64,000 bases of DNA from Actinomycetota bacterium (GTDB lineage: Bacteria > Actinomycetota > Acidimicrobiia > Acidimicrobiales > JAMCPL01): the NCBI GenBank assembly GCA_023379675.1, contig JAMCPL010000030.1, positions 1-64,000 of the forward strand, read 5' to 3'. The notes beneath the pieces were generated by a model. It was given only the letters and a program-made list of their open reading frames with translations. It ran no database searches and was not told the origin of the DNA. The translations under genes were made by a program, and so were the position numbers. Shown piece after piece: positions 1 to 64,000 of this stretch (the stretch's first letter is position 1; each line of letters starts with the position of its first letter).

Positions 1-160
1 CAGTCCAGCTACGTACATGCTTACATATTCGATGGACTCGACCTAATCAATACCGGTGGAAGTACGCAGCAACCCCCATTCACCTTCAAGTTAGGCACTC
101 AACAATCATGTACACCATCACCATGATGGCATACCAGCCGGACAGCTCTACGTGATCACC
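1..160. other. Window edge, no recognised gene
   Basis: A plus-strand frame is open from base 1 to a TGA at 124-126 (43 codons, including PPFTFKLGTQQ). It could be the tail of a gene cut by the window edge, but it is too short to assign. Nothing else is recognised here. Confidence 0.2.
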
Positions 161-209
161 TAGCCCGAACCCACCTCTGAATACCCCCCTGATCTGACAG
201 CCGGCCAGA
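161..209. repeat. 49-bp dispersed repeat, copy 1
   Basis: The 49 bases are identical to 3215-3263. In both places the repeat sits immediately upstream of an IS1634-family transposase relic, so it is probably part of a mobile element or an old junction. Its own function is unknown. Confidence 0.7.
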
Positions 210-368
210 GCACTCAGAAGCGAGCGTCACCGACACCACTCTCGCCCGTAATACCGTGAAGGTGACAACGGGGACCACGAACAACTTCGATATGTGAGCC
301 TTCCCATTCCACTCCAGCGCCAGGTGTTCGAGCTGCTCGGCACCCAGGTGCCCCACTGGCTAATGTAG
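187..368 (+). pseudogene. IS1634-family transposase, C-terminal relic
   Basis: The plus strand encodes TLARNTVKVTTGTTNNFDM and then, after a frameshift near 292, PLQRQVFELLGTQVPHWLM and a stop at 366-368. This matches the typical end of IS1634-type DDE transposases, and the same peptide (RNAVKVTTGTTNNFDML) recurs on the minus strand near 23.1 kb. Only the last tens of codons remain and the frame is broken, so it is not functional. A terminal inverted repeat follows about 100 bp downstream. Confidence 0.65.
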
Positions 369-463
369 CCGGAATAATTCTGAGACACCGATCATTTCCC
401 CTGAGCGACGGGATCAGCCACCCGCGTGAAAGTGAGTTCGGGCTGATCTGGGAGGCTCACTCA

Positions 464-480
464 GCCGAAAGTTGGGTTGA
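464..480 (+). repeat. IS1634-family right terminal inverted repeat
   Basis: GCCGAAAGTTGGGTTGA occurs here downstream of a transposase 3' relic. The same 17 bases occur at 7469-7485, upstream of a minus-strand transposase 5' relic. Relative to element orientation the two are inverted, as expected for the two ends of one IS family. Confidence 0.6.
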
Positions 481-582
481 TATACCCCTGGTCAGTCAAT
501 GGAGCTTAGTAGCGATTGACCAATTATATAACAATATTCCTGCAGATTACTTGACATCCCCCCCACTGCTACGGTTTGTTGC

Positions 583-1395
583 ATGGGTAGCGCAGATCAA
601 AGTCATATGCTCGGCAGTGCAGGCGGTAATACCACTGGCCTGGATCATCCAGCCTTAATCTTGCCAGATGCAGATCTTGACGTACACGTACCATGCGATC
701 AGCAATTGACAAATTCCAGGTTAGAGCCTGGTGGGCATGATAATAAGGTAATTCCTCCCTTGCTCGCCACCCGGCGTGTACGCCTGCGTCCACCCTCACC
801 GGTTGACCTTCCTGCGCTCTATGCCATAGCAACTTCTGACGAGGTGTTCTGGCGGTGGCGCTATGGCGGTGCAATACCTACCTATGAGGTATTCTGCTCC
901 TCTTTTGTTGCCGGGGTGCTGACCCAGTTTACCGTATGCACGCCATCGGACAATGAAATCCTCGGCTTGGTGGTTGCCTATAACGCCGATATTGCAAATA
1001 GCACCGGCTACGTGGCAGTCATGATGCACCCGAACGTACTCCGCACAGGAATTGGTATCGAGGCAATGTATCTCTTCCTCATATACCTCTTCAAGACCTG
1101 GGACTTCCACAAGCTCTACTTCGAGGTGCTTGAGTACAATGTAGGGCATTTCGCAAGTGGCATCGGGAGATACTTTCATGAAGAAGGCTGTTACAGGGAT
1201 CACCACTACTATGACGGTAAACGCTGGAGACAGTACGTGTTCGGGCTGTACCGGGATGAGTTCATCTCTCATCCCACCGTCAGGCGCTACGAAAGGCATC
1301 TGATCGTCCAGGCAGATTTGGATTCCAAGAGCTACCCAGGCATGGACAGCATGGACACCATGAGTTCAAGGCCCGTCTGTGACAACATGACATGA
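583..1395 (+). CDS. GNAT-family N-acetyltransferase-like protein
   Basis: The 270-residue product has an N-terminal extension of about 60 residues. It is followed by a RimJ/RimL-like acetyltransferase fold: a strand-rich LATRRVRLRPPSPVDLPALYAI opening, a central GYVAVMMHP strand, and a segment around residues 150-200 (GIGIEAMYLFLIYLF, FHKLYFEVLEYN) that fits the acetyl-CoA-binding core. The family moves an acetyl group from acetyl-CoA to an amine; the substrate cannot be read from sequence. It lies 33 bp upstream of a secreted peptidase gene on the same strand and may be co-transcribed with it. The long extension makes the start uncertain. A TTGACA at 551-556 lies upstream, but no well-spaced -10 is evident. 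Confidence 0.65.
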   Translation: MGSADQSHMLGSAGGNTTGLDHPALILPDADLDVHVPCDQQLTNSRLEPGGHDNKVIPPLLATRRVRLRPPSPVDLPALYAIATSDEVFWRWRYGGAIPTYEVFCSSFVAGVLTQFTVCTPSDNEILGLVVAYNADIANSTGYVAVMMHPNVLRTGIGIEAMYLFLIYLFKTWDFHKLYFEVLEYNVGHFASGIGRYFHEEGCYRDHHYYDGKRWRQYVFGLYRDEFISHPTVRRYERHLIVQADLDSKSYPGMDSMDTMSSRPVCDNMT

Positions 1396-1428
1396 CATAG
1401 TGTATGCAGTGTACAGAAAGGAGATAAC

Positions 1429-2631
1429 GTGTTCACAGGGATGACTATAAGAAGATGGAAGGCCATAGGTGCGCTCGCTGCGGGCAGCTATGGAGGCATG
1501 GCAGTTGCGCCCCAGTCGGGGACGCCTGTAAGTGCAGCAGTCCATCCTGATACTTTTGCGGTATCTGCTCCGCCATTTCCAGGAGCAAGGCATTACAACC
1601 CAAAAAAGGTGGAACCCCTGCCTGGCGGGGGAAGTCTTTACATCTATGATGTGAACGGCAACACACAGGAGTATCCAGTTCCACCAAAGGGCTTCGATCC
1701 CCTTACCGCCACTGCTACCCAGCTTCAGGAGTACGGATTTCCACCCAGGCCGACAGATCCTGCTGGGTTGGCACAGTGGCGATCAGACTGGTCTCACTAC
1801 CGTTCCACGCCCACCCCGGATGTGTGGACCGTGCCGGAGGGAGAAGGGCTGGGAAGTAGCCCGACAACTTTGTCTAATGTCATTGCCTCGTTTACGAATT
1901 CACCGGAATATTCCCTAAACTGGTCGGGGTGGGAAGCCACTCCGCCGAACCCAGTTTACAATCCCTTTGATGCGGTAACTGCTACATTTAGGCAACCAAT
2001 AAATTACAACACAAGCTGTGCTCAGGCTCGGGAATCTCAGTGGGTTGGTCTTGGAGGTAGCAATCCTGGAGCAGGCCTGCTTCAGGCTGGTACAAGCATC
2101 ATACCAAGTTCTATTCCGTTAGTCGGTCCTTCCGATCATGCGTGGTTCATGTATCTCTCGGCTTCAGGAGGGGGATCGGGAACAGTCTACGTTAATAATG
2201 TGACTGTCAGACCTGGCGATACCATGGCGGTCACTGTTCAGTACTCCAAAACATTCAAGGAAGCTATATTTTCTGTTGTCAACGAAACGACCGGAAGTAT
2301 GCAGCCAGCCAAAATCACGACCAATGCCGGCAAATACTACTCAGGTACCACGGCTGATTGGATCACCGAGCGGCCTACTCCTTACAGTGGACGTATGCCT
2401 CCGCTCTATAATTTTGGCAGTGTTTCATGGTCCAATACGGAGGCTTTCTATTGGAAGAACTCTCAGCAGCACGCCATTGAGCAACCTCTTGGTCAGTACA
2501 AGAATCGTCCAATCATCATGACAAACAATGGCATGCCTCCCCCTGCCGGCAGTGTACTCGCCGAACCGACCACGATGTCCCTTTCGACCACGGCCACTGG
2601 TTTCACCAATAAGTTCCATGCGTGCAGTTAG
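1429..2631 (+). CDS. Secreted G1-family (glutamic) peptidase
   Basis: The 400-residue product starts at GTG, preceded by AAAGGAGAT at good spacing. A basic and hydrophobic N-terminus (RRWKAIGALAAG, residues 8-19) looks like a signal peptide, followed by a Pro-rich propeptide-like region. The domain from about residue 160 has the landmarks of peptidase family G1 (eqolisin, Pfam Peptidase_A4): SLNWSGW, a candidate catalytic Gln204 in ESQWVGLGG, and TADWITERP with Glu314. These enzymes use a Gln/Glu pair and work at acid pH outside the cell. Many members read AEWI where this one reads ADWI (Asp310). A lipoprotein gene overlaps its 3' end. Confidence 0.8.
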   Translation: MFTGMTIRRWKAIGALAAGSYGGMAVAPQSGTPVSAAVHPDTFAVSAPPFPGARHYNPKKVEPLPGGGSLYIYDVNGNTQEYPVPPKGFDPLTATATQLQEYGFPPRPTDPAGLAQWRSDWSHYRSTPTPDVWTVPEGEGLGSSPTTLSNVIASFTNSPEYSLNWSGWEATPPNPVYNPFDAVTATFRQPINYNTSCAQARESQWVGLGGSNPGAGLLQAGTSIIPSSIPLVGPSDHAWFMYLSASGGGSGTVYVNNVTVRPGDTMAVTVQYSKTFKEAIFSVVNETTGSMQPAKITTNAGKYYSGTTADWITERPTPYSGRMPPLYNFGSVSWSNTEAFYWKNSQQHAIEQPLGQYKNRPIIMTNNGMPPPAGSVLAEPTTMSLSTTATGFTNKFHACS

Positions 2632-3172
2632 TGTGCGAGTGATTCTGGTCCTACTGGTGTCCCTGCTGGCAGGTTGTATTATGAGTTCATCTCCGTCGTC
2701 TTTTGGCGTGCCATCAGTAACCAGTGGAAAGACCGTTACCTACAATGGATTGAAATTTACTGTACCGGAATCGTGGAAAATATATCCAGGAGAGAGTTGC
2801 GCGTTTCCAGGTGATGCCGTCAGCGTGGGAAATTCCGGATCAGGCATCTGCCCTAGTGGCGGCAACCCCAAGGTCAATCTCGTGATTTTGTCTATCAAGG
2901 GTAAGTCTCTTGATAATCCAATTGCCAATTATACGGTACGCAAAGCTGACATACATGGCGTCACGGTTACTCTTGAAACGGGTTCCCAGGTCCACGGGTG
3001 GTTTCAACTTCCCGGACCAAATGCCCATGTACCGCTGCCAGCCATATGGGCTGCGTTTGCAACCTTCGCCGGTTACAACGTCCAATTCGGGGCAACGAGT
3101 TATTCCGCGAAGCAGAAGTCTGGACTTGCGCCCGTCCTCGCAGTGCTGGATAGCGTCCGTCCAGCCGGCTGA
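2618..3172 (+). CDS. Predicted lipoprotein
   Basis: The start at 2618 lies inside the last codons of the peptidase gene. From there the product (184 residues) begins with a clear lipoprotein signal, MRAVSVRVILVLLVSLLAGC, in which Cys20 is the lipidation site. The reading frame is open further upstream, but that extension is the peptidase gene in another frame. The mature part (TYNGLKFTVPESWKIYP, then a tail ending VLAVLDSVRPAG) resembles surface proteins with a PsbP/DUF1795-like opening, without a firm family match. The overlap suggests coupled translation with the secreted peptidase, so a joint extracellular role is likely. Confidence 0.65.
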   Translation: MRAVSVRVILVLLVSLLAGCIMSSSPSSFGVPSVTSGKTVTYNGLKFTVPESWKIYPGESCAFPGDAVSVGNSGSGICPSGGNPKVNLVILSIKGKSLDNPIANYTVRKADIHGVTVTLETGSQVHGWFQLPGPNAHVPLPAIWAAFATFAGYNVQFGATSYSAKQKSGLAPVLAVLDSVRPAG

Positions 3173-3214
3173 CGCTTCTGTGTAAGCGATTACCGCCTGA
3201 CATCCGGGATTCTC

Positions 3215-3263
3215 TAGCCCGAACCCACCTCTGAATACCCCCCTGATCTGACAGCCGGCCAGA
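3215..3263. repeat. 49-bp dispersed repeat, copy 2
   Basis: Identical to 161-209. Here it precedes a degraded N-terminal part of an IS1634-type transposase, so the two copies bracket the acetyltransferase-peptidase-lipoprotein genes in direct orientation. Confidence 0.7.
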
Positions 3264-3348
3264 CACATCGGTCATGTGGTGTCCGTATATGTGGCCAAGG
3301 TCAGGCTTGGCACAGATAGGATGATGCTGCATGACGGTAAGATGACCA

Positions 3349-3590
3349 GACAAGGTGGCGCCATCCATGTGGCTCGTGTGGTACGCAGGTGTCATATGAA
3401 GGACGGCGAGAGCCGCGAGTCGGTGTCCCACCTGTTACGTCGGAGCTGCCGCGAAGGGGGGAGGATCCGTCACGAGACGTTTCGGAACGTACTCCAACCT
3501 CCTCCTCCTTCTGTACTCGATGCCTTACGAGCCGGTCTATCCGCAAGACCCTCGTAGCGGCCGGTGAAGGCTTCGAGATCACCTCACCAT
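3349..3590 (+). pseudogene. IS1634-family transposase, N-terminal relic
   Basis: Plus-strand frames read GAIHVARVVRRCHMK, then ESVSHLLRRSCREGGRIRHE, then (after a frame change) SRSIRKTLVAAGEGFEIT. Together these follow the N-terminal order of IS1634-family transposases (a short basic start, LLRESYREGGKVKHET-like block, then a GEGFEI-like block). Several frameshifts and the missing DDE core show it is dead. It separates the lipoprotein gene from the repair gene downstream. Confidence 0.55.
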
Positions 3591-3707
3591 GATGGGTGAC
3601 CGGGCGACATCCCGGTTGTCCGGGTGCCAGAGCTCGGCATCGAGTCGCAAAATGCCGTCGGGGGCGCTCCCGGCCACAGCCGGACCTATGGTATTGTGAG
3701 TCTGAGT

Positions 3708-4256
3708 ATGGACAGCATCGTGACGAGCATGGCCACTATTGCCGGTTGCACTCTCCCCACTCCGTGCGGTCCGTTCAGTATCCTGGCAGATGATGATTGC
3801 GTCCTTGCGGCAGGGTTTGTCGAAAACGCCCAGCTCCTTACTGCATTGCTGGATCCATCCAGGCGTCACTCACCCATAAGGGATGCTCCTACACATCGGG
3901 CGCTGCTTGCCATACAGGCTTACATGGATGGAGAGCCGGCGGCACCTGCCAGTATAGCCGTAATACAGCCAGGACCGCCCTTTGCTGCCCGCGTGCTGCG
4001 CGCCCTCTCCCTTATCCCGCCGGGTCAGACTATGCTGTATAAAGAATTGGCTGCGCTCGCCGGCAATCCGAGAGCACAACGGGCAGCCGGTTCCGCTTGC
4101 GCCAGGAACAAGATAGCCATTTTCATACCGTGCCACCGTGCAGTACCTGCTGACAACAGAGTAGGTGGCTACGCTTATGGATCAGAACGCAAGTCCTGGC
4201 TCCTGCAGCACGAGTGCGCAACGACCAAAAAAGAATGCATCGTCGTTCGAGGCTAG
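3708..4256 (+). CDS. ogt: Methylated-DNA--protein-cysteine methyltransferase
   Basis: This suicide repair enzyme takes the alkyl group from O6-alkylguanine onto its own cysteine. From the chosen ATG it has 182 residues, the usual size. Near the C-terminus are the family landmarks: an acceptor motif IPCHRAVPADNRVGGYAYG with the active-site Cys in PCHR, the helix-turn-helix part (PPGQTMLYKELAALAGNPRAQRA, with the arginine finger) and a final KSWLLQHE. The frame is open upstream of 3708 but runs into IS debris; ATG 3729 is an alternative. The 3' end overlaps the convergent toxin gene by 4 bp. Confidence 0.85.
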   Translation: MDSIVTSMATIAGCTLPTPCGPFSILADDDCVLAAGFVENAQLLTALLDPSRRHSPIRDAPTHRALLAIQAYMDGEPAAPASIAVIQPGPPFAARVLRALSLIPPGQTMLYKELAALAGNPRAQRAAGSACARNKIAIFIPCHRAVPADNRVGGYAYGSERKSWLLQHECATTKKECIVVRG

Positions 4257-4639
4257 CTTTGGTCTTGATCTTGATCGACGAGGATCGCAAGTGCGCCAAC
4301 AAACTTCCGTTCAATTGTTTCGTAGACTTGGCTCGCCACGGCCTCTACGTATGTGTGAACAGTCAGGTTACGTGCTCGCAACAGCTCGAACCAAAGCTCC
4401 GGATCATCTATGATCCCATGACGGGCAGCCTCACGAAATACGGCTTTTGGACTGGCCACGATACTGCCATCATCTTCGACAAGTGCCTTTAGGTACTTCC
4501 ATGCCAACTCGAAACAGAACTCGAATGCCTGGATGGTGGCAGCACGCTGTATGTCGCTTACCGGAGCGCCAAGGGCATGCTTCAAAAAAGCCTGGGCCTT
4601 GAGCAATTGTTGCCTTCTGACGTCCATCTGGTCAATCAT
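4253..4639 (-). CDS. hepT: HEPN-domain toxin, HepT/HI0074 type
   Basis: The 128-residue product is a HEPN RNase-like protein of the nucleotidyltransferase substrate-binding (HI0074) type. The C-terminal RNLTVHTY fits the RX4HXY signature of HepT toxins, where R and H form the RNase site and the Tyr is AMPylated by the partner. The middle block AATIQAFEFCFELAWKYLKAL is typical of HI0074 proteins. The start was set at an ATG behind AAGAGGT; the longer frame includes the end of mntA. It lies 34 bp downstream of mntA on the same strand, so the two form one cassette. Family and partner are well supported; toxicity is inferred. Confidence 0.8.
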   Translation of the reverse strand: MIDQMDVRRQQLLKAQAFLKHALGAPVSDIQRAATIQAFEFCFELAWKYLKALVEDDGSIVASPKAVFREAARHGIIDDPELWFELLRARNLTVHTYVEAVASQVYETIERKFVGALAILVDQDQDQS

Positions 4640-4673
4640 GACGGTGACCTCTTGAAATTGGCTATGCACCCGA

Positions 4674-5057
4674 TCATGCGATCCGCAGGTATTCCATATG
4701 TTCTCGCGCCACCGCAAGAAAGTCCTGAGACGATGCACTCATATCGACGATATCGACGACGTACGGGATGTCTGAATCATCCAGGGCTGCCCATAGCTTT
4801 GCCTGCACATTGCCAGGCAGTTCCTTCGAACCTATGAAGCCGAGATCGATGTCGCTGAACCTCTGTGCTCGACCACTTGCACGTGAGCCAAAAATGACCG
4901 GCTGCCAGACATCCGTATCCACATATTGTCCGACAATGCGCACCAACTCTTCAAGGTAGCGCTCCTCCAGCTGGATCGTCACGACTTCTTCATGTTGTAC
5001 GGTAAGCTCACGATGTAATTCTACCATCCGACGCATCATGTATATGTCAATGGCCAA
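4674..5057 (-). CDS. mntA: MNT nucleotidyltransferase antitoxin, MntA type
   Basis: The product (up to 127 residues) is a minimal nucleotidyltransferase. It carries FGSRASGRAQRFSDIDLGF, an exact GSX10DXD catalytic signature, with the two Asp binding metal. In type VII toxin-antitoxin systems this enzyme AMPylates the HEPN toxin and blocks it. The N-terminal half is a charged helix (LHRELTVQHEEVVTIQLEERYLEEL). The TTG at 5057 gives the longest form; ATGs at 5039, 5036 and 5027 are equally possible and no good Shine-Dalgarno decides between them. The toxin gene follows directly. Confidence 0.78.
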   Translation of the reverse strand: MAIDIYMMRRMVELHRELTVQHEEVVTIQLEERYLEELVRIVGQYVDTDVWQPVIFGSRASGRAQRFSDIDLGFIGSKELPGNVQAKLWAALDDSDIPYVVDIVDMSASSQDFLAVAREHMEYLRIA

Positions 5058-5307
5058 TGGTACCCATCGGGAACGTTACCGCAGCCAGGTCAGCCCTGCC
5101 TCCCCATCCGCCCACTGTAGCGAGTACGGCTCCACCTAGTCTCTGGCCGCCCATCGGAAACATTACCGTAGCGAGTTCGGCTCTTCCTCCCCAAACACCG
5201 TTAATAGCTAGATGAGCAGTGTCCTGTGCGTGGTGCATAGCCTGATGGTTGTTCGTTGCTGCCGTATGGAATCCGATGAGTATTGCCACCACAAATGCCA
5301 TTAGCAT
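5047..5307 (-). CDS. Small hypothetical protein with membrane/signal segment
   Basis: The 86-residue frame begins with a hydrophobic stretch (MLMAFVVAILIGF), and sense codons upstream would extend it with RRIAIAILAAV, giving a convincing signal or anchor. The remainder contains two copies of a WGGRAELATVMFPMG-like unit and no known domain. The 3' end overlaps the start of mntA by 11 bp. It may be a genuine small exported protein or a by-product of the DNA repeat beneath it. Confidence 0.35.
   Translation of the reverse strand: MLMAFVVAILIGFHTAATNNHQAMHHAQDTAHLAINGVWGGRAELATVMFPMGGQRLGGAVLATVGGWGGRADLAAVTFPMGTIGH
5063..5193. repeat. Imperfect 44-bp direct repeat
   Basis: About 44 bases beginning CCCATCGG and ending CTTCCTCCCCA or CCTGCCTCCCCA occur at 5063-5106 and again at 5150-5193. 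The repeat produces the duplicated peptide unit in the small minus-strand frame. Confidence 0.5.
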
Positions 5308-5417
5308 TACGGCGGCTAGTATCGCAATGGCGATACGCCTTGTAGTTGAAATCCCTCTCTGTCAGACTAGTTGTCGTGTCTCAATATAGGACTTAGAGGG
5401 CATGACAGGAGTATGAA

Positions 5418-5915
5418 ATAAATAAGTATCCAACAAAAGTAAAAGCTGAGGTTCTCTCCGTATCTCGCGCAAGCACTCGTTGATGGCATCGAACCAGGAG
5501 ATTCCTATCAGTTGCTGGTGGACACCTATGGTGTTACCAAATCTGCAATCTACCAATGGAAACACGAGTTGAAACAACAGATGCAGCCAGGAGTCGCCTC
5601 CTCCAGATTCACAGGTGCCGAGATCGCCGATGGTAATAAAGACCGCTTCAATGAATGAGCTGGAGTTCGGTGAATTCCTCCGGAGTAACGGGGTTACCGC
5701 CGAAGAGATCTTCGCATGGAAGAAGTCCTACGAGCAAATAGGCGAAAAGCAGAGCAAAAGTATAGCTGCCAGGAACAGCAAGGAATCGGAGAAAACCATC
5801 CGCAAACTCCAGTCCGAGCTCAAACGCAATGGAGAAGGCCCTGGCTGAGACAGCGGCCATTCTGGTGCTCCAGGGAAAAGCCGACGCGATCTGGGGGGCA
5901 AACGGGGAAGGCTGA
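5418..5915 (+). pseudogene. IS3-family orfA, frameshifted
   Basis: Pieces of a helix-turn-helix OrfA can be read in successive frames: NKYPTKVKAEVL; then DGIEPGDSYQLLVDTYGVTKSAIYQWKHELK; then NELEFGEFLRSNGVTAEEIFAWKKSYEQIG; and finally AETAAILVLQGKADAIWG. At least three frame changes are needed to join them, more than a programmed shift could explain. OrfA would normally bind the element ends. Confidence 0.65.
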
Positions 5916-5917
5916 TC

Positions 5918-6887
5918 CCCGCGACAGAATCGCAAGAGAGCAGTTGAACTTGATCGTTGAGGCGCACGACAACGGGGCCAGGTACCACGTAGCCTGTGAT
6001 TGTCTTGGCATAACCATAAGGACTTATGCGCGCGTGGCAAGGCGGCAGGAGATGACTGCAGGGACAAAAGGCCAGGTTCTTATCACCCAAAACCTAAAGG
6101 CACCCTAAGCCGTGCTGAGCGCCAGGCGGTACTCGATGCCTGTCACAGCCATGAGTTCTCGTCGCTCCCGCCTGCCCAAATAGTTCCACGGCTCGCTGAT
6201 AGGGGCATCTACCTGGCCTCCGAATCCACCTTCTACAGGATACTCAAAGACCATGGTGAAGACACCAGGAGATCATCTACGTTGCCGCCACAGAAGAGGG
6301 AGGTCGCCACCCATGAAGTGGATGGACCAAACCAGGTATGGGTTACGGACATCTCCTGGCTGCCTGGGCCGGTGAAGGGCCTCTTCTACTACCTGTATTT
6401 CGTCATGGACCTGTATTCAAGAAAGATCGTGGGGTATGAGGTATATGAAGAGGAGTCGTCCAAGCATCTGGGAGATGTCGTTGCACGGGCTGTTTTGGGA
6501 GTTGCTGACACACCCAGGATCTTGCATTCTGATAACGGTTCACCAATGAAGGGGATCTACCTGCTGGAGCTCTGCTACAGTCTTGGAATCGTCAATAGCT
6601 ACTCCCGGCCGAGGGTAAGTAACGACAATGCCCATATAGAGGCGGTTTTCAAGACGGTGAAGTACTGCCCGGCCTATCCCTACGGCGGTTTTGCCGACCT
6701 CGAGGAAGCGAGGAGGTGGGTATATGGATTCGTTGAAGGATATAATCACTTTCACCGCCATTCCGGCATAAAATATGTCACGCCGGATGAGTCCATGCCG
6801 GATTGGATATTGCAATCCTGGCAAATCGCCGGCGGCTATACGAGCAAGCAAAGGAAGCGAACCCAGAGAGATGGATCCGTGGAGTGA
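5918..6887 (+). pseudogene. IS3-family orfB (DDE integrase core), frameshifted
   Basis: The N-terminal part (DPRDRIAREQLNLIVEAHDNG) lies in one frame. From about 6035 the rest continues in another frame as a long open stretch with PKPKGTLSRAERQAVLDACHS and a full rve core: TDISWLPG (D), LHSDNGSPMKG (D) and NDNAHIEAVFKTVKY (E). The catalytic triad is intact, and the 6000-6887 frame alone could give a 295-residue protein. The broken N-terminus and damaged orfA make the element unlikely to move by itself. Confidence 0.7.
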
Positions 6888-6985
6888 CCAGAGACTGGGA
6901 TCCAATCTCAACGACAAAAATGAATGGAGGTAGGACTGGAAAACGGAAGGTGGCGTAGAGAAAAAGCATGACAACTAACTTGACA

Positions 6986-7303
6986 GGTACCGTACCTGGC
7001 CTTGCGCTTTCTCGTATCCTTCTTTTCCCTGATGGAGGCGAGGAAATCATAGTGGTCAAGTGCCTTCTCGGCTACGCTTGCGATCTCGGGATCTTCTTCC
7101 ATGATACTTTGGGTACCAGCCAGTCGATCGGCAATTGCAATTGCCAGGCTTTTCCACTGTGTGCCGTCAATGTCCAGATGACCGAGTTCCATGACCACCC
7201 GCTGACGTGGACCGGACTCAGTCCTTATGGATTCCACCAGCTGATGCTTTATATAGACAGCCCCAGTCTTTTTGTTCATTGTCTCGGTCTCTCGGATGAA
7301 CAC
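6986..7303 (-). pseudogene. IS1634-family transposase, N-terminal relic cut by IS3
   Basis: The minus strand begins MFIRETETMNKKTGAVYIKHQLVESIRTES and continues GPRQRVVMELGHLDIDGTQWKSLAIAIADRLAG, the standard N-terminus of IS1634-type transposases. The similarity stops at the right end of the IS3 element (6985), so the remaining three quarters of the gene are missing. The element's own end (TCAACCCAACTTTCGGC on the minus strand) lies upstream at 7485-7469. Confidence 0.75.
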
Positions 7304-7468
7304 AACTTAATTATAGAATATTAATATACCAATGTTAAGCATTAGTTATCCACAGGTAGTGTTAGGTCACTACATTTACGTATCTATTGACCATCAGCTC
7401 TCCTGCCAGCTGTTTCACACTCATGGCACCCTGGAATATGGCTGTTTTGGGCATTTTGCGACAGATCG

Positions 7469-7485
7469 GCCGAAAGTTGGGTTGA
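7469..7485 (-). repeat. IS1634-family left terminal inverted repeat
   Basis: GCCGAAAGTTGGGTTGA on the plus strand is the same 17-mer as at 464-480. It lies 166 bp upstream of the minus-strand transposase start and marks the 5' end of that copy. The rest of 7304-7573 shows no gene. Confidence 0.6.
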
Positions 7486-7573
7486 CATTGTGTCGCCTAT
7501 ATTTCACCAGAGCGAAGGCTGCCGCGAGAGCGACTGCGGCTAGGCCTCGTCGACGTCCTTCCAGAGAAGGTAG

Positions 7574-8815
7574 TCACGAAACAGGTTGAATGAGTGGATG
7601 GTGGCAGGCGACCGTGTGGCCGGGGGACAGTTCCAGCATTGGAGGCTGTTCCGATGTACATATTGAGGTGGCACAGGGGCATCTGGGGTGATACCTGCAC
7701 CCAGATGGAGGTGAGAGCGCCGAGGAGATAGTGGCCGCATCTGGTAAGGTACTATCTATGGGTCCCTGGATTCCCGCCTGCAGCCATCCACGGAAAGGTT
7801 GCTGAGTATCTGGCGGCTCAGCATCTACGTTCCCAACACTTGTTGCAGTACTCGGCCTATTCCTTGCTGTCGCCATGATGGGTTCCAATGCAGGTGCTGA
7901 GACGTCTGTTGTGCCCGCCGGCAGTCCAGCGCTGGAGGTTGTCCGGGCATGTACGGGAATGGAGTGGAGGAGTTCGAGTGTATAAGGGTGCATCGGATGA
8001 TCAAAGAGGTCGGCAACGGGCGCCACCTCGCAGATCCGCCCCATGTACATCACGGCTACCCTGTCGCTTACATTGCGTACCACGGAAAGATCGTGTGAGA
8101 TGAAGAGCATGGAGAGCCTGTAGGTTCTTTGGACATCGTTCAGTAAGTTCAGGATGTGCGCCTGAACTGACACGTCCAGTGCGGATACCGGCTCGTCGCA
8201 GATCAACAGGTCGGGCGAGAGAGTGAGCGCCCTGGCGACGCTGACACGCTGGCATTGCCCTCCCGAGAGCTGGTAGGGGAGCCGATTTGCGACTAGGTGC
8301 GGTTCGAGACCTACCTGTTCGAGTAGTTCCAGAGCGCGTGCCCTTCTCTCTTCAGGGGAGCCTATCGACCATATTGCCATAGGCTCCATGATTGTACCCA
8401 ATATCTTGCGCCGGGGATTGAGTGAGGATATCGGGTCCTGGAAGATCATTTGCACTGTATTACGTACCTTGCGGAGAGAGCGGCCTTTCAGCCCAGTTAG
8501 ATCGGTGCCGGATATGGCTATGCGCCCACCGGTCGGTTTCACGAGCCCTGCGATAGCCTTACCGGTGGTGGTCTTTCCGCACCCGGACTCTCCAACGAGC
8601 CCCAGCGTCTCCTGGGCGGCAATGGAAAGATCCACGCCTGAAACAGCATGCACTATCCTACGGAATCCCTGCGCTATCTCGACGCGTAACCCCTCCACCT
8701 CCAGCGCTGGCGTAGCACCAGTATTGGTATTCATGCCGTCACTGCCACCGCTCTCGACGGATTGCGAGAGGATCCGGTGCGTGTTCTCAGCACTCGAATG
8801 ATTGTGGGTGCTCAT
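7574..8815 (-). CDS. Peptide-type ABC importer ATPase (OppF/DppF-like)
   Basis: ATP-binding subunit of a peptide/nickel-class importer, cytoplasmic face. It has a Walker A (GESGCGKTTTGKAIAG), a signature motif (LSGGQCQRVSVARAL), a Walker B (LLICDEPVSALD) and the C-terminal oligopeptide domain (PYTLELLHSIP; GCRYHPRCPCATSIC, a Cys cluster). The C-terminal part is extended by about 60 low-complexity residues. The start at 8815 makes a 4-base ATGA overlap with the gene for the paired ATPase, so translation is coupled. It is the last gene of a five-gene minus-strand transporter set. Confidence 0.88.
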   Translation of the reverse strand: MSTHNHSSAENTHRILSQSVESGGSDGMNTNTGATPALEVEGLRVEIAQGFRRIVHAVSGVDLSIAAQETLGLVGESGCGKTTTGKAIAGLVKPTGGRIAISGTDLTGLKGRSLRKVRNTVQMIFQDPISSLNPRRKILGTIMEPMAIWSIGSPEERRARALELLEQVGLEPHLVANRLPYQLSGGQCQRVSVARALTLSPDLLICDEPVSALDVSVQAHILNLLNDVQRTYRLSMLFISHDLSVVRNVSDRVAVMYMGRICEVAPVADLFDHPMHPYTLELLHSIPVHARTTSSAGLPAGTTDVSAPALEPIMATARNRPSTATSVGNVDAEPPDTQQPFRGWLQAGIQGPIDSTLPDAATISSALSPPSGCRYHPRCPCATSICTSEQPPMLELSPGHTVACHHPLIQPVS

Positions 8816-9993
8816 GTATTGGGATTCCAGCACGCGTAAAGGTGGATGCCAGCACGGGGGCCTGGACCTGGGCCTGGAATTGAGTCTGAGGCTGGGGATG
8901 GAGACGTGCCTGAGTCCAAGGATGGGGCTGAGATTGGTCCCGGAGCCAGGCCTGACCCTGGAGCCGGATCTGCACCGTTTGCAACAAGTGGGGGTCTGTC
9001 CTTATGGCAGCGGTCAGTGGCAGATTCGCATCTTGGGGCGAAGGGGCATCCAGGTCCGAGGCTGGAGAGGTCTGGCGGGTGACCAGGGATCGTCTTGAGC
9101 CTTGCATGCGCCTGTCCATGGAGGCTAGGAGATGTTTCCAGCAGGGCCATGGTGTATCTCATCATCGGATGGTCCAGTACGGTCGCGGGAATACCGTATT
9201 CCACTATCCTTCCAGCATACATGACGGCCATCTGAGTGGCGACATGAGCGGCGACATCGATGTCATGAGTCACCAGTATGGCTCCCATGCCGCGGTCTCT
9301 TACCAGTGCAGCCAGTAGATTGAGTATACGAGCCTGGGTGGTTACATCAAGCCCGGTGGTAGGTTCATCCAGAATGAGCAGATCGGGATCGCAGGCCACG
9401 GCTATTGCGATGGCAACTCTCTGGCGCAACCCTCCTGACAGCTGGTGGGGATATTGCCGGTAACGCGTTCCGGCATCAGGTATGCCAACCGACTCCATGA
9501 GGGATATCGCACGTTCTCTGGCCTCCCTCCTTGGAACTGAAAGCCGCCGCCTGAGCCCTTCGGATACCTGGTTGCCAATACGCATGAGCGGGTTCAATGA
9601 GGTCATAGGGTCCTGGAACACTATGGCCATTTTCAGACCCCATACCTGGCGCAACTCGCGTGAATCGAAAGAAAGGATGTCGCTGCCGTTGAGCAATACC
9701 TTGCCTTCCAGTCGTACCTGAGCGGTTGGGAATAGGCGAATGACGGAGCGGCACAGGGCGGTCTTCCCGGAGCCGGATTCACCTACCACTGCCAGCAAGC
9801 TGCCTGATTCCAGGTTAAACGATACGCTGTCAACGGCTTTCAGCGTGGCGCTTCCATCGGGTGTACTATACAGGGTGGTCAGGTTGTCTACTTCCAGCAA
9901 TGGAGGCGTACCGGCATTGAAGCCCTGCAGGCCGTTTTGCACATCCAGGTACTCTTTTACATCCATATCCTCGCTCACAACTGACCCACTCAA
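8812..9993 (-). CDS. Peptide-type ABC importer ATPase (OppD/DppD-like)
   Basis: The 393-residue partner ATPase of the importer contains Walker A GESGSGKTALC, the signature LSGGLRQRVAIAIAVA, Walker B LLILDEPTTGLD and the C-terminal PGCPFAPRCESATDRC metal-binding-like Cys cluster. After that domain it carries an unusual tail of about 50 residues rich in Pro, Gly and Ser (GPGPGPRAG), encoded by repetitive DNA and not expected in the family. Its stop overlaps the start of the next ATPase gene, and it lies 55 bp after the permease gene. Confidence 0.88.
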   Translation of the reverse strand: MSGSVVSEDMDVKEYLDVQNGLQGFNAGTPPLLEVDNLTTLYSTPDGSATLKAVDSVSFNLESGSLLAVVGESGSGKTALCRSVIRLFPTAQVRLEGKVLLNGSDILSFDSRELRQVWGLKMAIVFQDPMTSLNPLMRIGNQVSEGLRRRLSVPRREARERAISLMESVGIPDAGTRYRQYPHQLSGGLRQRVAIAIAVACDPDLLILDEPTTGLDVTTQARILNLLAALVRDRGMGAILVTHDIDVAAHVATQMAVMYAGRIVEYGIPATVLDHPMMRYTMALLETSPSLHGQAHARLKTIPGHPPDLSSLGPGCPFAPRCESATDRCHKDRPPLVANGADPAPGSGLAPGPISAPSLDSGTSPSPASDSIPGPGPGPRAGIHLYACWNPNT

Positions 9994-10048
9994 TCTCGTC
10001 CGGGACGTTCCGGCTGGAGTTTCATGACCTTTACATCCAGATTCTCGC

Positions 10049-10987
10049 TCACACTTGGCCCTCTCTCACATCCAGGCGTTCGCTGAGCCTGTCCGCCACC
10101 AAGTTCAGTGCGAGTAGCACCGAGAACATTGCGATGGCAGGGAACAGGGATATCCACGGATCGGTTGCGAGGAAGGTACGTCCCTCGGCTATCATGTTGC
10201 CCCACGACGGGGTGGGCAGTGAGATTGACAGGCCGAGGAACGCAAGGGAACCTTCACCCACTATGACCAAGGCCACCCCGAGAGTCGCGTAGGAAACAAG
10301 CGATGGGAGCACGCTTGGAAGTATCTCTCGCATCAGTATCCTGGAGCGTGTTGCGCCAAGAGACAGCGCCGCCTGCACGAAATCACGGCTCGCGATAGAG
10401 ATCGTAGCGGCCCGTACCACTCTGAAAAGTGGCGCGATACTGAGGAAGGCAAACTCAGCCACCAGTTTGAGCAAGGTGGGCCTGGAGAAGGCTGCCAGTG
10501 CAAGCAACAGTAGCAGTGGAGGGAAGGCGAGGACGATATAGGCGAGAGCGTTGGCAACTACGTCAAACGGACCCCCGAGGTAACCAGCTATAAGACCGAG
10601 ACCGCCACCGATTACGGTCCCTATGGCTATGGATGCGAAACCGAGGATCAGAGACACGCGGCTGCCGAAGATGATACGGGAGAGGATATCCCTCCCTAGT
10701 TCGTCAGTGCCGAACAGGTGGGCGAGGCTGGGGCCGGCCAGCGGAGCGCCGGAGCCGATCGCATCAGGCGCAGGGAGGGGGAGCAGGTTGGCGAATATGG
10801 CCGCCAGTGCGACCAGTACTATCCAGCCTGCCGCTATCCAGAACACCGGGCCGAGGGTCCTGCCTTTGGCCGATCTTGCCTGTGGTATGGCAGATGACGG
10901 TTGGTCGAGGCTGATGTCGCGGTATGGCATGGTAGAGGCTGCTTCCTGCGATGCTGCTATGGGTGATGAGGGTGTGGGTGATTCCAT
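10049..10987 (-). CDS. Peptide-type ABC importer permease (OppC/DppC-like)
   Basis: Inner-membrane permease of 312 residues. The cytoplasmic N-terminal segment of about 40 residues is followed by a first membrane helix, a periplasmic loop (LAHLFGTDELGRDILSRIIFGSRVSL, the conserved OppC block) and further helices. The EAA-like coupling loop ALSLGATRSRILMREILPSVLPSL docks with the ATPases. It starts 1 bp after the stop of the other permease gene, so the two are surely co-translated. Confidence 0.88.
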   Translation of the reverse strand: MESPTPSSPIAASQEAASTMPYRDISLDQPSSAIPQARSAKGRTLGPVFWIAAGWIVLVALAAIFANLLPLPAPDAIGSGAPLAGPSLAHLFGTDELGRDILSRIIFGSRVSLILGFASIAIGTVIGGGLGLIAGYLGGPFDVVANALAYIVLAFPPLLLLLALAAFSRPTLLKLVAEFAFLSIAPLFRVVRAATISIASRDFVQAALSLGATRSRILMREILPSVLPSLVSYATLGVALVIVGEGSLAFLGLSISLPTPSWGNMIAEGRTFLATDPWISLFPAIAMFSVLLALNLVADRLSERLDVREGQV

Positions 10988-10988
10988 G

Positions 10989-11942
10989 TCAGGCGTTCCT
11001 TACCCTTGGATCCACTATGTGGTAAAGGATGTCTACAATGAAATTGGCGAGAACGAAGAGTGCCGCAAGGACGAGTATGACTCCCTGTGCCATGAGATAA
11101 TCGCGGGCGTAGATGCTGTTCACCAGCAGTAGGCCCATGCCCGGCATATCGAACAGGTACTCGACCACGACAGCGCCGCCGATCAGCGAGCCTACGTTTA
11201 TGGCGGTGGCTGTCATCAGTGAGAACATGGACGGGCGTAGCACATGCCTGTACATCACTTCCCGGGAGGTGAGTCCCTTGGAGCGTGCCAGCGCCACGAA
11301 ATCCTCCTTCATGGTGGAAATCAAGTCGTTTCGCAACAGCCTGAAGTAGATCGCTATCGATCCTATGGCGAGGGTCAAGGAGGGAAGGATCATATCATGG
11401 AGGTTGGTAAGCGGTTGGCTGAGGATGGATACGTATCCAGTGGCTCGGAACCAGTGTATCGTTACGGCCAGCAGCAGCACCAGTGGAACGCCAACCACGA
11501 AGGCGGGAAGCGACAGTGAGCCCAGCGAGAAGCCTGAGGCCAGGCGATCGAACAAGCTTCCTGGCCTGCGTGAGGCGGACATTGCCAGTGGAAGGGCTAC
11601 CCCGAATGCGATGATCTGCGAGAGCGCCACAAGTTCTATGTCGACGGGCAATGCATGTCCTATTGCTGAGGAAACTGATTGCTGGGTGACATAGGAGGTG
11701 CCTAGGTTACCCTGGATCGCCCGACCGAGCCAGCTTATGTACTGGGTGAGTATGGGCCTGTCAAGGCCGAGTTGCCTGGTGATCTTGGCTACAGCGGGTG
11801 GTGTTGCACCAGGTCCCAGTATCGCGTATGCAGGATTGCCTGGTAGGAGATGGATCAGGAAGAACACCCCCATGCTCACTACGAGCAGGATACCCACCAG
11901 CACTACCACCCTGCCCGATAATTGTAGAACGATGGATTTCAA
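10989..11942 (-). CDS. Peptide-type ABC importer permease (OppB/DppB-like)
   Basis: Inner-membrane permease of 317 residues. It has an N-terminal helix (VVVLVGILLVVSMGVFFLIHLLPGNP), the family block LGLDRPILTQYISWL and the EAA loop (ARSKGLTSREVMYRHVLRPS). The start is TTG and no strong Shine-Dalgarno is visible. It follows the binding-protein gene after 135 bp and precedes the second permease. With that partner it forms the channel for a peptide or similar solute. Confidence 0.87.
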   Translation of the reverse strand: MKSIVLQLSGRVVVLVGILLVVSMGVFFLIHLLPGNPAYAILGPGATPPAVAKITRQLGLDRPILTQYISWLGRAIQGNLGTSYVTQQSVSSAIGHALPVDIELVALSQIIAFGVALPLAMSASRRPGSLFDRLASGFSLGSLSLPAFVVGVPLVLLLAVTIHWFRATGYVSILSQPLTNLHDMILPSLTLAIGSIAIYFRLLRNDLISTMKEDFVALARSKGLTSREVMYRHVLRPSMFSLMTATAINVGSLIGGAVVVEYLFDMPGMGLLLVNSIYARDYLMAQGVILVLAALFVLANFIVDILYHIVDPRVRNA

Positions 11943-12077
11943 GCGGCGTTCCCGATCAAGTCCTGGAATCCATCAGGTGACACGACCGTTCTGGCTTGTG
12001 GGCTGCGCAGGGCTGGACTCATTCTTAAGCGTGCATGCCACCTCGACCTGCTTTCAATACTTTAGTTTCACCCGATC

Positions 12078-13796
12078 TCATCCCTTGAGCCATATTTGGG
12101 TCGGCCATATGACTCCTGCTTCCATGCCTAGGGCGTGGCCGCCATTGGGGGCTGTTGGATTGGCGAAGTTCATTACGTTAGGCCTACCGATGATCGCCCA
12201 AAGGCCGCGATTTGTCCATATATACGGCAGATCTACGGCGAAGCGTTTTGCGACACCCTGGTAGGCGGCGGCACGGGCGGCAGGATCGGGATTGGTCCTT
12301 CCCGTGTGCAGGTAGGCATTCAGCTCGGGGTCATCATTGCGGGTGAAATTACCGTAGGAAGGATAGTGCCAGAAAGGCCAGTTGCAGTCCGGATCAGGTG
12401 CTGCAAACTGTGTCCAGCTATCAGCTTGGTATTTTCCACTGATGGCGTTTTGGATCAGCGTTACTTCGTCGTAGTAGGCCAGAGTCACCTTCATCCCGGC
12501 CGCCTGCCACATGCTTTGGAAGAGCTGAGACAGCTCGGATTCGGTGGTATTTGCGGCAGTGGTGGCGTGCTCGAACGAAACCGGCTTGCCGGTTTCCGAT
12601 TCCACTTGCCTGATGAGACTCTTGGCCTTGGCGAGATCGTACTGCGGGTATCCCGTGGGTGCGTAGTACTTGCTGCCAGGGAAGAACGGGCCGGTGGCCA
12701 GCTCGGGAAGGCTGTTGGCAACCACCGCGTTCATCTGGGAAACATCAGTGGCGTAGGCCATTGCCTGGCGTACACGGATGTCGTTGAAGGGCGGCTTTGA
12801 CATGTTTAGCATGACGAAATTGACATCGGGCTCTCCTATCGTGGAGTGAGCATCATCGATATACGAGTAATCTGGATTGTGCTGGTAGGTGACGATTACT
12901 GCAGTGGTGTCGGTATGCATTATGTCGAGTGCTCCCGACCTGAGACTTGCCGAGCGCGACGCGGAACTTGGTATCGGCTTGTATTCTATCTCGTCCAGAT
13001 AGGGCATACCCTTTCGCCAGTAGGACTGGTTGCGGGAGGCTTTCATGTGATCATTCGGTATCCATTCCACGAAGCGGAATGGCCCCGTGCCCACCGGGTT
13101 GGAGGCGCCATTTTTTGCTCTGAGCATGCTCGGTGCAACCACCCAGCCGAGTTGCGCACCCAGAGCGCCAGTCAGCTGGGCGGGAAAAGAAACCCATGGC
13201 TCGTTCATCTCCACCTCGAGGGTAAGCGATCCAGTGGCTTTGACGTGTTTGATGTTGGTGGTGAAGACTGAGAATTCGAACGATTTACGGAATGCATCGA
13301 TATTGTATGCCACTGCCGCGGCATCGCAAGGAGTACCGTCATGGAATAGGACATCCGGGCGCATGGTGATGGTCCATGTGGCGTAGTCAGGGCTCGGTGT
13401 CAACGCCTGAGCAAGGTAGGGCCTGATCGTGCCGTCAGCCATGAGGATGGTGAGAGGATCGAAAAGGGCGCGTGCATACATTATTCCACTGGATGACCAG
13501 GGTGACCGCGTCGGATTGAATCCTGCCTGTTCGGAGTCTATGCCGACCACCAGGCTGCCTCCCCGCTTGGGCGGGAGGGAGCTGATGGCGTTGGCGAGCG
13601 GTGTTTCGCCGGTGCTGGTGCTGGGGACGCGCGAACTGGAACAGGAGGACAGCAGCAATGGCCCTCCAACCCCTACCGCACCGGCGCCTGCGGCCAGATG
13701 GAGGAAGCGGCGGCGGTCGAACCTGGAGACCTTGCTATCAGTGTCGGTGCAGCTGGCCCCGTCGATATTGGTTGTAACTTCAGGGTCATTCTCCAT
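12078..13796 (-). CDS. ABC importer substrate-binding protein, SBP_bac_5 family
   Basis: The 572-residue extracytoplasmic binding protein carries a twin-arginine-like signal (DRRRFLHLAAGAGAVGVGG) followed by a lipobox LLSSC, so it is probably a Tat-exported lipoprotein. The body fits SBP_bac_5: GGSLVVGIDSE, then YATWTITMRPDVLFHDGTPCDAAAVAYN, and near the end PYIWTNRGLWAI. The substrate (peptide or another solute) cannot be told. It heads the transporter genes and lies opposite an oxidoreductase gene. TAACAT ends 6 nt before the ATG, so its mRNA is probably leaderless. Confidence 0.88.
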   Translation of the reverse strand: MENDPEVTTNIDGASCTDTDSKVSRFDRRRFLHLAAGAGAVGVGGPLLLSSCSSSRVPSTSTGETPLANAISSLPPKRGGSLVVGIDSEQAGFNPTRSPWSSSGIMYARALFDPLTILMADGTIRPYLAQALTPSPDYATWTITMRPDVLFHDGTPCDAAAVAYNIDAFRKSFEFSVFTTNIKHVKATGSLTLEVEMNEPWVSFPAQLTGALGAQLGWVVAPSMLRAKNGASNPVGTGPFRFVEWIPNDHMKASRNQSYWRKGMPYLDEIEYKPIPSSASRSASLRSGALDIMHTDTTAVIVTYQHNPDYSYIDDAHSTIGEPDVNFVMLNMSKPPFNDIRVRQAMAYATDVSQMNAVVANSLPELATGPFFPGSKYYAPTGYPQYDLAKAKSLIRQVESETGKPVSFEHATTAANTTESELSQLFQSMWQAAGMKVTLAYYDEVTLIQNAISGKYQADSWTQFAAPDPDCNWPFWHYPSYGNFTRNDDPELNAYLHTGRTNPDPAARAAAYQGVAKRFAVDLPYIWTNRGLWAIIGRPNVMNFANPTAPNGGHALGMEAGVIWPTQIWLKG

Positions 13797-13802
13797 GGTA
13801 AT

Positions 13803-13808
13803 ATGTTA
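13803..13808 (-). promoter_or_regulatory. -10 element of the ABC importer genes
   Basis: TAACAT on the minus strand is followed by 6 nt and the ATG of the binding-protein gene, the spacing expected if transcription starts at the A of the start codon. Confidence 0.5.
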
Positions 13809-13883
13809 CCAGCAGGGGTGGTGTTGTGCAGGGATGGTGCAGTTCAATGCGCGAGCCTCCCGTCCATCTTTGACCGTGCATCC

Positions 13884-13943
13884 GCCGTTCCACACAGAGC
13901 CGTTCCACACAGGGCTGATCCACACAGGGCTGATCCAGGCGGT
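13884..13943. repeat. Four tandem 15-bp units in a divergent promoter region
   Basis: Units GCCGTTCCACACAGA, GCCGTTCCACACAGG, GCTGATCCACACAGG and GCTGATCCAGGCGGT follow one another between the ABC importer and the divergent oxidoreductase gene. They may be slippage products or binding sites for a shared regulator. Confidence 0.7.
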
Positions 13944-14081
13944 GATATTGTGTGAAGGTAAGCCGGTCGGCAGGCGGCATGCAATGTGTTCCCAGGATGG
14001 TTGGCGCAGTGTCGTTGGCGTGAGAAGGACTGCGAGAAGGACAAGGACAGTGCGAATCGCGACAGGAAGAGAGGTGGCACG

Positions 14082-15137
14082 ATGCTCAAGGCGGCGTTCC
14101 TTGGCACAGGGCTGATTTCATGGGCGCACTCACTGGCGCTCAAGGCAATGATCGATTCCAAGGTGGTGGATGCACGTATTGTATCATGCTACGACGTGGA
14201 TTCAGCACGTGCCGGGCAGTTTGCGGCTATGCATGGATGCGGTTGCAAGGAAAGCGCCGAAGAAGCCCTTACGGATGTGGATGCGGTGTGGATATGCACC
14301 CCTACCTCGCAGCATCGGACTTTGCTGGAGATGGCCGCCTCTCATGGCGTGGCGGTCTTTTGCGAGAAGCCGCTCGGCCGCAACATGGACGAAGTGCGTG
14401 CCATGGCAGGTATTGTCGAGGATATCCGGATTCCCTTTCAAGTCGGCTTGGTGCTCAGGAGATGTCCTGTCTTTATCAAGCTACGAGAGATAGTGCTATC
14501 GGGAAGCCTGGGGAAGGCTATGGCCGTATCGTTCAGGGATGACCAGTTCTTTCCTGTTCAGGGCCACTACGCGTCCACCTGGAGAGGGGATGTCGAGCAA
14601 GCCGGCGGTGGCGCCGTGATAGAGCATTCCATCCATGACCTCGACATCCTGCGATATTGCTTCGGAGAGATACGGAGCATATCAGCCACCACTTCCAACT
14701 TTGCAGGGTATAATGGCATAGAAGATGCCGCAGCCGTCAATCTGGCTTTTGAATCCGGCCTTTCGGGGTCTCTGGTCAGTGCATGGCATCAGATCCTCAG
14801 CCGTCCTTCGACCCGCAGGGTGGAGACCATATTCGAGCATGGGATAGTTTGGCTGGAGAACGACTTCGTAGGTCCTCTACATCTACTTACGGACAATGGC
14901 GAGGAGGCCATAGAATGTCCTCCTCCTTCTTGGGTCGAAGATTTGCCGTTACCGGATAACGAGATAGGAATTGCGATACGTATGTATGCAGAATCCGATA
15001 GGAGCTTTGCCGAGTCCGTGATGACCGGTACCAAGCCATCTCCATCTATAGAGGAGGCAGTGCAGGCACACAAGCTGGTCGATGCTGTCTACACATCGGC
15101 ATCTGCAGGTGGTACGCCGGTACCAGCGCTTGCTTGA
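14082..15137 (+). CDS. Gfo/Idh/MocA-family oxidoreductase
   Basis: NAD(P)-dependent dehydrogenase of about 351 residues acting on a sugar or polyol-like substrate. The N-terminal Rossmann motif is MLKAAFLGTGLISWAHS; the family hallmark EKPLG appears as VFCEKPLGRNMDEV, and GGGAVIEHSIHDLDILRY is the usual catalytic-domain block with a conserved His and Asp. The start was set at 14082 behind GAGAGGTGG; the longer frame has a Lys/Arg-rich stretch with no family match. It is divergent from the peptide-type importer, so a link to the imported compound is possible but unproven. Confidence 0.82.
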   Translation: MLKAAFLGTGLISWAHSLALKAMIDSKVVDARIVSCYDVDSARAGQFAAMHGCGCKESAEEALTDVDAVWICTPTSQHRTLLEMAASHGVAVFCEKPLGRNMDEVRAMAGIVEDIRIPFQVGLVLRRCPVFIKLREIVLSGSLGKAMAVSFRDDQFFPVQGHYASTWRGDVEQAGGGAVIEHSIHDLDILRYCFGEIRSISATTSNFAGYNGIEDAAAVNLAFESGLSGSLVSAWHQILSRPSTRRVETIFEHGIVWLENDFVGPLHLLTDNGEEAIECPPPSWVEDLPLPDNEIGIAIRMYAESDRSFAESVMTGTKPSPSIEEAVQAHKLVDAVYTSASAGGTPVPALA

Positions 15138-15210
15138 ACCCGCTTAAGCTCACTTAAGTCTGCTCGAGCGGCCCGGAGTCTGCCTGTTCGCGTAGTACCT
15201 CAAAAGACGC

Positions 15211-15216
15211 TATCCT
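15211..15216 (+). promoter_or_regulatory. -10 element of the aminotransferase gene
   Basis: TATCCT lies 3 nt before ATG 15220 and 6 nt before the in-frame GTG 15223. The second spacing suggests a leaderless mRNA that starts at the GTG. Confidence 0.45.
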
Positions 15217-15219
15217 GGT

Positions 15220-16404
15220 ATGGTGGACTTCAGAAGGATCAACGACCTGCCTCCGTACGTCTTTGCGGAGATAGACCAGCTCAAGTTGCATGCACGTAGG
15301 GCAGGCAAGGATGTGATAGATATGGGTTTTGGCAACCCTGATATCCCGTCGCCTGACATAGCTGTCGAGAAACTGATCGAAGCTGCCCGCAATCCTAGGA
15401 ACCACAGGTATTCCGCCAGCAAGGGCATACCAAAGCTGCGCCAGGCGATATCTTCCCTGTACCTGCGCAGGTTCGGGGTGGAACTCGACTCCGAAAGAGA
15501 GGTGGTTACGACGATGGGTGCCAAGGAGGGCCTATCGCACTTGATGTGGGTGCTCTCCGGTCCTGGAGACAGTGTTCTGGTACCATCCCCGTCGTATCCA
15601 ATACATATTTACGCCCCGGTATTCGCAGGTGCAGACGTACGCCAGGTCCCCCTTGGCCCCATGGCCAATCCCGATGAGTTCTTCGGCGATCTCATGGAAG
15701 CATGGGAGTCCACTTGGCCGCGTCCAAAGGTGGTCGTACTGTCGTTCCCACACAATCCCACTACCACCTGTGTGGACATTACCTGGATGACCAAGCTGGT
15801 CAATTTTGCCAAGGAACACGACGTGGTGCTGGTGCATGATTTCGCTTACGCGGATGTCGCCTTCGACGGATATTCTCCGCCGTCCATACTTCAGGTTCCT
15901 GGAGCAAAGGACGTATCTGTGGAGCTGTATTCCATGACCAAGTCATTTTCCATGGCAGGATGGAGGGTTGCGTTTCTGGTGGGTAATGCCGCGATAGTAC
16001 AGGCACTCACAAAGTTGAAGAGCTATCTTGACTACGGGACATTCCAGCCGATCCAGATAGCGTCTATCGTGGCGATGAATGAGGCTCCTGATTATCCCAA
16101 GCTGGTCAACGAGACATACCAGTCGCGCAGAGATGTGCTATGTGAGAGGTTGTGCAAAATAGGGTGGCAGGTAAGCAAGCCGAAGGGCACCATGTTTGTA
16201 TGGGCCCCTATACCGGAGCCATACGTCGAGATGGGCGCATTGGAGTTTGCCAAGTTTCTTGTGTCCGAAGCCGAGGTTGCCACCTCCCCGGGCGTGGGAT
16301 TCGGTCCTGGAGGGAACGGGTTTGTCCGGTTTGCTCTTATAGAGAACGAGCAGCGCATAGCACAGGCCACTCGCAACCTGAAGAAGGTCCTTACTCGCCT
16401 CTAA
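15220..16404 (+). CDS. PLP-dependent class I/II aminotransferase, AlaC-like
   Basis: Cytoplasmic fold-type I aminotransferase of 394 residues. It shows the N-terminal FGNPDIPSP, a PLP-pocket [10 protein letters not shown], the FPHNPTT block, a catalytic Lys in [14 protein letters not shown] and the C-terminal Arg in [10 protein letters not shown]. The pattern is closest to glutamate-pyruvate (AlaC) and LL-diaminopimelate-type aminotransferases, so alanine synthesis is the best guess. The start could be ATG 15220 or the adjacent GTG 15223. It stands alone on the plus strand before mshC. Confidence 0.8.
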
Positions 16405-16541
16405 TTGCGCCATCCGGCAATATGTTTCCGGTAATATATCGGTATATCGGTGAACCGGCAATATATTAGTGAACCGGCGAGATGCCGGGTGCTGACCTGG
16501 ATGGCTTGACGACTCTTTGTGGCCTGTAGACTTGGATAGCG
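16405..16541. repeat. Short CCGG/AATATAT-type repeats upstream of mshC
   Basis: CCGGCAATAT, CCGGTAATATAT and GTGAACCGG recur several times between about 16411 and 16487. No gene is present. The motifs could bind a regulator of mshC or be degenerate slippage products. Confidence 0.4.
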
Positions 16542-17651
16542 ATGAAGATATTCGATACGTCCAGACAGTCTGTAGTGGATTTCACGCCGTCAGTACCTGT
16601 AAAGATTTATTGCTGCGGGATCACGCCTTACGATGCTGCCCACATGGGCCATGCTGCGGTATACCTTACATTCGATATCGTGCGGCGCAGACTCGGGGAT
16701 ATGGGAGTCGAGACCAGATGCGTACGCAACGTTACTGATGTAGATGATGACATCCTCCGGAGGTCGAGAGAGCTTGGAGTGCACTACCTGGATCTCGCCG
16801 CTGAGGAGATGCACCGTTTTGACAAGGACATGTCGGCCTTGGGGCTGCTCCCTCCTACTTCGGAGCCGAGGGCCACATCTGCTATACCGATGATTCTGAA
16901 CCTGGTGGACAGGGTGCTGGAGAACGGGCATGCTTATCGAGCGGACGGTTCCGTATATTTCGACGTATCTTCCTTCCCGGGTTTTGGTAAAATTTCGCAC
17001 TTCGGTCGTAATGAAATGATGGAACTCTCAGCGCAACGCGGTGGTCATGTGGACGATCCTGCAAAGAGGGATCCGCTGGACTTCGTTCTGTGGCAACCTT
17101 CAATGCCTGGTGAGCCGGAGTGGGAGTCCCGGTGGGGCCCAGGGCGTCCAGGGTGGCATATCGAGTGTTCCGCCCTTGCGTTGCGTGAGCTTGGAACGGT
17201 GGATCTGCATGGTGGAGGTAGTGATCTGATTTTCCCGCATCACGAGTGCGAGAGTGCTCAGGCTGAGGCTGCAACGGGTAGCCCTTTCTGCAAGTACTGG
17301 ATGCATGTTGGAATGGTCGGGCTGGATGGCGTGAAGATGTCCAAGTCACTTGGCAACCTTGTCTTTGTCCACGATCTTCTCGAGCAGTGGGATCCCATGG
17401 TCATACGCCTGGCGGTGATCTCCAACCATTACAGGTCGGATTGGGATTGGAATGATCAAATGCTGGAGGAGGCCACCGAACGGCTGGACCGGTGGAGAAG
17501 TGCCGGTGAGGGAGACCTGGGAATCGAGGAGGTGCGTGACTGCCTTGACAACGATTTGGATGTGCCTGGCGCCGTAGAGGCCCTGGACCGCGCAGCAAGA
17601 TCAGGTGGCGTGTCAGTGCCTGCCGCCAGGCTGCTCGGGGTGAACTATTAG
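16542..17651 (+). CDS. mshC: L-cysteine:1D-myo-inositol 2-amino-2-deoxy-alpha-D-glucopyranoside ligase
   Basis: MshC joins cysteine to GlcN-Ins with ATP in mycothiol biosynthesis, the thiol buffer of actinobacteria. The product is 369 residues, shorter than a cysteinyl-tRNA synthetase because the anticodon-binding end is missing. Visible are YCCGITPYDAAHMGHAAVY (a Zn-ligand Cys and a HIGH-like site), a Zn-site block WHIECSALALREL with GGGSDLIFPHHECESAQ, and KMSKSLGN. GITPYDAAH is characteristic of MshC rather than CysS. It lies 47 bp upstream of thrS. A TAGACT 9 nt before the ATG may be its -10 element. Confidence 0.9.
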   Translation: MKIFDTSRQSVVDFTPSVPVKIYCCGITPYDAAHMGHAAVYLTFDIVRRRLGDMGVETRCVRNVTDVDDDILRRSRELGVHYLDLAAEEMHRFDKDMSALGLLPPTSEPRATSAIPMILNLVDRVLENGHAYRADGSVYFDVSSFPGFGKISHFGRNEMMELSAQRGGHVDDPAKRDPLDFVLWQPSMPGEPEWESRWGPGRPGWHIECSALALRELGTVDLHGGGSDLIFPHHECESAQAEAATGSPFCKYWMHVGMVGLDGVKMSKSLGNLVFVHDLLEQWDPMVIRLAVISNHYRSDWDWNDQMLEEATERLDRWRSAGEGDLGIEEVRDCLDNDLDVPGAVEALDRAARSGGVSVPAARLLGVNY

Positions 17652-17698
17652 GGATCATGTTTCACGCTGCCTGCGCGATCACGTAGGATGGTGCAGGT

Positions 17699-19753
17699 AT
17701 GGAGAGCGATGAGAGCAGGACCGGAGACATGGTTACAGTAGACGTAGAAGGCGTCGGTGTAGTATCGCTGCATAGGGGCAGCACCATCAAGGATTTGCCA
17801 GTGGTAGCGGAGATGCTGGCGCGGCCTGATAGTGGGGAGGGTGGTACGCCGGTGGCGGTGGCGGTGAATGGAGAGTTGCGCGACCTCTCCGCCTCGTTGG
17901 AGAGTGACGCTGCAGTACGGATAGTCACCGGTGCTTCAGACGCGGGGAGGTCAGTGATCCGCCACTCGACTGCTCACGTGATGGCACAGGCAGTGCGGGA
18001 TTTGTGGCCAGGTACCAGGTATGCTATAGGGCCGTCCACGGAAGACGGGTTCTACTATGACTTCGAATTACCCGGTGGATTGCATTTCACCGATACAGAC
18101 CTGGAGAGGATCGAGAAGCGGATGCGGGAGATAGTGGCGGAGGGCCAGCCATTTGTGAGAGAAGAACACGGCATAGCTGAAGGATTGTCGATTTTTGATG
18201 ACCAGCCTTACAAGGTGGAGATAATCGAGGCACTGGCTGGCGAAACAGCAGGGAGGGTGGCAGGTGAAGGCGAAGCTGGCGGTGAGGCATCCAACGCCAT
18301 AGCCGGCGAGGGACCGATGGTGAGTGTGTATCGCAATACGGGGAGCAGTGCCAGCTTTGTCGACCTCTGCCGGGGTCCTCACGTGCCTTCCACTGGCTAC
18401 CTGGACCATTTCAAGCTTCTCAAGGTGGCGGGCTCCTACTGGCGTGGAGACGAGAAGCGCCCGCAGCTGCAGCGTATTTATGGTACTGCCTGGGAGTCGG
18501 AGGAGGCCCTTTCTGCTTACCTGAAAAGGCTGGAGGAAGCGGAGATGCGGGACCACCGGAAACTAGGGACCGACCTGGATCTTTTCCATTTCCCGTCTGA
18601 AATAGGCGGTGGACTTCCTGTATTCCACCCGAAGGGTGCGATGATCCGTACCATTCTGGAGGATTTTGCCCGTAAGGAGCACCTAGGAGCTGGCTACCTG
18701 CCGGTATGGACTCCACACGTGGCCCGGTCCACGCTTTACGAAAAGTCAGGACATCTTGCGTGGTACGCCGACAACATGTATCCCCCCATGGAGATGGAAG
18801 GCGCCGAATACCGGCTGAAGCCGATGAACTGCCCGATGCATATTCTGGTATATGCCAATAAATCCCGTTCCTACCGGGAACTCCCTATGAGGCTGTTCGA
18901 ACTGGGAACGGTGTATCGCTTCGAGCGTTCGGGCGTGCTGCATGGATTGGCGCGTGTCAGGGGACTTACCCAGGACGATGCCCATATCTTTTGCACCCCG
19001 GAGCAACTTCACGGCGAGTTGGAGACCCTAGTGGCGTTTGTGCTCGAAGTGCTCAAGACTTTCGGATTCGATGATTTCGAGGCGGAGCTGTCCACCCGCC
19101 CTGACAAGTTTGTGGGTGAGGTGGCTGACTGGGATCTTGCCACGGACGCGCTGGCAGGGGCGTTGTCGGCTGCGAAAATATCTTACAGGGTTGCTGAGGG
19201 TGAGGGAGCGTTCTATGCCCCTAAGATCGACATCCATCTCACTGACGCAATAGGTAGGCGCTGGCAGGTTTCCACCTTGCAGGTGGATTTGCAATTACCT
19301 GCCAGGTTCGGACTGTCGTATATAGGAACCGACAACGAAAGGCATCAGCCCTATATGGTGCACAGGGCGTTGTTTGGCTCGGTGGAGCGCTTTATGGCTC
19401 TGCTGATAGAGCACTACGCCGGCGCGCTTCCCGTGTGGCTCGCTCCCGTTCAAGTACTGGTGGTTCCAGTGGGCACCAGCCATGAGAACTACGGCCAGGA
19501 GGTTTCCGGCCGCCTTGCGGCGGCAGGTCTCAGGGTGGAGATGCGGCAAGCCGACGAGCCTCTCGGCGCCAGGATCAGGAAGGGAAAGCTGGAGAAGGTT
19601 CCATACATCCTGGTCGTAGGAGATGAGGACATCCAATCCCATACAGCCGGCGTGAACAGGCGGGGATCGTCCAAGCCTCAAAGGGGCGTCAAGATCGAAG
19701 ACTTCATTGCAGAGGCTGCTGATCAAGTGGTGCGCCGGAGCAGCGAACTGTGA
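17699..19753 (+). CDS. thrS: Threonyl-tRNA synthetase
   Basis: Cytoplasmic class II synthetase, 684 residues, that charges tRNA-Thr. It has an N-terminal TGS domain (about 10-80), the editing domain with HSTAHVMAQAV (HxxxH metal site) and CRGPHVPSTG, then the catalytic core (FHPKGAMIRTILEDF; MNCPMHILVYANKSRSYRELPMR with the Zn Cys; RVRGLTQDDAHIFC) and the anticodon-binding domain from about residue 575. A glycine-rich insertion of about 25 residues lies in the editing domain near residue 190. TAGGAT sits 9 nt before the start. Confidence 0.95.
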   Translation: MESDESRTGDMVTVDVEGVGVVSLHRGSTIKDLPVVAEMLARPDSGEGGTPVAVAVNGELRDLSASLESDAAVRIVTGASDAGRSVIRHSTAHVMAQAVRDLWPGTRYAIGPSTEDGFYYDFELPGGLHFTDTDLERIEKRMREIVAEGQPFVREEHGIAEGLSIFDDQPYKVEIIEALAGETAGRVAGEGEAGGEASNAIAGEGPMVSVYRNTGSSASFVDLCRGPHVPSTGYLDHFKLLKVAGSYWRGDEKRPQLQRIYGTAWESEEALSAYLKRLEEAEMRDHRKLGTDLDLFHFPSEIGGGLPVFHPKGAMIRTILEDFARKEHLGAGYLPVWTPHVARSTLYEKSGHLAWYADNMYPPMEMEGAEYRLKPMNCPMHILVYANKSRSYRELPMRLFELGTVYRFERSGVLHGLARVRGLTQDDAHIFCTPEQLHGELETLVAFVLEVLKTFGFDDFEAELSTRPDKFVGEVADWDLATDALAGALSAAKISYRVAEGEGAFYAPKIDIHLTDAIGRRWQVSTLQVDLQLPARFGLSYIGTDNERHQPYMVHRALFGSVERFMALLIEHYAGALPVWLAPVQVLVVPVGTSHENYGQEVSGRLAAAGLRVEMRQADEPLGARIRKGKLEKVPYILVVGDEDIQSHTAGVNRRGSSKPQRGVKIEDFIAEAADQVVRRSSEL

Positions 19754-19797
19754 GCTCAAGTGCGTACGGAAACACTTCCTGCGAGCGAATGTGCCTG

Positions 19798-19959
19798 GAG
19801 GCTCAGCGGATAGGCAGCTTGGATCAGGGAGTCGTTCATCCGGGCGAGCGGTGCAAGGCGAAGGAGGAAGGGCCGGCTTCCGTGCATGGACAACGACGGC
19901 AACACAGCAATGCGAAGCCAGGGGGACGGCAAGCCCGAGATGCCTATCCGCTGAGCCTC
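19798..19959. mobile_element. MITE-like element with 19-bp inverted termini
   Basis: The 162-bp segment begins with GAGGCTCAGCGGATAGGCA and ends with its exact reverse complement at 19941-19959. It contains no plausible gene. Its right-hand 59 bp recur at 63365-63423 with three mismatches. Such short non-coding elements with inverted ends are usually moved by a transposase encoded elsewhere. No clear target duplication is seen. Confidence 0.6.
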
Positions 19960-20065
19960 TTGGGTGGCCTGGCACCAGACCAGGCTGATGGACTGTCCGG
20001 GCACCGGTGCGGATGAGATCCGTTGTGGTCAAGAGATGGGCTTGTAGGCGAGGTGGCTGTATTTG

Positions 20066-20587
20066 ATGCATGATTTCGACGTGTTGTGGGCAGGCTGGCG
20101 TTTGGATTATGTGAGCGGCGTGGCCGGAGAGTCGCATCCTAGCGTGGAGCCGAAGGGATGCGTGATGTGCGCTCTTGCATCCGTCGAGGTTCCCTCGCCG
20201 GACAATGGGGTCATCTGGTCGTCCGGTCTTGTGACCGTCGCATTGAATGCCTATCCTTATGCCAGCGGGCATCTGCTGATCCTTCCCAACCGCCATACTG
20301 CTGATCTGACCACTCTGGAGGGAGACGAGCCGATGGACCTGTTCAACGCCTGTGTAGATGCGGTAGCCGCAATCGGGAAGTCCTATGCCCCTGACGCGGT
20401 CAATTTTGGAGCGAATCTGGGCAGGGCTGCTGGAGCCGGCATACCTGAGCACCTCCATTTCCATGCTTTGCCACGCTGGTCGGGAGATACCAACTTCATG
20501 ACGTCAATAGCTGGTACAAGGGTAATTCCAGAAGCCCTCAATGTTTCCTGGGCCAAGCTGCACGATGCCTGGCCGGCCAAGGCATGA
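20066..20587 (+). CDS. HIT-family hydrolase/phosphorylase
   Basis: The 173-residue protein ends in the histidine triad block PEHLHFHALPRWSGD (HxHxH), whose middle His attacks the alpha-phosphate of a nucleotide. The N-terminal CVMCALASVE, followed by a downstream His (PNRHTADL), forms the Zn-binding-like part of the Ap4A phosphorylase-like branch. It probably acts on dinucleoside polyphosphates or AMP conjugates. ATG 20066 was chosen over the TTG one codon earlier. In many actinobacteria a similar gene lies between thrS and pgsA; here a K+ channel gene follows. Confidence 0.82.
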   Translation: MHDFDVLWAGWRLDYVSGVAGESHPSVEPKGCVMCALASVEVPSPDNGVIWSSGLVTVALNAYPYASGHLLILPNRHTADLTTLEGDEPMDLFNACVDAVAAIGKSYAPDAVNFGANLGRAAGAGIPEHLHFHALPRWSGDTNFMTSIAGTRVIPEALNVSWAKLHDAWPAKA

Positions 20588-20669
20588 ACGGTTCGCTGAG
20601 AGAACTCATCGGTTTGCCGGATCCTTCACAGCCGGCCTACACGGGTGGCTCGCAAGGGTAGCCTGTATC

Positions 20670-20675
20670 TATACT
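20670..20675 (+). promoter_or_regulatory. -10 element of the K+ channel gene
   Basis: TATACT is followed by exactly 6 nt and an in-frame GTG at 20682. This supports both a leaderless transcript and the choice of that start. Confidence 0.55.
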
Positions 20676-20681
20676 GGGTGT

Positions 20682-21719
20682 GTGGATGTATCCCGTCGTC
20701 ATGAAACCACCAGGAAGTTGCAGATTGGTGTTTCCGGGCTGATCCTGGTGGTGCTTGGCGGCACCGCAGGATATGTTGCATTCGGATACGGACTGTTGGA
20801 TGCCGTCTTCCAGACGGTGATTACGGTCACCACTGTAGGTTTCGGGGAGGTGCACAGGTTTGGCGATGGTGAGAAGGTGTTTACAATTTTGCTGATCCTG
20901 TTCGGAGTAGGTATGGCCGCTTATACCTTCAGCGTGCTTGTTGAGACATTTGTTGAAGGATACCTGAGCGATGCTTTAGGGAGGCGCAAGATGGAGAACC
21001 AGATAAGGTCGATGAGAGAGCATATCATTATTTGCGGCTGGGGAAGGGTGGGACGGGCGATCGCGAGGCACCTGGCGAGGGAGCATTCCGGCATGGTGGT
21101 GATAGATAGGTCGGCGGAGAGGGTTTCCGCTATAGACATACCCTACGTACAGGGCGATGCCACCGATGAAGCGGTGCTGCGTGCGGCAGGCATAGAGCGT
21201 GCTCGCGTACTGGTCACAGCCCTCAATGCTGATGCAGAGAACCTCTATGTAACTCTTACCGCCCGATCGATGTGTCCGAAATTGTTTGTCGTGGCCAGAG
21301 CTGGTTGTACTCCTGCGATCACCAAGCTGATGCAGGCTGGGGCCGATCGCGTTGTGGATCCTCAAGATATTGGCGGTGCTCGTATGGCTGCATTGGCAGT
21401 GCAGCCTCATGTGGCGGAGTTCCTTGATGTGGTGATGCACGACAGCAACCTCGAGTTTCGCCTTGAACAGATCGAAGTTCCTGTCGGGTCTGCCCTCGCA
21501 GGCCAGACCCTTAGCAGTGCCCGTATCCACGATCGCACGGGTACCCTTGTGCTTGCCATGCGCGAGCCGGGCAAGGAGTTCCGTACCAATCCCTCGTCCC
21601 AGGCTGAGATCGTAGGAGGTGAAGTGCTCATTGTGATAGGGGGCACCGACCAGGTGGCATCTCTCAAAGAGCTTGCTTCAAAGAGAGAATCCCCGGACGG
21701 AGTGTCCGCAACATACTGA
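20682..21719 (+). CDS. Two-helix K+ channel with RCK/TrkA-N domain (TVGFG filter)
   Basis: Inner-membrane ion channel of 346 residues. Two membrane helices (GLILVVLGGTAGYVAFGYG and FTILLILFGVGMAAYTFSVL) flank a pore loop TVITVTTVGFGEV, a variant of the K+ filter TVGYG. A cytoplasmic RCK domain follows with Rossmann motif IIICGWGRVGRAIARHL, and then a TrkA-C-like part. NAD(H) or Ca2+ binding to RCK commonly gates such channels. The reading frame is open 47 codons upstream inside the HIT gene, but the GTG at 20682 fits both the domain start and the promoter. Confidence 0.85.
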   Translation: MDVSRRHETTRKLQIGVSGLILVVLGGTAGYVAFGYGLLDAVFQTVITVTTVGFGEVHRFGDGEKVFTILLILFGVGMAAYTFSVLVETFVEGYLSDALGRRKMENQIRSMREHIIICGWGRVGRAIARHLAREHSGMVVIDRSAERVSAIDIPYVQGDATDEAVLRAAGIERARVLVTALNADAENLYVTLTARSMCPKLFVVARAGCTPAITKLMQAGADRVVDPQDIGGARMAALAVQPHVAEFLDVVMHDSNLEFRLEQIEVPVGSALAGQTLSSARIHDRTGTLVLAMREPGKEFRTNPSSQAEIVGGEVLIVIGGTDQVASLKELASKRESPDGVSATY

Positions 21720-21723
21720 TCCG

Positions 21724-22225
21724 AATTTACTTCCACGCGGGTAGCTGATCCCGTCTTTACGACGGCGGGAGGGTGACGGTAGAGGACGGGGGGGCTGAAC
21801 TGACTTCCACGCGGGTAGCTGATCCCGTCTTTACGACGGCGGGAGGGTGACGGTAGAGGATGGGGGGCTGAACTTACTTCCACGCGGGTAGCTGATCCCG
21901 TCCCCACCAGGGGAAACGATCGGTGCCTTGGGATTGTTCTGGCTACATGAGCCGGTGCGGCGCCTGGGTACCGAGTAGCTCGGACACCCGGCACTGGAGT
22001 GGGGTGGGGCGGGGTAGGAGCGGCGAGCATATCGAAGTTGTTCGTGGTCCTGGGTGTCCGAGAAGGCATCCGACCAAGAAAGGGACCGCCGTGAAGAAGT
22101 ACTATCAAACAAGGCCCACCTCGCGCGCAACTCCGGGCGGGTGACGCCGGAGAAGGCCAAGCTGGATTCCGTCGAGGCTGCTCGTGAGGCGGCGTCACAA
22201 CGACCGGGGGATTTCCGGGTGCGCC
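21724..22225. repeat. Tandem 75-bp units joined to an IS1634 3' end (copy A)
   Basis: ACTTCCACGCGGGTAGCTGA occurs at about 21729, 21804 and 21877. The first two units also carry a hairpin-forming CCCGTCTTTACGACGGCGGG. From the third unit to about 22045 the sequence matches the minus-strand 3' end of an IS1634-type gene, ending in the codons for TTNNFDML. About 250 bp recur almost identically from 22873. The remainder to 22225 holds no recognised gene. Confidence 0.65.
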
Positions 22226-22486
22226 TTATCCATATAGCTCGCTATGTGTGCCGATCAGTGCAAAGATCACTATTGAATCGCCCTTCATGACATACAAAGC
22301 TCGGATGTCGCCGTTAACGTTCATGCTCCAATACCCGGCAAACTTACCCTTAAGAGGATGAACACGCAGTCTCGGGTCTGCCGGATCGACGACGAACAGC
22401 CGGATCCGTTCATCAAATTGCTGTTGGAATGAGGCGGGCAGCTTCGCATACTGTTTTTTGAATCTGGGGAGATACTGGATTATCAC
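22226..22486 (-). CDS. RelE/ParE-superfamily toxin
   Basis: The 86-residue product has a RelE-type mRNA interferase/ParE fold: YLPRFKKQYAKLPASFQQQFDERIRLF, a basic middle (DPRLRVHPLKGKFAGYWSMNVNGDIRALY) and an end like IVIFALIGTHSELYG. This arrangement is usual for YafQ/RelE toxins that cleave mRNA on the ribosome. It starts at GTG, overlapping the TAG stop of the antitoxin gene by one base, so the two are coupled. The module sits between two copies of an IS-derived repeat. Confidence 0.82.
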   Translation of the reverse strand: MIIQYLPRFKKQYAKLPASFQQQFDERIRLFVVDPADPRLRVHPLKGKFAGYWSMNVNGDIRALYVMKGDSIVIFALIGTHSELYG

Positions 22487-22755
22487 TATTGCTTGAGGTC
22501 TGCCAAGAAGTCATCCACATTCTCGAAAGGCTTGCTTGCCTTGCCGGCATTGAGTTCGGATTCCACCTCTGCAATGAGTTCCTCCAAGTGCGGAGTCATC
22601 GGTTCGGGGGCATACAGTTCAATACGGCGTGTCGCAACTACCTGCCGCAAGTACGCGTTCACCAGGCTGCTCAATGTCAGTCCGGCGCTTCTTGCCACTT
22701 CCTGAGCAGCCTCCTTCACGTCCTTGTCCACCTTGATACTTATTACAGTATTCAT
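22486..22755 (-). CDS. RelB/DinJ-type antitoxin
   Basis: The 89-residue product starts at MNTVISIKVDKDVKEAAQEVARSAGLTLSSLVNAYLRQV, a ribbon-helix-helix DNA-binding domain of the RelB/DinJ type. A flexible acidic C-terminus (VESELNAGKASKPFENVDDFLADLKQ) would wrap the toxin. The longer frame upstream lacks family similarity. It precedes and overlaps the toxin gene. Together with its toxin it should repress its own promoter, as is usual for the family. Confidence 0.8.
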   Translation of the reverse strand: MNTVISIKVDKDVKEAAQEVARSAGLTLSSLVNAYLRQVVATRRIELYAPEPMTPHLEELIAEVESELNAGKASKPFENVDDFLADLKQ

Positions 22756-22872
22756 ACTACCAAGTATATACTTTATGGTATCAAGATGCGGGGCAGCAGT
22801 CGTGAAGCGAGCCGTAGTGATGGTGCTGCATTCCATCTCTCTCCTTTCCAACGTGAGGTACCAGGGGCAGTT

Positions 22873-23362
22873 AGGCTGAACTGACTTCCACGCGGGTAGC
22901 TGATCCCGTCTTTACGACGGCGGGAGGGTGACGGTAGAGGATGGGGGGCTGAACTTACTTCCACGCGGGTAGCTGATCCCGTCCCCACCAGGGGAAACGA
23001 TCGGTGCCTTGGGATTGTTCTGGCTACATGAGCCGGTGCGGCGCCTGGGTACCGAGTAGCTCGGACACCCGGCACTGGAGTGGGGTGGGGTGGGGTGGGA
23101 GTGGCGAGCATATCGAAGTTGTTTGTGGTCCCCGTCGTCACCTTCACAGCGTTGCGGGTGAGGGTGCCCAAGTGGTCGAGGAGTTCACGGAAACCGTACA
23201 CTTGGTCGCCATTGGCGTTGCGCTTTCTGGCGGCCCTGGTCCTCGCCCGGGCGAAGCGATAGCCGGTGCTACCGGGTTGTCGCGCACTGGTGGGGTTTCG
23301 TCGGTAAAAGTAAGAGGTGCGAGCGCTTCACGTAGGTGCCAGACCACATAGGCGGCCAGCAC
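22873..23362 (-). pseudogene. IS1634-family transposase C-terminal relic with 3' end (copy B)
   Basis: Read on the minus strand from 23362: MLAAYVVWHLREALAPLTFTDE, then after a frame change VYGFRELLDHLGTLTRNAVKV and TTGTTNNFDMLATPTP. This is the end of an IS1634-type transposase. The non-coding tail to 22873 repeats copy A (21.79-22.05 kb). The upstream 5' part of the gene is absent, and a short duplication of host sequence lies next to the break. Confidence 0.7.
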
Positions 23363-23399
23363 GCAGATGAATACATGCGCGCGTACCTAAGGCATTAAG

Positions 23400-23506
23400 G
23401 CGCCGTCAACGTATGCCGACGACTATCAGATGGTCTTCTCGTCTACTGGCGTATCGATGCCGTCTCGGCAATGCGCCGTCAACGTATGCCGACGACTATC
23501 AGATGG
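23400..23506. repeat. 36-bp direct repeat at a channel gene 3' end
   Basis: GCGCCGTCAACGTATGCCGA and the following 16 bases occur at 23400-23435 and 23471-23506. The second copy contains the last codons of the downstream-ending channel gene; the first is a displaced copy beside the IS1634 relic. Confidence 0.7.
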
Positions 23507-24438
23507 TCACCATCTGAGACGACCGGATCTGTGCCTACTCCCAGCGCTACACCGTGACTCATCGTCACCAGTCCGAGCACCAGATCGTTGTGCTCGCTCC
23601 TCACCGCGGACAGTTGCTTACCGATGTCACTCTGGTTTACCGGGACCTCCTGCAACTTGTATCCGTTCGAGTCCACCAGCCGCAACAACACTTCTGCCGC
23701 GTGCGGAGCCTCCAGGCTTTTGGCAAGGGTATGTCCCATCAGCTCGTCTCCTGAAACCGTGAGCTTGACGCCGAGATCGTCCAGAGCTCTGGCAATCTTT
23801 GCGGAGTCCGTCACGGCGATGATGGGAGTGGAAGGCGCAATATGCCTGACCAGGACAGCGGTGACCAGCACATCAGCATCTGAGTCTCCGGTAATGAGTA
23901 CTTGAGAGGCATCCTCAGGATGGCTTTTCCGCACGATGCCTTCGGAAGTAGGGCTGCCCTTTACCAGGTGCACCCTTCCTTCCAGCGGCCCGAGGTCGTC
24001 GTCACTTATGTCGGCAACCACTACGCACGGGGTACCTGAGCTATGCAATTCGTCGACTACGCGGTCGATGATGCGTCCATTACCATATATAACGACATAA
24101 CCTTTGGGTGGTAGTCTAAAGTCCAAACCGATCATTCTCCTTAAGCGGGCAGCGGTTGCCAATGCCGCCAGCAGAGCGAAGATCGCGCCAAACAGCGGTA
24201 TGGCGGTAAGCATGACACCAACAGCAATAATACGCCCAGCAGCATTGTGAGGTGTGACATCACCGTAGCCGACGGTGGTGGCCGTGGTGATCGCCCAATA
24301 TAGCCCTGTGCCCAATGACACATGTTGGGTGGCCGAGAAGAGGATGGCGCCGAGAATCGTAAAGAAGGCAGCGAGCAACAGCAGTGTCAACGCCTGGTGC
24401 CTGCGAACCTTGCCTATGAGAATCTGTATGAAAGGCAT
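23479..24438 (-). CDS. Two-helix K+ channel with RCK domain (TVGYG filter)
   Basis: Inner-membrane channel of 319 residues. One membrane helix (LTLLLLAAFFTILGAILF), a pore loop ITTATTVGYGDVTP with the canonical K+ selectivity filter and a second helix (IIAVGVMLTAIPLFGAIFALLAAL) are followed by an RCK domain with YVVIYGNGRIIDRVVDEL and a C-terminal ligand-sensing region. GNG replaces the usual GxGxxG, so nucleotide binding may be altered. The start at 24438 was chosen for the MPF-hydrophobic onset; TACAAT lies 9 nt upstream. The 3' end is part of a short duplication. Confidence 0.85.
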   Translation of the reverse strand: MPFIQILIGKVRRHQALTLLLLAAFFTILGAILFSATQHVSLGTGLYWAITTATTVGYGDVTPHNAAGRIIAVGVMLTAIPLFGAIFALLAALATAARLRRMIGLDFRLPPKGYVVIYGNGRIIDRVVDELHSSGTPCVVVADISDDDLGPLEGRVHLVKGSPTSEGIVRKSHPEDASQVLITGDSDADVLVTAVLVRHIAPSTPIIAVTDSAKIARALDDLGVKLTVSGDELMGHTLAKSLEAPHAAEVLLRLVDSNGYKLQEVPVNQSDIGKQLSAVRSEHNDLVLGLVTMSHGVALGVGTDPVVSDGDHLIVVGIR

Positions 24439-24629
24439 TATTTCTCGATTGTATCCGAGCATGCCGAGCGATTGGCTACAGCGCACGGACGGTCGCCATC
24501 AGGAGCGAGCATGGTGACCACAGGCACAGCTACATTAATCGTGGCCACAGCGCTGACGATGCCGGTGTTGTGGGACGAAAGTATGGCTATTACGCGCATC
24601 ACGACAGTATGACTATACACAGAGCACGT

Positions 24630-24651
24630 GCAACATGCTATCACATGTTGC
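24630..24651. terminator. Hairpin downstream of the cold-shock gene
   Basis: GCAACATG and CATGTTGC form an 8-bp stem with a 6-nt loop between the cold-shock gene and the channel gene, both on the minus strand. No clear T run follows, so the terminator call is tentative. Confidence 0.3.
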
Positions 24652-24715
24652 CTACATGTTCCTATCCGCCAACAAATGGGCTGCTATGCCGCCGTATTGT
24701 TGTACGCAAGTTTTC

Positions 24716-24919
24716 CTAGAGAGCGGTCACTTCCTCCGCCTGGGGACCCTTGGGACCCTCTTTTGTAGTGAACGACACCTGCTGGCCTTCATCCAGCGAA
24801 CGTCTGCCGGTACCTTGGATAGCTGAAAAATGTACGAAGACATCCTTTCCACCATCGTCGGGGGTGATGAACCCAAACCCCTTCTCAGCGTTGAACCACT
24901 TTACTTTACCGGTCACCAT
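24716..24919 (-). CDS. csp: Cold-shock protein (CspA family)
   Basis: A 67-residue single OB-fold protein that binds single-stranded nucleic acid and melts mRNA structure. The RNP motifs are KGFGFIT and VFVHFSAI, in the usual order, and the length is typical. The start ATG ([15 protein letters not shown]) is preceded by GAAAGGAG, so this gene is leadered, unlike many neighbours; cold-shock genes are often controlled through their 5' leader. Sequence up to 24991 in the same frame is leader, not protein. Confidence 0.92.
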
Positions 24920-25257
24920 GTTCCGGACTCCTTTCTTCAGGCACGTACTTATCCTGCAGAGACACCAAATAGGTAACCCGCATTCGACCATCTCCGTGAC
25001 ACAAAATGGCCGTCATTATTATCTGGGCTCGACATCAAGGTTGCAATACTGGATATCTTGCCATCAGCAACACTATAGCTTACCACTGGCCTTCGCGCTT
25101 GTCAAGACCAGTTGGCGCGGTAAGGGATTGCCTGGATATCGTTGGGCATGTTCATCGGAAGCAGGATCCAGGTTCTGTCGCGATTTGCGTCATCCCGTCC
25201 GGAGCTATTTCTTGGCTGGGGCTTCCCAGCTTCCTGGTAAGTGATACAGCCCTTGGT

Positions 25258-25263
25258 TACCAT
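25258..25263 (+). promoter_or_regulatory. -10 element of radA
   Basis: TACCAT is followed by 6 nt and the radA ATG at 25270. This supports a leaderless transcript and the short form of the protein. Confidence 0.5.
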
Positions 25264-25269
25264 GGCTGC

Positions 25270-26766
25270 ATGACCAGATCCAAGACCGTCTTCAAATGTA
25301 ACAACTGCGGGATGACGCAGCCGCAGTGGTCGGGGCGCTGCCCGTCCTGTGAAGAGTGGAACGCCATTGACAGGATGCCGCAGCTCCCATCACCTCATGT
25401 CGCCACGGCCTCACTAGGAGAAGCACACACTTCCGACCTGCTCCACACGCATCCGGCCTACCGGACACCATGCCACGACGAGAGGTACGGCTCGTTCGGA
25501 GTCGGTTCGAGCAATGGCCTGGATACCGGCAACGAGCATGATAACGCGCCCCAGCCGACACCTCTGGGTGAGATCCCTGACATCACGTCGATGCGAGTCA
25601 CCACCGGTATCGCCGAACTGGACAGGGTACTTAGCGGGGGCCTCGTTGCGGGATCAGTCACGCTGGCTGCCGGTGAACCCGGAATAGGCAAGTCGACCCT
25701 TCTCCTGCAGGTACTCCGGTCAATCGCTTTACGTGGATATAATGCTCTACTCGTTTCGGCCGAAGAGTCTGCGAGCCAGGTCAAACTGCGTGCAGCCCGG
25801 CTCGGCTTCTTGCCCCCGACACTTCATGTGCTCGACAGCAGGAATGTCCTCGATATCGCAGCCTGTGTAGGGAACGTCTTGCCCAGTATTGTGGTGGTGG
25901 ATTCGATCCAGGCCATCTCTGACCCGGCGTTGGCTGGAGGAGCTGGTTCTCTGGCTCAGGTAAGGGCATGTTCGGATCTTCTTGCCGGAATTGCCAAGGC
26001 GACCATGATACCTTTTGTGCTGGTAGGCCATGTCACCAAGGATGGCACGCTGGCTGGTCCTAGGGTGCTCGAACACCTTGTCGACACAGTGCTCATCATG
26101 GAAGGAGACAGGCATCATGCCCTGCGGTCAGTATCAGCAGTCAAGCATCGTTTCGGTGCCACCGGCGAAACCGGACTCTTCCGGATGGAGCGTTCAGGTC
26201 TGGTGGAAGTGGACGACCCTTACGAGATGCTGCTCGGAGACCGCCCGGATCCGTCCACTCCCGGCAGTGTGGTATTTCCCGCCATGAGAGGAGAACGCCC
26301 CCTCTTGGTCGAGTTGCAGGCACTGGCCGCCCAGGCTCTTTTGCCGTCTCCAAAGCGGGTCGCGAAGCTTGTGGATCCGAGTAGGCTGCCTGCACTTCTG
26401 GCGGTCATTGATCAGCATGCGGGGATCGCGTCGAACCAATTCGATCTGTACGTATCCGCAGTGGGCGGCATAAAAGTCTACGAGCCTGCAAGCGACCTGG
26501 CGCTGCTCTCGGCCATCGTATCAGCGCTCAGATCGGTGCCGTTCCCCGCTGACACCATAGCGATAGGCGAGGTGGGTCTGGCTGGTGAGATACGCCGGGT
26601 TCCCGACCTGGAAAGGCGGATTGCCGAGGCAGCAAGGCTGGGCTTCCGGAAAGTCATTGCACCGATGTCGACAGAGACCAGGATAAAGGACATGGAGATA
26701 ATCCCAATCCGGCATGTCAATAGAGCGATCGCATATATCCGCAGCGGGAAGTTGCATGTTGCCTAA
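25270..26766 (+). CDS. radA: DNA repair protein RadA
   Basis: RadA (Sms) is a RecA-like ATPase that processes recombination intermediates. The 498-residue product has an N-terminal Zn finger (CNNCGMTQPQWSGRCPSC), a Walker A (GEPGIGKSTLLLQ), the RadA-specific KHRFG motif (usually KNRFG) and a C-terminal Lon-like domain (AIGEVGLAGEIRRVPDLERRIAEA). Between the finger and the ATPase lies an unusual insert of about 70 residues. The frame is open 88 codons upstream, but the Zn finger and promoter fix the start at 25270. disA follows 39 bp downstream, a pairing conserved in many bacteria. Confidence 0.93.
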   Translation: MTRSKTVFKCNNCGMTQPQWSGRCPSCEEWNAIDRMPQLPSPHVATASLGEAHTSDLLHTHPAYRTPCHDERYGSFGVGSSNGLDTGNEHDNAPQPTPLGEIPDITSMRVTTGIAELDRVLSGGLVAGSVTLAAGEPGIGKSTLLLQVLRSIALRGYNALLVSAEESASQVKLRAARLGFLPPTLHVLDSRNVLDIAACVGNVLPSIVVVDSIQAISDPALAGGAGSLAQVRACSDLLAGIAKATMIPFVLVGHVTKDGTLAGPRVLEHLVDTVLIMEGDRHHALRSVSAVKHRFGATGETGLFRMERSGLVEVDDPYEMLLGDRPDPSTPGSVVFPAMRGERPLLVELQALAAQALLPSPKRVAKLVDPSRLPALLAVIDQHAGIASNQFDLYVSAVGGIKVYEPASDLALLSAIVSALRSVPFPADTIAIGEVGLAGEIRRVPDLERRIAEAARLGFRKVIAPMSTETRIKDMEIIPIRHVNRAIAYIRSGKLHVA

Positions 26767-26805
26767 GAGGTCGGCACTCCGCACACGCAGCCAAAATGAT
26801 ATATT

Positions 26806-28065
26806 ATGGTATCAGTGACTAGTGGGAATAGCGCACCGGAACCGTTGGATGCTCTGCCCCTCTTGGCGGTAGGCATGCCCGTAAGAGAAGGCTTGGAGCG
26901 CGTAGTCCAAGCTCATCGGGGGGCGCTGGTGGTCATGAGCGACGGAGAGGAAGTACTTGCCCTGTGCTCCGGTGGATTCCTGCTAAACGCTGAATTCAGC
27001 CCACAGCGCCTTGCCGAACTGGCCAAGATGGACGGTGCGATTGTCCTTTCGAAAGATGCTTCGCGCATAGCCAGAGCCAATGTGCACTTGGTTCCAAACC
27101 ATTCCATACCTACCTCCGAAACAGGTACCCGCCACAGGACCGCTGAAAGGGTAGCCAGATCCACTGGTGTCCCTGTAGTGTCGGTGTCCACGGCAATGGG
27201 TGTTATCACGCTGTACGAGGGCACGCGAAAGCACGTTCTCAGGGACGGACGCCACCTATCTAACCAGGCATCACAGGTCATACAGACACTCGCCCGTTTT
27301 CGCCAGCGCTTCGACGCGGCCGTCTCATCACTTTCCGCACTCGAGCTGGAAGATGCTGTAACCATGCGTGATGTGGCCTTGGCCGTGCAGCCCGCTGAAC
27401 TTGTCTGCAGACTTGCTGCGGAAGTGAACGGGTACCTCATAGAACTCGGAGAGGATGGCAGGCTGCTCAAATTGCAGCTCGATGAGCTTGCGGCCGGAGT
27501 GGAAGCAACTCGCGACCTGATAGTCCGGGACTACATGCACATGATGAGCAAAGACGGCGCCGGTGCTGGCATGCAACCTCCAGCGGCTCACCACCATGGA
27601 CACCTCGAGACGGACAGGGAAAGGAAGTCCGGCCCCAAGCAACCTGTTGTACGCTTGCTGGACGGATCGGGTGTGCCATCCATTGGCAGAGGATCGCGTA
27701 ACGCTCCCACTCATGCAGCATCGAATGGTACGTGGGATAGGGCTCTACAGATATTGCAGAACCTGGACACCGAAGAACTGGCCAATCTGGACACCCTCAC
27801 TGAAGCGATCGGCATCCAGGTGGAATCGGATCAGGTGGATGGCTCGGTAGGTCCAAAAGGATACAGGCTGCTGCACCGTCTACCCAACCTGCCCGAACCG
27901 GTAATTGATCGGATAGTGGAGCATTTCGGCAGCCTCCAGGCCATTATGCGTGCGTCCCAGAAATCACTGGAGGAAGTGGAGGGGGTAGGGGTAGGACGTG
28001 CCACGTCGCTCAGGAATGGGTTGGCTCGTCTTGCCGAATCCAGCATCCTGGAACGCTACGAGTAA
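26806..28065 (+). CDS. disA: Diadenylate cyclase DisA
   Basis: DisA makes cyclic di-AMP from two ATP and scans DNA for lesions. The 419-residue product has the DAC domain with MDGAIVLSKD (DGA) and GTRHRTAERVA (RHR), the two catalytic motifs, then a helical spine and C-terminal helix-hairpin-helix repeats (HRLPNLPEPVIDRIVEHFGSL; EEVEGVGVGRATSLRNGL). The length is above the usual 350 or so because of an insert of about 70 residues near 255-325. TATATT abuts the ATG at 26806, so the true start may be the GTG at 26815. It follows radA. Confidence 0.92.
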   Translation: MVSVTSGNSAPEPLDALPLLAVGMPVREGLERVVQAHRGALVVMSDGEEVLALCSGGFLLNAEFSPQRLAELAKMDGAIVLSKDASRIARANVHLVPNHSIPTSETGTRHRTAERVARSTGVPVVSVSTAMGVITLYEGTRKHVLRDGRHLSNQASQVIQTLARFRQRFDAAVSSLSALELEDAVTMRDVALAVQPAELVCRLAAEVNGYLIELGEDGRLLKLQLDELAAGVEATRDLIVRDYMHMMSKDGAGAGMQPPAAHHHGHLETDRERKSGPKQPVVRLLDGSGVPSIGRGSRNAPTHAASNGTWDRALQILQNLDTEELANLDTLTEAIGIQVESDQVDGSVGPKGYRLLHRLPNLPEPVIDRIVEHFGSLQAIMRASQKSLEEVEGVGVGRATSLRNGLARLAESSILERYE

Positions 28066-28207
28066 CGCCTCGCTGCTCACTACGACTCTCTGAAGCCGCC
28101 AGTATCCCCTTGGCTGTATTTGCTACATTTTCTTGGCTCGCTCTTGGCGCTATTTCCCGCCCGTACTCCACTGTACTGCAACGATTACGAACGAGATACC
28201 AAATTGA

Positions 28208-28213
28208 GCTATA
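28208..28213 (+). promoter_or_regulatory. Candidate -10 element of carD
   Basis: TATAAT lies about 145 bp upstream of the carD start. It implies a long leader, in contrast to the leaderless genes nearby. No strong -35 is visible. Confidence 0.35.
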
Positions 28214-28357
28214 ATGGTGGTAGGCTCCACGATGGGAAAGGACACGGCATTAGACAAATGGATCGGGCAACCGCGTATGACCAGCGTGAGCTTGCATTGC
28301 CGGCTTGCCGGATTACTGGGTACCAGCCAGGCAACTGGATAATTCAAGGAGGCTCGA

Positions 28358-28834
28358 TTGTTTGAAAAAGGCGACAGGGTGGTCTATCCTCATCATGGTG
28401 CTGCCGTAGTCGAGAGGAGGGAAGTAAAGAAGGCATTCGGGGAAGAGAAGGAATACCTCGTGTTGCGGCTTGCTTACGGAGATCTAACTCTCATGGTTCC
28501 AACGGACAATACCGAGAGTGTCGGGTTGCGAGAAGTGATCAATGACGAAGAAGTGGAGGAGGTATTTGCCGTTCTAAGCAAGAAGGGCGCCAGGATGCCT
28601 ACCAACTGGTCCCGCCGTTACAAGAACCACTCCGAAAAGCTCCGTTCAGGAGACATATACCAGGTGGCCGAAGTTGTTCGGAATCTGTCTATCAGGGACA
28701 AGGACAAGGGATTGTCCGCCGGTGAGAAGAGAATGCTTGCGCGTGCACGCCAGATCCTCATTTCTGAGCTCACCTTTGCACTGAATGCCAGCGAGGAGGA
28801 AGCAGCTCAGCGGCTGGATGAGTTGCTGTCATAA
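28358..28834 (+). CDS. carD: CarD-family transcription regulator
   Basis: CarD binds RNA polymerase beta (N-terminal RID domain) and stabilises open complexes, chiefly at rRNA promoters. The product is 158 residues, the normal length: FEKGDRVVYPHHGAAVVERREV is the RID onset, and the helical C-terminal DNA-binding part includes SRRYKNHSEKLRSGDIYQVAEVVRNL. The start is TTG, 9 nt after AAGGAGG. The 3' end lies 2 bp before ispDF, an arrangement common in actinobacteria. Confidence 0.93.
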   Translation: MFEKGDRVVYPHHGAAVVERREVKKAFGEEKEYLVLRLAYGDLTLMVPTDNTESVGLREVINDEEVEEVFAVLSKKGARMPTNWSRRYKNHSEKLRSGDIYQVAEVVRNLSIRDKDKGLSAGEKRMLARARQILISELTFALNASEEEAAQRLDELLS

Positions 28835-28836
28835 CT

Positions 28837-30201
28837 GTGCCGGGTCACCCCAGTACTTGGGCGATAGTCGTTGCCGCCGGTAAGGGAGAGCGTTTTGGAT
28901 CGCTGAAGCAAGTGGCCCTACTCGGTGGCATGCCGTTGATCGAATGGTCATTGCTGCTCTTTGCCCAGCCGGCCGGCCAGTCACTGGTCGATGGAATCGT
29001 GCTGGTGGTTCCCGCCGGTGGCGCGGGCAAATACAAACCTGGCACCGTAGTGGACTGGGAATTTCCAGCATACGGGCAGTGGGAGGTGGACGGGAAAATG
29101 GCCATGGCAAGCTCGGTACCTGAGGCTCCACCCTACCTTGAGGCCGGGCTCAGCCCAACCTATGGTCGGCATATCCCGGGTAAGCCGGTCGTGCATATAG
29201 TTGCCGGCGGGGCGAGCAGATCGGCCTCGGTTAGATATGGGCTTGAACGAGTGCCTGCCGGCGCTGAAATCATAGTTGTACATGATGCAGGTCGCCCGCT
29301 TGCGAGCTATAAGCTTGTCTTGTCAGTAATCAATGCCGTGCGCATGGGCGCAGCAGGTGCGGTGCCTGTTACTGGCGTAGTCGATACGATCAAGGAAGTC
29401 GAGGGCCGGAAGGTACTGCGTACGCTGGACCGGTCCCGTTTGGCTGTAGTGCAGACGCCCCAGGCATTTAGGGCTGGCGTCCTTAGAAGGGCGCACGATC
29501 CGGGCGTGGATGCCACAGATGATGCGGCGCTGGTCGAGGCGCTGGGTGAGGAGGTTGTAACGGTGCCAGGAGAAGGGAAGAACTGCAAAATCACGACTGC
29601 TGATGACCTGGCTCGCCTGGATGCAATGATTGGAACCGGCGAGACCGGTACCCGTCCATCCATCACCCTCCGCACAGGCCAGGGTATAGATATGCACCGT
29701 TTCGACTCCGGCAGCTACCGCCCTGGCAACACCGATCCCGCCCATCCTGAGGATCCTGCCGATCTTGCCAGACAGGCTGACCGGCTCGTGCTCGGAGGCG
29801 TGCGCATACCCTTCCACAAGGGATTAGTGGGGCATTCCGATGCTGACGTCGTGACTCATGCTGTTACTGATGCCCTTCTGGGCGCCGCCGGACTTGGCGA
29901 TATAGGCCGCCACTTTCCCGATACTGATACAAAATGGTCAGGAGCGGATTCCATGGAGATGCTCAGCCAGGTGATGGCAATGCTGCGTGATCACTCGCTT
30001 TCAGTTGTCAACGCCGACATCACCATCATTGCCGAAAGGCCGATGCTCTCTCCCCATATCGCCAGCATCCAGTCACGGCTGGCTGGAGTCACTGGCGGGC
30101 ATGTCAACGTGAAGGCCACCAGGCCGGAAGGGCTCGGATCGTTGGGACAGGGCGAGGGAATCGCATGCCTGGCCAATGTCCTGCTGTCAGGAGCACCGTA
30201 A
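28837..30201 (+). CDS. ispDF: Bifunctional IspD/IspF enzyme of the MEP isoprenoid pathway
   Basis: The fusion catalyses CTP transfer to MEP (IspD) and cyclisation to MEcPP (IspF). IspD covers about residues 1-265: WAIVVAAGKGERFGSLKQ (nucleotide loop), ASRSASVRYGLE and VHDAGRP. IspF covers 285-454: GIDMHRFDSG, metal site HSDADVVTHAVTDALLGAAGLGDIG and FPDTD. IspD contains an insertion of roughly 50 residues (about 70-118) absent from typical enzymes, and IspF a smaller one after DMHRFD. The GTG start directly follows carD, and rlmB follows after 1 bp, so a carD-ispDF-rlmB operon is likely. Confidence 0.92.
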   Translation: MPGHPSTWAIVVAAGKGERFGSLKQVALLGGMPLIEWSLLLFAQPAGQSLVDGIVLVVPAGGAGKYKPGTVVDWEFPAYGQWEVDGKMAMASSVPEAPPYLEAGLSPTYGRHIPGKPVVHIVAGGASRSASVRYGLERVPAGAEIIVVHDAGRPLASYKLVLSVINAVRMGAAGAVPVTGVVDTIKEVEGRKVLRTLDRSRLAVVQTPQAFRAGVLRRAHDPGVDATDDAALVEALGEEVVTVPGEGKNCKITTADDLARLDAMIGTGETGTRPSITLRTGQGIDMHRFDSGSYRPGNTDPAHPEDPADLARQADRLVLGGVRIPFHKGLVGHSDADVVTHAVTDALLGAAGLGDIGRHFPDTDTKWSGADSMEMLSQVMAMLRDHSLSVVNADITIIAERPMLSPHIASIQSRLAGVTGGHVNVKATRPEGLGSLGQGEGIACLANVLLSGAP

Positions 30202-30202
30202 C

Positions 30203-31237
30203 ATGCCGGGTAAGGCCACCGGGAGAACTCCGAGGGCAGGGGGAGCCAAAGGCGCTCGCAGGAACCCGTCTGGGACTGGAAACTCGCGGCGTCCTGGCCG
30301 TACAGGCCGCCGGAAGCCTGCCCAGCCACGGCGGCCGGCCAGTGGAGGGATACGCAACCCTGTTGCAGGTAGAGCACGTAGTATGCCGCTAGCGCAGGTA
30401 CCACAACGAGGCGCGTTGGATGATCGCGGACTCGGGGGAGACCAGGTGGAAGGGCGCAGGTCCGTACTGGAACTACTGGCCTGCGGCAGGCGAAACGTGC
30501 ATGCGGTGTTCATGGAGGAGGGGCTGGAACCTTCCCCCATCCTCGAGGACATCGAGAACTTGACTCGAAAGCGGCACATCAGGCTGATCGAACTTCCGCC
30601 TGCGAAGATGGAGCAGGAAGCACTCTCCCAATCGTACCAGGGCGTCATCGCCAGGGCAGCATCCCTGGACCTGTATACTGTCGACGACCTTGCAATGGGT
30701 GTAGTACCAAGCAGCAACCCCTTCCCGGCAAGTGCAAGTGCAGAATCTTTGACCCGAACGGCCCGCGCCATTCCGTTCCTCGTACTGCTCGACGGAATCA
30801 CCGATCCGCACAATCTGGGCTCCATCCTGAGAAGCGCTGAAAGTGCGGGCGCCACTGGCATCGTGCTACCCCGGCACCGCTCGGCACGCATAACTGCAGT
30901 GGCGACAAAAGCAGCGTCGGGTGCCGTCGAACACCTTAATTTCGCTCTGGTGGGCGGTATACCTGCAACCCTTATGGAGCTGGAGAAGATGGGGGTACAG
31001 ACCATAGGTTTCGACTCAGCTGCACACACATCGCTCTATGATGTGAGTACAAGTCCATCCGATCCGGTGGCATTGGTCTTCGGCTCCGAGGGCAAGGGCT
31101 TGAGCCAGCTCACCAAGCGCAGATGCTCCGTTCTGGTATCGATACCTCAGTATGGTAAAATAGATTCCCTGAACGTGGCAGCGGCAGCAGCAGTGGGACT
31201 GTCCCATGTGGCCAGGGTGCGATCACACATCATGTGA
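30203..31237 (+). CDS. rlmB: TrmH-family 23S rRNA 2'-O-ribose methyltransferase, RlmB-like
   Basis: A SpoU/TrmH-class enzyme with a trefoil-knot SAM site. The 344-residue product has a basic, Arg/Gly/Pro-rich N-terminal tail (about 60 residues), the substrate-binding domain (VEGRRSVLELLACGRRNVHAVF) and the methyltransferase with LDGITDPHNLGSILRSAES, LVFGSEGKGLSQL and IPQYGKIDSLNVAAAAAVGL. RlmB methylates G2251 of 23S rRNA in E. coli numbering; the exact site here is inferred. The start at 30203 lies 1 bp after the ispDF stop, with AGGAG upstream. Confidence 0.9.
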   Translation: MPGKATGRTPRAGGAKGARRNPSGTGNSRRPGRTGRRKPAQPRRPASGGIRNPVAGRARSMPLAQVPQRGALDDRGLGGDQVEGRRSVLELLACGRRNVHAVFMEEGLEPSPILEDIENLTRKRHIRLIELPPAKMEQEALSQSYQGVIARAASLDLYTVDDLAMGVVPSSNPFPASASAESLTRTARAIPFLVLLDGITDPHNLGSILRSAESAGATGIVLPRHRSARITAVATKAASGAVEHLNFALVGGIPATLMELEKMGVQTIGFDSAAHTSLYDVSTSPSDPVALVFGSEGKGLSQLTKRRCSVLVSIPQYGKIDSLNVAAAAAVGLSHVARVRSHIM

Positions 31238-31438
31238 GCCACCTCTCCAGTATCACCCTGGATGTAGAAGGGAGTCGTGGGCATGTGGTGCAATATGACG
31301 AAACTGAAGGCGCCAGACCACATGCCGTTTCTCGAAGTACCACTAAGTATCTCGCTGATCAGGATATCCGTGCGCCCACGATCCCTACCGGGCGGCTGGG
31401 AGCAGCCGCTGGGATACCGGCCCTATACCGTTTTCCGA

Positions 31439-33052
31439 TCAAGCAGGCTGGTAGAAATCGTAAAACTGCTTGCGCAGGACATGCTTCTGTACCTTCCCCG
31501 TAGCAGTACGCGGCATCTCATCCACGAAGATGACGGCTTTAGGAGCTTTGAACGAAGCGATCTGTTGCTTTGTCTTTGCGATTACCTGCTCTGGATCAAG
31601 GCTCACGCCCGGCCGGGGTATCGCCACCGCCGTGATTGCCTCCCCCCACCTGTCATGAGGCAAACCGATGACGACCACCTCCATGATTCCCTCCTCAGCA
31701 GCATAGATGGCCTTTTCCACCTCTATCGATGCCACGTTCTCGCCGCCGGTCTTGATGACGTCCTTGGTGCGATCATCAAACCATAGAATCCCGTGCTCGT
31801 CGAAATGGCCTGTATCGCCGGAATGGAACCAGCCGTACTGGAAAGCAGTGGAGGTAGCCTCCTCGTCATGCAGGTAACCTTCCATGGCATGGGGTCCCCT
31901 GTACACTATCTCGCCGACTTCACCCGGAGCCAAGATGCCACCATTCTCATCCATGACAGCGGTCTGCACATTCACGATCTGGCTTCCCACTGACCCGGGA
32001 TAACTGAGCTGATCCTCTGGCTTGAACACTGTGGTAAGGGGCGCCATCTCGGTCTGACCAAACCCTAGAGCGAACTCGCACTTGAAAGTTTCTATGGCGC
32101 GCTTCAAGTCTTTGTCCGGCATGGGAGCCATAGCGTAAAGCGCCCTTCTCAGGCTGGACAGATCGCGCTTGTGGATATCGGGGTGATCGATCATGATCCG
32201 GTACATCATGGGCAAGCCGAATACAAAGGTAATCTTTTCACGCTCAACTAGTTCCAGCAAGGCTGCGGGATCAAATGTCCTCATCACAAAAATTGTGCCT
32301 CCCACTGCGATAGCCGGAGTGATGACGCCATTGAGCTGGGCGGTGTGGAAGAATGGCATCATTGCGGCCGTCCTCTCCTTGGCTGTAAACCCAGATTCGA
32401 CCACACACGTCATGGACTCCAGGTAGATCGAGAGATGGCTGCCCACCACACCCTTTGGTGCAGAAGTGGTCCCACTCGTATAAAGATACGTCAGGGGGTC
32501 CCGGTCCTCTATATACACCTGTGGCTCATCGGCATTGCCCTCACTGAGGAGATCCCAGAACCGGTGAAAACCGGCCGGCCTGATCCCCATCAGCACATTG
32601 CCGGCCTGATCCCCATCGCCGATACCTGGTGCCAATATTACATCGCTGAGTGTTGAAACGCTGTCGAGAGCCAGCAAGACATTAGCGACCAGCTGACTCT
32701 CCACAACAATCCCCCGCGCCTTGCAATGATCAAGGACGTACGCGATCTCTGCGGCCTGCCATCCCGTATTGATCGGGACGCATACCACGCCCAGCTTCGC
32801 GCAGGCATAGTAAGTGAGTACAAACTCCAGACTGTTCCCAGCCAGTATGGAAAGCCTGCCTCCTCTCGAATATCCCTGATTGGCCAGCGAGTTTGCCAGC
32901 TGGTTTACGTGCTCGTTCAATTCCCCATAGGTGAGTCTCTTACCACCGTCGACGATGGCAAGCTTTTCAGGCATCCGCCACGCCGTCCGGGTAAGAGTGT
33001 CGCCCATATTCAGCCTGGTGATGATGTTACGGTTACGCGTGTCCAAGTCCAT
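31439..33052 (-). CDS. AMP-forming acyl-CoA synthetase
   Basis: Adenylate-forming ligase of about 537 residues that activates a carboxylic acid to acyl-AMP and then acyl-CoA. The P-loop-like YLYTSGTTSAPKGVV, the GFGQTEM (A5) block, the WFHSGDTGHFDEHG (A7) block and C-terminal RTATGKVQK (A10, catalytic Lys) are all present. The overall pattern is that of medium/long-chain fatty-acid CoA ligases; the chain length is not readable. The start at 33052 follows TATGAT by 7 nt; the frame is open 19 codons further. It stands alone between rlmB and tRNA-Ser. Confidence 0.87.
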   Translation of the reverse strand: MDLDTRNRNIITRLNMGDTLTRTAWRMPEKLAIVDGGKRLTYGELNEHVNQLANSLANQGYSRGGRLSILAGNSLEFVLTYYACAKLGVVCVPINTGWQAAEIAYVLDHCKARGIVVESQLVANVLLALDSVSTLSDVILAPGIGDGDQAGNVLMGIRPAGFHRFWDLLSEGNADEPQVYIEDRDPLTYLYTSGTTSAPKGVVGSHLSIYLESMTCVVESGFTAKERTAAMMPFFHTAQLNGVITPAIAVGGTIFVMRTFDPAALLELVEREKITFVFGLPMMYRIMIDHPDIHKRDLSSLRRALYAMAPMPDKDLKRAIETFKCEFALGFGQTEMAPLTTVFKPEDQLSYPGSVGSQIVNVQTAVMDENGGILAPGEVGEIVYRGPHAMEGYLHDEEATSTAFQYGWFHSGDTGHFDEHGILWFDDRTKDVIKTGGENVASIEVEKAIYAAEEGIMEVVVIGLPHDRWGEAITAVAIPRPGVSLDPEQVIAKTKQQIASFKAPKAVIFVDEMPRTATGKVQKHVLRKQFYDFYQPA

Positions 33053-33059
33053 AATGCAA

Positions 33060-33065
33060 ATCATA
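33060..33065 (-). promoter_or_regulatory. -10 element of the acyl-CoA synthetase gene
   Basis: TATGAT on the minus strand precedes the ATG at 33052 by 7 nt, fitting a leaderless transcript. Confidence 0.45.
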
Positions 33066-33340
33066 ATCGTTTGCAGGTTTGCAATGCTCGTCAACCGCAT
33101 TCTCGGCAACGAATAATTGCCAGTTTTGTCAGATTTTAAACCAGTACTGGCCGGAGAGCCGCATTATTATTTTCATCCAGTCACCGTTTTCAAGGTGATA
33201 CAACCCTCCATGTCTCTGGCACGAAAATGCTTACTCGAGCGGATTGCCGATGATTTACAGGCCGATGATTTACAGGGAGTCCACCCGACTCTATGCCACT
33301 GATGGTAGGTGGTCCGGTAGGAATTTGCGCGTGCTGCCTG

Positions 33341-33426
33341 GAGGAGTGCGAGAGTGGACGGATCGGACGGTCTCGAAAACTGTTGTGGTTGCAAGGCCAT
33401 CGTGGGTTCGAATCCCATCTCCTACG
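33341..33426 (+). tRNA. tRNA-Ser (anticodon CGA)
   Basis: A type II tRNA of 86 nt with a long variable arm. The anticodon loop is CTCGAAA, giving CGA, which reads UCG. The T-arm (GTGGG TTCGAAT CCCAT) and anticodon stem (ACGGT/ACTGT) are normal. The acceptor GGAGGAG pairs with CTCCTAC except for a G2-A71 mismatch. CCA is not encoded. Confidence 0.88.
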
Positions 33427-33448
33427 CGCCAACCCTTGTTCTTCAAGT

Positions 33449-34054
33449 CTATATGTCCAGTTTGCGAGCAGACTCAAACCGCTTGCTGACATCTTCCCAG
33501 TTGACTACCGACCACAGAGCGTTGACGAAGTCTGCCCGTACATTACGGTAATGGAGGTAGTAAGCATGTTCCCATACGTCGAACACCAGTAGTGGTACGC
33601 TGCCGTTACCCAGGTTGCCGTGATGATCGTAGACCTGCTCGACCACCAGCTTCTTGCCTAATGGTTCGTAGGCAAGAGCTCCCCAACCAGAGCCCTGAAC
33701 CAGTATGGAGGCTTGGGTGAGTTGGGCTCTGAATGCATCGAAGGAACTGAAATGTTCGGTGATTGCAGCAGCAAGTTCACCTTCCGGCTGTCCACCTCCA
33801 CCAGGTACGAGGTTCTTCCAGAATATGGAATGCAACACATGTCCGGAGATATTGAACGCCAGTGTCTTTTCTAGACCGACCAGTGAGTTGAAGTCGTTCG
33901 TTCCCCGCACTTCTGCGAGGCGTTCGAGTGTCGTGTTGGCACCAGCGACGTAGGCGGCATGGTGCTTTGAGTGGTGGAGTTCCAGATTCTCACCGGAATA
34001 GTATGGTTCGAGAGCCGAGTAATCGTATGGAAGTTCCGGAAGGGTGTAGGTCAT
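33449..34054 (-). CDS. sodA: Superoxide dismutase, Fe/Mn type
   Basis: The 201-residue enzyme turns superoxide into oxygen and hydrogen peroxide. Metal ligands are in [13 protein letters not shown] (His near 26), [11 protein letters not shown] (His near 73) and the hallmark [13 protein letters not shown] (Asp and His). The length is standard. Choosing Mn or Fe needs biochemistry. AAGGAGAT lies before the ATG, so the gene is leadered. No signal peptide is present, so it is cytosolic. Confidence 0.95.
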
Positions 34055-34354
34055 TTCAATCTCCTTTGTGTAATATTCCCTTTGATGTTACCTGCACGGG
34101 CATTCATGCCTGCGCAGCGTGGCATCATGCAGCCATTGCGCTGTGCCTTTCTTTAAGTATAGGGGAGGGAAGAGACCAGGTGTGTCGCTCCGGAAACAAT
34201 CGTTTGATTGGGCCGGCTCGGGTAGGGCCAAGTTTCGTGGCTCTCTCCATTCCATGCTCATGTGGCGCCTTCGCGATGCAGTGGAAACGTTCCAGTTGCC
34301 CTGCTTCCCAGGTTGCCTTCTGCGTTACCGGAACTACGTAGAAGGCAACAAAGC

Positions 34355-34384
34355 GAAGAGCCCCGTGTATTCACGGGGCTCTTC
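34355..34384. terminator. Strong hairpin, probable terminator of the MFS gene
   Basis: GAAGAGCCCCGTG and CACGGGGCTCTTC form a perfect 13-bp stem around a TATT loop. On the minus strand it is followed by GCTTTGTT, a weak T tract. It lies between the MFS gene and sodA, both on the minus strand. Confidence 0.7.
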
Positions 34385-34476
34385 CATCTGGTATGTAGCA
34401 GTGGAGAGAAATAGTGGACAATACCTGACTCGCAAGCCCAGACCCAGGTCCACACCCGGACCCGGACCCGGACCCA

Positions 34477-34581
34477 GGTGCTAGTGGGCCAGGTGCTAGT
34501 GGGCCAGGTGCTAGTGGGCCAGGTGCTAGTGGGCCAGGTGCTAGTGGGCCAGGTGCTAGTGGGCCAGGTGCTAGTGGGCAA
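34477..34581. repeat. Seven tandem 15-bp units at the MFS stop codon
   Basis: Seven copies of GGTGCTAGTGGGCCA lie head to tail; the last ends CAA. On the minus strand each unit carries CCCACTAG, the sequence around the stop codon of the MFS gene, so the array grew from the gene's own end. A GGACCC-type hexamer repeat adjoins it at about 34457-34476. Confidence 0.9.
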
Positions 34582-36055
34582 CAGCCTGCGGATCAGTCTT
34601 CATGGCAACTGACTCGATGCTCTCTCCTGAGGCATCCTCCAGGTTGCGACCCATAGGCTCGGGCAGAGCAACTATGGTGAGCAAAAGCCCTATCGCTGAC
34701 ACGCCGGCCATGACGCCCATCACGCCTGACAGGTGAATGGTCTTGAGCAACGTAGGAACCAAAAGGGCTCCGAGGAAAGCTCCTGTCTTGCCTCCGGCGG
34801 CGGAGATCCCGTCCCCGGCGCCTCGAATGGATGTCGGGAATATCTCTGACGGATAGACAAACGTGGTCTCATTGGGACCGAACTCGATGAAGAAGTAGCT
34901 GATCCCGAACACCACCAGAAAGGCCCATGGGTTCTTGGCCATTCCAGGTATGACCGCAATTGCCCCGAAGGCGAGCGCCATGACAAGAAAACCCTGCCAT
35001 TGGATTCGCTTCCGTCCCATCTTGTCCATCAGGAATACCGCCATCCAATACCCCGGTACAGCGAATACGGCAAAGATAGCTCCTGCGATCAATACATTGT
35101 CCAGCAGAGTGGCTTTCGGCTGGAGAGCCTTCAGAATCAAGGGACTCGATACCGAGTTGCCATAGAAGGCAATATCCATGAGGAACCAGGTTCCCGCTGT
35201 ACCAAAGAGCCGGAGCAGGAACGGCGAGTCAGTCAGCCTGTAGTGAAGCTTCCGGATGGTGGCACCCGTTGCTCCACCACTGCCCGAGTCTCCGTTGCTC
35301 CTACCCTCTGCTGCAAGGCTGGCCGGGGTGGACCCGTTGGCCCGTACTGCCGGGGTGGACCCGGTCACCCAGGCCGCCGTCTCGATGGTAGCCGCCACGT
35401 CCCCCTTCACCGCCAAGGTGTAGCGTGGAGTCTCCTTGATCTTGCGGCGCAGGTAGATCACCGAAGCAGCCGGGATGGCTCCAAGACCGAGCATGAGCCG
35501 CCAGGCCAGTGCGTGAGACACGCCGGCGCCAAGGAGGATCGCGGCAACTGCCGGACCGGCGAGCAGCCCGAATCCTTGCATGGCGAATACGGTGCCGACG
35601 AGCCGCCCGCGGTTCTTGCGGTTGGCATACTCGGAGGTGATCACTGCGGAAGTGGCATAGTCACCGCCAACCCCGATCCCGACAAGGATACGGAAAGCGA
35701 ACAGCACTGCAAAGTTCGGTGAGAATGCCGAGGCGACAGCACCCAGCACCAGCAGCATGACTTCTATCCCGTAGACGGCTTTGCGCCCGAACATGTCCAT
35801 GAGCTTGCCGAAGGTCAGGGCCCCGACCACTGCTGCGATCAGCGAAATCGAGTTCAGCAGGGACAGCTGAGCTGTCGTCAGATGCCAGATGGGAGTCAGG
35901 ATTGCAGTGACCGTTCCTATAATGAACAGGTCATAGGCATCGGTGAAAAAGCCCATCCCGGCAGTGATCACCGTCAGCCAGTGCTTGCTGTTCAGCGATG
36001 CGTCGTCGAGAGTCTTGTAAGCCGAATGGGAACTGCCTCTCTGGCCGGTAGTCAT
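34571..36055 (-). CDS. MFS transporter, phosphate:H+ symporter-like
   Basis: Inner-membrane carrier of 494 residues with about 12 helices. The N-terminal block [17 protein letters not shown] is characteristic of the PHS (Pho84-like) phosphate:H+ symporter family; [18 protein letters not shown] and the loop [16 protein letters not shown] carry the MFS GxxxDxxGRK signature. The central loop (about residues 215-265) is enlarged by Ala/Gly/Thr-rich sequence. Other metabolite:H+ symporters share the pattern, so phosphate is a good guess only. The start follows an AGGGG. The stop codon lies in a 15-bp tandem array. Confidence 0.8.
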
Positions 36056-36388
36056 CGGACACCCCTACCGGTAGGGCTTACGCCCTGGACTGAGCTGGAA
36101 AGGTAAAATAAAGATACACCAGCATCAATAGCCGGCTGCCATCTTGTACATTCCCGTTTTTTGGTTTGCCTGCTGTTTAGCACTCTCGACATCCTCCTTG
36201 TGTTGTATGTCCTGGTAGTTGCTGTTCTTGCCAACCGCTTCGATGCGGTTCAGACGTCATTATCTACACCCTGGTTGAACGGCAGGGTAAGGAAAGATGA
36301 ACGGAGGGTTAACTCTGGGTGAATAGTTGTTCATTGCTGCCGGCATCTGGTGTTGCACGGCGTGCTGGAAGGACTTAGAATAATTGCC

Positions 36389-36477
36389 GGAGAGGTGCGA
36401 GAGCGGCCGAATCGGACTCACTGCTAATGAGTTGAGTGGGGAAACCTGCTCCGAGGGTTCAAATCCCTCCCTCTCCG
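36389..36477 (+). tRNA. tRNA-Ser (anticodon GCT)
   Basis: An 89-nt type II tRNA. The acceptor GGAGAGG pairs fully with CCTCTCC, and the discriminator is G. The anticodon loop CTGCTAA gives GCT, which reads AGC and AGU. A long variable arm (GAGTGGGGAAACCTGCTC) and T-arm GAGGG TTCAAAT CCCTC are present. CCA is not encoded. Confidence 0.95.
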
Positions 36478-36623
36478 CTCCTGCAGTATCCGTAATGCGT
36501 TGCCTGCCGCGTGTCGTGATCGGACACTTCCGGGCTGCACGTTCCAATTATTTGTTCCACCTATCGTTCCAAGCACAGAGAGGCCGATCTGCACTATGAA
36601 TGGTGACCGGCCCTGCGGGCCAC

Positions 36624-36629
36624 TAGATT
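36624..36629 (+). promoter_or_regulatory. -10 element of rimO
   Basis: TAGATT is followed by 6 nt and the rimO ATG at 36636, matching the leaderless pattern. Confidence 0.5.
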
Positions 36630-36635
36630 ATCCTC

Positions 36636-38051
36636 ATGGCTGATCGCTACTGGCTGGCATCATTAGGGTGTCCCAAAAATCAAGTCGACTCGGACAAGCT
36701 CGAAGGTGCGCTTGCATCTGATGGCTGCACAAAGGCGTCCAGGCCACAGGATGCCGATGTCATAGTGGTGAATACCTGCGCATTCATCGAAGCTGCAAGG
36801 GAGGAGTCAATAGCTGCAATACTGGAACTGGCAGATACGAAGCGCGAAGATGCCCGTCTGGTGGTCACTGGCTGCATGGCTGAACGCTACGGCAATCTGC
36901 TCACCGACTCCATGCCCGAGATCGACATGGTGGCCGGTTTCGGAGTCCCGATCACGCTGCGAACCCACCCGGAAAAGACCCCCATCATGGATCTCCTGGA
37001 ACTTCCCCGCCCTCCTACGGCTTCCCCCTGGGCTTACGTAAAAATAGCGGAGGGGTGCGATCGTAAATGCGGCTTCTGCGCGATACCCTCTTTCAGGGGT
37101 CCTCAGCGTTCTCGCACGAAAGAGGCCATCATAGATGAGGTCGCATCGCTGGGTACTGGGGTGAGGGAAATTGTTCTGGTGGCGCAGGATCTTGCGTCGT
37201 GGGGCATGGACATATCGGTAAGCCGGCCATTACGGGCGCGAGCGATGCGCCGGCCGGTAATCGATCTCATCGATGAACTGCGTGGACACGTGGAGAGGCT
37301 TCGCCTGCTGTATATATACCCGTCAGCGATTACGAAGGAATTCATCGAGGCTGTATGCGCAACCGGCATACCATACTTCGACATCTCCCTGCAGCACTGC
37401 TCGCCAAGCTTGCTCAGGCGCATGCGCAGGAGTGGCAGCAGGGATCGTTTCCTGCGCCTCGTAGAATCCATACGATCGATTGAACCCAATGCAATATTAC
37501 GGTCGTCGTTTGTCGTCGGGTATCCGGGAGAGACCGACGAGGACCACGCCATGCTGCTTGACTTCCTGGAAAAAGCATCTCTTGATTGGGCGGGCTTCTT
37601 TCCTTTTTCTCTTGAAGAAGGTACTTATGCGGCTGGATTGGACGGCCAGGTGCCGGCGGAACTTGCGCTGGAAAGGCAACGGGAGTGCTCTGCAGTGCAG
37701 GAAACGATCATGACCGTACGGCGCGCAAGCCACCTGGGGCAAACTGTCGAGGTGCTGGTGGACAGCCCTGGCGAATCCAGATCCTACATGGAGGCACCGG
37801 AAATTGACGGGGTGATCCAGGTACCCCGCACCCTGAAAGCAGGTACCATCGTGCCAGTGGTGATCACCGGCCTGCAGGGAAGCGATCTTATAGCCAGACC
37901 GGCAAAGCACCTGGCCACACCACAAACGAAGGTTGTGAACGTTGTAACAGGTGACACGGTAGGCGATGCACTGGGCAATGTGGTAAGCAAGGGGGGCGGT
38001 AACATAGAAGCAAACTCCACGTATGATGATGCCCGAAAGTCATGGAGCTAG
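36636..38051 (+). CDS. rimO: Ribosomal protein S12 methylthiotransferase RimO
   Basis: A radical-SAM enzyme with two 4Fe-4S clusters that adds a methylthio group to Asp of ribosomal protein S12. The 471-residue product opens LASLGCPKNQVDSDKLEG (the RimO form of the UPF0004 domain, with cluster cysteines also in VVNTCAF and VVTGCMAE). The radical-SAM site is EGCDRKCGFCAIPSFRG (CxxxCxxC). The C-terminal TRAM-like part (VEVLVDSPGESRSYMEAPEIDGVI) is followed by an extra 50-residue tail. It overlaps pgsA by 10 bp, so the two genes form an operon. Confidence 0.93.
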   Translation: MADRYWLASLGCPKNQVDSDKLEGALASDGCTKASRPQDADVIVVNTCAFIEAAREESIAAILELADTKREDARLVVTGCMAERYGNLLTDSMPEIDMVAGFGVPITLRTHPEKTPIMDLLELPRPPTASPWAYVKIAEGCDRKCGFCAIPSFRGPQRSRTKEAIIDEVASLGTGVREIVLVAQDLASWGMDISVSRPLRARAMRRPVIDLIDELRGHVERLRLLYIYPSAITKEFIEAVCATGIPYFDISLQHCSPSLLRRMRRSGSRDRFLRLVESIRSIEPNAILRSSFVVGYPGETDEDHAMLLDFLEKASLDWAGFFPFSLEEGTYAAGLDGQVPAELALERQRECSAVQETIMTVRRASHLGQTVEVLVDSPGESRSYMEAPEIDGVIQVPRTLKAGTIVPVVITGLQGSDLIARPAKHLATPQTKVVNVVTGDTVGDALGNVVSKGGGNIEANSTYDDARKSWS

Positions 38052-38647
38052 CGGGGATGGCGAAGCATCCCGGCATCGGGACAACCGGCGGCAGTACGAG
38101 GTACGGCCCGACAGCGCTGGTCACCCCCGCCAACGCGGTTACATTCGCAAGACTTCTGGCCAGCCCGGTGTTGGTTGGGCTGGTAATTGCATATGGTGTC
38201 CGCTGGCCTATTTTCGTCCTTGCAGTGGCGGTATTCGCAACCGATGGGCTGGATGGATGGATAGCCCGACGCCATGGGGCAACCAGTTCCGGAGCATTCC
38301 TCGATCCCCTGGCAGACAAGTTTGTAGTGCTGGGCGTCCTCTATACGCTGGTAGGTCGCGGAACGGTCTCCTGGATACCCGTGTCCCTTATTGCACTGCG
38401 TGAGATTGCAATGAGCGCATACCGTTCGCTGGTGGCGCGAAAGGGTGTATCAGTTCCGGCAAGGCCGCTTGCCAAGACCAAAACAGCAACACAGGATCTG
38501 GCCGTGGGCCTCTTCCTGCTGCCGGCAATCGCCAACCAGCATACCCTGCTCAGCGTGATCCTCTGGGTTGCAACAGCGCTGACTATCGCCAGCGGTGTGC
38601 AGTACCTCTACGATGGGATAGTACTCTCCAGGCATGCCCGACGGTGA
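38042..38647 (+). CDS. pgsA: CDP-alcohol phosphatidyltransferase, PgsA-like
   Basis: Inner-membrane enzyme of 201 residues that probably makes phosphatidylglycerol phosphate from CDP-diacylglycerol and glycerol 3-phosphate. The signature DGLDGWIARRHGATSSGAFLDPLADK fits the family's DGx2ARx8Gx3Dx3D pattern. Several hydrophobic helices follow. The N-terminus before ALVTPANAVTFARLL is poorly conserved. The gene starts within rimO and is followed by cinA, a rimO-pgsA-cinA order typical of many bacteria. Confidence 0.88.
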   Translation: MELAGMAKHPGIGTTGGSTRYGPTALVTPANAVTFARLLASPVLVGLVIAYGVRWPIFVLAVAVFATDGLDGWIARRHGATSSGAFLDPLADKFVVLGVLYTLVGRGTVSWIPVSLIALREIAMSAYRSLVARKGVSVPARPLAKTKTATQDLAVGLFLLPAIANQHTLLSVILWVATALTIASGVQYLYDGIVLSRHARR

Positions 38648-38687
38648 TAATGCCCGTTGACGTCGAGGAAGGCAGCGTGATACTGCC

Positions 38688-40250
38688 ATGAGAGTAGAGA
38701 TAGTAACGGTCGGCACCGAGCTCCTGCTCGGGCAGATCGTAAATACCAACGCCACCGTCATAGCAGACCGGCTTGCCACTGCGGGTATAAGCTGCCATTA
38801 CTGCCAGGTAGTAGGCGACAACCAAGAGAGGATGGTTCTCTCTATCAGAACGGCGCTTGCTCGAAGCGATGCCGTGATCGTCTGCGGGGGGCTCGGACCC
38901 ACTCCCGATGACATCACGAGAGAAGCGGTAGCTGAGGTGATGAACACCACCCTGCATCGCTACGACGACATTGCCCTGTATATTGAAGGTCTTTTCCGGT
39001 CCAAAGGCAAAGCAATGCCCCCGACCAACCTTCGCCAAGCGGATGTGCCTGAGGGCGCCTCAGTAATTCCCCAACGCGACGGGACCGCCCCCGGACTGAT
39101 ATGTCCCATGGGCCAGAAGGTGATATATGCACTGCCAGGCGTCCCGCGAGAGATGGAGGAGATGCTCTCCCGTGCGGTCATACCTGACCTCGAAAGACGT
39201 ATGGCGGAAACCGGTGATACCAGGGTAATGGAAAGTAGGGTCCTGCGTACCTGGGGCCTAGCAGAATCCGACTTGGCTCAACGCCTTGGACCCCTGGTCG
39301 TATCTCTCGACAGAGACCCGTCGGGTATCAGTTTACCTGAAGACGGGAGCGGGGCTGCAGGGTCGCAATCCGGAGAAGGGCAGGCATCAGGAGGGCAGCC
39401 GCAAGATCCAGGAGAGGAGTTACCGGACAGGCAGCCACGCGCAACCATCGCATTTCTCGCAAGCGGCATAGAAGGCATAAAGGTGCGTATAACCACCACT
39501 GCAACGGACCGTAACGATGCTCGACGGCTGCTTGCAAGAGTGGAAGGTGAAGTACGCAGGATTGCCGGTTCGGCTGTCTTCGGTGTCGATGACGAGACGA
39601 TGGAAATAGTGGTGGCTTCCCTGCTGGAATCTCGAGGATTGACAATCGCTGTGGCTGAATCCCTTACGGGCGGCCTCGCCACGTCCCGGCTTGTGGCTGT
39701 ACCGGGCGCCAGCAGGTGGCTGAAGGGAGGCATTGTATCCTATACGAGTTCTGCAAAATATGAGTTGCTTGGCTTACCGCCCGGTCCTGTTGTCAGTAGA
39801 GAGGCTGCAATCTCGATGGCCGAACACGTAGCAGACCTGTTGCATGCAGATATAGGACTTTCGTTTACCGGAGTGGCTGGTCCCGATTGGCAGGAAGGCC
39901 AGCCACCAGGCAGGGTCTACGTGGGCATTGCAATGCCGATGCCCGAGCAGGCAAACGAGCAAGCGCACTTGGAGGAGCTGTCGCGTCTACCGGGCACGCC
40001 GGATCTACCGGACATGACATACTCACCGGAACTGACGGAGCATGGTTCTACCACAGGGAATCCCGGCAAGTCTCCCGAGGCCAGTCAAGCATTGCAAATG
40101 TATACCGCGGGCCAAATGTATACCGCGGGCAGGGTCTCGGAGGCAGTGGAACTGAACCTGCCAGGCGACAGGAACCTAGTTAGGCAGCTGGCAGTAATCT
40201 CCGGCATAGATCTGGTCAGGAGGCGGCTGCTGTGGCCAAGGCCACGGTAG
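38688..40250 (+). CDS. cinA: CinA-family protein
   Basis: A two-domain protein: a molybdopterin-binding-like domain (residues 1-170; VGTELLLGQIVNTNATVIADRLA, CGGLGPTPDDITREA) and a C-terminal NMN amidohydrolase-type domain (AESLTGGLATSRLVAVPGASRWLKGGIVSYTS, FTGVAGPD). It may recycle pyridine nucleotides and in some bacteria is linked to competence. Two insertions are unusual: a Gly/Gln/Pro-rich stretch at about 220-255 and a segment near 430-480 that includes a duplicated QMYTAG. Length, 520, is about 100 above the norm for this reason. Confidence 0.9.
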   Translation: MRVEIVTVGTELLLGQIVNTNATVIADRLATAGISCHYCQVVGDNQERMVLSIRTALARSDAVIVCGGLGPTPDDITREAVAEVMNTTLHRYDDIALYIEGLFRSKGKAMPPTNLRQADVPEGASVIPQRDGTAPGLICPMGQKVIYALPGVPREMEEMLSRAVIPDLERRMAETGDTRVMESRVLRTWGLAESDLAQRLGPLVVSLDRDPSGISLPEDGSGAAGSQSGEGQASGGQPQDPGEELPDRQPRATIAFLASGIEGIKVRITTTATDRNDARRLLARVEGEVRRIAGSAVFGVDDETMEIVVASLLESRGLTIAVAESLTGGLATSRLVAVPGASRWLKGGIVSYTSSAKYELLGLPPGPVVSREAAISMAEHVADLLHADIGLSFTGVAGPDWQEGQPPGRVYVGIAMPMPEQANEQAHLEELSRLPGTPDLPDMTYSPELTEHGSTTGNPGKSPEASQALQMYTAGQMYTAGRVSEAVELNLPGDRNLVRQLAVISGIDLVRRRLLWPRPR

Positions 40251-40258
40251 CACGCCTT

Positions 40259-40771
40259 TTACTGGAGTTCCTGCCCGAGCATGCCTTTATAGAGATTGAA
40301 GGTAAAGTCATCGAAAGCCACCAAGATGCTGCGTTCGACGCTGGTAGCTCCACTTACTTGTCTCAGCGCGGACACCGCCACTGCAGCTGCCTGGTCAGGC
40401 GGGTAACCGTATACCCCAGTGGAAATTGCAGGAAAGGCAACAGAACTGGCACCGACTTCATCTGCAAGTTGTATTGAACGACGGTAGCATGACGCCAGTG
40501 TGGCTGCTTCTGATCTGTCCCCACCTTTCCACACTGGACCCACCGTATGGATGATCCACCTGGCAGGAAGGTTGAACCCAGGCGTCACAACCGCATCGCC
40601 TGGGTCGCAATGACCGATGGCAGCACATGCCTCATGGAGTTCGCGGGCTCCTGCGGCCGAGTGGATCGCTCCGTCCACGCCGCCTCCGCCTGCCAGTGCC
40701 TGGTTGGCCGCATTGACGATTGCATCCACTTCCAAACAAGTGATATCGCCCTTCAACGTCTCTATACGCAT
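40259..40771 (-). CDS. Macro-domain protein (ADP-ribose binding/deacetylase type)
   Basis: Single macro domain of 170 residues. GDITCLEVDAIVNAANQALAGGGGVDGAIHSAAG is the ADP-ribose loop of the MacroD/YmdB type, and AFPAISTGVYGYPPDQAAAVA the second. Such enzymes remove ADP-ribose or hydrolyse O-acetyl-ADP-ribose in the cytoplasm. It is convergent with cinA, 8 bp apart. TACAAT sits 7 nt before the ATG. Confidence 0.93.
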   Translation of the reverse strand: MRIETLKGDITCLEVDAIVNAANQALAGGGGVDGAIHSAAGARELHEACAAIGHCDPGDAVVTPGFNLPARWIIHTVGPVWKGGDRSEAATLASCYRRSIQLADEVGASSVAFPAISTGVYGYPPDQAAAVAVSALRQVSGATSVERSILVAFDDFTFNLYKGMLGQELQ

Positions 40772-40778
40772 AGACCGT

Positions 40779-40784
40779 ATTGTA
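40779..40784 (-). promoter_or_regulatory. -10 element of the macro-domain gene
   Basis: TACAAT on the minus strand is followed by 7 nt and the ATG at 40771. Confidence 0.5.
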
Positions 40785-40788
40785 GTGC

Positions 40789-41676
40789 TTACGAAGGCAG
40801 CTTGATCCCGTAGACAATGGCTGCTTCACTGTGCACCGTCACGCCGGTCACCCCGGTAAAGCCTGCTTCTTCCAGCCACCTCACCCAGTGCTGCATCGGC
40901 GCGGGACGTTCCTGTACCCTCAACATGAACTTGACGACGTTCTTGGCTATTCTCCACCAGCCCGCGGGACCTTTTCTTGCAAAAGCAAGCACCTTGGAAG
41001 TGATTATCTCCCGGTCACGGTGGGTGCCTCCACGACCGAACATCATATCTCCTATAACGATACGCCCCCCAGGCTTGATCCAGTCATATGCACGTTTCAC
41101 TGCCAGCGCTTTGTCAGGATCCCTTAGGTGATGCAATGCGTAGTTGGTAACGACGATATCGACGCTGCCGGGCTCCACCTCTAAACTTTCTATTGCACCT
41201 GCGTGGATGGTGATATTGTCGAGCTTCGCCAGGCCAGCCTTCCTGGACAATTCGCCAAGCATCTCCTCGCTTATATCGACTGCCATGACTTTTTCGGCCT
41301 TTTGTGCAATTGGCAGCGCCAGGGCCCCGGTACCGCATCCCAAATCGACCACAACGTCATGCATTGAAGGGGCGGCCAATTCAATGACACCGTTGATCAC
41401 GTCCTGCAAGCCAGGCAGAGCGCCGTGGTCCCAGGACGCAGCTCGCCTTGACCATGCCTTGCGCTGGCCGGCAACCGCTGCTCTGGTCAGTATTCCCACC
41501 GGTCGACCGGCATCCCCGGTTCCGGCATGACCTCTCCTTGCCATTCGCCCATCATCTTTCCCGAACCCTTCAGGCTCGTCCTTCCTGGAGCTTCCAGGCG
41601 AGTTTCCATGAGAAGTTCCATATGGCCGATTACCGGGGTTACCGCTGGTTCCATTCACTGTTACAGCTTGCCACAA
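40789..41676 (-). CDS. Class I SAM-dependent methyltransferase
   Basis: Motif I is VVVDLGCGTGALALPIA, then an acidic residue in VMAVDISEEML, and further VDIVVTNYALHHLRDPDKAL and KPGGRIVIGDM, so the SAM fold is complete (about residues 85-200). A basic C-terminal region ends ERPAPMQHWVRWLEEAGF. The pattern resembles the UbiE/Methyltransf_11 group, but no substrate can be named. The first 45-60 residues are low-complexity; ATG at codon 45 (MARRGHAG) is an alternative start to the TTG at 41676. Confidence 0.82.
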   Translation of the reverse strand: MWQAVTVNGTSGNPGNRPYGTSHGNSPGSSRKDEPEGFGKDDGRMARRGHAGTGDAGRPVGILTRAAVAGQRKAWSRRAASWDHGALPGLQDVINGVIELAAPSMHDVVVDLGCGTGALALPIAQKAEKVMAVDISEEMLGELSRKAGLAKLDNITIHAGAIESLEVEPGSVDIVVTNYALHHLRDPDKALAVKRAYDWIKPGGRIVIGDMMFGRGGTHRDREIITSKVLAFARKGPAGWWRIAKNVVKFMLRVQERPAPMQHWVRWLEEAGFTGVTGVTVHSEAAIVYGIKLPS

Positions 41677-41818
41677 AAAGTTGGGGCATGGTGCACCAGG
41701 TTTGTGGCATGCGTGTATACTAATGTACTATATTTCGTGAATCACATCGCCTAGAATTGATTAGTTCGATAATGCGTGACTTGCTGTCCATAGCTGAAGT
41801 TGAATGGTTTCACTTAGG

Positions 41819-42661
41819 ATGAGTCGTCCTCATCCCTACCAGGGACGCCAAGCCGCACTGGCCACCAAACACGGGAAACTCGCTCAAATCGCCCCGGCCC
41901 TGCGCTCAGCACCTGGCCTCGACGTCGTCGTAGCTGATATTGATACCGACCAGTTCGGTACCTTTACCGGCGAGGTTTCGAGACCCGGTGACACCCTGGA
42001 GACAGCGATCATCAAAGCTCGAGCCGGCGCCGAAGCATTGGGGCTTCCTCTCGGAATAGCCAGCGAAGGCTCCTTCGGGCCTCATCCTGAGCTTGTACTT
42101 ATACCAGGCAATCTGGAAATCGTAGTACTGGTGGATATGGAGTTGGGCTATCACGTAGTCGAGCAGGTACTGACCACGGACACCAATTTCGCCCATATAC
42201 GGCTTGCGCCGGATCAGTCGCCGGACGACTTCGCATACAATGCCGGATTTCCCACCCACGGCCTGGTTGTCCAACCTTCAAGTGGTCCTGGCCCGGTATG
42301 CAAAGGAATAGTCACTAGTACCGATCTGGCTGCCGCAATTGCCACCGGTGCGGCTGCTTCCGCTGACGGCAAAGCGCTCGTACAGACCGACATGCGTGCC
42401 TGTTACAATCCCACTCGCCAGATCCAGATTACAGCAGCAGCGGAACGTCTTGCGCAACGTCTTACCACCTTATGCCCTGCATGTGGTACACCTGGCTGGG
42501 GCACGGTCGGCAGTGCCGGCGGGTTGCCGTGTGAGATATGCCAGACACCCACCGCACTTACTCGCAGCACCATCTACGGCTGCCCAGCCTGCACATATCG
42601 TGAATCGCACATTGTTCAAGAGCTTGCCCCGGCCGGGCGTTGCCCGATCTGCAACCCGTGA
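41819..42661 (+). CDS. DUF6671-family protein with C-terminal zinc ribbon
   Basis: The 280-residue product begins YQGRQAALATKHGKLAQIAPAL and has FGTFTGEVSRPGDTLE, GIASEGSFGPHPELVLIPGNLE and TNFAHIRLA blocks that I associate with DUF6671. The C-terminal 70 residues hold paired cysteines (CPACG, CEIC, CPAC, CPIC), a likely double zinc ribbon. No biochemical role is known. ATG 41804 is an alternative start. No operon partner is close. Confidence 0.7.
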   Translation: MSRPHPYQGRQAALATKHGKLAQIAPALRSAPGLDVVVADIDTDQFGTFTGEVSRPGDTLETAIIKARAGAEALGLPLGIASEGSFGPHPELVLIPGNLEIVVLVDMELGYHVVEQVLTTDTNFAHIRLAPDQSPDDFAYNAGFPTHGLVVQPSSGPGPVCKGIVTSTDLAAAIATGAAASADGKALVQTDMRACYNPTRQIQITAAAERLAQRLTTLCPACGTPGWGTVGSAGGLPCEICQTPTALTRSTIYGCPACTYRESHIVQELAPAGRCPICNP

Positions 42662-42914
42662 CATGGGTGTGCTGCCAGATAAGCTAGGCAATCCGGTCAG
42701 CCTACCGTGCGATCCATCATGCGACCCGTAGTGCATGGACCGTCTCCGCACATTGGGGCCACCCTCTTCACCGATGCATATTGCCGACCACATACGATAG
42801 TTGTTTCATGTAATATAATACGTATGTATGATTATGGCATCGATATTCATAGGAAACGGTCTACGACACAAGTCACTGGCGATTCACCTTTATGCAGCAG
42901 ATGGGTAGCGTGAC
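42662..42914. other. Intergenic region with AT-rich palindromic patch
   Basis: No gene is seen. At 42812-42835 the sequence AATATAATACGTATGTAT contains ATACGTAT and resembles elements upstream of dabB. It lies about 85 bp before fabI. Confidence 0.3.
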
Positions 42915-43718
42915 ATGCTCACCGGGAAACGCCTTCTGGTAACCGGCGTGGCGACGCCGGACAGCATCGCCAGTGCAGTCGTTGCTCGTGCCCGGTCCGA
43001 AGGAGCCGAGGTAATGGTTGCGGCATTCCCTCGCGATATGAGTACAGCGCGTGATGTGCTGGACGGCATCGACCCCGTTATACCGGTGGTGCCGGTAGAT
43101 GCTACCTCCAGCGAGGACCTTGCATCTCTCGCTCACATCATTGAAGACCGGTGGGGAACTCTCGATGGCATATTGCACGCCATAGCTTACGCTCCTCGCG
43201 CCGCGCTGATGTCAGTGATGGAAGCTGATCCTGATGGAATCGCTGTTGCCATGCAGTCAAGCGTGTGGACCTTTTCTGCACTGGCCCGGCTCCTTGCTGG
43301 GATGGCGCCTCCAGATGGAGCCAGCCTGGTAGGGCTCGACTTCGACAGCGGGCGAGCATGGCCGGTATACAATTGGATGGGTCCCTGCAAGGCAGCGTTA
43401 CGCTCGCTCAGCCAGTACCTCGCTCGTGACCTTGGTCCACAACGGATCCGCTCCAATCTAGTGGCAGCCGGTCCGCTCCGTACCCGTGCAGCCTCGGGAA
43501 TACCGGATTTCGACCTGTTGCTCGAAGCGTGGAGACGGCAGGCTCCCCTCGCCTGGGACTCATCTGATGCTGGCCCAGTGGCTGACACGGTATGCTTTCT
43601 GCTTTCAGACCTCTCGCGAGCTATTACCGGCGAGGTAATCCATGCCGATGGAGGTTTTCATGCTATCGCCACTTCGCTACGGGATGCAGGACAACCGGAA
43701 TCACATCCTGGCGCTTGA
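42915..43718 (+). CDS. fabI: Enoyl-[ACP] reductase, FabI/InhA type
   Basis: NADH-dependent reductase of 267 residues that completes each fatty-acid elongation round. The Rossmann opening is KRLLVTGVATPDSIASAVV, with HAIAYAP replacing the usual HSIAFAP. The catalytic YNWMGPCKAAL follows the Tyr-x6-Lys pattern and resembles InhA; the C-terminal LLSDLSRAITGEVIHADGGFHA is typical. No Shine-Dalgarno or -10 is obvious. Its stop overlaps the -35 hexamer of the dab promoter. Confidence 0.9.
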   Translation: MLTGKRLLVTGVATPDSIASAVVARARSEGAEVMVAAFPRDMSTARDVLDGIDPVIPVVPVDATSSEDLASLAHIIEDRWGTLDGILHAIAYAPRAALMSVMEADPDGIAVAMQSSVWTFSALARLLAGMAPPDGASLVGLDFDSGRAWPVYNWMGPCKAALRSLSQYLARDLGPQRIRSNLVAAGPLRTRAASGIPDFDLLLEAWRRQAPLAWDSSDAGPVADTVCFLLSDLSRAITGEVIHADGGFHAIATSLRDAGQPESHPGA

Positions 43719-43743
43719 CAGTTACTAATATACGAGATATATT
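43715..43743 (+). promoter_or_regulatory. Consensus sigma70-type promoter of dabBA
   Basis: TTGACA (43715-43720), a 17-nt spacer and TATATT (43738-43743) form a near-perfect promoter. Transcription would start near 43750, leaving about 30 nt of leader before dabB. Confidence 0.75.
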
Positions 43744-43744
43744 A
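43726..43744. promoter_or_regulatory. Palindromic operator candidate in the dab promoter
   Basis: TAATATA-CGAGA-TATATTA is a perfect 7-bp inverted repeat whose right arm is the -10 hexamer. A bound protein here would block RNA polymerase, so a repressor is the simplest reading. Confidence 0.5.
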
Positions 43745-43780
43745 CATGAATATTATGACGTATATTAAAGAAGCCTGCAC

Positions 43781-45463
43781 ATGTCATCGCTACTCCACCT
43801 GATCCACCTGATCCACCTGATCCAGCTGCCGCAGTTGGCCATAGCCACACACGGCTCTCCTGCAGGATCAGCTGCCATAGTGCTTGCCACCATACTACCG
43901 TGGCTACTGGCACTTCTTAACCGTCCGCTCGGCCGGCACATGACCGCCAGGCTGGCATGGATCCCTGTTGGTACCTCCATAGCAGCCGGTATTGCGATTG
44001 GCGCGACAGGGCCTTCGGTTGCAGGCATCACCAACTCGCATGGGCATCTGCTGGCCGGTCTGCAAGCAAATACCTACTCGATCACACTGATCGTTCTCGT
44101 TACCTTCGTCGGTGCTCTCGTGCAATCGTTCGCCCTCAGGCACCTTCAATCTGATACCCACGCTGCGAGATTCGCTGCCGGCGCTCACGTGGTGGTCGGG
44201 GCCATGGTAATCGTGGCAGACTCGGCTACTCTTGCCGGATTGGTGATAGGATGGGTGATCGCCGGCATGGCCTTCACAAGTGTACTCGGATACCGGGCGG
44301 AATTGCCTGGCGTCAAGCGCTCTGTGGCAGCCACCCGCCGAGCATTCATGATTGGGGATACCGCTCTTGTAGTAGCTGCGTCCTGGATCATCCTACGATC
44401 AGGGGACGTTTTACTTACCTCGTCACACGACCTGCAGGTTGCGGCAGGTCGCCTTGGTGCAGGAGGGCCGGTTGTGGCCTTACTGGTGGCCGTTTCCGCT
44501 CTGGCTCGCTCGGCCCAGTTCCCGCTCGGACGATGGATGGCAGGGACCGTCAACGCCCCTACACCCGTCTCTGCACTGTTGCACGCCGGGGTCGTCAATG
44601 GTGGAGGCATCCTCCTGGTGCGGATGGCGCCGCTGGAAGATACATCTGTGCCGGCAACACTCATAGTATTCTGCTGTGCATTCATCACGCTGGCATACGG
44701 CATAACGGCCATAAGGGCCAGATCGGACGTGAAGGGTGCTCTGGCCTTGTCGACCCGTGCACAGATGGGATTCATGTTGGCTGAATGTGCTGCCGGGCTT
44801 CCGGTATTCGCCACCGTGCATTTGATCGGGCACGCCATCTACAAGGCCACCTTGTTCTTCGGTTCAGGCAACGGTATTCGCCGACCGGGAACGCGCCCAA
44901 CCAAACCAGTTCATTCGCGCCGGTTGCCGGCAGGTCTGCCGGCTATAGTGGCGGGCATAACGGGTGGCGCGATAACCCTGGGCACGATGTTGATGGTCAT
45001 GAGTAGTCTTGGCGGTTATCGTAGCTGGCCGCTTCTCCTTTTCAGTGGAGTGACGGCAACCGTCGTGGGAAGGGAATGGTGGCTCCGGCATCCGAGAGGA
45101 TGGGGCTGGCCCATGGTGGCCGCCTTTGCATTGGTCGTCCTGCCAGCCATCTATGCCGCGTTGCTTTCCGGCCTTGGCGGATGGCTTGTATCCACCTTAA
45201 GTATGGTTCCTGCAACGCCAATCGGACCGTGGTGGCTCGTCGCGGCCAGCACCGTCGCTGCAGCGTTTTCCTTTGCAGCGTGGCGATGGATGCCTATGAC
45301 GGCTCTATCAATGCTGGTACCGGCTGGAAACCAAGGTGATGTACCTGCACCCCAGAGATTGGCAGGCCTGCGCCTGTGGCGCGTTTCCGCCCGACCCATG
45401 GTATCAAATGGAGATCGGCAACAGCACTCTGGGAACCGCCCGATGGATGGTGACGCGGCATGA
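43781..45463 (+). CDS. dabB: DabB-type proton-conducting subunit of inorganic-carbon transporter
   Basis: NuoL/MrpA-like membrane protein of 560 residues with many hydrophobic helices. The block GRWMAGTVNAPTPVSALLHAGVVNGGGILLVRM is the proton-antiporter signature. In DAB systems DabB couples the proton gradient to a DabA subunit that hydrates CO2 to bicarbonate. The first residues are a 9-bp DNA repeat encoding HLIHLIHLI. The stop overlaps the start of dabA by 4 bases (ATGA), so the stoichiometric pair is translated together. It lies behind a strong promoter. Confidence 0.88.
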   Translation: MSSLLHLIHLIHLIQLPQLAIATHGSPAGSAAIVLATILPWLLALLNRPLGRHMTARLAWIPVGTSIAAGIAIGATGPSVAGITNSHGHLLAGLQANTYSITLIVLVTFVGALVQSFALRHLQSDTHAARFAAGAHVVVGAMVIVADSATLAGLVIGWVIAGMAFTSVLGYRAELPGVKRSVAATRRAFMIGDTALVVAASWIILRSGDVLLTSSHDLQVAAGRLGAGGPVVALLVAVSALARSAQFPLGRWMAGTVNAPTPVSALLHAGVVNGGGILLVRMAPLEDTSVPATLIVFCCAFITLAYGITAIRARSDVKGALALSTRAQMGFMLAECAAGLPVFATVHLIGHAIYKATLFFGSGNGIRRPGTRPTKPVHSRRLPAGLPAIVAGITGGAITLGTMLMVMSSLGGYRSWPLLLFSGVTATVVGREWWLRHPRGWGWPMVAAFALVVLPAIYAALLSGLGGWLVSTLSMVPATPIGPWWLVAASTVAAAFSFAAWRWMPMTALSMLVPAGNQGDVPAPQRLAGLRLWRVSARPMVSNGDRQQHSGNRPMDGDAA

Positions 45464-48285
45464 CCGTTACCGGCGTCCATGCCAGGTCGGCTGACGGTAT
45501 TCCGATCGAGCCACGATCCCAGCCGTCCACCGAGTCACGATCCCAGCTGTCCACCGAGCCACGATCCCAGCTGTCCACCGAGCCACGCGCCGAGTCAATG
45601 GCCGGATCTACGTGGCCTGTCGGGTATATGGAGGACCTGGACGAAGCCGCTAGGATCATCGGCCCGCTATGGCCTCTAGGTACTGCTATAGCGGTGAATC
45701 CGCTGTGGGATTTGCGCCAGTTGCAGTTCTCGCAAGCTATGACACTTCTCGACCGGACATACAGAGTATCCGGCTACCCGCAGGCAGCATTTATCGAGCA
45801 TTCCTATAGTACTGGGCGCATTACTGGCTCAGATCTGATCAAGGCGCTGGAGCTACTCGACCAAGCTCCAATGGACGCAAGACCCGATTCGATCTGCCGG
45901 CACCTCCACGACGGTGCCTCCATACTCACTCCATCTGAGCATTATGACACAGTACATGGTACCAGGCTTGCCAGTGAGGTCAATGAGATGGTAGCTGCAT
46001 GGTGTGCTGCATTTGCCGGTGGCATCCTGCCGGACAGGACCGGATCAGGATTTTACCAGTCGTGGCGAACTGGCATGCAGCAAGGCTACCGCATCCGTGG
46101 GCGGTTGGGCGCTCGCGGGCGCAGTGTGATCAAGTCGCTTGACGCTGATGCCGCCATGGCAGCTCAGCAGTGCCTGTCTCGGCTCGGAGTGCCAGCCAGC
46201 CAGCGTGTTGCAGTTCTAGCTGCTCATCTGGTACGTATGCCGGGCTGGGCCGGCCATGCCAAATGGCGCTCGAATTGGGCGCCAGAGGGCTACGGTGGAC
46301 CAGCCATAGATCTGGTAAATTACATGGCCGTTCGCCTAGCAATCGAGACAGCACTCCTGGCGGCCGTCCTTCCGGCCGCTGTTCCAGACTTCTTTCCAGG
46401 CCCGATACCGACCCCACGCATGGCCCCAGCCCCAGCCACGGGCACCTCTGAGCATCCCAGCTTCCACACAGTTTCCTTCACGGGCCCAAATTCCTATGCG
46501 CACCCAGCCTCACCGGCCGGCTCGTCAAACGAGCCGGCATCGGTCTCCCGCTCGTTCCCGGTGCAGGCTCCATTGGAAGCAGGTCTTCCGGCCCGACTCG
46601 CCCTGCCGACGGAAGTGTCCACGAGACTTGCTAATTTGGCACGTCACGAGGCAGCCGAAGTATGGCTGCTCGCTTACGAGGTTCATTGGTACAAAGAGTT
46701 GCTGGATCGGATCGCCGGCAAGGCGCTCGATGGGGATGATGGCGCCAGCGGAGCAGGAATCTCTCTGCCGGATGCGCAAGCCGTGTTCTGCATCGATGTG
46801 CGTTCGGAAGGAATCCGTAGGCACCTGGAAAGTGTAGGGCCTTATGAGACCTTTGGATTTGCGGGTTTCTTCGCACTGCCGTTGCGCTTCCATGCGTGGG
46901 GTGCGGAGGATGCATTTGATGCCTGCCCTGTCCTGTTGCAACCTGCTATTCACATGGCGGAACAGCCATTAAATGGCATGAGCAAAGAAGCATGGCGATC
47001 CGTGACGGGCCGGCAGGCTCGCGCCGCGTTCGGCAAGGCCAGAGAGTCAGCCCATCATGGTACGGTGGCTCCTTTCATGCTTGCAGAGGCCGGAGGCTTC
47101 TTTGCGGTCCCGCTTGCCCTTGCGCGTACCCTGGCTCCCCGTGCATTCAGGCGCGCGAGGGATATCTCGGGCCGCCTGTTCGCCCCGCCTGTACCGGCAT
47201 CTATCACTGCCGACCCTGCCCTTGGTGCTCTCAGCGATGACGATCGAGCAACCTACGCGGAATCGACTCTTGTTGCAATGGGTCTGACCAGTGGATTCGC
47301 TCCGGTAATACTGCTGTGTGGTCACGGTGCCACCTCCGAGAACAACCCTTATGCTTCCGCGCTGGACTGTGGGGCGTGCGGAGGGAACCGGGGCGCTTCG
47401 AGCGCACGATCGGCGGCGGCCATATTCAACATGCCGGGGACCCGGTACCGGCTGGCTGATCGCGGCATCGACATCCCGCCGGAAACGTTGTTTGTCGCTG
47501 CTGAGCACGACACCGTGACGGATCATGTCATCATACTCGATCGTCACCTCGTACCGGCATCCTGGCAGCCGCGGTTGGATCGCCTTGAAGCTGACCTCGA
47601 GACAGCCGGGAGGCTTCTGGCTACCGAACGGGCAGGATCGTTGCCTGGAAGGCAACGGCGAGATGGCTCTCGCTCTGCGCGCACCAGCGCCACGGATTGG
47701 GCGCAAGTACGCCCTGAATGGGCATTGGCCCGAAACGCTGCATTTGTCGTAGGTCCTCGGAACATGACTGCTGGCATTGATCTGGAACGGCGCGTGTTCC
47801 TGCACTCTTATGATTCCTCCATAGACAAAGATGGTTCGGCGCTCGAGACCATCCTCACTGCCCCGATGGTGGTCGCCCACTGGATCAACGCGCAGTATTA
47901 TTTCTCTGCAGTTGCTCCAGAGGTCTTCTCCTCCGGCGATAAGACTATCCACAATGTGGTGGCTGGAATCGGAGTGCTGCGTGGAGCAGGTGGCGACCTC
48001 GGAGTTGGCCTCCCACTCCAGTCGCTATTCGATGGCAAGCAGCTCTATCACGAACCAATGCGCCTTCTGGTGATCGTGGAGGCCCCGCTGGACCGTATAG
48101 ACAAAATTATCGCCCGCAACCCGGTGCTCTTGGACCTTTTCGATGGACGATGGGTGCACTTGATCGCACGTAATGGAGCAGGGATGCCATGGATGATGCG
48201 CCACCCAGGAGGTAAGTGGGATGCGGATTGGCCGCCGGCGAATCGGCAAGCTGCCTCCAATCCCGCCATCCAAGGAGGTCAATGA
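45460..48285 (+). CDS. dabA: DabA-type inorganic-carbon transporter subunit (DUF2309)
   Basis: Large peripheral subunit, 941 residues. It has a beta-carbonic-anhydrase-like zinc site: FCIDVRSEG gives Cys444 and Asp446, CGHGATSEN gives His622 and LDCGACGGNRG gives Cys637. The H-to-C spacing of 15 matches that known for DabA. DAB activity traps CO2 as bicarbonate using the proton motive force. The N-terminus has an 8-residue tandem repeat (PRSQLSTE) and there is an Ala/Pro/Ser-rich insert near 310-370. The 3' end overlaps the convergent ctaB gene by 7 bp. Confidence 0.9.
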   Translation: MTVTGVHARSADGIPIEPRSQPSTESRSQLSTEPRSQLSTEPRAESMAGSTWPVGYMEDLDEAARIIGPLWPLGTAIAVNPLWDLRQLQFSQAMTLLDRTYRVSGYPQAAFIEHSYSTGRITGSDLIKALELLDQAPMDARPDSICRHLHDGASILTPSEHYDTVHGTRLASEVNEMVAAWCAAFAGGILPDRTGSGFYQSWRTGMQQGYRIRGRLGARGRSVIKSLDADAAMAAQQCLSRLGVPASQRVAVLAAHLVRMPGWAGHAKWRSNWAPEGYGGPAIDLVNYMAVRLAIETALLAAVLPAAVPDFFPGPIPTPRMAPAPATGTSEHPSFHTVSFTGPNSYAHPASPAGSSNEPASVSRSFPVQAPLEAGLPARLALPTEVSTRLANLARHEAAEVWLLAYEVHWYKELLDRIAGKALDGDDGASGAGISLPDAQAVFCIDVRSEGIRRHLESVGPYETFGFAGFFALPLRFHAWGAEDAFDACPVLLQPAIHMAEQPLNGMSKEAWRSVTGRQARAAFGKARESAHHGTVAPFMLAEAGGFFAVPLALARTLAPRAFRRARDISGRLFAPPVPASITADPALGALSDDDRATYAESTLVAMGLTSGFAPVILLCGHGATSENNPYASALDCGACGGNRGASSARSAAAIFNMPGTRYRLADRGIDIPPETLFVAAEHDTVTDHVIILDRHLVPASWQPRLDRLEADLETAGRLLATERAGSLPGRQRRDGSRSARTSATDWAQVRPEWALARNAAFVVGPRNMTAGIDLERRVFLHSYDSSIDKDGSALETILTAPMVVAHWINAQYYFSAVAPEVFSSGDKTIHNVVAGIGVLRGAGGDLGVGLPLQSLFDGKQLYHEPMRLLVIVEAPLDRIDKIIARNPVLLDLFDGRWVHLIARNGAGMPWMMRHPGGKWDADWPPANRQAASNPAIQGGQ
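45511..45594 (+). repeat. 24-bp tandem repeat in dabA
   Basis: Three and a half units of CCACGATCCCAGCTGTCCAC plus CGAG encode the 8-residue repeats near the DabA N-terminus. Confidence 0.85.
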
Positions 48286-49187
48286 TAGCGGATTACCACG
48301 TCCACCGCTATCCCTGCGAACAGTATGGTCAGGTACGTGATAGACCAGTGGAACACCCTCATAGGCGATGCTCCAGGAGACTTCCTGTAAAGCTTCCATG
48401 ATTGCCATGCGAAGGCGGCGCCACCGGCGGCGGCAAGCAGTGTATAGACAATGCCCATACGGGCTACAGGCACTAGAGCGAGCGAGCAGGCCCATAATGC
48501 CAGTGCGTATATGAGCATCTGCCGTGCAGTAGACTCGTAAGATGAGACAACTGGCAGCATCGGAACATTGGCGGCCTCGTAGTCATCCCGGTAACGCAAA
48601 GCCAGCGCCCAGAAATGAGGCGGAGTCCAGAGAAAGACTATGCCGAACATCACCAGGGCTGGCCACGACAGGCCCCCTGTCACGGCAGCCCAACCGACAA
48701 GTACCGGGACAGCTCCAGCAGCACCTCCTATAACGATATTTTGTGGCGATTTTCTCTTCAGCCAGATGGTATAGACGACGAGATAGAACAGAGCCCCGGC
48801 CAGAGCCAGGGCGGCAGCCAAGAGATTAGCCACCGCCCAGAGGCATGCAAATGCAACTACCTCCAGTACCAACGAGAATATCGCCGCTCCTGCCGGGGAC
48901 ACCAGCCCGCTGGCCAGCGGCCTACCCTTTGTGCGCTCCATGATCTTGTCTATGTCACGATCCACTACCATGTTGGCTGCATTGGCGCCACCCGAAGCCA
49001 GGGTGCCTCCAGCCAGAGTACCTATAATCAGCCCAACTGAGGGTATTCCCTCTTTGGCCAGGAACATCGCAGGGAGGGTGGTCACCAGCAGCAACTCGAT
49101 GATGCGTGGCTTAGTGAGGGCTATGTATGCCCTAAGTTTCTCAATTGTGCTGCTTGCGTCACTTGGCACATGCCTGGTCAGGGTCAC
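48279..49187 (-). CDS. ctaB: Protoheme IX farnesyltransferase (heme O synthase)
   Basis: Inner-membrane UbiA-family prenyltransferase of 302 residues that adds a farnesyl group to heme b, giving heme O for terminal oxidases. The first Asp-rich motif is NMVVDRDIDKIMERTKGRPL and the second YRDDYEAANVPMLPV; TKPRIIELLLVT is the usual opening and FLWTPPHFWALAL a family hallmark. The start is GTG behind AAGGA. It converges on dabA; no oxidase genes are in the window. Confidence 0.93.
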   Translation of the reverse strand: MTLTRHVPSDASSTIEKLRAYIALTKPRIIELLLVTTLPAMFLAKEGIPSVGLIIGTLAGGTLASGGANAANMVVDRDIDKIMERTKGRPLASGLVSPAGAAIFSLVLEVVAFACLWAVANLLAAALALAGALFYLVVYTIWLKRKSPQNIVIGGAAGAVPVLVGWAAVTGGLSWPALVMFGIVFLWTPPHFWALALRYRDDYEAANVPMLPVVSSYESTARQMLIYALALWACSLALVPVARMGIVYTLLAAAGGAAFAWQSWKLYRKSPGASPMRVFHWSITYLTILFAGIAVDVVIRYH

Positions 49188-49549
49188 CTCGATATCCTTC
49201 CTGAAATCCGCGCGAGGAAACGGACAGCCGTTCCCAGTACAAGTCTACCGGACTTTAGGCAAGAGTGCCCCGTCCGTGAGGGCGGGGAAGTTCACCGGGA
49301 AACCAGCGCTCTATGCATACCGCCGGCACAACGCAAATCCATGACGGAAATTGCGCCTGACGGCCTGTCATGTGGACAGGATGCTGGTATCCTATGCGGC
49401 AGATCGCGCGATAGATTATGAGCCGTTGCCAGCAGGAAAGGCAGGTATGATGGCACGGTGTTGCCAGCTGGCGGGAGGGCACCGTGATCTGCGGAATATC
49501 CGCTAGGCATTGCAGCGGTAAGTAGCAAGCAAATTTGGTAAAATAAAAG
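49188..49549. other. Intergenic region with IS605-like hairpin
   Basis: No gene is seen. A stem CCCCGTCC/GGGCGGGG with a GTGA loop lies at 49268-49287, followed by AAGTTCACC. The arrangement resembles an end of IS200/IS605-type elements, but no transposase or TnpB gene is nearby, so it could equally be a terminator-like structure. Confidence 0.3.
49539..49544 (+). promoter_or_regulatory. -10 element of clpS
   Basis: TAAAAT is followed by 5 nt and the clpS ATG at 49550, fitting a leaderless transcript that starts at the ATG or just beyond it. Confidence 0.45.
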
Positions 49550-49861
49550 ATGATGGTATCTACAGTCGAAGCCGCACCCGAAACAAGGCATCGACCTGGT
49601 TCCGCGGATGACCTCAGGCAAGAGGGTCCGTGGATGGTAATCGTGTGGAACGATCCCGTCAACTTGATGTCCTACGTGACGTTTGTCTTCCAGAAGCTTT
49701 TCGGTTACAGCCAGGAAAAGGCCACAAAACTCATGCTGGATGTCCACAACAAGGGTAAGGCGGTGGTGTCTTCAGGACCGAAGGAACGGGCGGAGTTCGA
49801 TGTCTTCAGGTTGCATGGGCATGGATTGTGGGCCACGATGGAACAGATTCCAGCTGCCTGA
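49550..49861 (+). CDS. clpS: ATP-dependent Clp protease adaptor ClpS
   Basis: The 103-residue adaptor binds N-degron substrates and passes them to ClpA/ClpC-type unfoldases. [43 protein letters not shown] is the core with the ND motif and the substrate-pocket residues. The last codons overlap the DUF2017 gene (TGATG), an arrangement usual in actinobacteria. Confidence 0.93.
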
Positions 49862-50343
49862 TGGAAGGTCTGCCCCGGATAGAGCGCCAGAGAGACGGCA
49901 CCTATCGCGTCATCCTCGAAGATCACGGGAGAGAGCTGTTGGCTGCACTTTGCATCCAGGCAAAGCAGCTGATTGCTCGGAATGATCCCGCTTCACGGCG
50001 CCTTTTCCCGCCTGCGCACATGGAAGGCGGGAAGGCCGAAGAGGAATACAGGCAGCTGGTAGGGGACGAGATCAGGAATGGCCATATTGAAGCGCTGAAC
50101 ATTCTGGAAACTACTGCATCCAAAGACTGTGTATCTGCCGAAGAGCTGGAACAGTGGCTGGATGCAGTGGAAATTCTCAGGCTTCTCCTCGGAACACAGC
50201 TGCAAATCACTGAAGACATGGATGTGGATCTCGACGATGAATCACTTGATCCGCGCATGGCGTTGTATCACTACCTAACCTGGCTGCAGGACCATATGGT
50301 GAATGCAATGAGCGATTCCCTTCCAAGGTCGGCAACGCCGTAA
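49861..50343 (+). CDS. DUF2017-family protein
   Basis: The 160-residue acidic, helical protein belongs to the family found directly after clpS in many actinobacteria (DUF2017). Visible blocks are RNDPASRRLFPPAHMEGGKAEEEYRQLVGDEI and a C-terminal WLDAVEILRLLLGTQLQITEDMDV with DPRMALYHYLTWLQDHMV. Its role is unknown; the coupling to clpS suggests a part in protein turnover. The start ATG overlaps the clpS stop. Upstream codons in frame belong to clpS. Confidence 0.82.
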   Translation: MEGLPRIERQRDGTYRVILEDHGRELLAALCIQAKQLIARNDPASRRLFPPAHMEGGKAEEEYRQLVGDEIRNGHIEALNILETTASKDCVSAEELEQWLDAVEILRLLLGTQLQITEDMDVDLDDESLDPRMALYHYLTWLQDHMVNAMSDSLPRSATP

Positions 50344-50598
50344 TACGTATTTAATTGGATACAGCTGGACGTGGATACGCGTGGATGAGCCCTGGCCCAA
50401 CTGTGGATGCTGCGAGTCGTTTCGGTACAGCTGCGATACAGATGGTTACAGAAACTGCCAAGGCGGTAGGGGACAGTGGCACGAACTGTCGGCTCCGGGA
50501 GACTCAGCCACCAGGGTATTCCCAGAGGGTCGCGAATCAGGATATACTATTGTGGCTTCTGCACTTGCAGTGTGTCGTACCTGCTTCCTGCAGGTCCT

Positions 50599-50674
50599 GC
50601 CCCCATCGTCTAGCGGCCTAGGACACCACCCCTTCAAGGTGGCGACACGGGTTCAAATCCCGTTGGGGGTGCCA
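50599..50674 (+). tRNA. tRNA-Glu (anticodon TTC), CCA encoded
   Basis: A 73-nt tRNA plus CCA. The acceptor GCCCCCA pairs with TGGGGGT (G1-U72 wobble), the D-arm has TCTAGCGGCCTAGGA and the T-arm is ACGGG TTCAAAT CCCGT. The anticodon stem CCACC/GGTGG encloses CCTTCAA, giving TTC. Position 33, normally U, reads C. Confidence 0.87.
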
Positions 50675-50967
50675 ATATTTGACCGATTCAAGCTGCAACT
50701 GATCGAAACCCGCTTACAACCCTTCGCGCCACTCCAAAAGTGATCGAATAGTGACGCGAGTACAATACCTGGGGTCGTAATACGATGATAGAGACAAGAG
50801 GGAAGGTGTGGATATCTCCAGTGTTCGTTACAGCCCGCCGGTTGAAGGTCCCAGACGGCTCTCCTGGATACAGACGGCCTTGTGGCAAGCGTACGTGTGC
50901 CTGACCTCTACTGCCTTACCTGCTCCAGCTACCCTTGTCGAGCAAGGGGCTGTTTGACACCAGCCTC
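50675..50967. other. Intergenic region, nothing recognised
   Basis: No gene, repeat or strong hairpin is seen between tRNA-Glu and the MarR gene that ends at 50968. Confidence 0.4.
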
Positions 50968-51399
50968 TTAGGCTAAACCTTTCCACAACGGTTGTCCCTT
51001 GGTGGACAGCCTCGCTAGTTCCTCCGAATGCAATGCGGCAAGCTTATCCATGACGCGGTTGGCCTTGGGAGAGAGACGGAGCCTGACTACCCTGCGGTCG
51101 TCTCCATCTGTTTTCCTGATCAGCAGACCGGCCTTTTCCGCCCGGTCCACTAGGCCCACTGCAGAGTGATGCCTCAGTAGCAAGTACTGGGCTATATTGC
51201 TGATTGAGGGGCCCTGCTGGCCAGGATGCCCCTTTATCGCTATCAGCAACTCATGCTGAGCAGGTGTGATCCCTGCATCCTTGGCAGCATGCTCATTCCA
51301 GCGCAGGTACTGCTTCAAGCTGGTACGCAACTCTAGCAAGCGTTGGAACTCCTCATCCGTCAATGCCGACTTTGAATTACTCTGATTTGTAGTTGCCAT
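50968..51399 (-). CDS. MarR-family regulator
   Basis: The 143-residue winged-helix DNA-binding protein, probably a dimer, has the MarR core at about 60-110: ISNIAQYLLLRHHSAVGLVDRAEKAGLLIRKTDGDDRRVVRLRLS, which is the recognition helix followed by the wing DDRR. GGAG lies 7 nt before its ATG. It is divergent from the nitronate monooxygenase-like gene (145 bp between starts), which it may control; the ligand is unknown. Confidence 0.88.
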   Translation of the reverse strand: MATTNQSNSKSALTDEEFQRLLELRTSLKQYLRWNEHAAKDAGITPAQHELLIAIKGHPGQQGPSISNIAQYLLLRHHSAVGLVDRAEKAGLLIRKTDGDDRRVVRLRLSPKANRVMDKLAALHSEELARLSTKGQPLWKGLA

Positions 51400-51543
51400 A
51401 TTATCACTCCACGGTTATGTCTATGTCCGGTACTGTCTGCTGAAGAGTATAGCTCACTTTTCCCGGATTTGTATTCGCGCCGGGCACTGTGGCACAATAT
51501 CAGCCATGTACCAGGAGCAACCCAGACAAAGATAGTGAGTCTC

Positions 51544-52662
51544 ATGCAGACACGAATATGCGATATACTCGGAATAGGATATCCAATATTTGCTTTCAGT
51601 CACCAGCGGGACGTGGTGGCTGCAGTCAGCAAGGCAGGGGGGCTTGGAGTGTTGGGGGCGGTGGCCCTTAGTCCCGATGCCTTGGATGTGGAGCTTACTT
51701 GGCTTGACGAGCAACTGGATGATATTCCTTACGGTATCGATGTCATTGTACCGGCTCATTATGTGGGCGACGAGCAGGGGGGTTTGGATGCAAAGGCTCT
51801 ACAGGCATTCATACCGCAGGAACAACGCGACTTTGTCAAAGGCCTCATGGAACGCTACGGTGTCCCCGACCTGCCTGAAGGCAGGGAAGCGAGTAGCGGG
51901 TTGCTTGCATGGTCAGCAAATGGAGCTGCAAGTTTGCTGGACGTCGCTCTGCGACATAAGCCCAGACTTATCGCCAATGCCCTCGGCGCCCCTCCCCCGG
52001 ACATGGTGAAGAGAGCGCATGATGCCGGCTTGCTGGTGGCTGCTCTTGCAGGAAGACCTGAACATGCAATGAAGCATAAGCAGGCGGGTGTGGATATAGT
52101 CGTGGCGCAAGGGTATGAAGCAGGAGGGCACACTGGGGAGTTGAGCACTATGGTGCTCGTTCCACAGGTAGTGGATGCAGTAGCTCCTACGCCGGTACTC
52201 GCCGCTGGTGGAATCGCGTGCGGTAGGCAGATGGCGGCGGCCATGGCATTGGGAGCGGAGGGAGTATGGACAGGATCTGTATGGCTTACCACTGAAGAGG
52301 CCGAAACACATCCGGTCATCAGGGAGAAGTTCCTTGCGGCCACCTCATACGACACCGTTCGCTCCAGGTCGTTGACTGGCAAACCTGCCAGGCAACTCAA
52401 AAGTACTTGGAATCAGTCATGGGACAGCTCTGACAGTCCAGAGCCTCTTGGAATGCCCCTACAGACGATGCTCGTCGCTGAAGCTCAACTCAGGATATCT
52501 AGAGCCGCGGCTACATCAGCAGGCGCCAGAGATCTCATCACGTACTTCGTGGGGCAGGTGGTCGGCCAACTCAACCAAGTAAAGCCCGCGCGCCGCGTGC
52601 TACAGGACATGGTGGAGGAATATGCCGATGTGCTCCAACGCATGACTGAACAGCTTTCCTGA
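51544..52662 (+). CDS. Nitronate monooxygenase / 2-nitropropane dioxygenase family
   Basis: FMN-dependent TIM-barrel enzyme of 372 residues. It opens MQTRICDILGIGYPIFAFSH; the FMN-site blocks are GLGVLGAVALSP, GVDIVVAQGYEAGGHTG and PTPVLAAGGIACGRQMAAAMALGAEGVWTGS. Members detoxify propionate-3-nitronate and related nitronates, though some act as enoyl reductases. The frame is open 25 codons upstream; the chosen ATG matches the family start. It is divergent from a MarR gene. Confidence 0.85.
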   Translation: MQTRICDILGIGYPIFAFSHQRDVVAAVSKAGGLGVLGAVALSPDALDVELTWLDEQLDDIPYGIDVIVPAHYVGDEQGGLDAKALQAFIPQEQRDFVKGLMERYGVPDLPEGREASSGLLAWSANGAASLLDVALRHKPRLIANALGAPPPDMVKRAHDAGLLVAALAGRPEHAMKHKQAGVDIVVAQGYEAGGHTGELSTMVLVPQVVDAVAPTPVLAAGGIACGRQMAAAMALGAEGVWTGSVWLTTEEAETHPVIREKFLAATSYDTVRSRSLTGKPARQLKSTWNQSWDSSDSPEPLGMPLQTMLVAEAQLRISRAAATSAGARDLITYFVGQVVGQLNQVKPARRVLQDMVEEYADVLQRMTEQLS

Positions 52663-52927
52663 GTTTCTGTACCATCAAAGGGCTGATGATATTATAACCT
52701 TGCCCGCGAGGGGATGTAGTTCACTGCCGGTAACCAGGCTGTGCCCCATCCGATCAGCCAAACGGTCCTTGACGGTTGTATAATGAATACAGGAGAAATC
52801 ACTTGCACAATGGATTACACCGCGGGATCAATGTTGCCAACAGTTGTACCAGCCCAGCTTGCCTGCTTATTCATGTGGTCAGAACGTTTTATTTTGGCCA
52901 GGCCGGACCTCGAACAGTATGTATAAT

Positions 52928-53422
52928 ATGAACAATGACCTGTCAAAGTCGGCACCAGCGGATCCTGCAAGATTCGAATTATGGAAAGCACTTGTCAGGG
53001 TGGAGAGAATGCTGTCGGCAGCATTGGAAGCAAAGCTCGAGGCAAGTGAGGGTATAGGACTTACTGGATACGAGGCACTTGACGAACTGCATGCAGCGCC
53101 AGGGGGGAGGCTGCGCATGAACGAACTTGCTGCCTCCGTGATACTCACGCCCAGTGGCCTGACGCGTCTTGTGGACAGGCTCGAGATAGATGGCACGGTC
53201 ACGCGTGAATCCTGCCCCACGGACGGGCGCGGCTCCCATGTGCGTATTACTCCCAAGGGTGTGGCCCTGCTCAAGAGAGCGGAGGCGGCATATCAGTTGG
53301 AAGTTGCCCGCCATTTCGGTACCCGATTTACCGATGCCGATGCCCTTGCACTCAAGAAAGCCTGCGACCACATACTCGCCGACTCCAGGGCCGATACCAG
53401 GTCTGACCCAATCAGACCGTAA
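52928..53422 (+). CDS. MarR-family regulator
   Basis: The 164-residue winged-helix protein has ALDELHAAPGGRLRMNELAASVILTPSGLTRLVDRLEIDGTVTRE and a wing CPTDGRGSHVRIT, as in MarR. A TATAAT directly abuts the ATG at 52928, so the true start may lie further downstream or another promoter is used. It precedes the DUF2342 peptidase gene on the same strand, with a -10 for that gene between them. Confidence 0.82.
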   Translation: MNNDLSKSAPADPARFELWKALVRVERMLSAALEAKLEASEGIGLTGYEALDELHAAPGGRLRMNELAASVILTPSGLTRLVDRLEIDGTVTRESCPTDGRGSHVRITPKGVALLKRAEAAYQLEVARHFGTRFTDADALALKKACDHILADSRADTRSDPIRP

Positions 53423-53454
53423 GGCCTGCAAACACCTGCCGGCCCGGGAAGAAG

Positions 53455-53460
53455 TAGAAT
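53455..53460 (+). promoter_or_regulatory. -10 element of the DUF2342 gene
   Basis: TAGAAT is followed by 6 nt and the ATG at 53467. Confidence 0.55.
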
Positions 53461-53466
53461 GACCAC

Positions 53467-54615
53467 ATGAAAGCACCTGTAGCGTGGGAGGCGGCAACAC
53501 GGTTGTCCAGGTGGGCAGCGAGTTGCCCGCTAGGTCCTCCTCGTAATGAAAACGACTGCCACCCCATGAGTCTCTCCGAGTACGACCGCTTGGAAGGAAT
53601 CTTTGACAAGGCAAGCGCCCGAGCTGAGGAACTCGTTGTGGAACATACTGGGTTGATCCCGTTAATGACCAAGCGGCCTTGCTTCGAGGTGGTGGACCGC
53701 CAGCAGTGGTCAGAACGTAATATCGCAACATTTCGGACGATCCTGGATCGCGCGTTTGAAGACAATCCTTCCACTGTTTCGGGTGGCGCCGGGGGAATCA
53801 TACGAGGCATGCTATCGGGTCCCTCGTCATGGATAACGGGAAGCGAACTTGGTATCATGATAGGTTGGCTCTCCTATCGGGTACTTGGCCAATACGATTT
53901 ATTTGCTGGATCTTCACGCCAATACTCCGGCACGGAGACGGTTGCCGCTCCTGGGTCGGTATATTACGTCGGGCCAAATGTCCTCTCTATGCAACGAAAA
54001 TACGGGTTTGACCTGTACCCCTTCGGTCTATGGATAGCTCTTCACGAGACCACCCATCGCTGCCAACTCGAAGGAGTTCCCTGGCTGAAATCGTACCTCC
54101 TCGGCATTGTTGACAACCTACTCTCCCAGTTGGTGTCACCTGAACCTGACAGGATAGTCGCGGCCGTCAAGAGAGCATCCTCTGGTGAGGTTTCTCCACG
54201 CAAGCTGCTCGCTCAGGGCGGATTGGTTACGCTACTTGCAGACGACATGCAGCTGGAAAACCTTAGAAAGCTACAAGCAGCTATGAGCTTGCTCGAAGGG
54301 CACGGAGACGTGGTGATGGACGATGCTGCTGTGGATATCCGTGAAGAAGCAGTGGTATTCTCCAGGGTGCTCAAGGAGAGAAGAAGGAGTGGGGGAATAA
54401 TCATGCGGTTTTTCCAGGAGTTGCTTGGAATAAATGCAAAATTACTCCAGTACGAGAAAGGGGCAGCCTTCCTGCGCGAGCTTCAACGTACTGGTGGCCA
54501 GAGCATCCTCTCAAGGCTGTGGGAAGAGCCAGCCAACCTGCCCTCCCTTGACGAGTTGGAGCAACCTACGCTATGGCTGGACCGTATGGAGGCTCGCGCA
54601 GTGCACGTACACTGA
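53467..54615 (+). CDS. DUF2342 zinc-dependent metallopeptidase-like protein
   Basis: Actinobacterial family also listed as F420 biosynthesis-associated, of unproven role. The 382-residue product carries HETTH within LWIALHETTHRCQLEGVPWL, a HExxH zinc-peptidase motif, and downstream SLLEGHGDVVMDDA, which supplies the likely third ligand. GSELGIMIGWLSYRVLGQYD is another family block. It has no signal peptide. The ATG at 53467 is the only in-frame start with promoter support; ATG at codon 34 is an alternative. Confidence 0.85.
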   Translation: MKAPVAWEAATRLSRWAASCPLGPPRNENDCHPMSLSEYDRLEGIFDKASARAEELVVEHTGLIPLMTKRPCFEVVDRQQWSERNIATFRTILDRAFEDNPSTVSGGAGGIIRGMLSGPSSWITGSELGIMIGWLSYRVLGQYDLFAGSSRQYSGTETVAAPGSVYYVGPNVLSMQRKYGFDLYPFGLWIALHETTHRCQLEGVPWLKSYLLGIVDNLLSQLVSPEPDRIVAAVKRASSGEVSPRKLLAQGGLVTLLADDMQLENLRKLQAAMSLLEGHGDVVMDDAAVDIREEAVVFSRVLKERRRSGGIIMRFFQELLGINAKLLQYEKGAAFLRELQRTGGQSILSRLWEEPANLPSLDELEQPTLWLDRMEARAVHVH

Positions 54616-54784
54616 ACTTTCCGTCACGATGCTGTCCCTGTGACAGGTCTTAACCTGACTCGTAGCGCGGTAAAATGCCGCCTGCCGTTCTCACGGCGCT
54701 ACAGCCACAGCAGCATCATAACGCCTCCTGCCTGTACATTGGCAGGTAAGGTCGACATTACTACAGTCTGTATTGCGGGTATGC

Positions 54785-54988
54785 CTAAGCCGTCTTCCTA
54801 ACCCTTGCTCTCGGAGCCACTCTTGCCTCATGCCGGTAACAGAACTCACCAGGATTGTATATGGACAACCTGGTCCGGCATCCGTCCTGCCTACATATCC
54901 GGCCCTTCTTGAAGGTGGGAACAGGCTGCCCCCACTCGACCAGTGGAGTGGCCCCTACGGAGTCATTGCGTTGAATACTGTTCTCCAT
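54785..54988 (-). CDS. Small putative zinc-binding protein
   Basis: The 67-residue product has ICRQDGCRTRLSIYNPGEFCYRHE: Cys-x4-Cys, then Cys-x2-His, a compact zinc-knuckle-like arrangement that I recall from small actinobacterial hypothetical proteins. A basic tail RVAPRARVRKTA may contact nucleic acid. TGTAAT lies 5 nt before the ATG. No operon partner. Confidence 0.6.
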   Translation of the reverse strand: MENSIQRNDSVGATPLVEWGQPVPTFKKGRICRQDGCRTRLSIYNPGEFCYRHEARVAPRARVRKTA

Positions 54989-55141
54989 ACTGTATTACAA
55001 CGCCGGCATTGGCCCGATTATTTCATCATCCGGGGTGGTTGTAGATTGTTTAATGGTGACGGCAGAATAATTCGGGAACAACCAATACGCAGGCCGCGCA
55101 ATTACTCCTGACGTGCACCATTATTATGACGTCAGTGGGGG

Positions 55142-55972
55142 ATGGTTACGACTGAGGTGAAACCTGCTGCAGGCAAGATGTTGACTCCACATGATAATAC
55201 TGGTACGGAAACCAGCTCCCACGTCTATAAAAACGTCGGCAACATAATTGCGCGAATAATGCGGATCCGTGTTTTAGCAGCGGGGTCCCTGGCAATTTTG
55301 GCATTCTTTGCAGTAGCATTGGCCATCCTGGTTGTATCTGTGCCATCCGTATCCAATGCGCCCCTGCTTGCCAGGCACATCCTGGCTGACCACAATGGGC
55401 GGCCCTTGCCTGTTCCGGTTCCGTCACACCTTGCTGATGCAGTAGTGGCCATCGAAGACCAGCAACTGTTCACTCCACCAGGATTCGACATCGCTGCAGG
55501 CATTGGACGATACCTGTTCGCGCACTTGAAGGGTGCAACCAGTCAGGGTGGAAGCACCATTCCGCAGCAGCTGGCCAAACTGCTCTACACTGGACAAGGC
55601 AACGGCATACCGCAAAAAATAGAGCAGGTGGGCATCGCTCTCAAGCTGGAAATTGAATATTCTCACGAGCAGATACTGTCGATGTATCTGAATGTTGCAT
55701 ATTTTGGGGACGGTGCCTGGGGTGCGCAGCAGGCTTCGGAGAGATACTTTGGAAAGTCCGCGTCGGCGTTGTCATGGGGGCAGGCATGCATGCTTGCCGG
55801 GATGCTGCAAGCACCCTCACTGTATGATCCCTTGAGTCATTATGCTCTGGCTCGCAGCCGCGAGCTTGATGTAATTAAGCAACTGGTATCTACTGGCAAG
55901 TTGAGTGCTGGATCCGCTCGGGCGGTGGCAGCCTCATCTCTGGGCTTGTCGGTAACAATACCACGGTCGTGA
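55142..55972 (+). CDS. Monofunctional peptidoglycan glycosyltransferase (GT51)
   Basis: The 276-residue protein has a cytoplasmic N-terminus of about 38 residues, a membrane anchor (VLAAGSLAILAFFAVALAILVVSV, about 44-67) and a GT51 domain outside. It polymerises lipid II into glycan strands. Motifs are VVAIEDQQLFTPPGFD (catalytic Glu), TSQGGSTIPQQLAKLL, KLEIEYSHEQILSMYLNVAYFG and WGAQQASERYFGKSASALS. No transpeptidase domain follows, so it is monofunctional. Its neighbours are unrelated. Confidence 0.88.
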   Translation: MVTTEVKPAAGKMLTPHDNTGTETSSHVYKNVGNIIARIMRIRVLAAGSLAILAFFAVALAILVVSVPSVSNAPLLARHILADHNGRPLPVPVPSHLADAVVAIEDQQLFTPPGFDIAAGIGRYLFAHLKGATSQGGSTIPQQLAKLLYTGQGNGIPQKIEQVGIALKLEIEYSHEQILSMYLNVAYFGDGAWGAQQASERYFGKSASALSWGQACMLAGMLQAPSLYDPLSHYALARSRELDVIKQLVSTGKLSAGSARAVAASSLGLSVTIPRS

Positions 55973-56192
55973 ACACACGACCCTCTAAACGGGTCACGCC
56001 CAGGTGTCTGGTGTGTTTCGCGAGATCGGACCGGCAGGCATCAATCCGCAAATGGCTGAGATGCCCGGCCTTACTAACAACCGTTTCCAGCCTATCAAGC
56101 CCTGTGAAACGCCCACTACTAGATTGGAGTATGCTTGTACAGTAGTGTCCGGCATCCAAGGTATATGAATAATTGGAGTTGCTGGCAAACGA

Positions 56193-56270
56193 GGTCCTGT
56201 AGTGCAGCCTGGAGTGCACGTCGGCCTGTCAAGCCGAAGGTCGCGGGTTCAAATCCCGTCAGGACCGCCA
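56193..56270 (+). tRNA. tRNA-Asp (anticodon GTC), CCA encoded
   Basis: The acceptor GGTCCTG pairs with CAGGACC; the anticodon loop CTGTCAA gives GTC; the T-arm is GCGGG TTCAAAT CCCGT; CCA is encoded at 56268-56270. An integrase relic lies just downstream. Confidence 0.95.
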
Positions 56271-56336
56271 GATAAGTGCAGGTCACATGGTATAAATGAG
56301 GAGTGGAGATAGGCAAGCACTTATGGCAATCCTTAA

Positions 56337-56625
56337 ATTATGGCTCTTCGGATTCTGGCGGGGTGTGCCCACCATCGGACGACGATTGATCCGATGACTC
56401 GCCAGTTCGGCTTGCTGGCATAGAGCAGTGCCCGTATCCGGTAGTTCTGGCTCTTCGGATTCCATCGGTTCCGGTATAGCGGGCCTGCCACTTGCCAGAG
56501 GGCATCTGACGTATTGTACCGAAGTGTTGTTTGGTGCGGTGTTTTGGTGGCGATCGTTATGCCTGTTTCTTCGCCGGTCGTCCTCGGCCACTCTTTTCGG
56601 AAGTGCTGCCGGTGTCTTTTGTCAT
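56337..56625 (-). pseudogene. Tyrosine recombinase (integrase) N-terminal relic
   Basis: On the minus strand an ATG at 56625 opens MTKDTGSTSEKSGRGRPAKKQA, reaches a TAA at 56557 and, in the same frame, continues KHRTKQHFGTIRQMPSGK and then WQARYTGTDGIRR. This is the AP2-like N-terminal arm of phage/ICE integrases. Similarity fades soon after, and a second stop comes at 56337. It lies about 70 bp from tRNA-Asp, a classic integration site. Confidence 0.6.
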
Positions 56626-56902
56626 GTCATTACTAGTCGAACAGAGGAAGCCCGATATACACATGTGAGTATTCACACTCGTCCGGTCGTCAGGTTGTTC
56701 TGGCACATATGTCATTAGGTGTAGTCGTAACGCTGCCATGGCGCGTGGCGGGAGCGTCACAATACGCCAACCGGCGACGGACTTTGGAGCATGTCCACCG
56801 TCACGGGGGGACGGTGCCTGGGCGCTGTGTGGGCAATAAGCTGACCTGCGGTTCTTTTCCCAATAAGCTGTTGGCTATACAGAATTATAGCATACTTCTA
56901 CC
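56626..56902. other. Intergenic region before vapB, nothing recognised
   Basis: No gene is seen. CATACT lies 7 nt before the vapB start and may be its -10 element. Confidence 0.35.
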
Positions 56903-57175
56903 ATGGCCTTGAACTTAAAGAACGCTGAGGTAGAGCATCTGGTAGAGGAGGTCACCCGCTTGACTGGCGAGACGAAGACCGAAGCTATTCGCCGAGCACT
57001 GGCTGAACGGCGTCAGCGTCTGGTGTACCGCCAGGCGTTCGATCGGCCGGCCAGTCGCGTGCATGCCTTTCTCGACCATGAGGTGTGGCCGGAGGTTTCC
57101 AAAGCAGAGCGCGGCAGGCGACTTACGAGAAGTGAGGAGGACGAGATACTCGGCTATGGCGAAGGAGGCGCATGA
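56903..57175 (+). CDS. vapB: VapB-type antitoxin
   Basis: The 90-residue product has an N-terminal segment LNLKNAEVEHLVEEVTRLTGETKTEAIRRALAERRQRL, matching the PSK/VapB transcription-factor-like antitoxin family, and a C-terminal region that would cover the toxin. It overlaps vapC by 4 bases. The two genes usually autoregulate their promoter. Confidence 0.85.
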   Translation: MALNLKNAEVEHLVEEVTRLTGETKTEAIRRALAERRQRLVYRQAFDRPASRVHAFLDHEVWPEVSKAERGRRLTRSEEDEILGYGEGGA

Positions 57176-57558
57176 TCGTCGATAGTTCGGCTCTCGTAGC
57201 CGTCATCTTCCAGGAGCCTGACTACGAGATCATCATCGACAAGCTGGTGGAATCAAGCGCCACGGGTATCGGCACGCCCACCCTTGTCGAGACCGGTATC
57301 ATCCTTGATGCCCGGCTTCGAAAGGATTCGCGTTTCCTGCTCACCCGCATGCTCGGCGAGTTCAACATAGTGGAAGTTCCCTTCGGTGAGTCTCACTGGC
57401 GTGAGTCGCTTGTTGCCTACCGCCGATTCGGACGCGGCCGGCACCGTGCCAACCTCAACTTCGGTGACTGCCTTTCGTACGCGGTTGTACGCCTTGCAAG
57501 CGAGCCGCTCCTCTTCGTAGGTAAGGACTTCGCAGCGACTGATCTCCCTTCTGCCTGA
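57172..57558 (+). CDS. vapC: VapC PIN-domain toxin
   Basis: The 128-residue PIN ribonuclease shows the acidic site residues: IVDSSALVAVI (Asp near 3), TLVETGIIL (Glu), NFGDCLSYAV (Asp) and FVGKDFAATD (Asp). VapC proteins cut tRNA or rRNA. It is coupled to vapB through an ATGA overlap. Just downstream lies IS66 debris, so the pair is part of an accessory patch. Confidence 0.88.
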   Translation: MIVDSSALVAVIFQEPDYEIIIDKLVESSATGIGTPTLVETGIILDARLRKDSRFLLTRMLGEFNIVEVPFGESHWRESLVAYRRFGRGRHRANLNFGDCLSYAVVRLASEPLLFVGKDFAATDLPSA

Positions 57559-57649
57559 CATCGCAGATCCCTGGGCGCGACTTGGGGAGTGTCTAGCTGA
57601 CGGAACCAGTTTACCTTATAAGGCCTTCTACTTATAGATGTGTCGTATG

Positions 57650-57945
57650 TCAGGATGTCACGCTGTTTGCGAATGACCTCCGTGTTCCGTTCTCCAACAA
57701 CCAGGCGGAATCTGATCTGCATATGGCCAACTCCGCAGAAGATTTCTGGGTCGTTCCGGGCAGCCGAAGGCACGAAACGCCTGGCTAGGAAATGCTTCTA
57801 CATCTTGATGCCGCCAAGCACGGCATCGACGCGATGGGCTGACTTCCATATGCGAGGCGAGGGCTTCCTGATCGCTGGAGACCCGACGCGAGAGCAGATT
57901 GAGCATTCCAGTAATTCTTTATCAGCAACTCAGAGCCCGCCGTAG
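57650..57945 (+). pseudogene. IS66-family transposase C-terminal relic
   Basis: One plus frame gives TLFANDLRVPFSNNQAESDL, the next PQKISGSFRAAEGTKRLAR, and another frame a short LDAAKHGIDAMG. This order matches the C-terminal end of IS66 TnpC. At least two frameshifts and a missing N-terminus make it a fossil. The remaining sequence to 58111 has no recognised gene. Confidence 0.55.
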
Positions 57946-58111
57946 CGGGCACGCCGTGACAAGGGAAAATTGGCTATTTTCGTGTCAGGGACTACGGTGA
58001 TGAGACAGGTGGTGATGATGAGGGCCTATACAACGGGCGGATTCAAAGACCAGACAATTCCCGACCCAGAGAAGATCGCAAGCAGACAGTATCCAAAGCA
58101 CTATGACTACA

Positions 58112-58387
58112 TCAGCGGTCATAATGCTTTGAGCAGGTCAGCAATCTCTTGCGGTCGCCATCCATCTGTTCAAACGTTAGGCGTATACTCCGATTTGCCG
58201 ATGCCGACCAAGAGCCCTCCTTGTCTCCTGCCAGCTTGTGGACTCGAAGCGAAGGATGCCGTTGATTTTGGTCAAGCAGTCGAAGTGCCTTGAGAATGGC
58301 CGAACGATCGCTTCTGGAGAAGTCTGTGGAGGCAAAGGTCTCAAGAAAGGTATCTGTAAAATCGAGTGACCGGTATTTGAAAGCCAC
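58112..58387 (-). CDS. RelE/ParE-like toxin
   Basis: The 91-residue product YRSLDFTDTFLETFASTDFSRSDRSAILKALRLLDQNQRHPSLR continues VHKLAGDKEGSWSASANRSIRLTF and ends LLTCSKHYDR. This is the pattern of RelE-superfamily toxins of the type that ends in SKHYD. A matching AbrB-like antitoxin gene lies 3 bp upstream. mRNA cleavage is inferred from the family. Confidence 0.75.
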   Translation of the reverse strand: MAFKYRSLDFTDTFLETFASTDFSRSDRSAILKALRLLDQNQRHPSLRVHKLAGDKEGSWSASANRSIRLTFEQMDGDRKRLLTCSKHYDR

Positions 58388-58390
58388 CGA

Positions 58391-58663
58391 TTATGTACCG
58401 AGCGAACGAAGATCGTCTTCGGAGAGATTATGGACCCTGCCCGCTCGCGAATCGCCGTGAGCACGTTCAAGCAACGCGCGGTGCTCAGGCGTATATGCCC
58501 ACGCGTCCTCGCGGCGCAATACAACGGCAGGACGAAGGATAATCGCATCCTGATCGGTATCAACCTCGACCGTCAACTCACTCTCCCCTTCAAGGCCAAG
58601 CGCGTGACGGATAGGTGCAGGTAATGTAATCCGGCCGTTTTCGTTCAGGGTAATCGTTCTCAT
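58391..58663 (-). CDS. AbrB/MazE-type antitoxin
   Basis: The 90-residue protein starts MRTITLNENGRITLPAPIRHALGLEGESELTVEVDTDQDAIILRP, a SpoVT-AbrB swapped-hairpin DNA-binding domain, and has a C-terminal toxin-binding region (SEDDLRSLGT). The start ATG is 7 nt after TACAAT; the longer frame carries no family similarity. It precedes a RelE-like toxin by 3 bp. Confidence 0.78.
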   Translation of the reverse strand: MRTITLNENGRITLPAPIRHALGLEGESELTVEVDTDQDAIILRPAVVLRREDAWAYTPEHRALLERAHGDSRAGRVHNLSEDDLRSLGT

Positions 58664-58670
58664 ATACTCT

Positions 58671-58676
58671 ATTGTA
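58671..58676 (-). promoter_or_regulatory. -10 element of the AbrB-type antitoxin gene
   Basis: TACAAT on the minus strand is followed by 7 nt and the ATG at 58663. Confidence 0.5.
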
Positions 58677-58875
58677 GCACTTTGACAAATAGGCGAATTG
58701 TCCAATCATCACATCGACACATAGGCTGGCTTTGCCGTGATAGAACTCCACAGGCATAGATTTCGTTATTCGGGACCACGCGTGAGTATTCCAGTCACTC
58801 TGTACCAGTTCGTTCCGATGGTAGTTGAAATGGATCCCAATGTCTGGACTGAGGTTTGATTTTCACAGGCGGCAG

Positions 58876-61800
58876 TTACGGCGTGAGGTAGGAGGCTGCA
58901 CGCGGAACTATGATGGAACCGACTGTCGCCACCCCTGCCGCCCCACCGGCGATGGTCCACCCTATAGGACCGAGTGGAGTGCAACCGAAGAATTGGCTGA
59001 CAACCGGAGTCTGCACCACCCCGATCAGCACGAGACTCGAAGCAAGAGTGGAACCGAGCACCAGGGGACTGCGGACTCCCACTACGGCTGTCTGGGCGAG
59101 CTGGGTTCCCACCAGTGCAGCCAGGGCGACCGTGCTCGCCCGCCGGCGCCTGCCCGTGGCCCTAGCCAGCATCCAGGCACCTGTTGCCCCGCCGGCAGTG
59201 GTGATAGCGCGTACAGCGATCTGTTTGCCAAGCGCCGATCCGAGGGAGGCATCGGGGCCCTCGTGAAGGAGTGATTCAGGATCGCGGCCCACTGGCGACT
59301 GCAGGGCAATTGTGATGGCCGGAAGCATATCGGTCAGTAGATTCACCAGCAGGAACTGCCGCGGACCCAGAGCAGATGCGCCAGTGATTGCTGCAGTTGT
59401 CACGCTGAATGCCACCTCACCGAGATTACCTCCCACCAGGATACCGAGGGCATCGCGTACCGATGCCCACATGGCCCGACCTTCTACGATGGCGTCCACA
59501 ATCGTCTCTATCCGATCATCGGTCACCACCAGGTCAGCAGCTTCCCGAGCCGCAGATGCACCCCGGCCTCCGAGAGCGATACCGGCATAGGCAAGCCGGA
59601 TTGCCGCGGCATCATTGGCCCCATCGCCCGTCATGGCTACTATGCGTCCAGCACTCTGCAGCGTCGTTACGATCCGTACTTTGTGAGCCGGGGTGACCCT
59701 GGCGAATACTGACACCGCGGGAATGATTTCCTGCAGCTCTGCATCGCTCATCGCATCCAGCTCGATTCCGGTCATGATTCGTTTGGAATCAAGAGATTCA
59801 GCTTCATGGCGTGCCGTGCCTCTGAGAATACCGAGTTCTCTGGCCACAGCCTCTGCGGTGCTAGGATGATCGCCAGTGATCATTACCACCTCTACGCCGG
59901 CTTGATACAGTTGCTCTACCGCAGCGGCTGCGGTGGGACGCACGTGATCCGCCATCCCCAGGAAGCCGAGTAGTTCGAGATCGGCCACCCGCTCATCCAC
60001 AAGGTTGCCACGTGCCGTAGCATTTCTTTGAGCCACCGCCAGCACTCGTAGCCCCTTGCCTGCCAAACGCTCGACTTCGACATCGAGTCGCTGTCGAACC
60101 CTACTTCCCAATTTCACAGATCCATCAGGCGAACGCCATGTCGTGCAACGCGGCAAGATCACTTCGGGGGCTCCCTTGGCTGCTACCAGCGACCCATTTC
60201 GACCCGTACCAACCACGGCATGGAAGCCACGGCTCGGTTCGAAAGCCAATTCGCTGACTTGCAGCCAGCCATCAATCTCGTCATCCGCCTTCACCCCTGC
60301 CCTGGCGGCCCCTTCTACGACAGCTTGATCGGTGGCATGAGGCAGGACCTCGCTGCCTTCGCATGATGGGCTGGCTCGAAGTGCCGCCGTCACGACGGCG
60401 CGAGTGGTGGGGCCGACATTTTCTATTGAATCGTCATGTATCCCATCGGATATTCGTTGTAGAGCGATATGCCCTGCTGTAAGTGTGCCTGTTTTGTCGA
60501 AACACAGTACATCGACACGGCCCAATGCTTCAATGGTATGGGGATTACGCACGAGTGCTCCCCTCTCGGAGAGCCGCCGAGCTGATGCGAGCTGAGCGGC
60601 GTTGGCAAGCAGGGGAAGTCCTTCAGGGACCGCAGCCACCATCAGGCTGACTCCCGAACCGACCGCTCGACGTAGTGGAAGCCCCCGTAGGAGCCCAAGT
60701 CCTGTCACCACTGCACCGCTTGCAACGGTCGCCGGTACGGTCAGAGCACTGATTCTCGCCAGACGCGCCTCGACTCCGCTGCGAGGAGCCTCGGGTGCTT
60801 CAGCAAGACCTTTTCGGGACTCGGTCGATTGGCCTAGCGCCACCACCACCGCTAGAGCGCTACCAGCTACTACCGTTGTTCCTTCGTAAAGCATGCATGT
60901 ACGATCGGCTACAGCCATGCCCGGCGTCGCGGCCGCCTGTTTCAGTACCGGGAACGACTCCCCCGTAAGCGACGACTCATCGACTTCGCACGATACGGCT
61001 TCCAGGATACGGCAATCAGCGGGCACTTGATCACCGCTCGAAAGCTCGACCACGTCTCCCCACACGAGTGTTTCGTGTCTGATATCTACACGCATTCCAG
61101 AGCGACGAACGCCTACGGTGATGGTGCCCTTAGCCTCCAACTGTTCGAGGGCGACCTCGGTCCGAAGCCGTTGAGCAGCGCCAATGGCAGCGTTGACTCC
61201 AGTCACCCCTGCCACGAGCACGGCATCTGTTACCGAACCGACGGCTGCCGACAGGCCGGCCCCTACTGCCAGTATCGGAGTGAGAGGGTTTGCCAGCTCG
61301 TCGAAGAGTGCCTGGGTTGCCTTGATGACGAAAGGTCGCTGCGGGACGGCAGTTGTCTCACGACGGCGAGCCTCTTCTGCGTCAAGTCCTTTCGAAGAAC
61401 TACTCAGTGCAGAGATAACGGCTTCGGATGGCATAGCGTGCCACGGTGGTGCGGCAACAGGCATCGGGACACGGCGATGTGCCGCGGTCGAAGCGGACAG
61501 GACCGAGGTGGCCTGGGCAGCGAGAGCGGCCATGTTTACCGGGAGGGCAGCACGTCGACTTGCAGTCACGGGAAGTCCCGTGAGTGCCCATACTCCACCA
61601 ATCCCGGAGCCCGCGAGAGAAAGCATTACACTACGATGGCTTGCTTGACGAGCCAGCCGGGCTGCCTGTACGATCAGGAACGCTGGCCCCAGGTCTTCCC
61701 CGGCCAGCAGATGGGCGCCCCAAGGGGGGTCATGAGCTCGTCCCGTGAGACCAAAACCGCAGTCTGCCGCATGTAGCGCTCCCCGCGCTTCACCGCCGGA

Positions 61801-63273
61801 GATCAGCAGTACCACATGCCCGTCTGCCTGTAAAGAGCGGACAGACGAGCGCAAGCGCCTACCTCCGGCAACGACCTTATCCGCTCTGAGCCGGCGGGCA
61901 ACCGCTCCCCTGGTCCCCGCAACCACCAGCTGGAAACCTGCAAGCCTGACCTCCTCAGCCAGCGAATCCGCCAGTGGTTCCAGCTCGTATTCCAGCCTGG
62001 CAAGAGCGGTCAGGTGACCGGACTTGGTGAGCCCGAGCACGCCTGCGCCACCTTTGCCGAGTTCCCTGGCCCTCGTGGATACACCGCGGGGAAACTCCAC
62101 CCCGATATCTCCAAGGTCACCGAGCGGAGCCAGTATCCAGTTCCTTCGACGTACCAGAGCTAAAGGCTGGGAGGCATCGAACGCCGCATCCAACCGCGTG
62201 GCCACTTCGGTGGGGTCTGCGTCTCCGATAACTTCGAAGCCCGCCATCCGTCTACGTCCTGTAGAAAGCACGGCAGGATCCAGAACTACGGTGTCCACCC
62301 TGTCGAGTCTGAGAAGAGCTGCACGGTCCATCACGAGTACGCCGCGGGCGGACAATGCCCTACTGGTTCCTGCAATATAAGCCTCTTGCCCAAGGCGTGC
62401 TGCCTTTGGCACCCCTGCGACGAAGGCATTGCCCGCTCTTTGCAGGCTACGGGTTCCCGCCAGGCCGAGACCGAACGCGGCGAAGGTCGCTAATGAAGCC
62501 CTGTCCGCGTAGTGTTCTACGGGACCGCGAGGTAACGGCAATGGGCGGGGATCGCGCTCGATCGGATCGATCGAACTGTGATGATGGCCGTAGAACTCCG
62601 GCTCACGCTTCGTCCATAGCGCATTGATGGAACGGAGTTCGCTGATTCGATTGGTCCTGTGGGTGATGTCGACCACCAAGCCCAGAGGACCTTGAGAGAG
62701 AGCCTGCGTGAAAGCATTGGTCAGGCCGAGACCGAGATCCGTAGCGGTATGGCCTATATGGGCATCGAGCAGGCGGCGTACTCTCGGTTCGCTTTCCGCA
62801 AGGGATACCAAGGAACCGATTTCGCTGGGCAACGGGGTCAAGCTGAGAACCTGGCCAAACATGCTGATACCCAGTCCTGCTACATCGGCACCGAGTGCGA
62901 TCACGTTCCGGCGTACTGACTCGATGTCGCCGGGGTGCTCGGGGCGATCATAGGAAAATCGCTCCTGATGCAGACCATGTTCCTCCTCAACCCCCTCGAC
63001 CACCTCGACCAGGTCATCGAGACCTGAGGCGTCAGGGTCAAAAGCAACCACCACGTGACCTGTTATGGCATTGATTTCTGCCCACTGCACGCCGTCGAGT
63101 GCGGCGAGAGCTTGCTTGACGTGCCGGGTGAATTCTTCGAGACCCTGCCTGCGTGAGGCGCGTACCTCGATATGGGCACGACCATTCGCCACCCAGGATC
63201 GCCTGCGTTTGCGACCGCTGAACCACCCGTCGATGAACTTGACCGGCCCTATAGATGGTATGGCAAACCTCAT
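58876..63273 (-). CDS. Very large P-type ATPase (CtpH/CtpI-like)
   Basis: The 1465-residue membrane pump has an N-terminal domain (about 30-95) like a heavy-metal-associated fold but without CxxC, then a long extra region of about 550 residues, and from about residue 640 a P2/P3-like core. The phosphorylated Asp is D926 in CFDKTGTLTAGHI; the actuator loop is DESSLTGESFPV, the ATP part GDGANDAAAIRLAYAGIALGG. Mycobacterial CtpH/CtpI are of the same oversized type; their ions are not firmly known. A divalent or K+-type cation is possible. The gene follows a small membrane protein on the same strand. Confidence 0.85.
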   Translation of the reverse strand: MRFAIPSIGPVKFIDGWFSGRKRRRSWVANGRAHIEVRASRRQGLEEFTRHVKQALAALDGVQWAEINAITGHVVVAFDPDASGLDDLVEVVEGVEEEHGLHQERFSYDRPEHPGDIESVRRNVIALGADVAGLGISMFGQVLSLTPLPSEIGSLVSLAESEPRVRRLLDAHIGHTATDLGLGLTNAFTQALSQGPLGLVVDITHRTNRISELRSINALWTKREPEFYGHHHSSIDPIERDPRPLPLPRGPVEHYADRASLATFAAFGLGLAGTRSLQRAGNAFVAGVPKAARLGQEAYIAGTSRALSARGVLVMDRAALLRLDRVDTVVLDPAVLSTGRRRMAGFEVIGDADPTEVATRLDAAFDASQPLALVRRRNWILAPLGDLGDIGVEFPRGVSTRARELGKGGAGVLGLTKSGHLTALARLEYELEPLADSLAEEVRLAGFQLVVAGTRGAVARRLRADKVVAGGRRLRSSVRSLQADGHVVLLISGGEARGALHAADCGFGLTGRAHDPPWGAHLLAGEDLGPAFLIVQAARLARQASHRSVMLSLAGSGIGGVWALTGLPVTASRRAALPVNMAALAAQATSVLSASTAAHRRVPMPVAAPPWHAMPSEAVISALSSSSKGLDAEEARRRETTAVPQRPFVIKATQALFDELANPLTPILAVGAGLSAAVGSVTDAVLVAGVTGVNAAIGAAQRLRTEVALEQLEAKGTITVGVRRSGMRVDIRHETLVWGDVVELSSGDQVPADCRILEAVSCEVDESSLTGESFPVLKQAAATPGMAVADRTCMLYEGTTVVAGSALAVVVALGQSTESRKGLAEAPEAPRSGVEARLARISALTVPATVASGAVVTGLGLLRGLPLRRAVGSGVSLMVAAVPEGLPLLANAAQLASARRLSERGALVRNPHTIEALGRVDVLCFDKTGTLTAGHIALQRISDGIHDDSIENVGPTTRAVVTAALRASPSCEGSEVLPHATDQAVVEGAARAGVKADDEIDGWLQVSELAFEPSRGFHAVVGTGRNGSLVAAKGAPEVILPRCTTWRSPDGSVKLGSRVRQRLDVEVERLAGKGLRVLAVAQRNATARGNLVDERVADLELLGFLGMADHVRPTAAAAVEQLYQAGVEVVMITGDHPSTAEAVARELGILRGTARHEAESLDSKRIMTGIELDAMSDAELQEIIPAVSVFARVTPAHKVRIVTTLQSAGRIVAMTGDGANDAAAIRLAYAGIALGGRGASAAREAADLVVTDDRIETIVDAIVEGRAMWASVRDALGILVGGNLGEVAFSVTTAAITGASALGPRQFLLVNLLTDMLPAITIALQSPVGRDPESLLHEGPDASLGSALGKQIAVRAITTAGGATGAWMLARATGRRRRASTVALAALVGTQLAQTAVVGVRSPLVLGSTLASSLVLIGVVQTPVVSQFFGCTPLGPIGWTIAGGAAGVATVGSIIVPRAASYLTP

Positions 63274-63364
63274 ATACGATTCATATGCGCATGATTCGTA
63301 GCTCGCGACCTATGGCCCGCCGCCCTATGATCCGCAACTGGAGTGTATGGACAACGCACGATTT

Positions 63365-63423
63365 CACAGCAATGCGAAGTCAGGGGGACAGCAAGCCCGA
63401 GATGCCTATCCGCTGAGCCTCTT
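63365..63423. repeat. Half copy of the MITE-like element
   Basis: This 59-bp segment matches 19903-19961 except for three positions and keeps the right inverted terminus (TGCCTATCCGCTGAGCCTC). The left half is absent. It lies between the P-type ATPase and the small membrane-protein gene. Confidence 0.7.
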
Positions 63424-63462
63424 AGTTCATCGCAGAGCATCCGGTACTGCTGAATCGTCGTG

Positions 63463-63720
63463 TCAATTTTGCCTGGAATGGTGGCGAGCCACCACGACGC
63501 TCGCACCTATGAGCGCAGCAACGGGAAGATCTACGGCGCCAAAGGCCACCGTAGCCACCAATGCACCCGCAAAGGCCATGCCTATTACCGGCTCTGCCAC
63601 ACGAGTATGGAGTACTGGCATTACATAGCCGGCACGTTTCAGCACTGAAACTGATATATCGTGCCCTGATTCACCCTCCCCATTTGTACCTGTAGTATCA
63701 GCTACTGTCTTGACCACCAT
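63463..63720 (-). CDS. Small membrane protein
   Basis: The 85-residue product has an N-terminal soluble stretch of about 40 residues and a hydrophobic segment PVIGMAFAGALVATVAFGAVDLPVAALIGASVVVA, either one long or two short helices. No family is recognised. The start ATG has an excellent GAAGGAGG, and an extended -10 lies upstream, so the gene is surely expressed. It precedes the giant P-type ATPase by 189 bp on the same strand and might be its partner or regulator. Confidence 0.7.
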   Translation of the reverse strand: MVVKTVADTTGTNGEGESGHDISVSVLKRAGYVMPVLHTRVAEPVIGMAFAGALVATVAFGAVDLPVAALIGASVVVARHHSRQN

Positions 63721-63743
63721 GTGAACCTCCTTCTACTTCACCA

Positions 63744-63749
63744 AGTATA
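63744..63749 (-). promoter_or_regulatory. Extended -10 of the small membrane-protein gene
   Basis: TGGTATACT on the minus strand is an extended -10 (TGN then TATACT). Transcription would start near 63737, leaving a short leader that contains the Shine-Dalgarno. Confidence 0.55.
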
Positions 63750-64000
63750 CCATGTACCATTTCCCTCGATCCCCGATCTTCGGAATTGGTCGTAGCAATA
63801 ATCGCGTTGACTGCGAGCAGGCAAAGTCCCGCGAGGTTGCGGAGACATGAGCTGTAGCGGAAAAGGCGGCAAGCAGCTTGACTGATCTCGCGCCAGAGGG
63901 CCATCGCGCCGGCCATTGTTGTCAATAGCCATGAAAAAGTCCGAGAATATTGCCACGATTGTGGCGCCCATGCAACTTCTGGCGATCCAGATTTAAGGAA
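63750..64000. other. Window edge, no recognised gene
   Basis: Overlapping minus-strand frames are open but show no family similarity or ribosome-binding site. Nothing else is recognised to the end of the window. Confidence 0.3.

What the first reader, a model, noticed from the sequence alone, without database searches (positions are those of the whole stretch)
43715..48285. dabBA carbon-uptake operon behind a consensus promoter with a built-in palindrome
Seen: TTGACA-17 nt-TATATT lies directly upstream of dabB, and the 19-bp palindrome TAATATACGAGATATATTA covers the spacer and the -10. dabB and dabA overlap by ATGA, and DabA keeps all four expected zinc-site residues. Known: DAB systems trap CO2 as bicarbonate with proton motive force. 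Inference: a repressor responding to CO2 or pH switches the operon in an autotrophic or mixotrophic, probably acidophilic actinobacterium, a setting in which DAB regulation is little described.
Basis: partly seen in the sequence, partly recalled or inferred. Interest (0 to 1): 0.62.

Follow-up and report, generated by a model that had tools for sequence, protein, structure and literature searches.

The report
CO2-uptake operon with shared operators
A bacterium in which no RuBisCO and no common carbonic anhydrase was found carries a proton-driven CO2-to-bicarbonate pump whose promoter shares a likely repressor site with a neighbouring gene, next to a conserved, unstudied protein that travels with this pump in three bacterial phyla.

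Summary
TTGACA-17-TATATT lies at 43715-43743, the 7-bp-arm palindrome at 43726-43744, and dabB and dabA overlap by ATGA. DabA keeps the zinc ligands and key catalytic residues of the solved DAB2 complex. The reading needs correcting. The palindrome is unremarkable for such AT-rich DNA (arms this long in 11% of shuffles), and three congeners lack it. What is conserved is a different, overlapping element: a 30-bp tandem dyad, AYG-N10-CATG-N10-CRT, at 43732-43761, at the same distance from the -10 in all five congeneric genomes. A second copy at 42794-42823 precedes the upstream fabI-like gene. These are the only two non-coding matches in the 2.34-Mb genome. In related Actinobacteria a single dyad lies between dabB and a divergent MarR-like winged-helix gene, the likely regulator; in this genome that gene sits on another contig. 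Autotrophy is not supported: no RuBisCO, beta-CA or alpha-CA was found. The pump probably supplies bicarbonate for ordinary carboxylations, as MpsAB does in Staphylococcus aureus. The upstream DUF6671 gene is a recurrent dab neighbour in Actinomycetota, Pseudomonadota and Bacteroidota, modelled as a HAM1/Maf-like domain plus zinc ribbons. Binding and CO2 response are inferred, not shown.

The parts
41723..41738 (+). Single dyad ATG-N10-CGT (ATGTACTATATTTCGT) upstream of the DUF6671 gene; weakest of the sites
   Evidence: also present in sister genome L030 (ATGTATCATATTTCGT); a dyad occurs in 19% of shuffles of this region, so not significant alone
41804..42661 (+). DUF6671 gene (285 aa), recurrent neighbour of dabBA; modelled N-terminal HAM1/Maf (ITPase)-like domain plus C-terminal zinc ribbons with 8 invariant Cys
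   Evidence: PF20376, 146 bits; neighbour in three phyla; model pLDDT 94.2; best folds HAM1/Maf, weak
42794..42823 (+). Tandem dyad ACGATAGTTGTTTCATGTAATATAATACGT upstream of the fabI-like gene, same architecture as the dab operator
   Evidence: one of two non-coding matches in the genome; kept in L030; in 0.7% of shuffles of the region
42915..43718 (+). FabI/InhA-like enoyl-ACP reductase (267 aa), one of two FabI-like paralogues of the genome; neighbour of dab in several relatives
   Evidence: best model FabI, 281 bits, below its 299-bit cut-off; other paralogue at C22, 45% identical
43715..43720 (+). -35 hexamer TTGACA, overlapping the fabI stop codon
43726..43744 (+).
   Evidence: arms kept only in sister genome L030
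43732..43761 (+). Conserved tandem operator: dyads 43732-43747 (ACGAGATATATTACAT) and 43746-43761 (ATGAATATTATGACGT) sharing CATG, 14-bp period
43738..43743 (+). -10 hexamer TATATT, inside the first dyad
43781..45463 (+). dabB (560 aa), membrane proton-channel subunit; key channel residues kept (S264, H268, K318, S324, H347, H351, K355)
   Evidence: (PF00361; DabB2 of 9rd0 is best PDB match, E 5.6e-33)
45460..48285 (+). dabA (941 aa), beta-carbonic-anhydrase-like subunit; C444, D446, R448, H622, C637 and finger Glu E543 kept
   Evidence: PF10070, 766 bits; 9rd0 DabA2, E 2.4e-113

Best explanation
dabBA encodes a two-subunit DAB complex, a proton-motive-force-driven one-way carbonic anhydrase. 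In this actinobacterium without detected RuBisCO it supplies cytoplasmic bicarbonate for ordinary carboxylases rather than feeding a Calvin cycle. The operon is read from the promoter at 43715-43743. A MarR-like winged-helix protein, encoded on another contig, most likely represses it by binding the tandem dyad at 43732-43761, which covers the -10 and the expected start site. The same protein probably controls the fabI-like gene through the twin site at 42794-42823. DUF6671 is probably a functional partner of DAB. Shown: the sequence features, catalytic residues, conservation and gene neighbourhoods. Inferred: binding, repression, the signal, and the physiological role.
For: DabA and DabB match the solved DAB2 complex, with the Zn ligands, Asp-Arg dyad, finger Glu and seven of the tested DabB channel residues kept (PMC13144422). 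No RuBisCO or beta-CA in this genome or four congeners, and no alpha-CA in this genome. Across 59 genomes of the order, 3 of 14 DabA-bearing genomes have a beta-CA against 30 of 45 without DabA (Fisher p 0.005). A winged-helix gene lies beside dabB or dabA in 21 of 45 dab loci with both flanks, nearly always divergent from dabB. Across 27 dab upstream regions the dyad A[CT]G-N10-C[AG]T occurs in 18 (4.1 expected, at most 8 in 60 shuffles) and spacing 10 is the clear peak. The tandem form is in the window, L030, G001, G002 and G004 at the same distance from the -10. It then appeared upstream of fabI, a region not used to define it, and the other 9 genome matches lie in open frames of 100-1009 codons.
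Against: The winged-helix gene is not linked to dab in this genome. The dyad was found after looking, and many regions are related by descent. The genome is a 91%-complete draft, so absences are provisional; gamma-CA and other CA classes and non-Calvin CO2 fixation were not tested. The beta-CA anti-correlation weakens to p 0.07 when congeners are collapsed. No expression or binding data exist. R182 and K235 of DabB2 are replaced by M190 and R243 (alignment-dependent).
Confidence: 0.6

Rival explanations
1. One reading: the spacer palindrome TAATATACGAGATATATTA is the operator of a CO2- or pH-responsive repressor in an autotroph or mixotroph.
For: It is real, unique in the genome as a perfect match and placed over the -10; its arms survive in the sister genome and lengthen to 8 bp there (TAATATAC-GAA-GTATATTA).
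Against: Arms of this length occur in 10.7% of shuffles of the region; the site is absent from G001, G002 and G004; the sister genome is about 90% identical throughout; no RuBisCO.
Confidence: 0.1
2. The dyad is a site for a different regulator (for example a LysR-type or global factor), and the winged-helix gene is only a frequent neighbour.
For: The winged-helix gene is not adjacent to dab in any of the five genomes of the genus, yet the operator persists. At least one dab locus without a detected winged-helix gene has similar half-sites (L053).
Against: The winged-helix gene is the regulator gene that was seen to recur at actinobacterial dab loci, and its own upstream regions carry TTCACGA/TTTCATG half-sites. 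Neighbourhoods were not scanned exhaustively for other regulators.
Confidence: 0.22
3. Constitutive promoter: the AT-rich symmetry reflects promoter composition only, and dabBA is a housekeeping bicarbonate source that is not switched.
For: Near-consensus promoter; no beta- or alpha-CA found, so constant expression would make sense.
Against: Twin tandem sites at fabI and dabB, the only non-coding copies in the genome, conserved in position.
Confidence: 0.12
4. The complex works as a sodium-bicarbonate importer, as proposed for MpsAB, rather than as a vectorial carbonic anhydrase.
For: MpsAB is a homologue for which a sodium/bicarbonate mode has been argued (PMC13144422).
Against: The Zn-site residues and the proton-path residues checked are kept; at acid pH little bicarbonate exists outside to import (general chemistry; habitat not shown).
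Confidence: 0.1

Closest known systems
DAB2 (DabA2-DabB2) of Halothiobacillus neapolitanus, PDB 9rd0
   Same: Same two subunits, same Zn site (C351, H524, C539 with D353-R355), finger Glu444 and proton-path residues
   Different: No RuBisCO found here; DabB lacks the equivalents of R182 and K235 (M190, R243); dabA follows dabB with a 4-bp overlap; a winged-helix regulator gene near dab in relatives
MpsAB(C) of Staphylococcus aureus
   Same: DAB homologue in a non-autotroph without carbonic anhydrase; MpsAB and CA seldom coexist (PMC8552792, PMC6689103, PMC8567241)
   Different: Different phylum; MpsAB argued to be sodium-coupled; no DUF6671 or winged-helix partner was examined there
Fused single-subunit DAB of Acidimicrobium ferrooxidans (named in PMC13144422)
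   Same: Probably the same order: G037, whose size fits that species from memory, is placed in the same order and has a 1409-aa DabA-containing open frame
   Different: Here dabB and dabA are separate genes overlapping by ATGA; G037 also has RuBisCO

Membership tests
DAB / DAC inorganic carbon uptake complex | DabA family PF10070 over its full length | tested here: met
   765.8 bits against cut-off 25, profile 2-747 of 747
DAB / DAC inorganic carbon uptake complex | Zn ligands and Asp-Arg dyad of DabA (C351, D353, R355, H524, C539) | tested here: met
   C444, D446, R448, H622, C637
DAB / DAC inorganic carbon uptake complex | Finger-motif glutamate (E444 of DabA2) | tested here: met
   E543
DAB / DAC inorganic carbon uptake complex | NuoL-like partner DabB encoded alongside, with proton-path residues S256, H260, K310, S316, H339, H343, K347 | tested here: met
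   S264, H268, K318, S324, H347, H351, K355
DAB / DAC inorganic carbon uptake complex | Regulatory ion pairs R182, D185, K235 of DabB2 | tested here: inconclusive
   D193 kept, K235 is R243, R182 probably M190; the alignment is gapped here
DAB / DAC inorganic carbon uptake complex | PMF-dependent CO2 to bicarbonate conversion; rescue of CA-deficient E. coli | not testable with these tools
   Needs an experiment
Calvin-cycle CO2-concentrating mechanism | RuBisCO in the same genome | tested here: not met
   none in G000 or the four congeners; genome 91% complete
MarR-like winged-helix regulator as the operator's binder | Winged-helix domain and genetic linkage to the operator | tested here: inconclusive
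   MarR_2 23.7 bits (cut-off 27) for the genome's own copy, 28.1 for a relative; linked in relatives, unlinked here
HAM1/Maf (ITPase) fold for DUF6671 | Fold similarity and substrate-site residues | tested here: inconclusive
   best PDB match HAM1 TM0159, E 0.009, TM 0.28/0.40, with Maf proteins among the next; no sequence match; catalytic residues not mapped

The most novel reading that the evidence does not exclude
DAB has an overlooked third partner, DUF6671: a HAM1/Maf-like domain with zinc ribbons that travels with dabA in Actinomycetota, Pseudomonadota and Bacteroidota and may assemble, metallate or gate the pump. In Actinobacteria the module also has its own switch, a small MarR-like winged-helix protein acting on ACG-N10-CGT dyads at the dab and fabI promoters, linking bicarbonate supply to fatty-acid synthesis.
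Probability: 0.35. Interest if true: 0.72.

Novelty: new variant of a known kind. Interest (0 to 1): 0.5.

Why it matters
Nothing on how DAB pumps are regulated in actinobacteria was found in the library searched, and DUF6671 appears in none of its papers. A specific operator, a specific candidate regulator and a specific partner gene make DAB regulation in actinobacteria directly testable. The genome also adds a case of DAB apparently standing in for carbonic anhydrase in an organism without RuBisCO, as reported for Firmicutes.

Tried and rejected
The spacer palindrome as operator: rejected on conservation and shuffle tests. Calvin-cycle autotrophy: no RuBisCO. A regulon from palindrome near-matches in the genome: contexts did not resemble the dab promoter; one (L114, G000:C16:1471) is part of a different, larger inverted repeat. 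DUF6671 by sequence against the PDB and Pfam: only weak zinc-finger matches. Literature searches for DAB regulation and for DUF6671 gave nothing usable. A look-up of an Acidimicrobium accession failed because it is not in the collections.

Full report
What is there. The window lies in a 2.34-Mb, 33-contig draft genome, 91% complete. Pfam and the solved DAB2 complex identify 43781-45463 as dabB and 45460-48285 as dabA. Residue by residue, DabA keeps the zinc ligands, the Asp-Arg dyad and the finger glutamate described for DabA2 (C444, D446, R448, H622, C637, E543). DabB keeps S264, H268, K318, S324, H347, H351 and K355 of the proposed proton path (PMC13144422). The -35 overlaps the stop of a FabI/InhA-like gene (42915-43718), and a DUF6671 gene (41804-42661) lies before that. 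ctaB converges from the other side and overlaps dabA by 7 bp.

Is the palindrome special? It is unique in the window and, as a perfect match, in the genome. But the 62-nt region is only 29% GC, and 10.7% of its dinucleotide shuffles contain arms of 7 bp or more. The sister genome G003 (L030) keeps the arms, but its DNA is 90.7% identical over the whole locus and about 87% over this spacer, so this says little. In three other congeners (G001, G002, G004) the palindrome is absent.

What is conserved instead. Aligned on the -10, the dab promoters of G002 and G004 read ACGTAATATAATTCATGATATGAATATC[AG]T, that of G001 reads ACGTATTATAATTCATGATATGAATATCAT, and the window reads ACGAGATATATTACATGAATATTATGACGT. 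All are AYG-N10-CATG-N10-CRT, that is two 16-bp dyads sharing CATG with a 14-bp period. In more distant Actinobacteria a single dyad of the type ACGAT-N6-ATCGT sits 2 nt after the -10 (L031, L034, L038; L147 with ACGAG-N6-TTCGT). In L093 a comparable dyad sits in the spacer between -35 and -10. Over 27 dab upstream regions, A[CT]G-N10-C[AG]T occurs in 18, against 4.1 expected and at most 8 in 60 shuffles, with the peak at spacing 10. Many of these regions are related by descent, so the shuffle comparison overstates independence.

A test not used to define the motif. The tandem pattern was taken from dab promoters. Scanning the genome gave 11 matches (17 for the reversed control pattern), so by count it is not enriched. 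Nine lie within open frames of 100-1009 codons. The only two in non-coding, AT-rich DNA are 43732-43761 and 42794-42823, 938 bp apart, before dabB and before the fabI-like gene. Both are kept in L030. A single dyad before DUF6671 (41723-41738) is suggestive only (19% of shuffles have one).

Candidate regulator. In 21 of 45 dab loci with enough flank, a small winged-helix gene with a MarR-like domain lies nearby, nearly always divergent from dabB (L060 is co-directional and L041 has it beyond dabA). The order in several relatives is DUF6671(-), fabI(+), winged helix(-), dabB(+), dabA(+) (G038/L147, L031, L034, L040). In the window's genus the winged-helix gene lies elsewhere (G000:C31:2226). 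There it stands divergent from purK, a bicarbonate-using enzyme, and before genes for an Fe-S carrier and a methylmalonyl-CoA mutase. The family is about 95-135 aa with invariant N-H-x-H and R-H motifs and no separate ligand domain evident from its length. That it binds the dyads is inference.

Physiology. No RuBisCO was found in this genome or four congeners, no beta-CA in the same five and no alpha-CA in this one. Across the order sample, beta-CA occurs in 3 of 14 DabA-bearing genomes and 30 of 45 others (p 0.005; 0.07 with congeners collapsed). This parallels Firmicutes, where MpsAB and CA rarely coexist and each can replace the other (PMC8552792). The likeliest role is therefore bicarbonate supply for anaplerosis, fatty-acid and purine synthesis. 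The genome is a draft, and gamma-CA and non-Calvin fixation pathways were not tested.

DUF6671. In 396 genomes of the phylum, DUF6671 occurs in 8 and DabA in 23, with 6 shared (p 5e-7; 5 of 6 within a few kb). Among 45 dab loci with flanks, 20 carry it. Carriers include Micromonospora, Pseudonocardia and Nocardiopsis, several Alpha- and Gammaproteobacteria with the gene about 50 nt after the dabA match, and a Bacteroidetes MAG. AlphaFold gives pLDDT 94.2. The best PDB folds are HAM1 and Maf nucleotide pyrophosphatases, but weakly (E 0.009, TM 0.28/0.40). Eight invariant cysteines form C-terminal CxxC pairs. No paper in the library names the family.

Verdict. The operator is probably a different, overlapping element, the organism is probably not a Calvin-cycle autotroph, and the most novel thing at the locus is the conserved neighbour gene.

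Noticed in passing
window 41804-42661: DUF6671 (PF20376) is a recurrent dab neighbour in three phyla; modelled HAM1/Maf-like fold plus zinc ribbons; function unknown.
   Followed up: yes
window 43794-43828 and 45507-45587: Tandem repeats at the 5' ends of dabB (9 bp x 3.9, Leu-Ile-His) and dabA (24 bp x 3.4); the sister genome L030 has an 18-bp shorter dabB start. In-frame length variation, cause unknown.
   Followed up: partly
L145 2166-2570 (G000:C31): The orphan winged-helix gene stands divergent from purK and upstream of an ErpA-like Fe-S carrier gene and a methylmalonyl-CoA mutase gene; PurK uses bicarbonate.
   Followed up: partly
L142 2277-2306 and 3490-3519 (G002:C50): Two near-identical copies of the tandem operator about 1.2 kb apart between DUF6671 and dabB; G002 also holds a second dab locus (C64).
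   Followed up: no
G037, G010, G014 and others: Many actinobacterial dabA frames are about 1300-1409 aa long, fitting natural DabB-DabA or other domain fusions; not resolved.
   Followed up: no
L114 near 1471 (G000:C16): About 11-bp inverted repeat ATTGACATACG...CGTATGTCAAT over a promoter-like site before a small ORF; possibly another operator.
   Followed up: no
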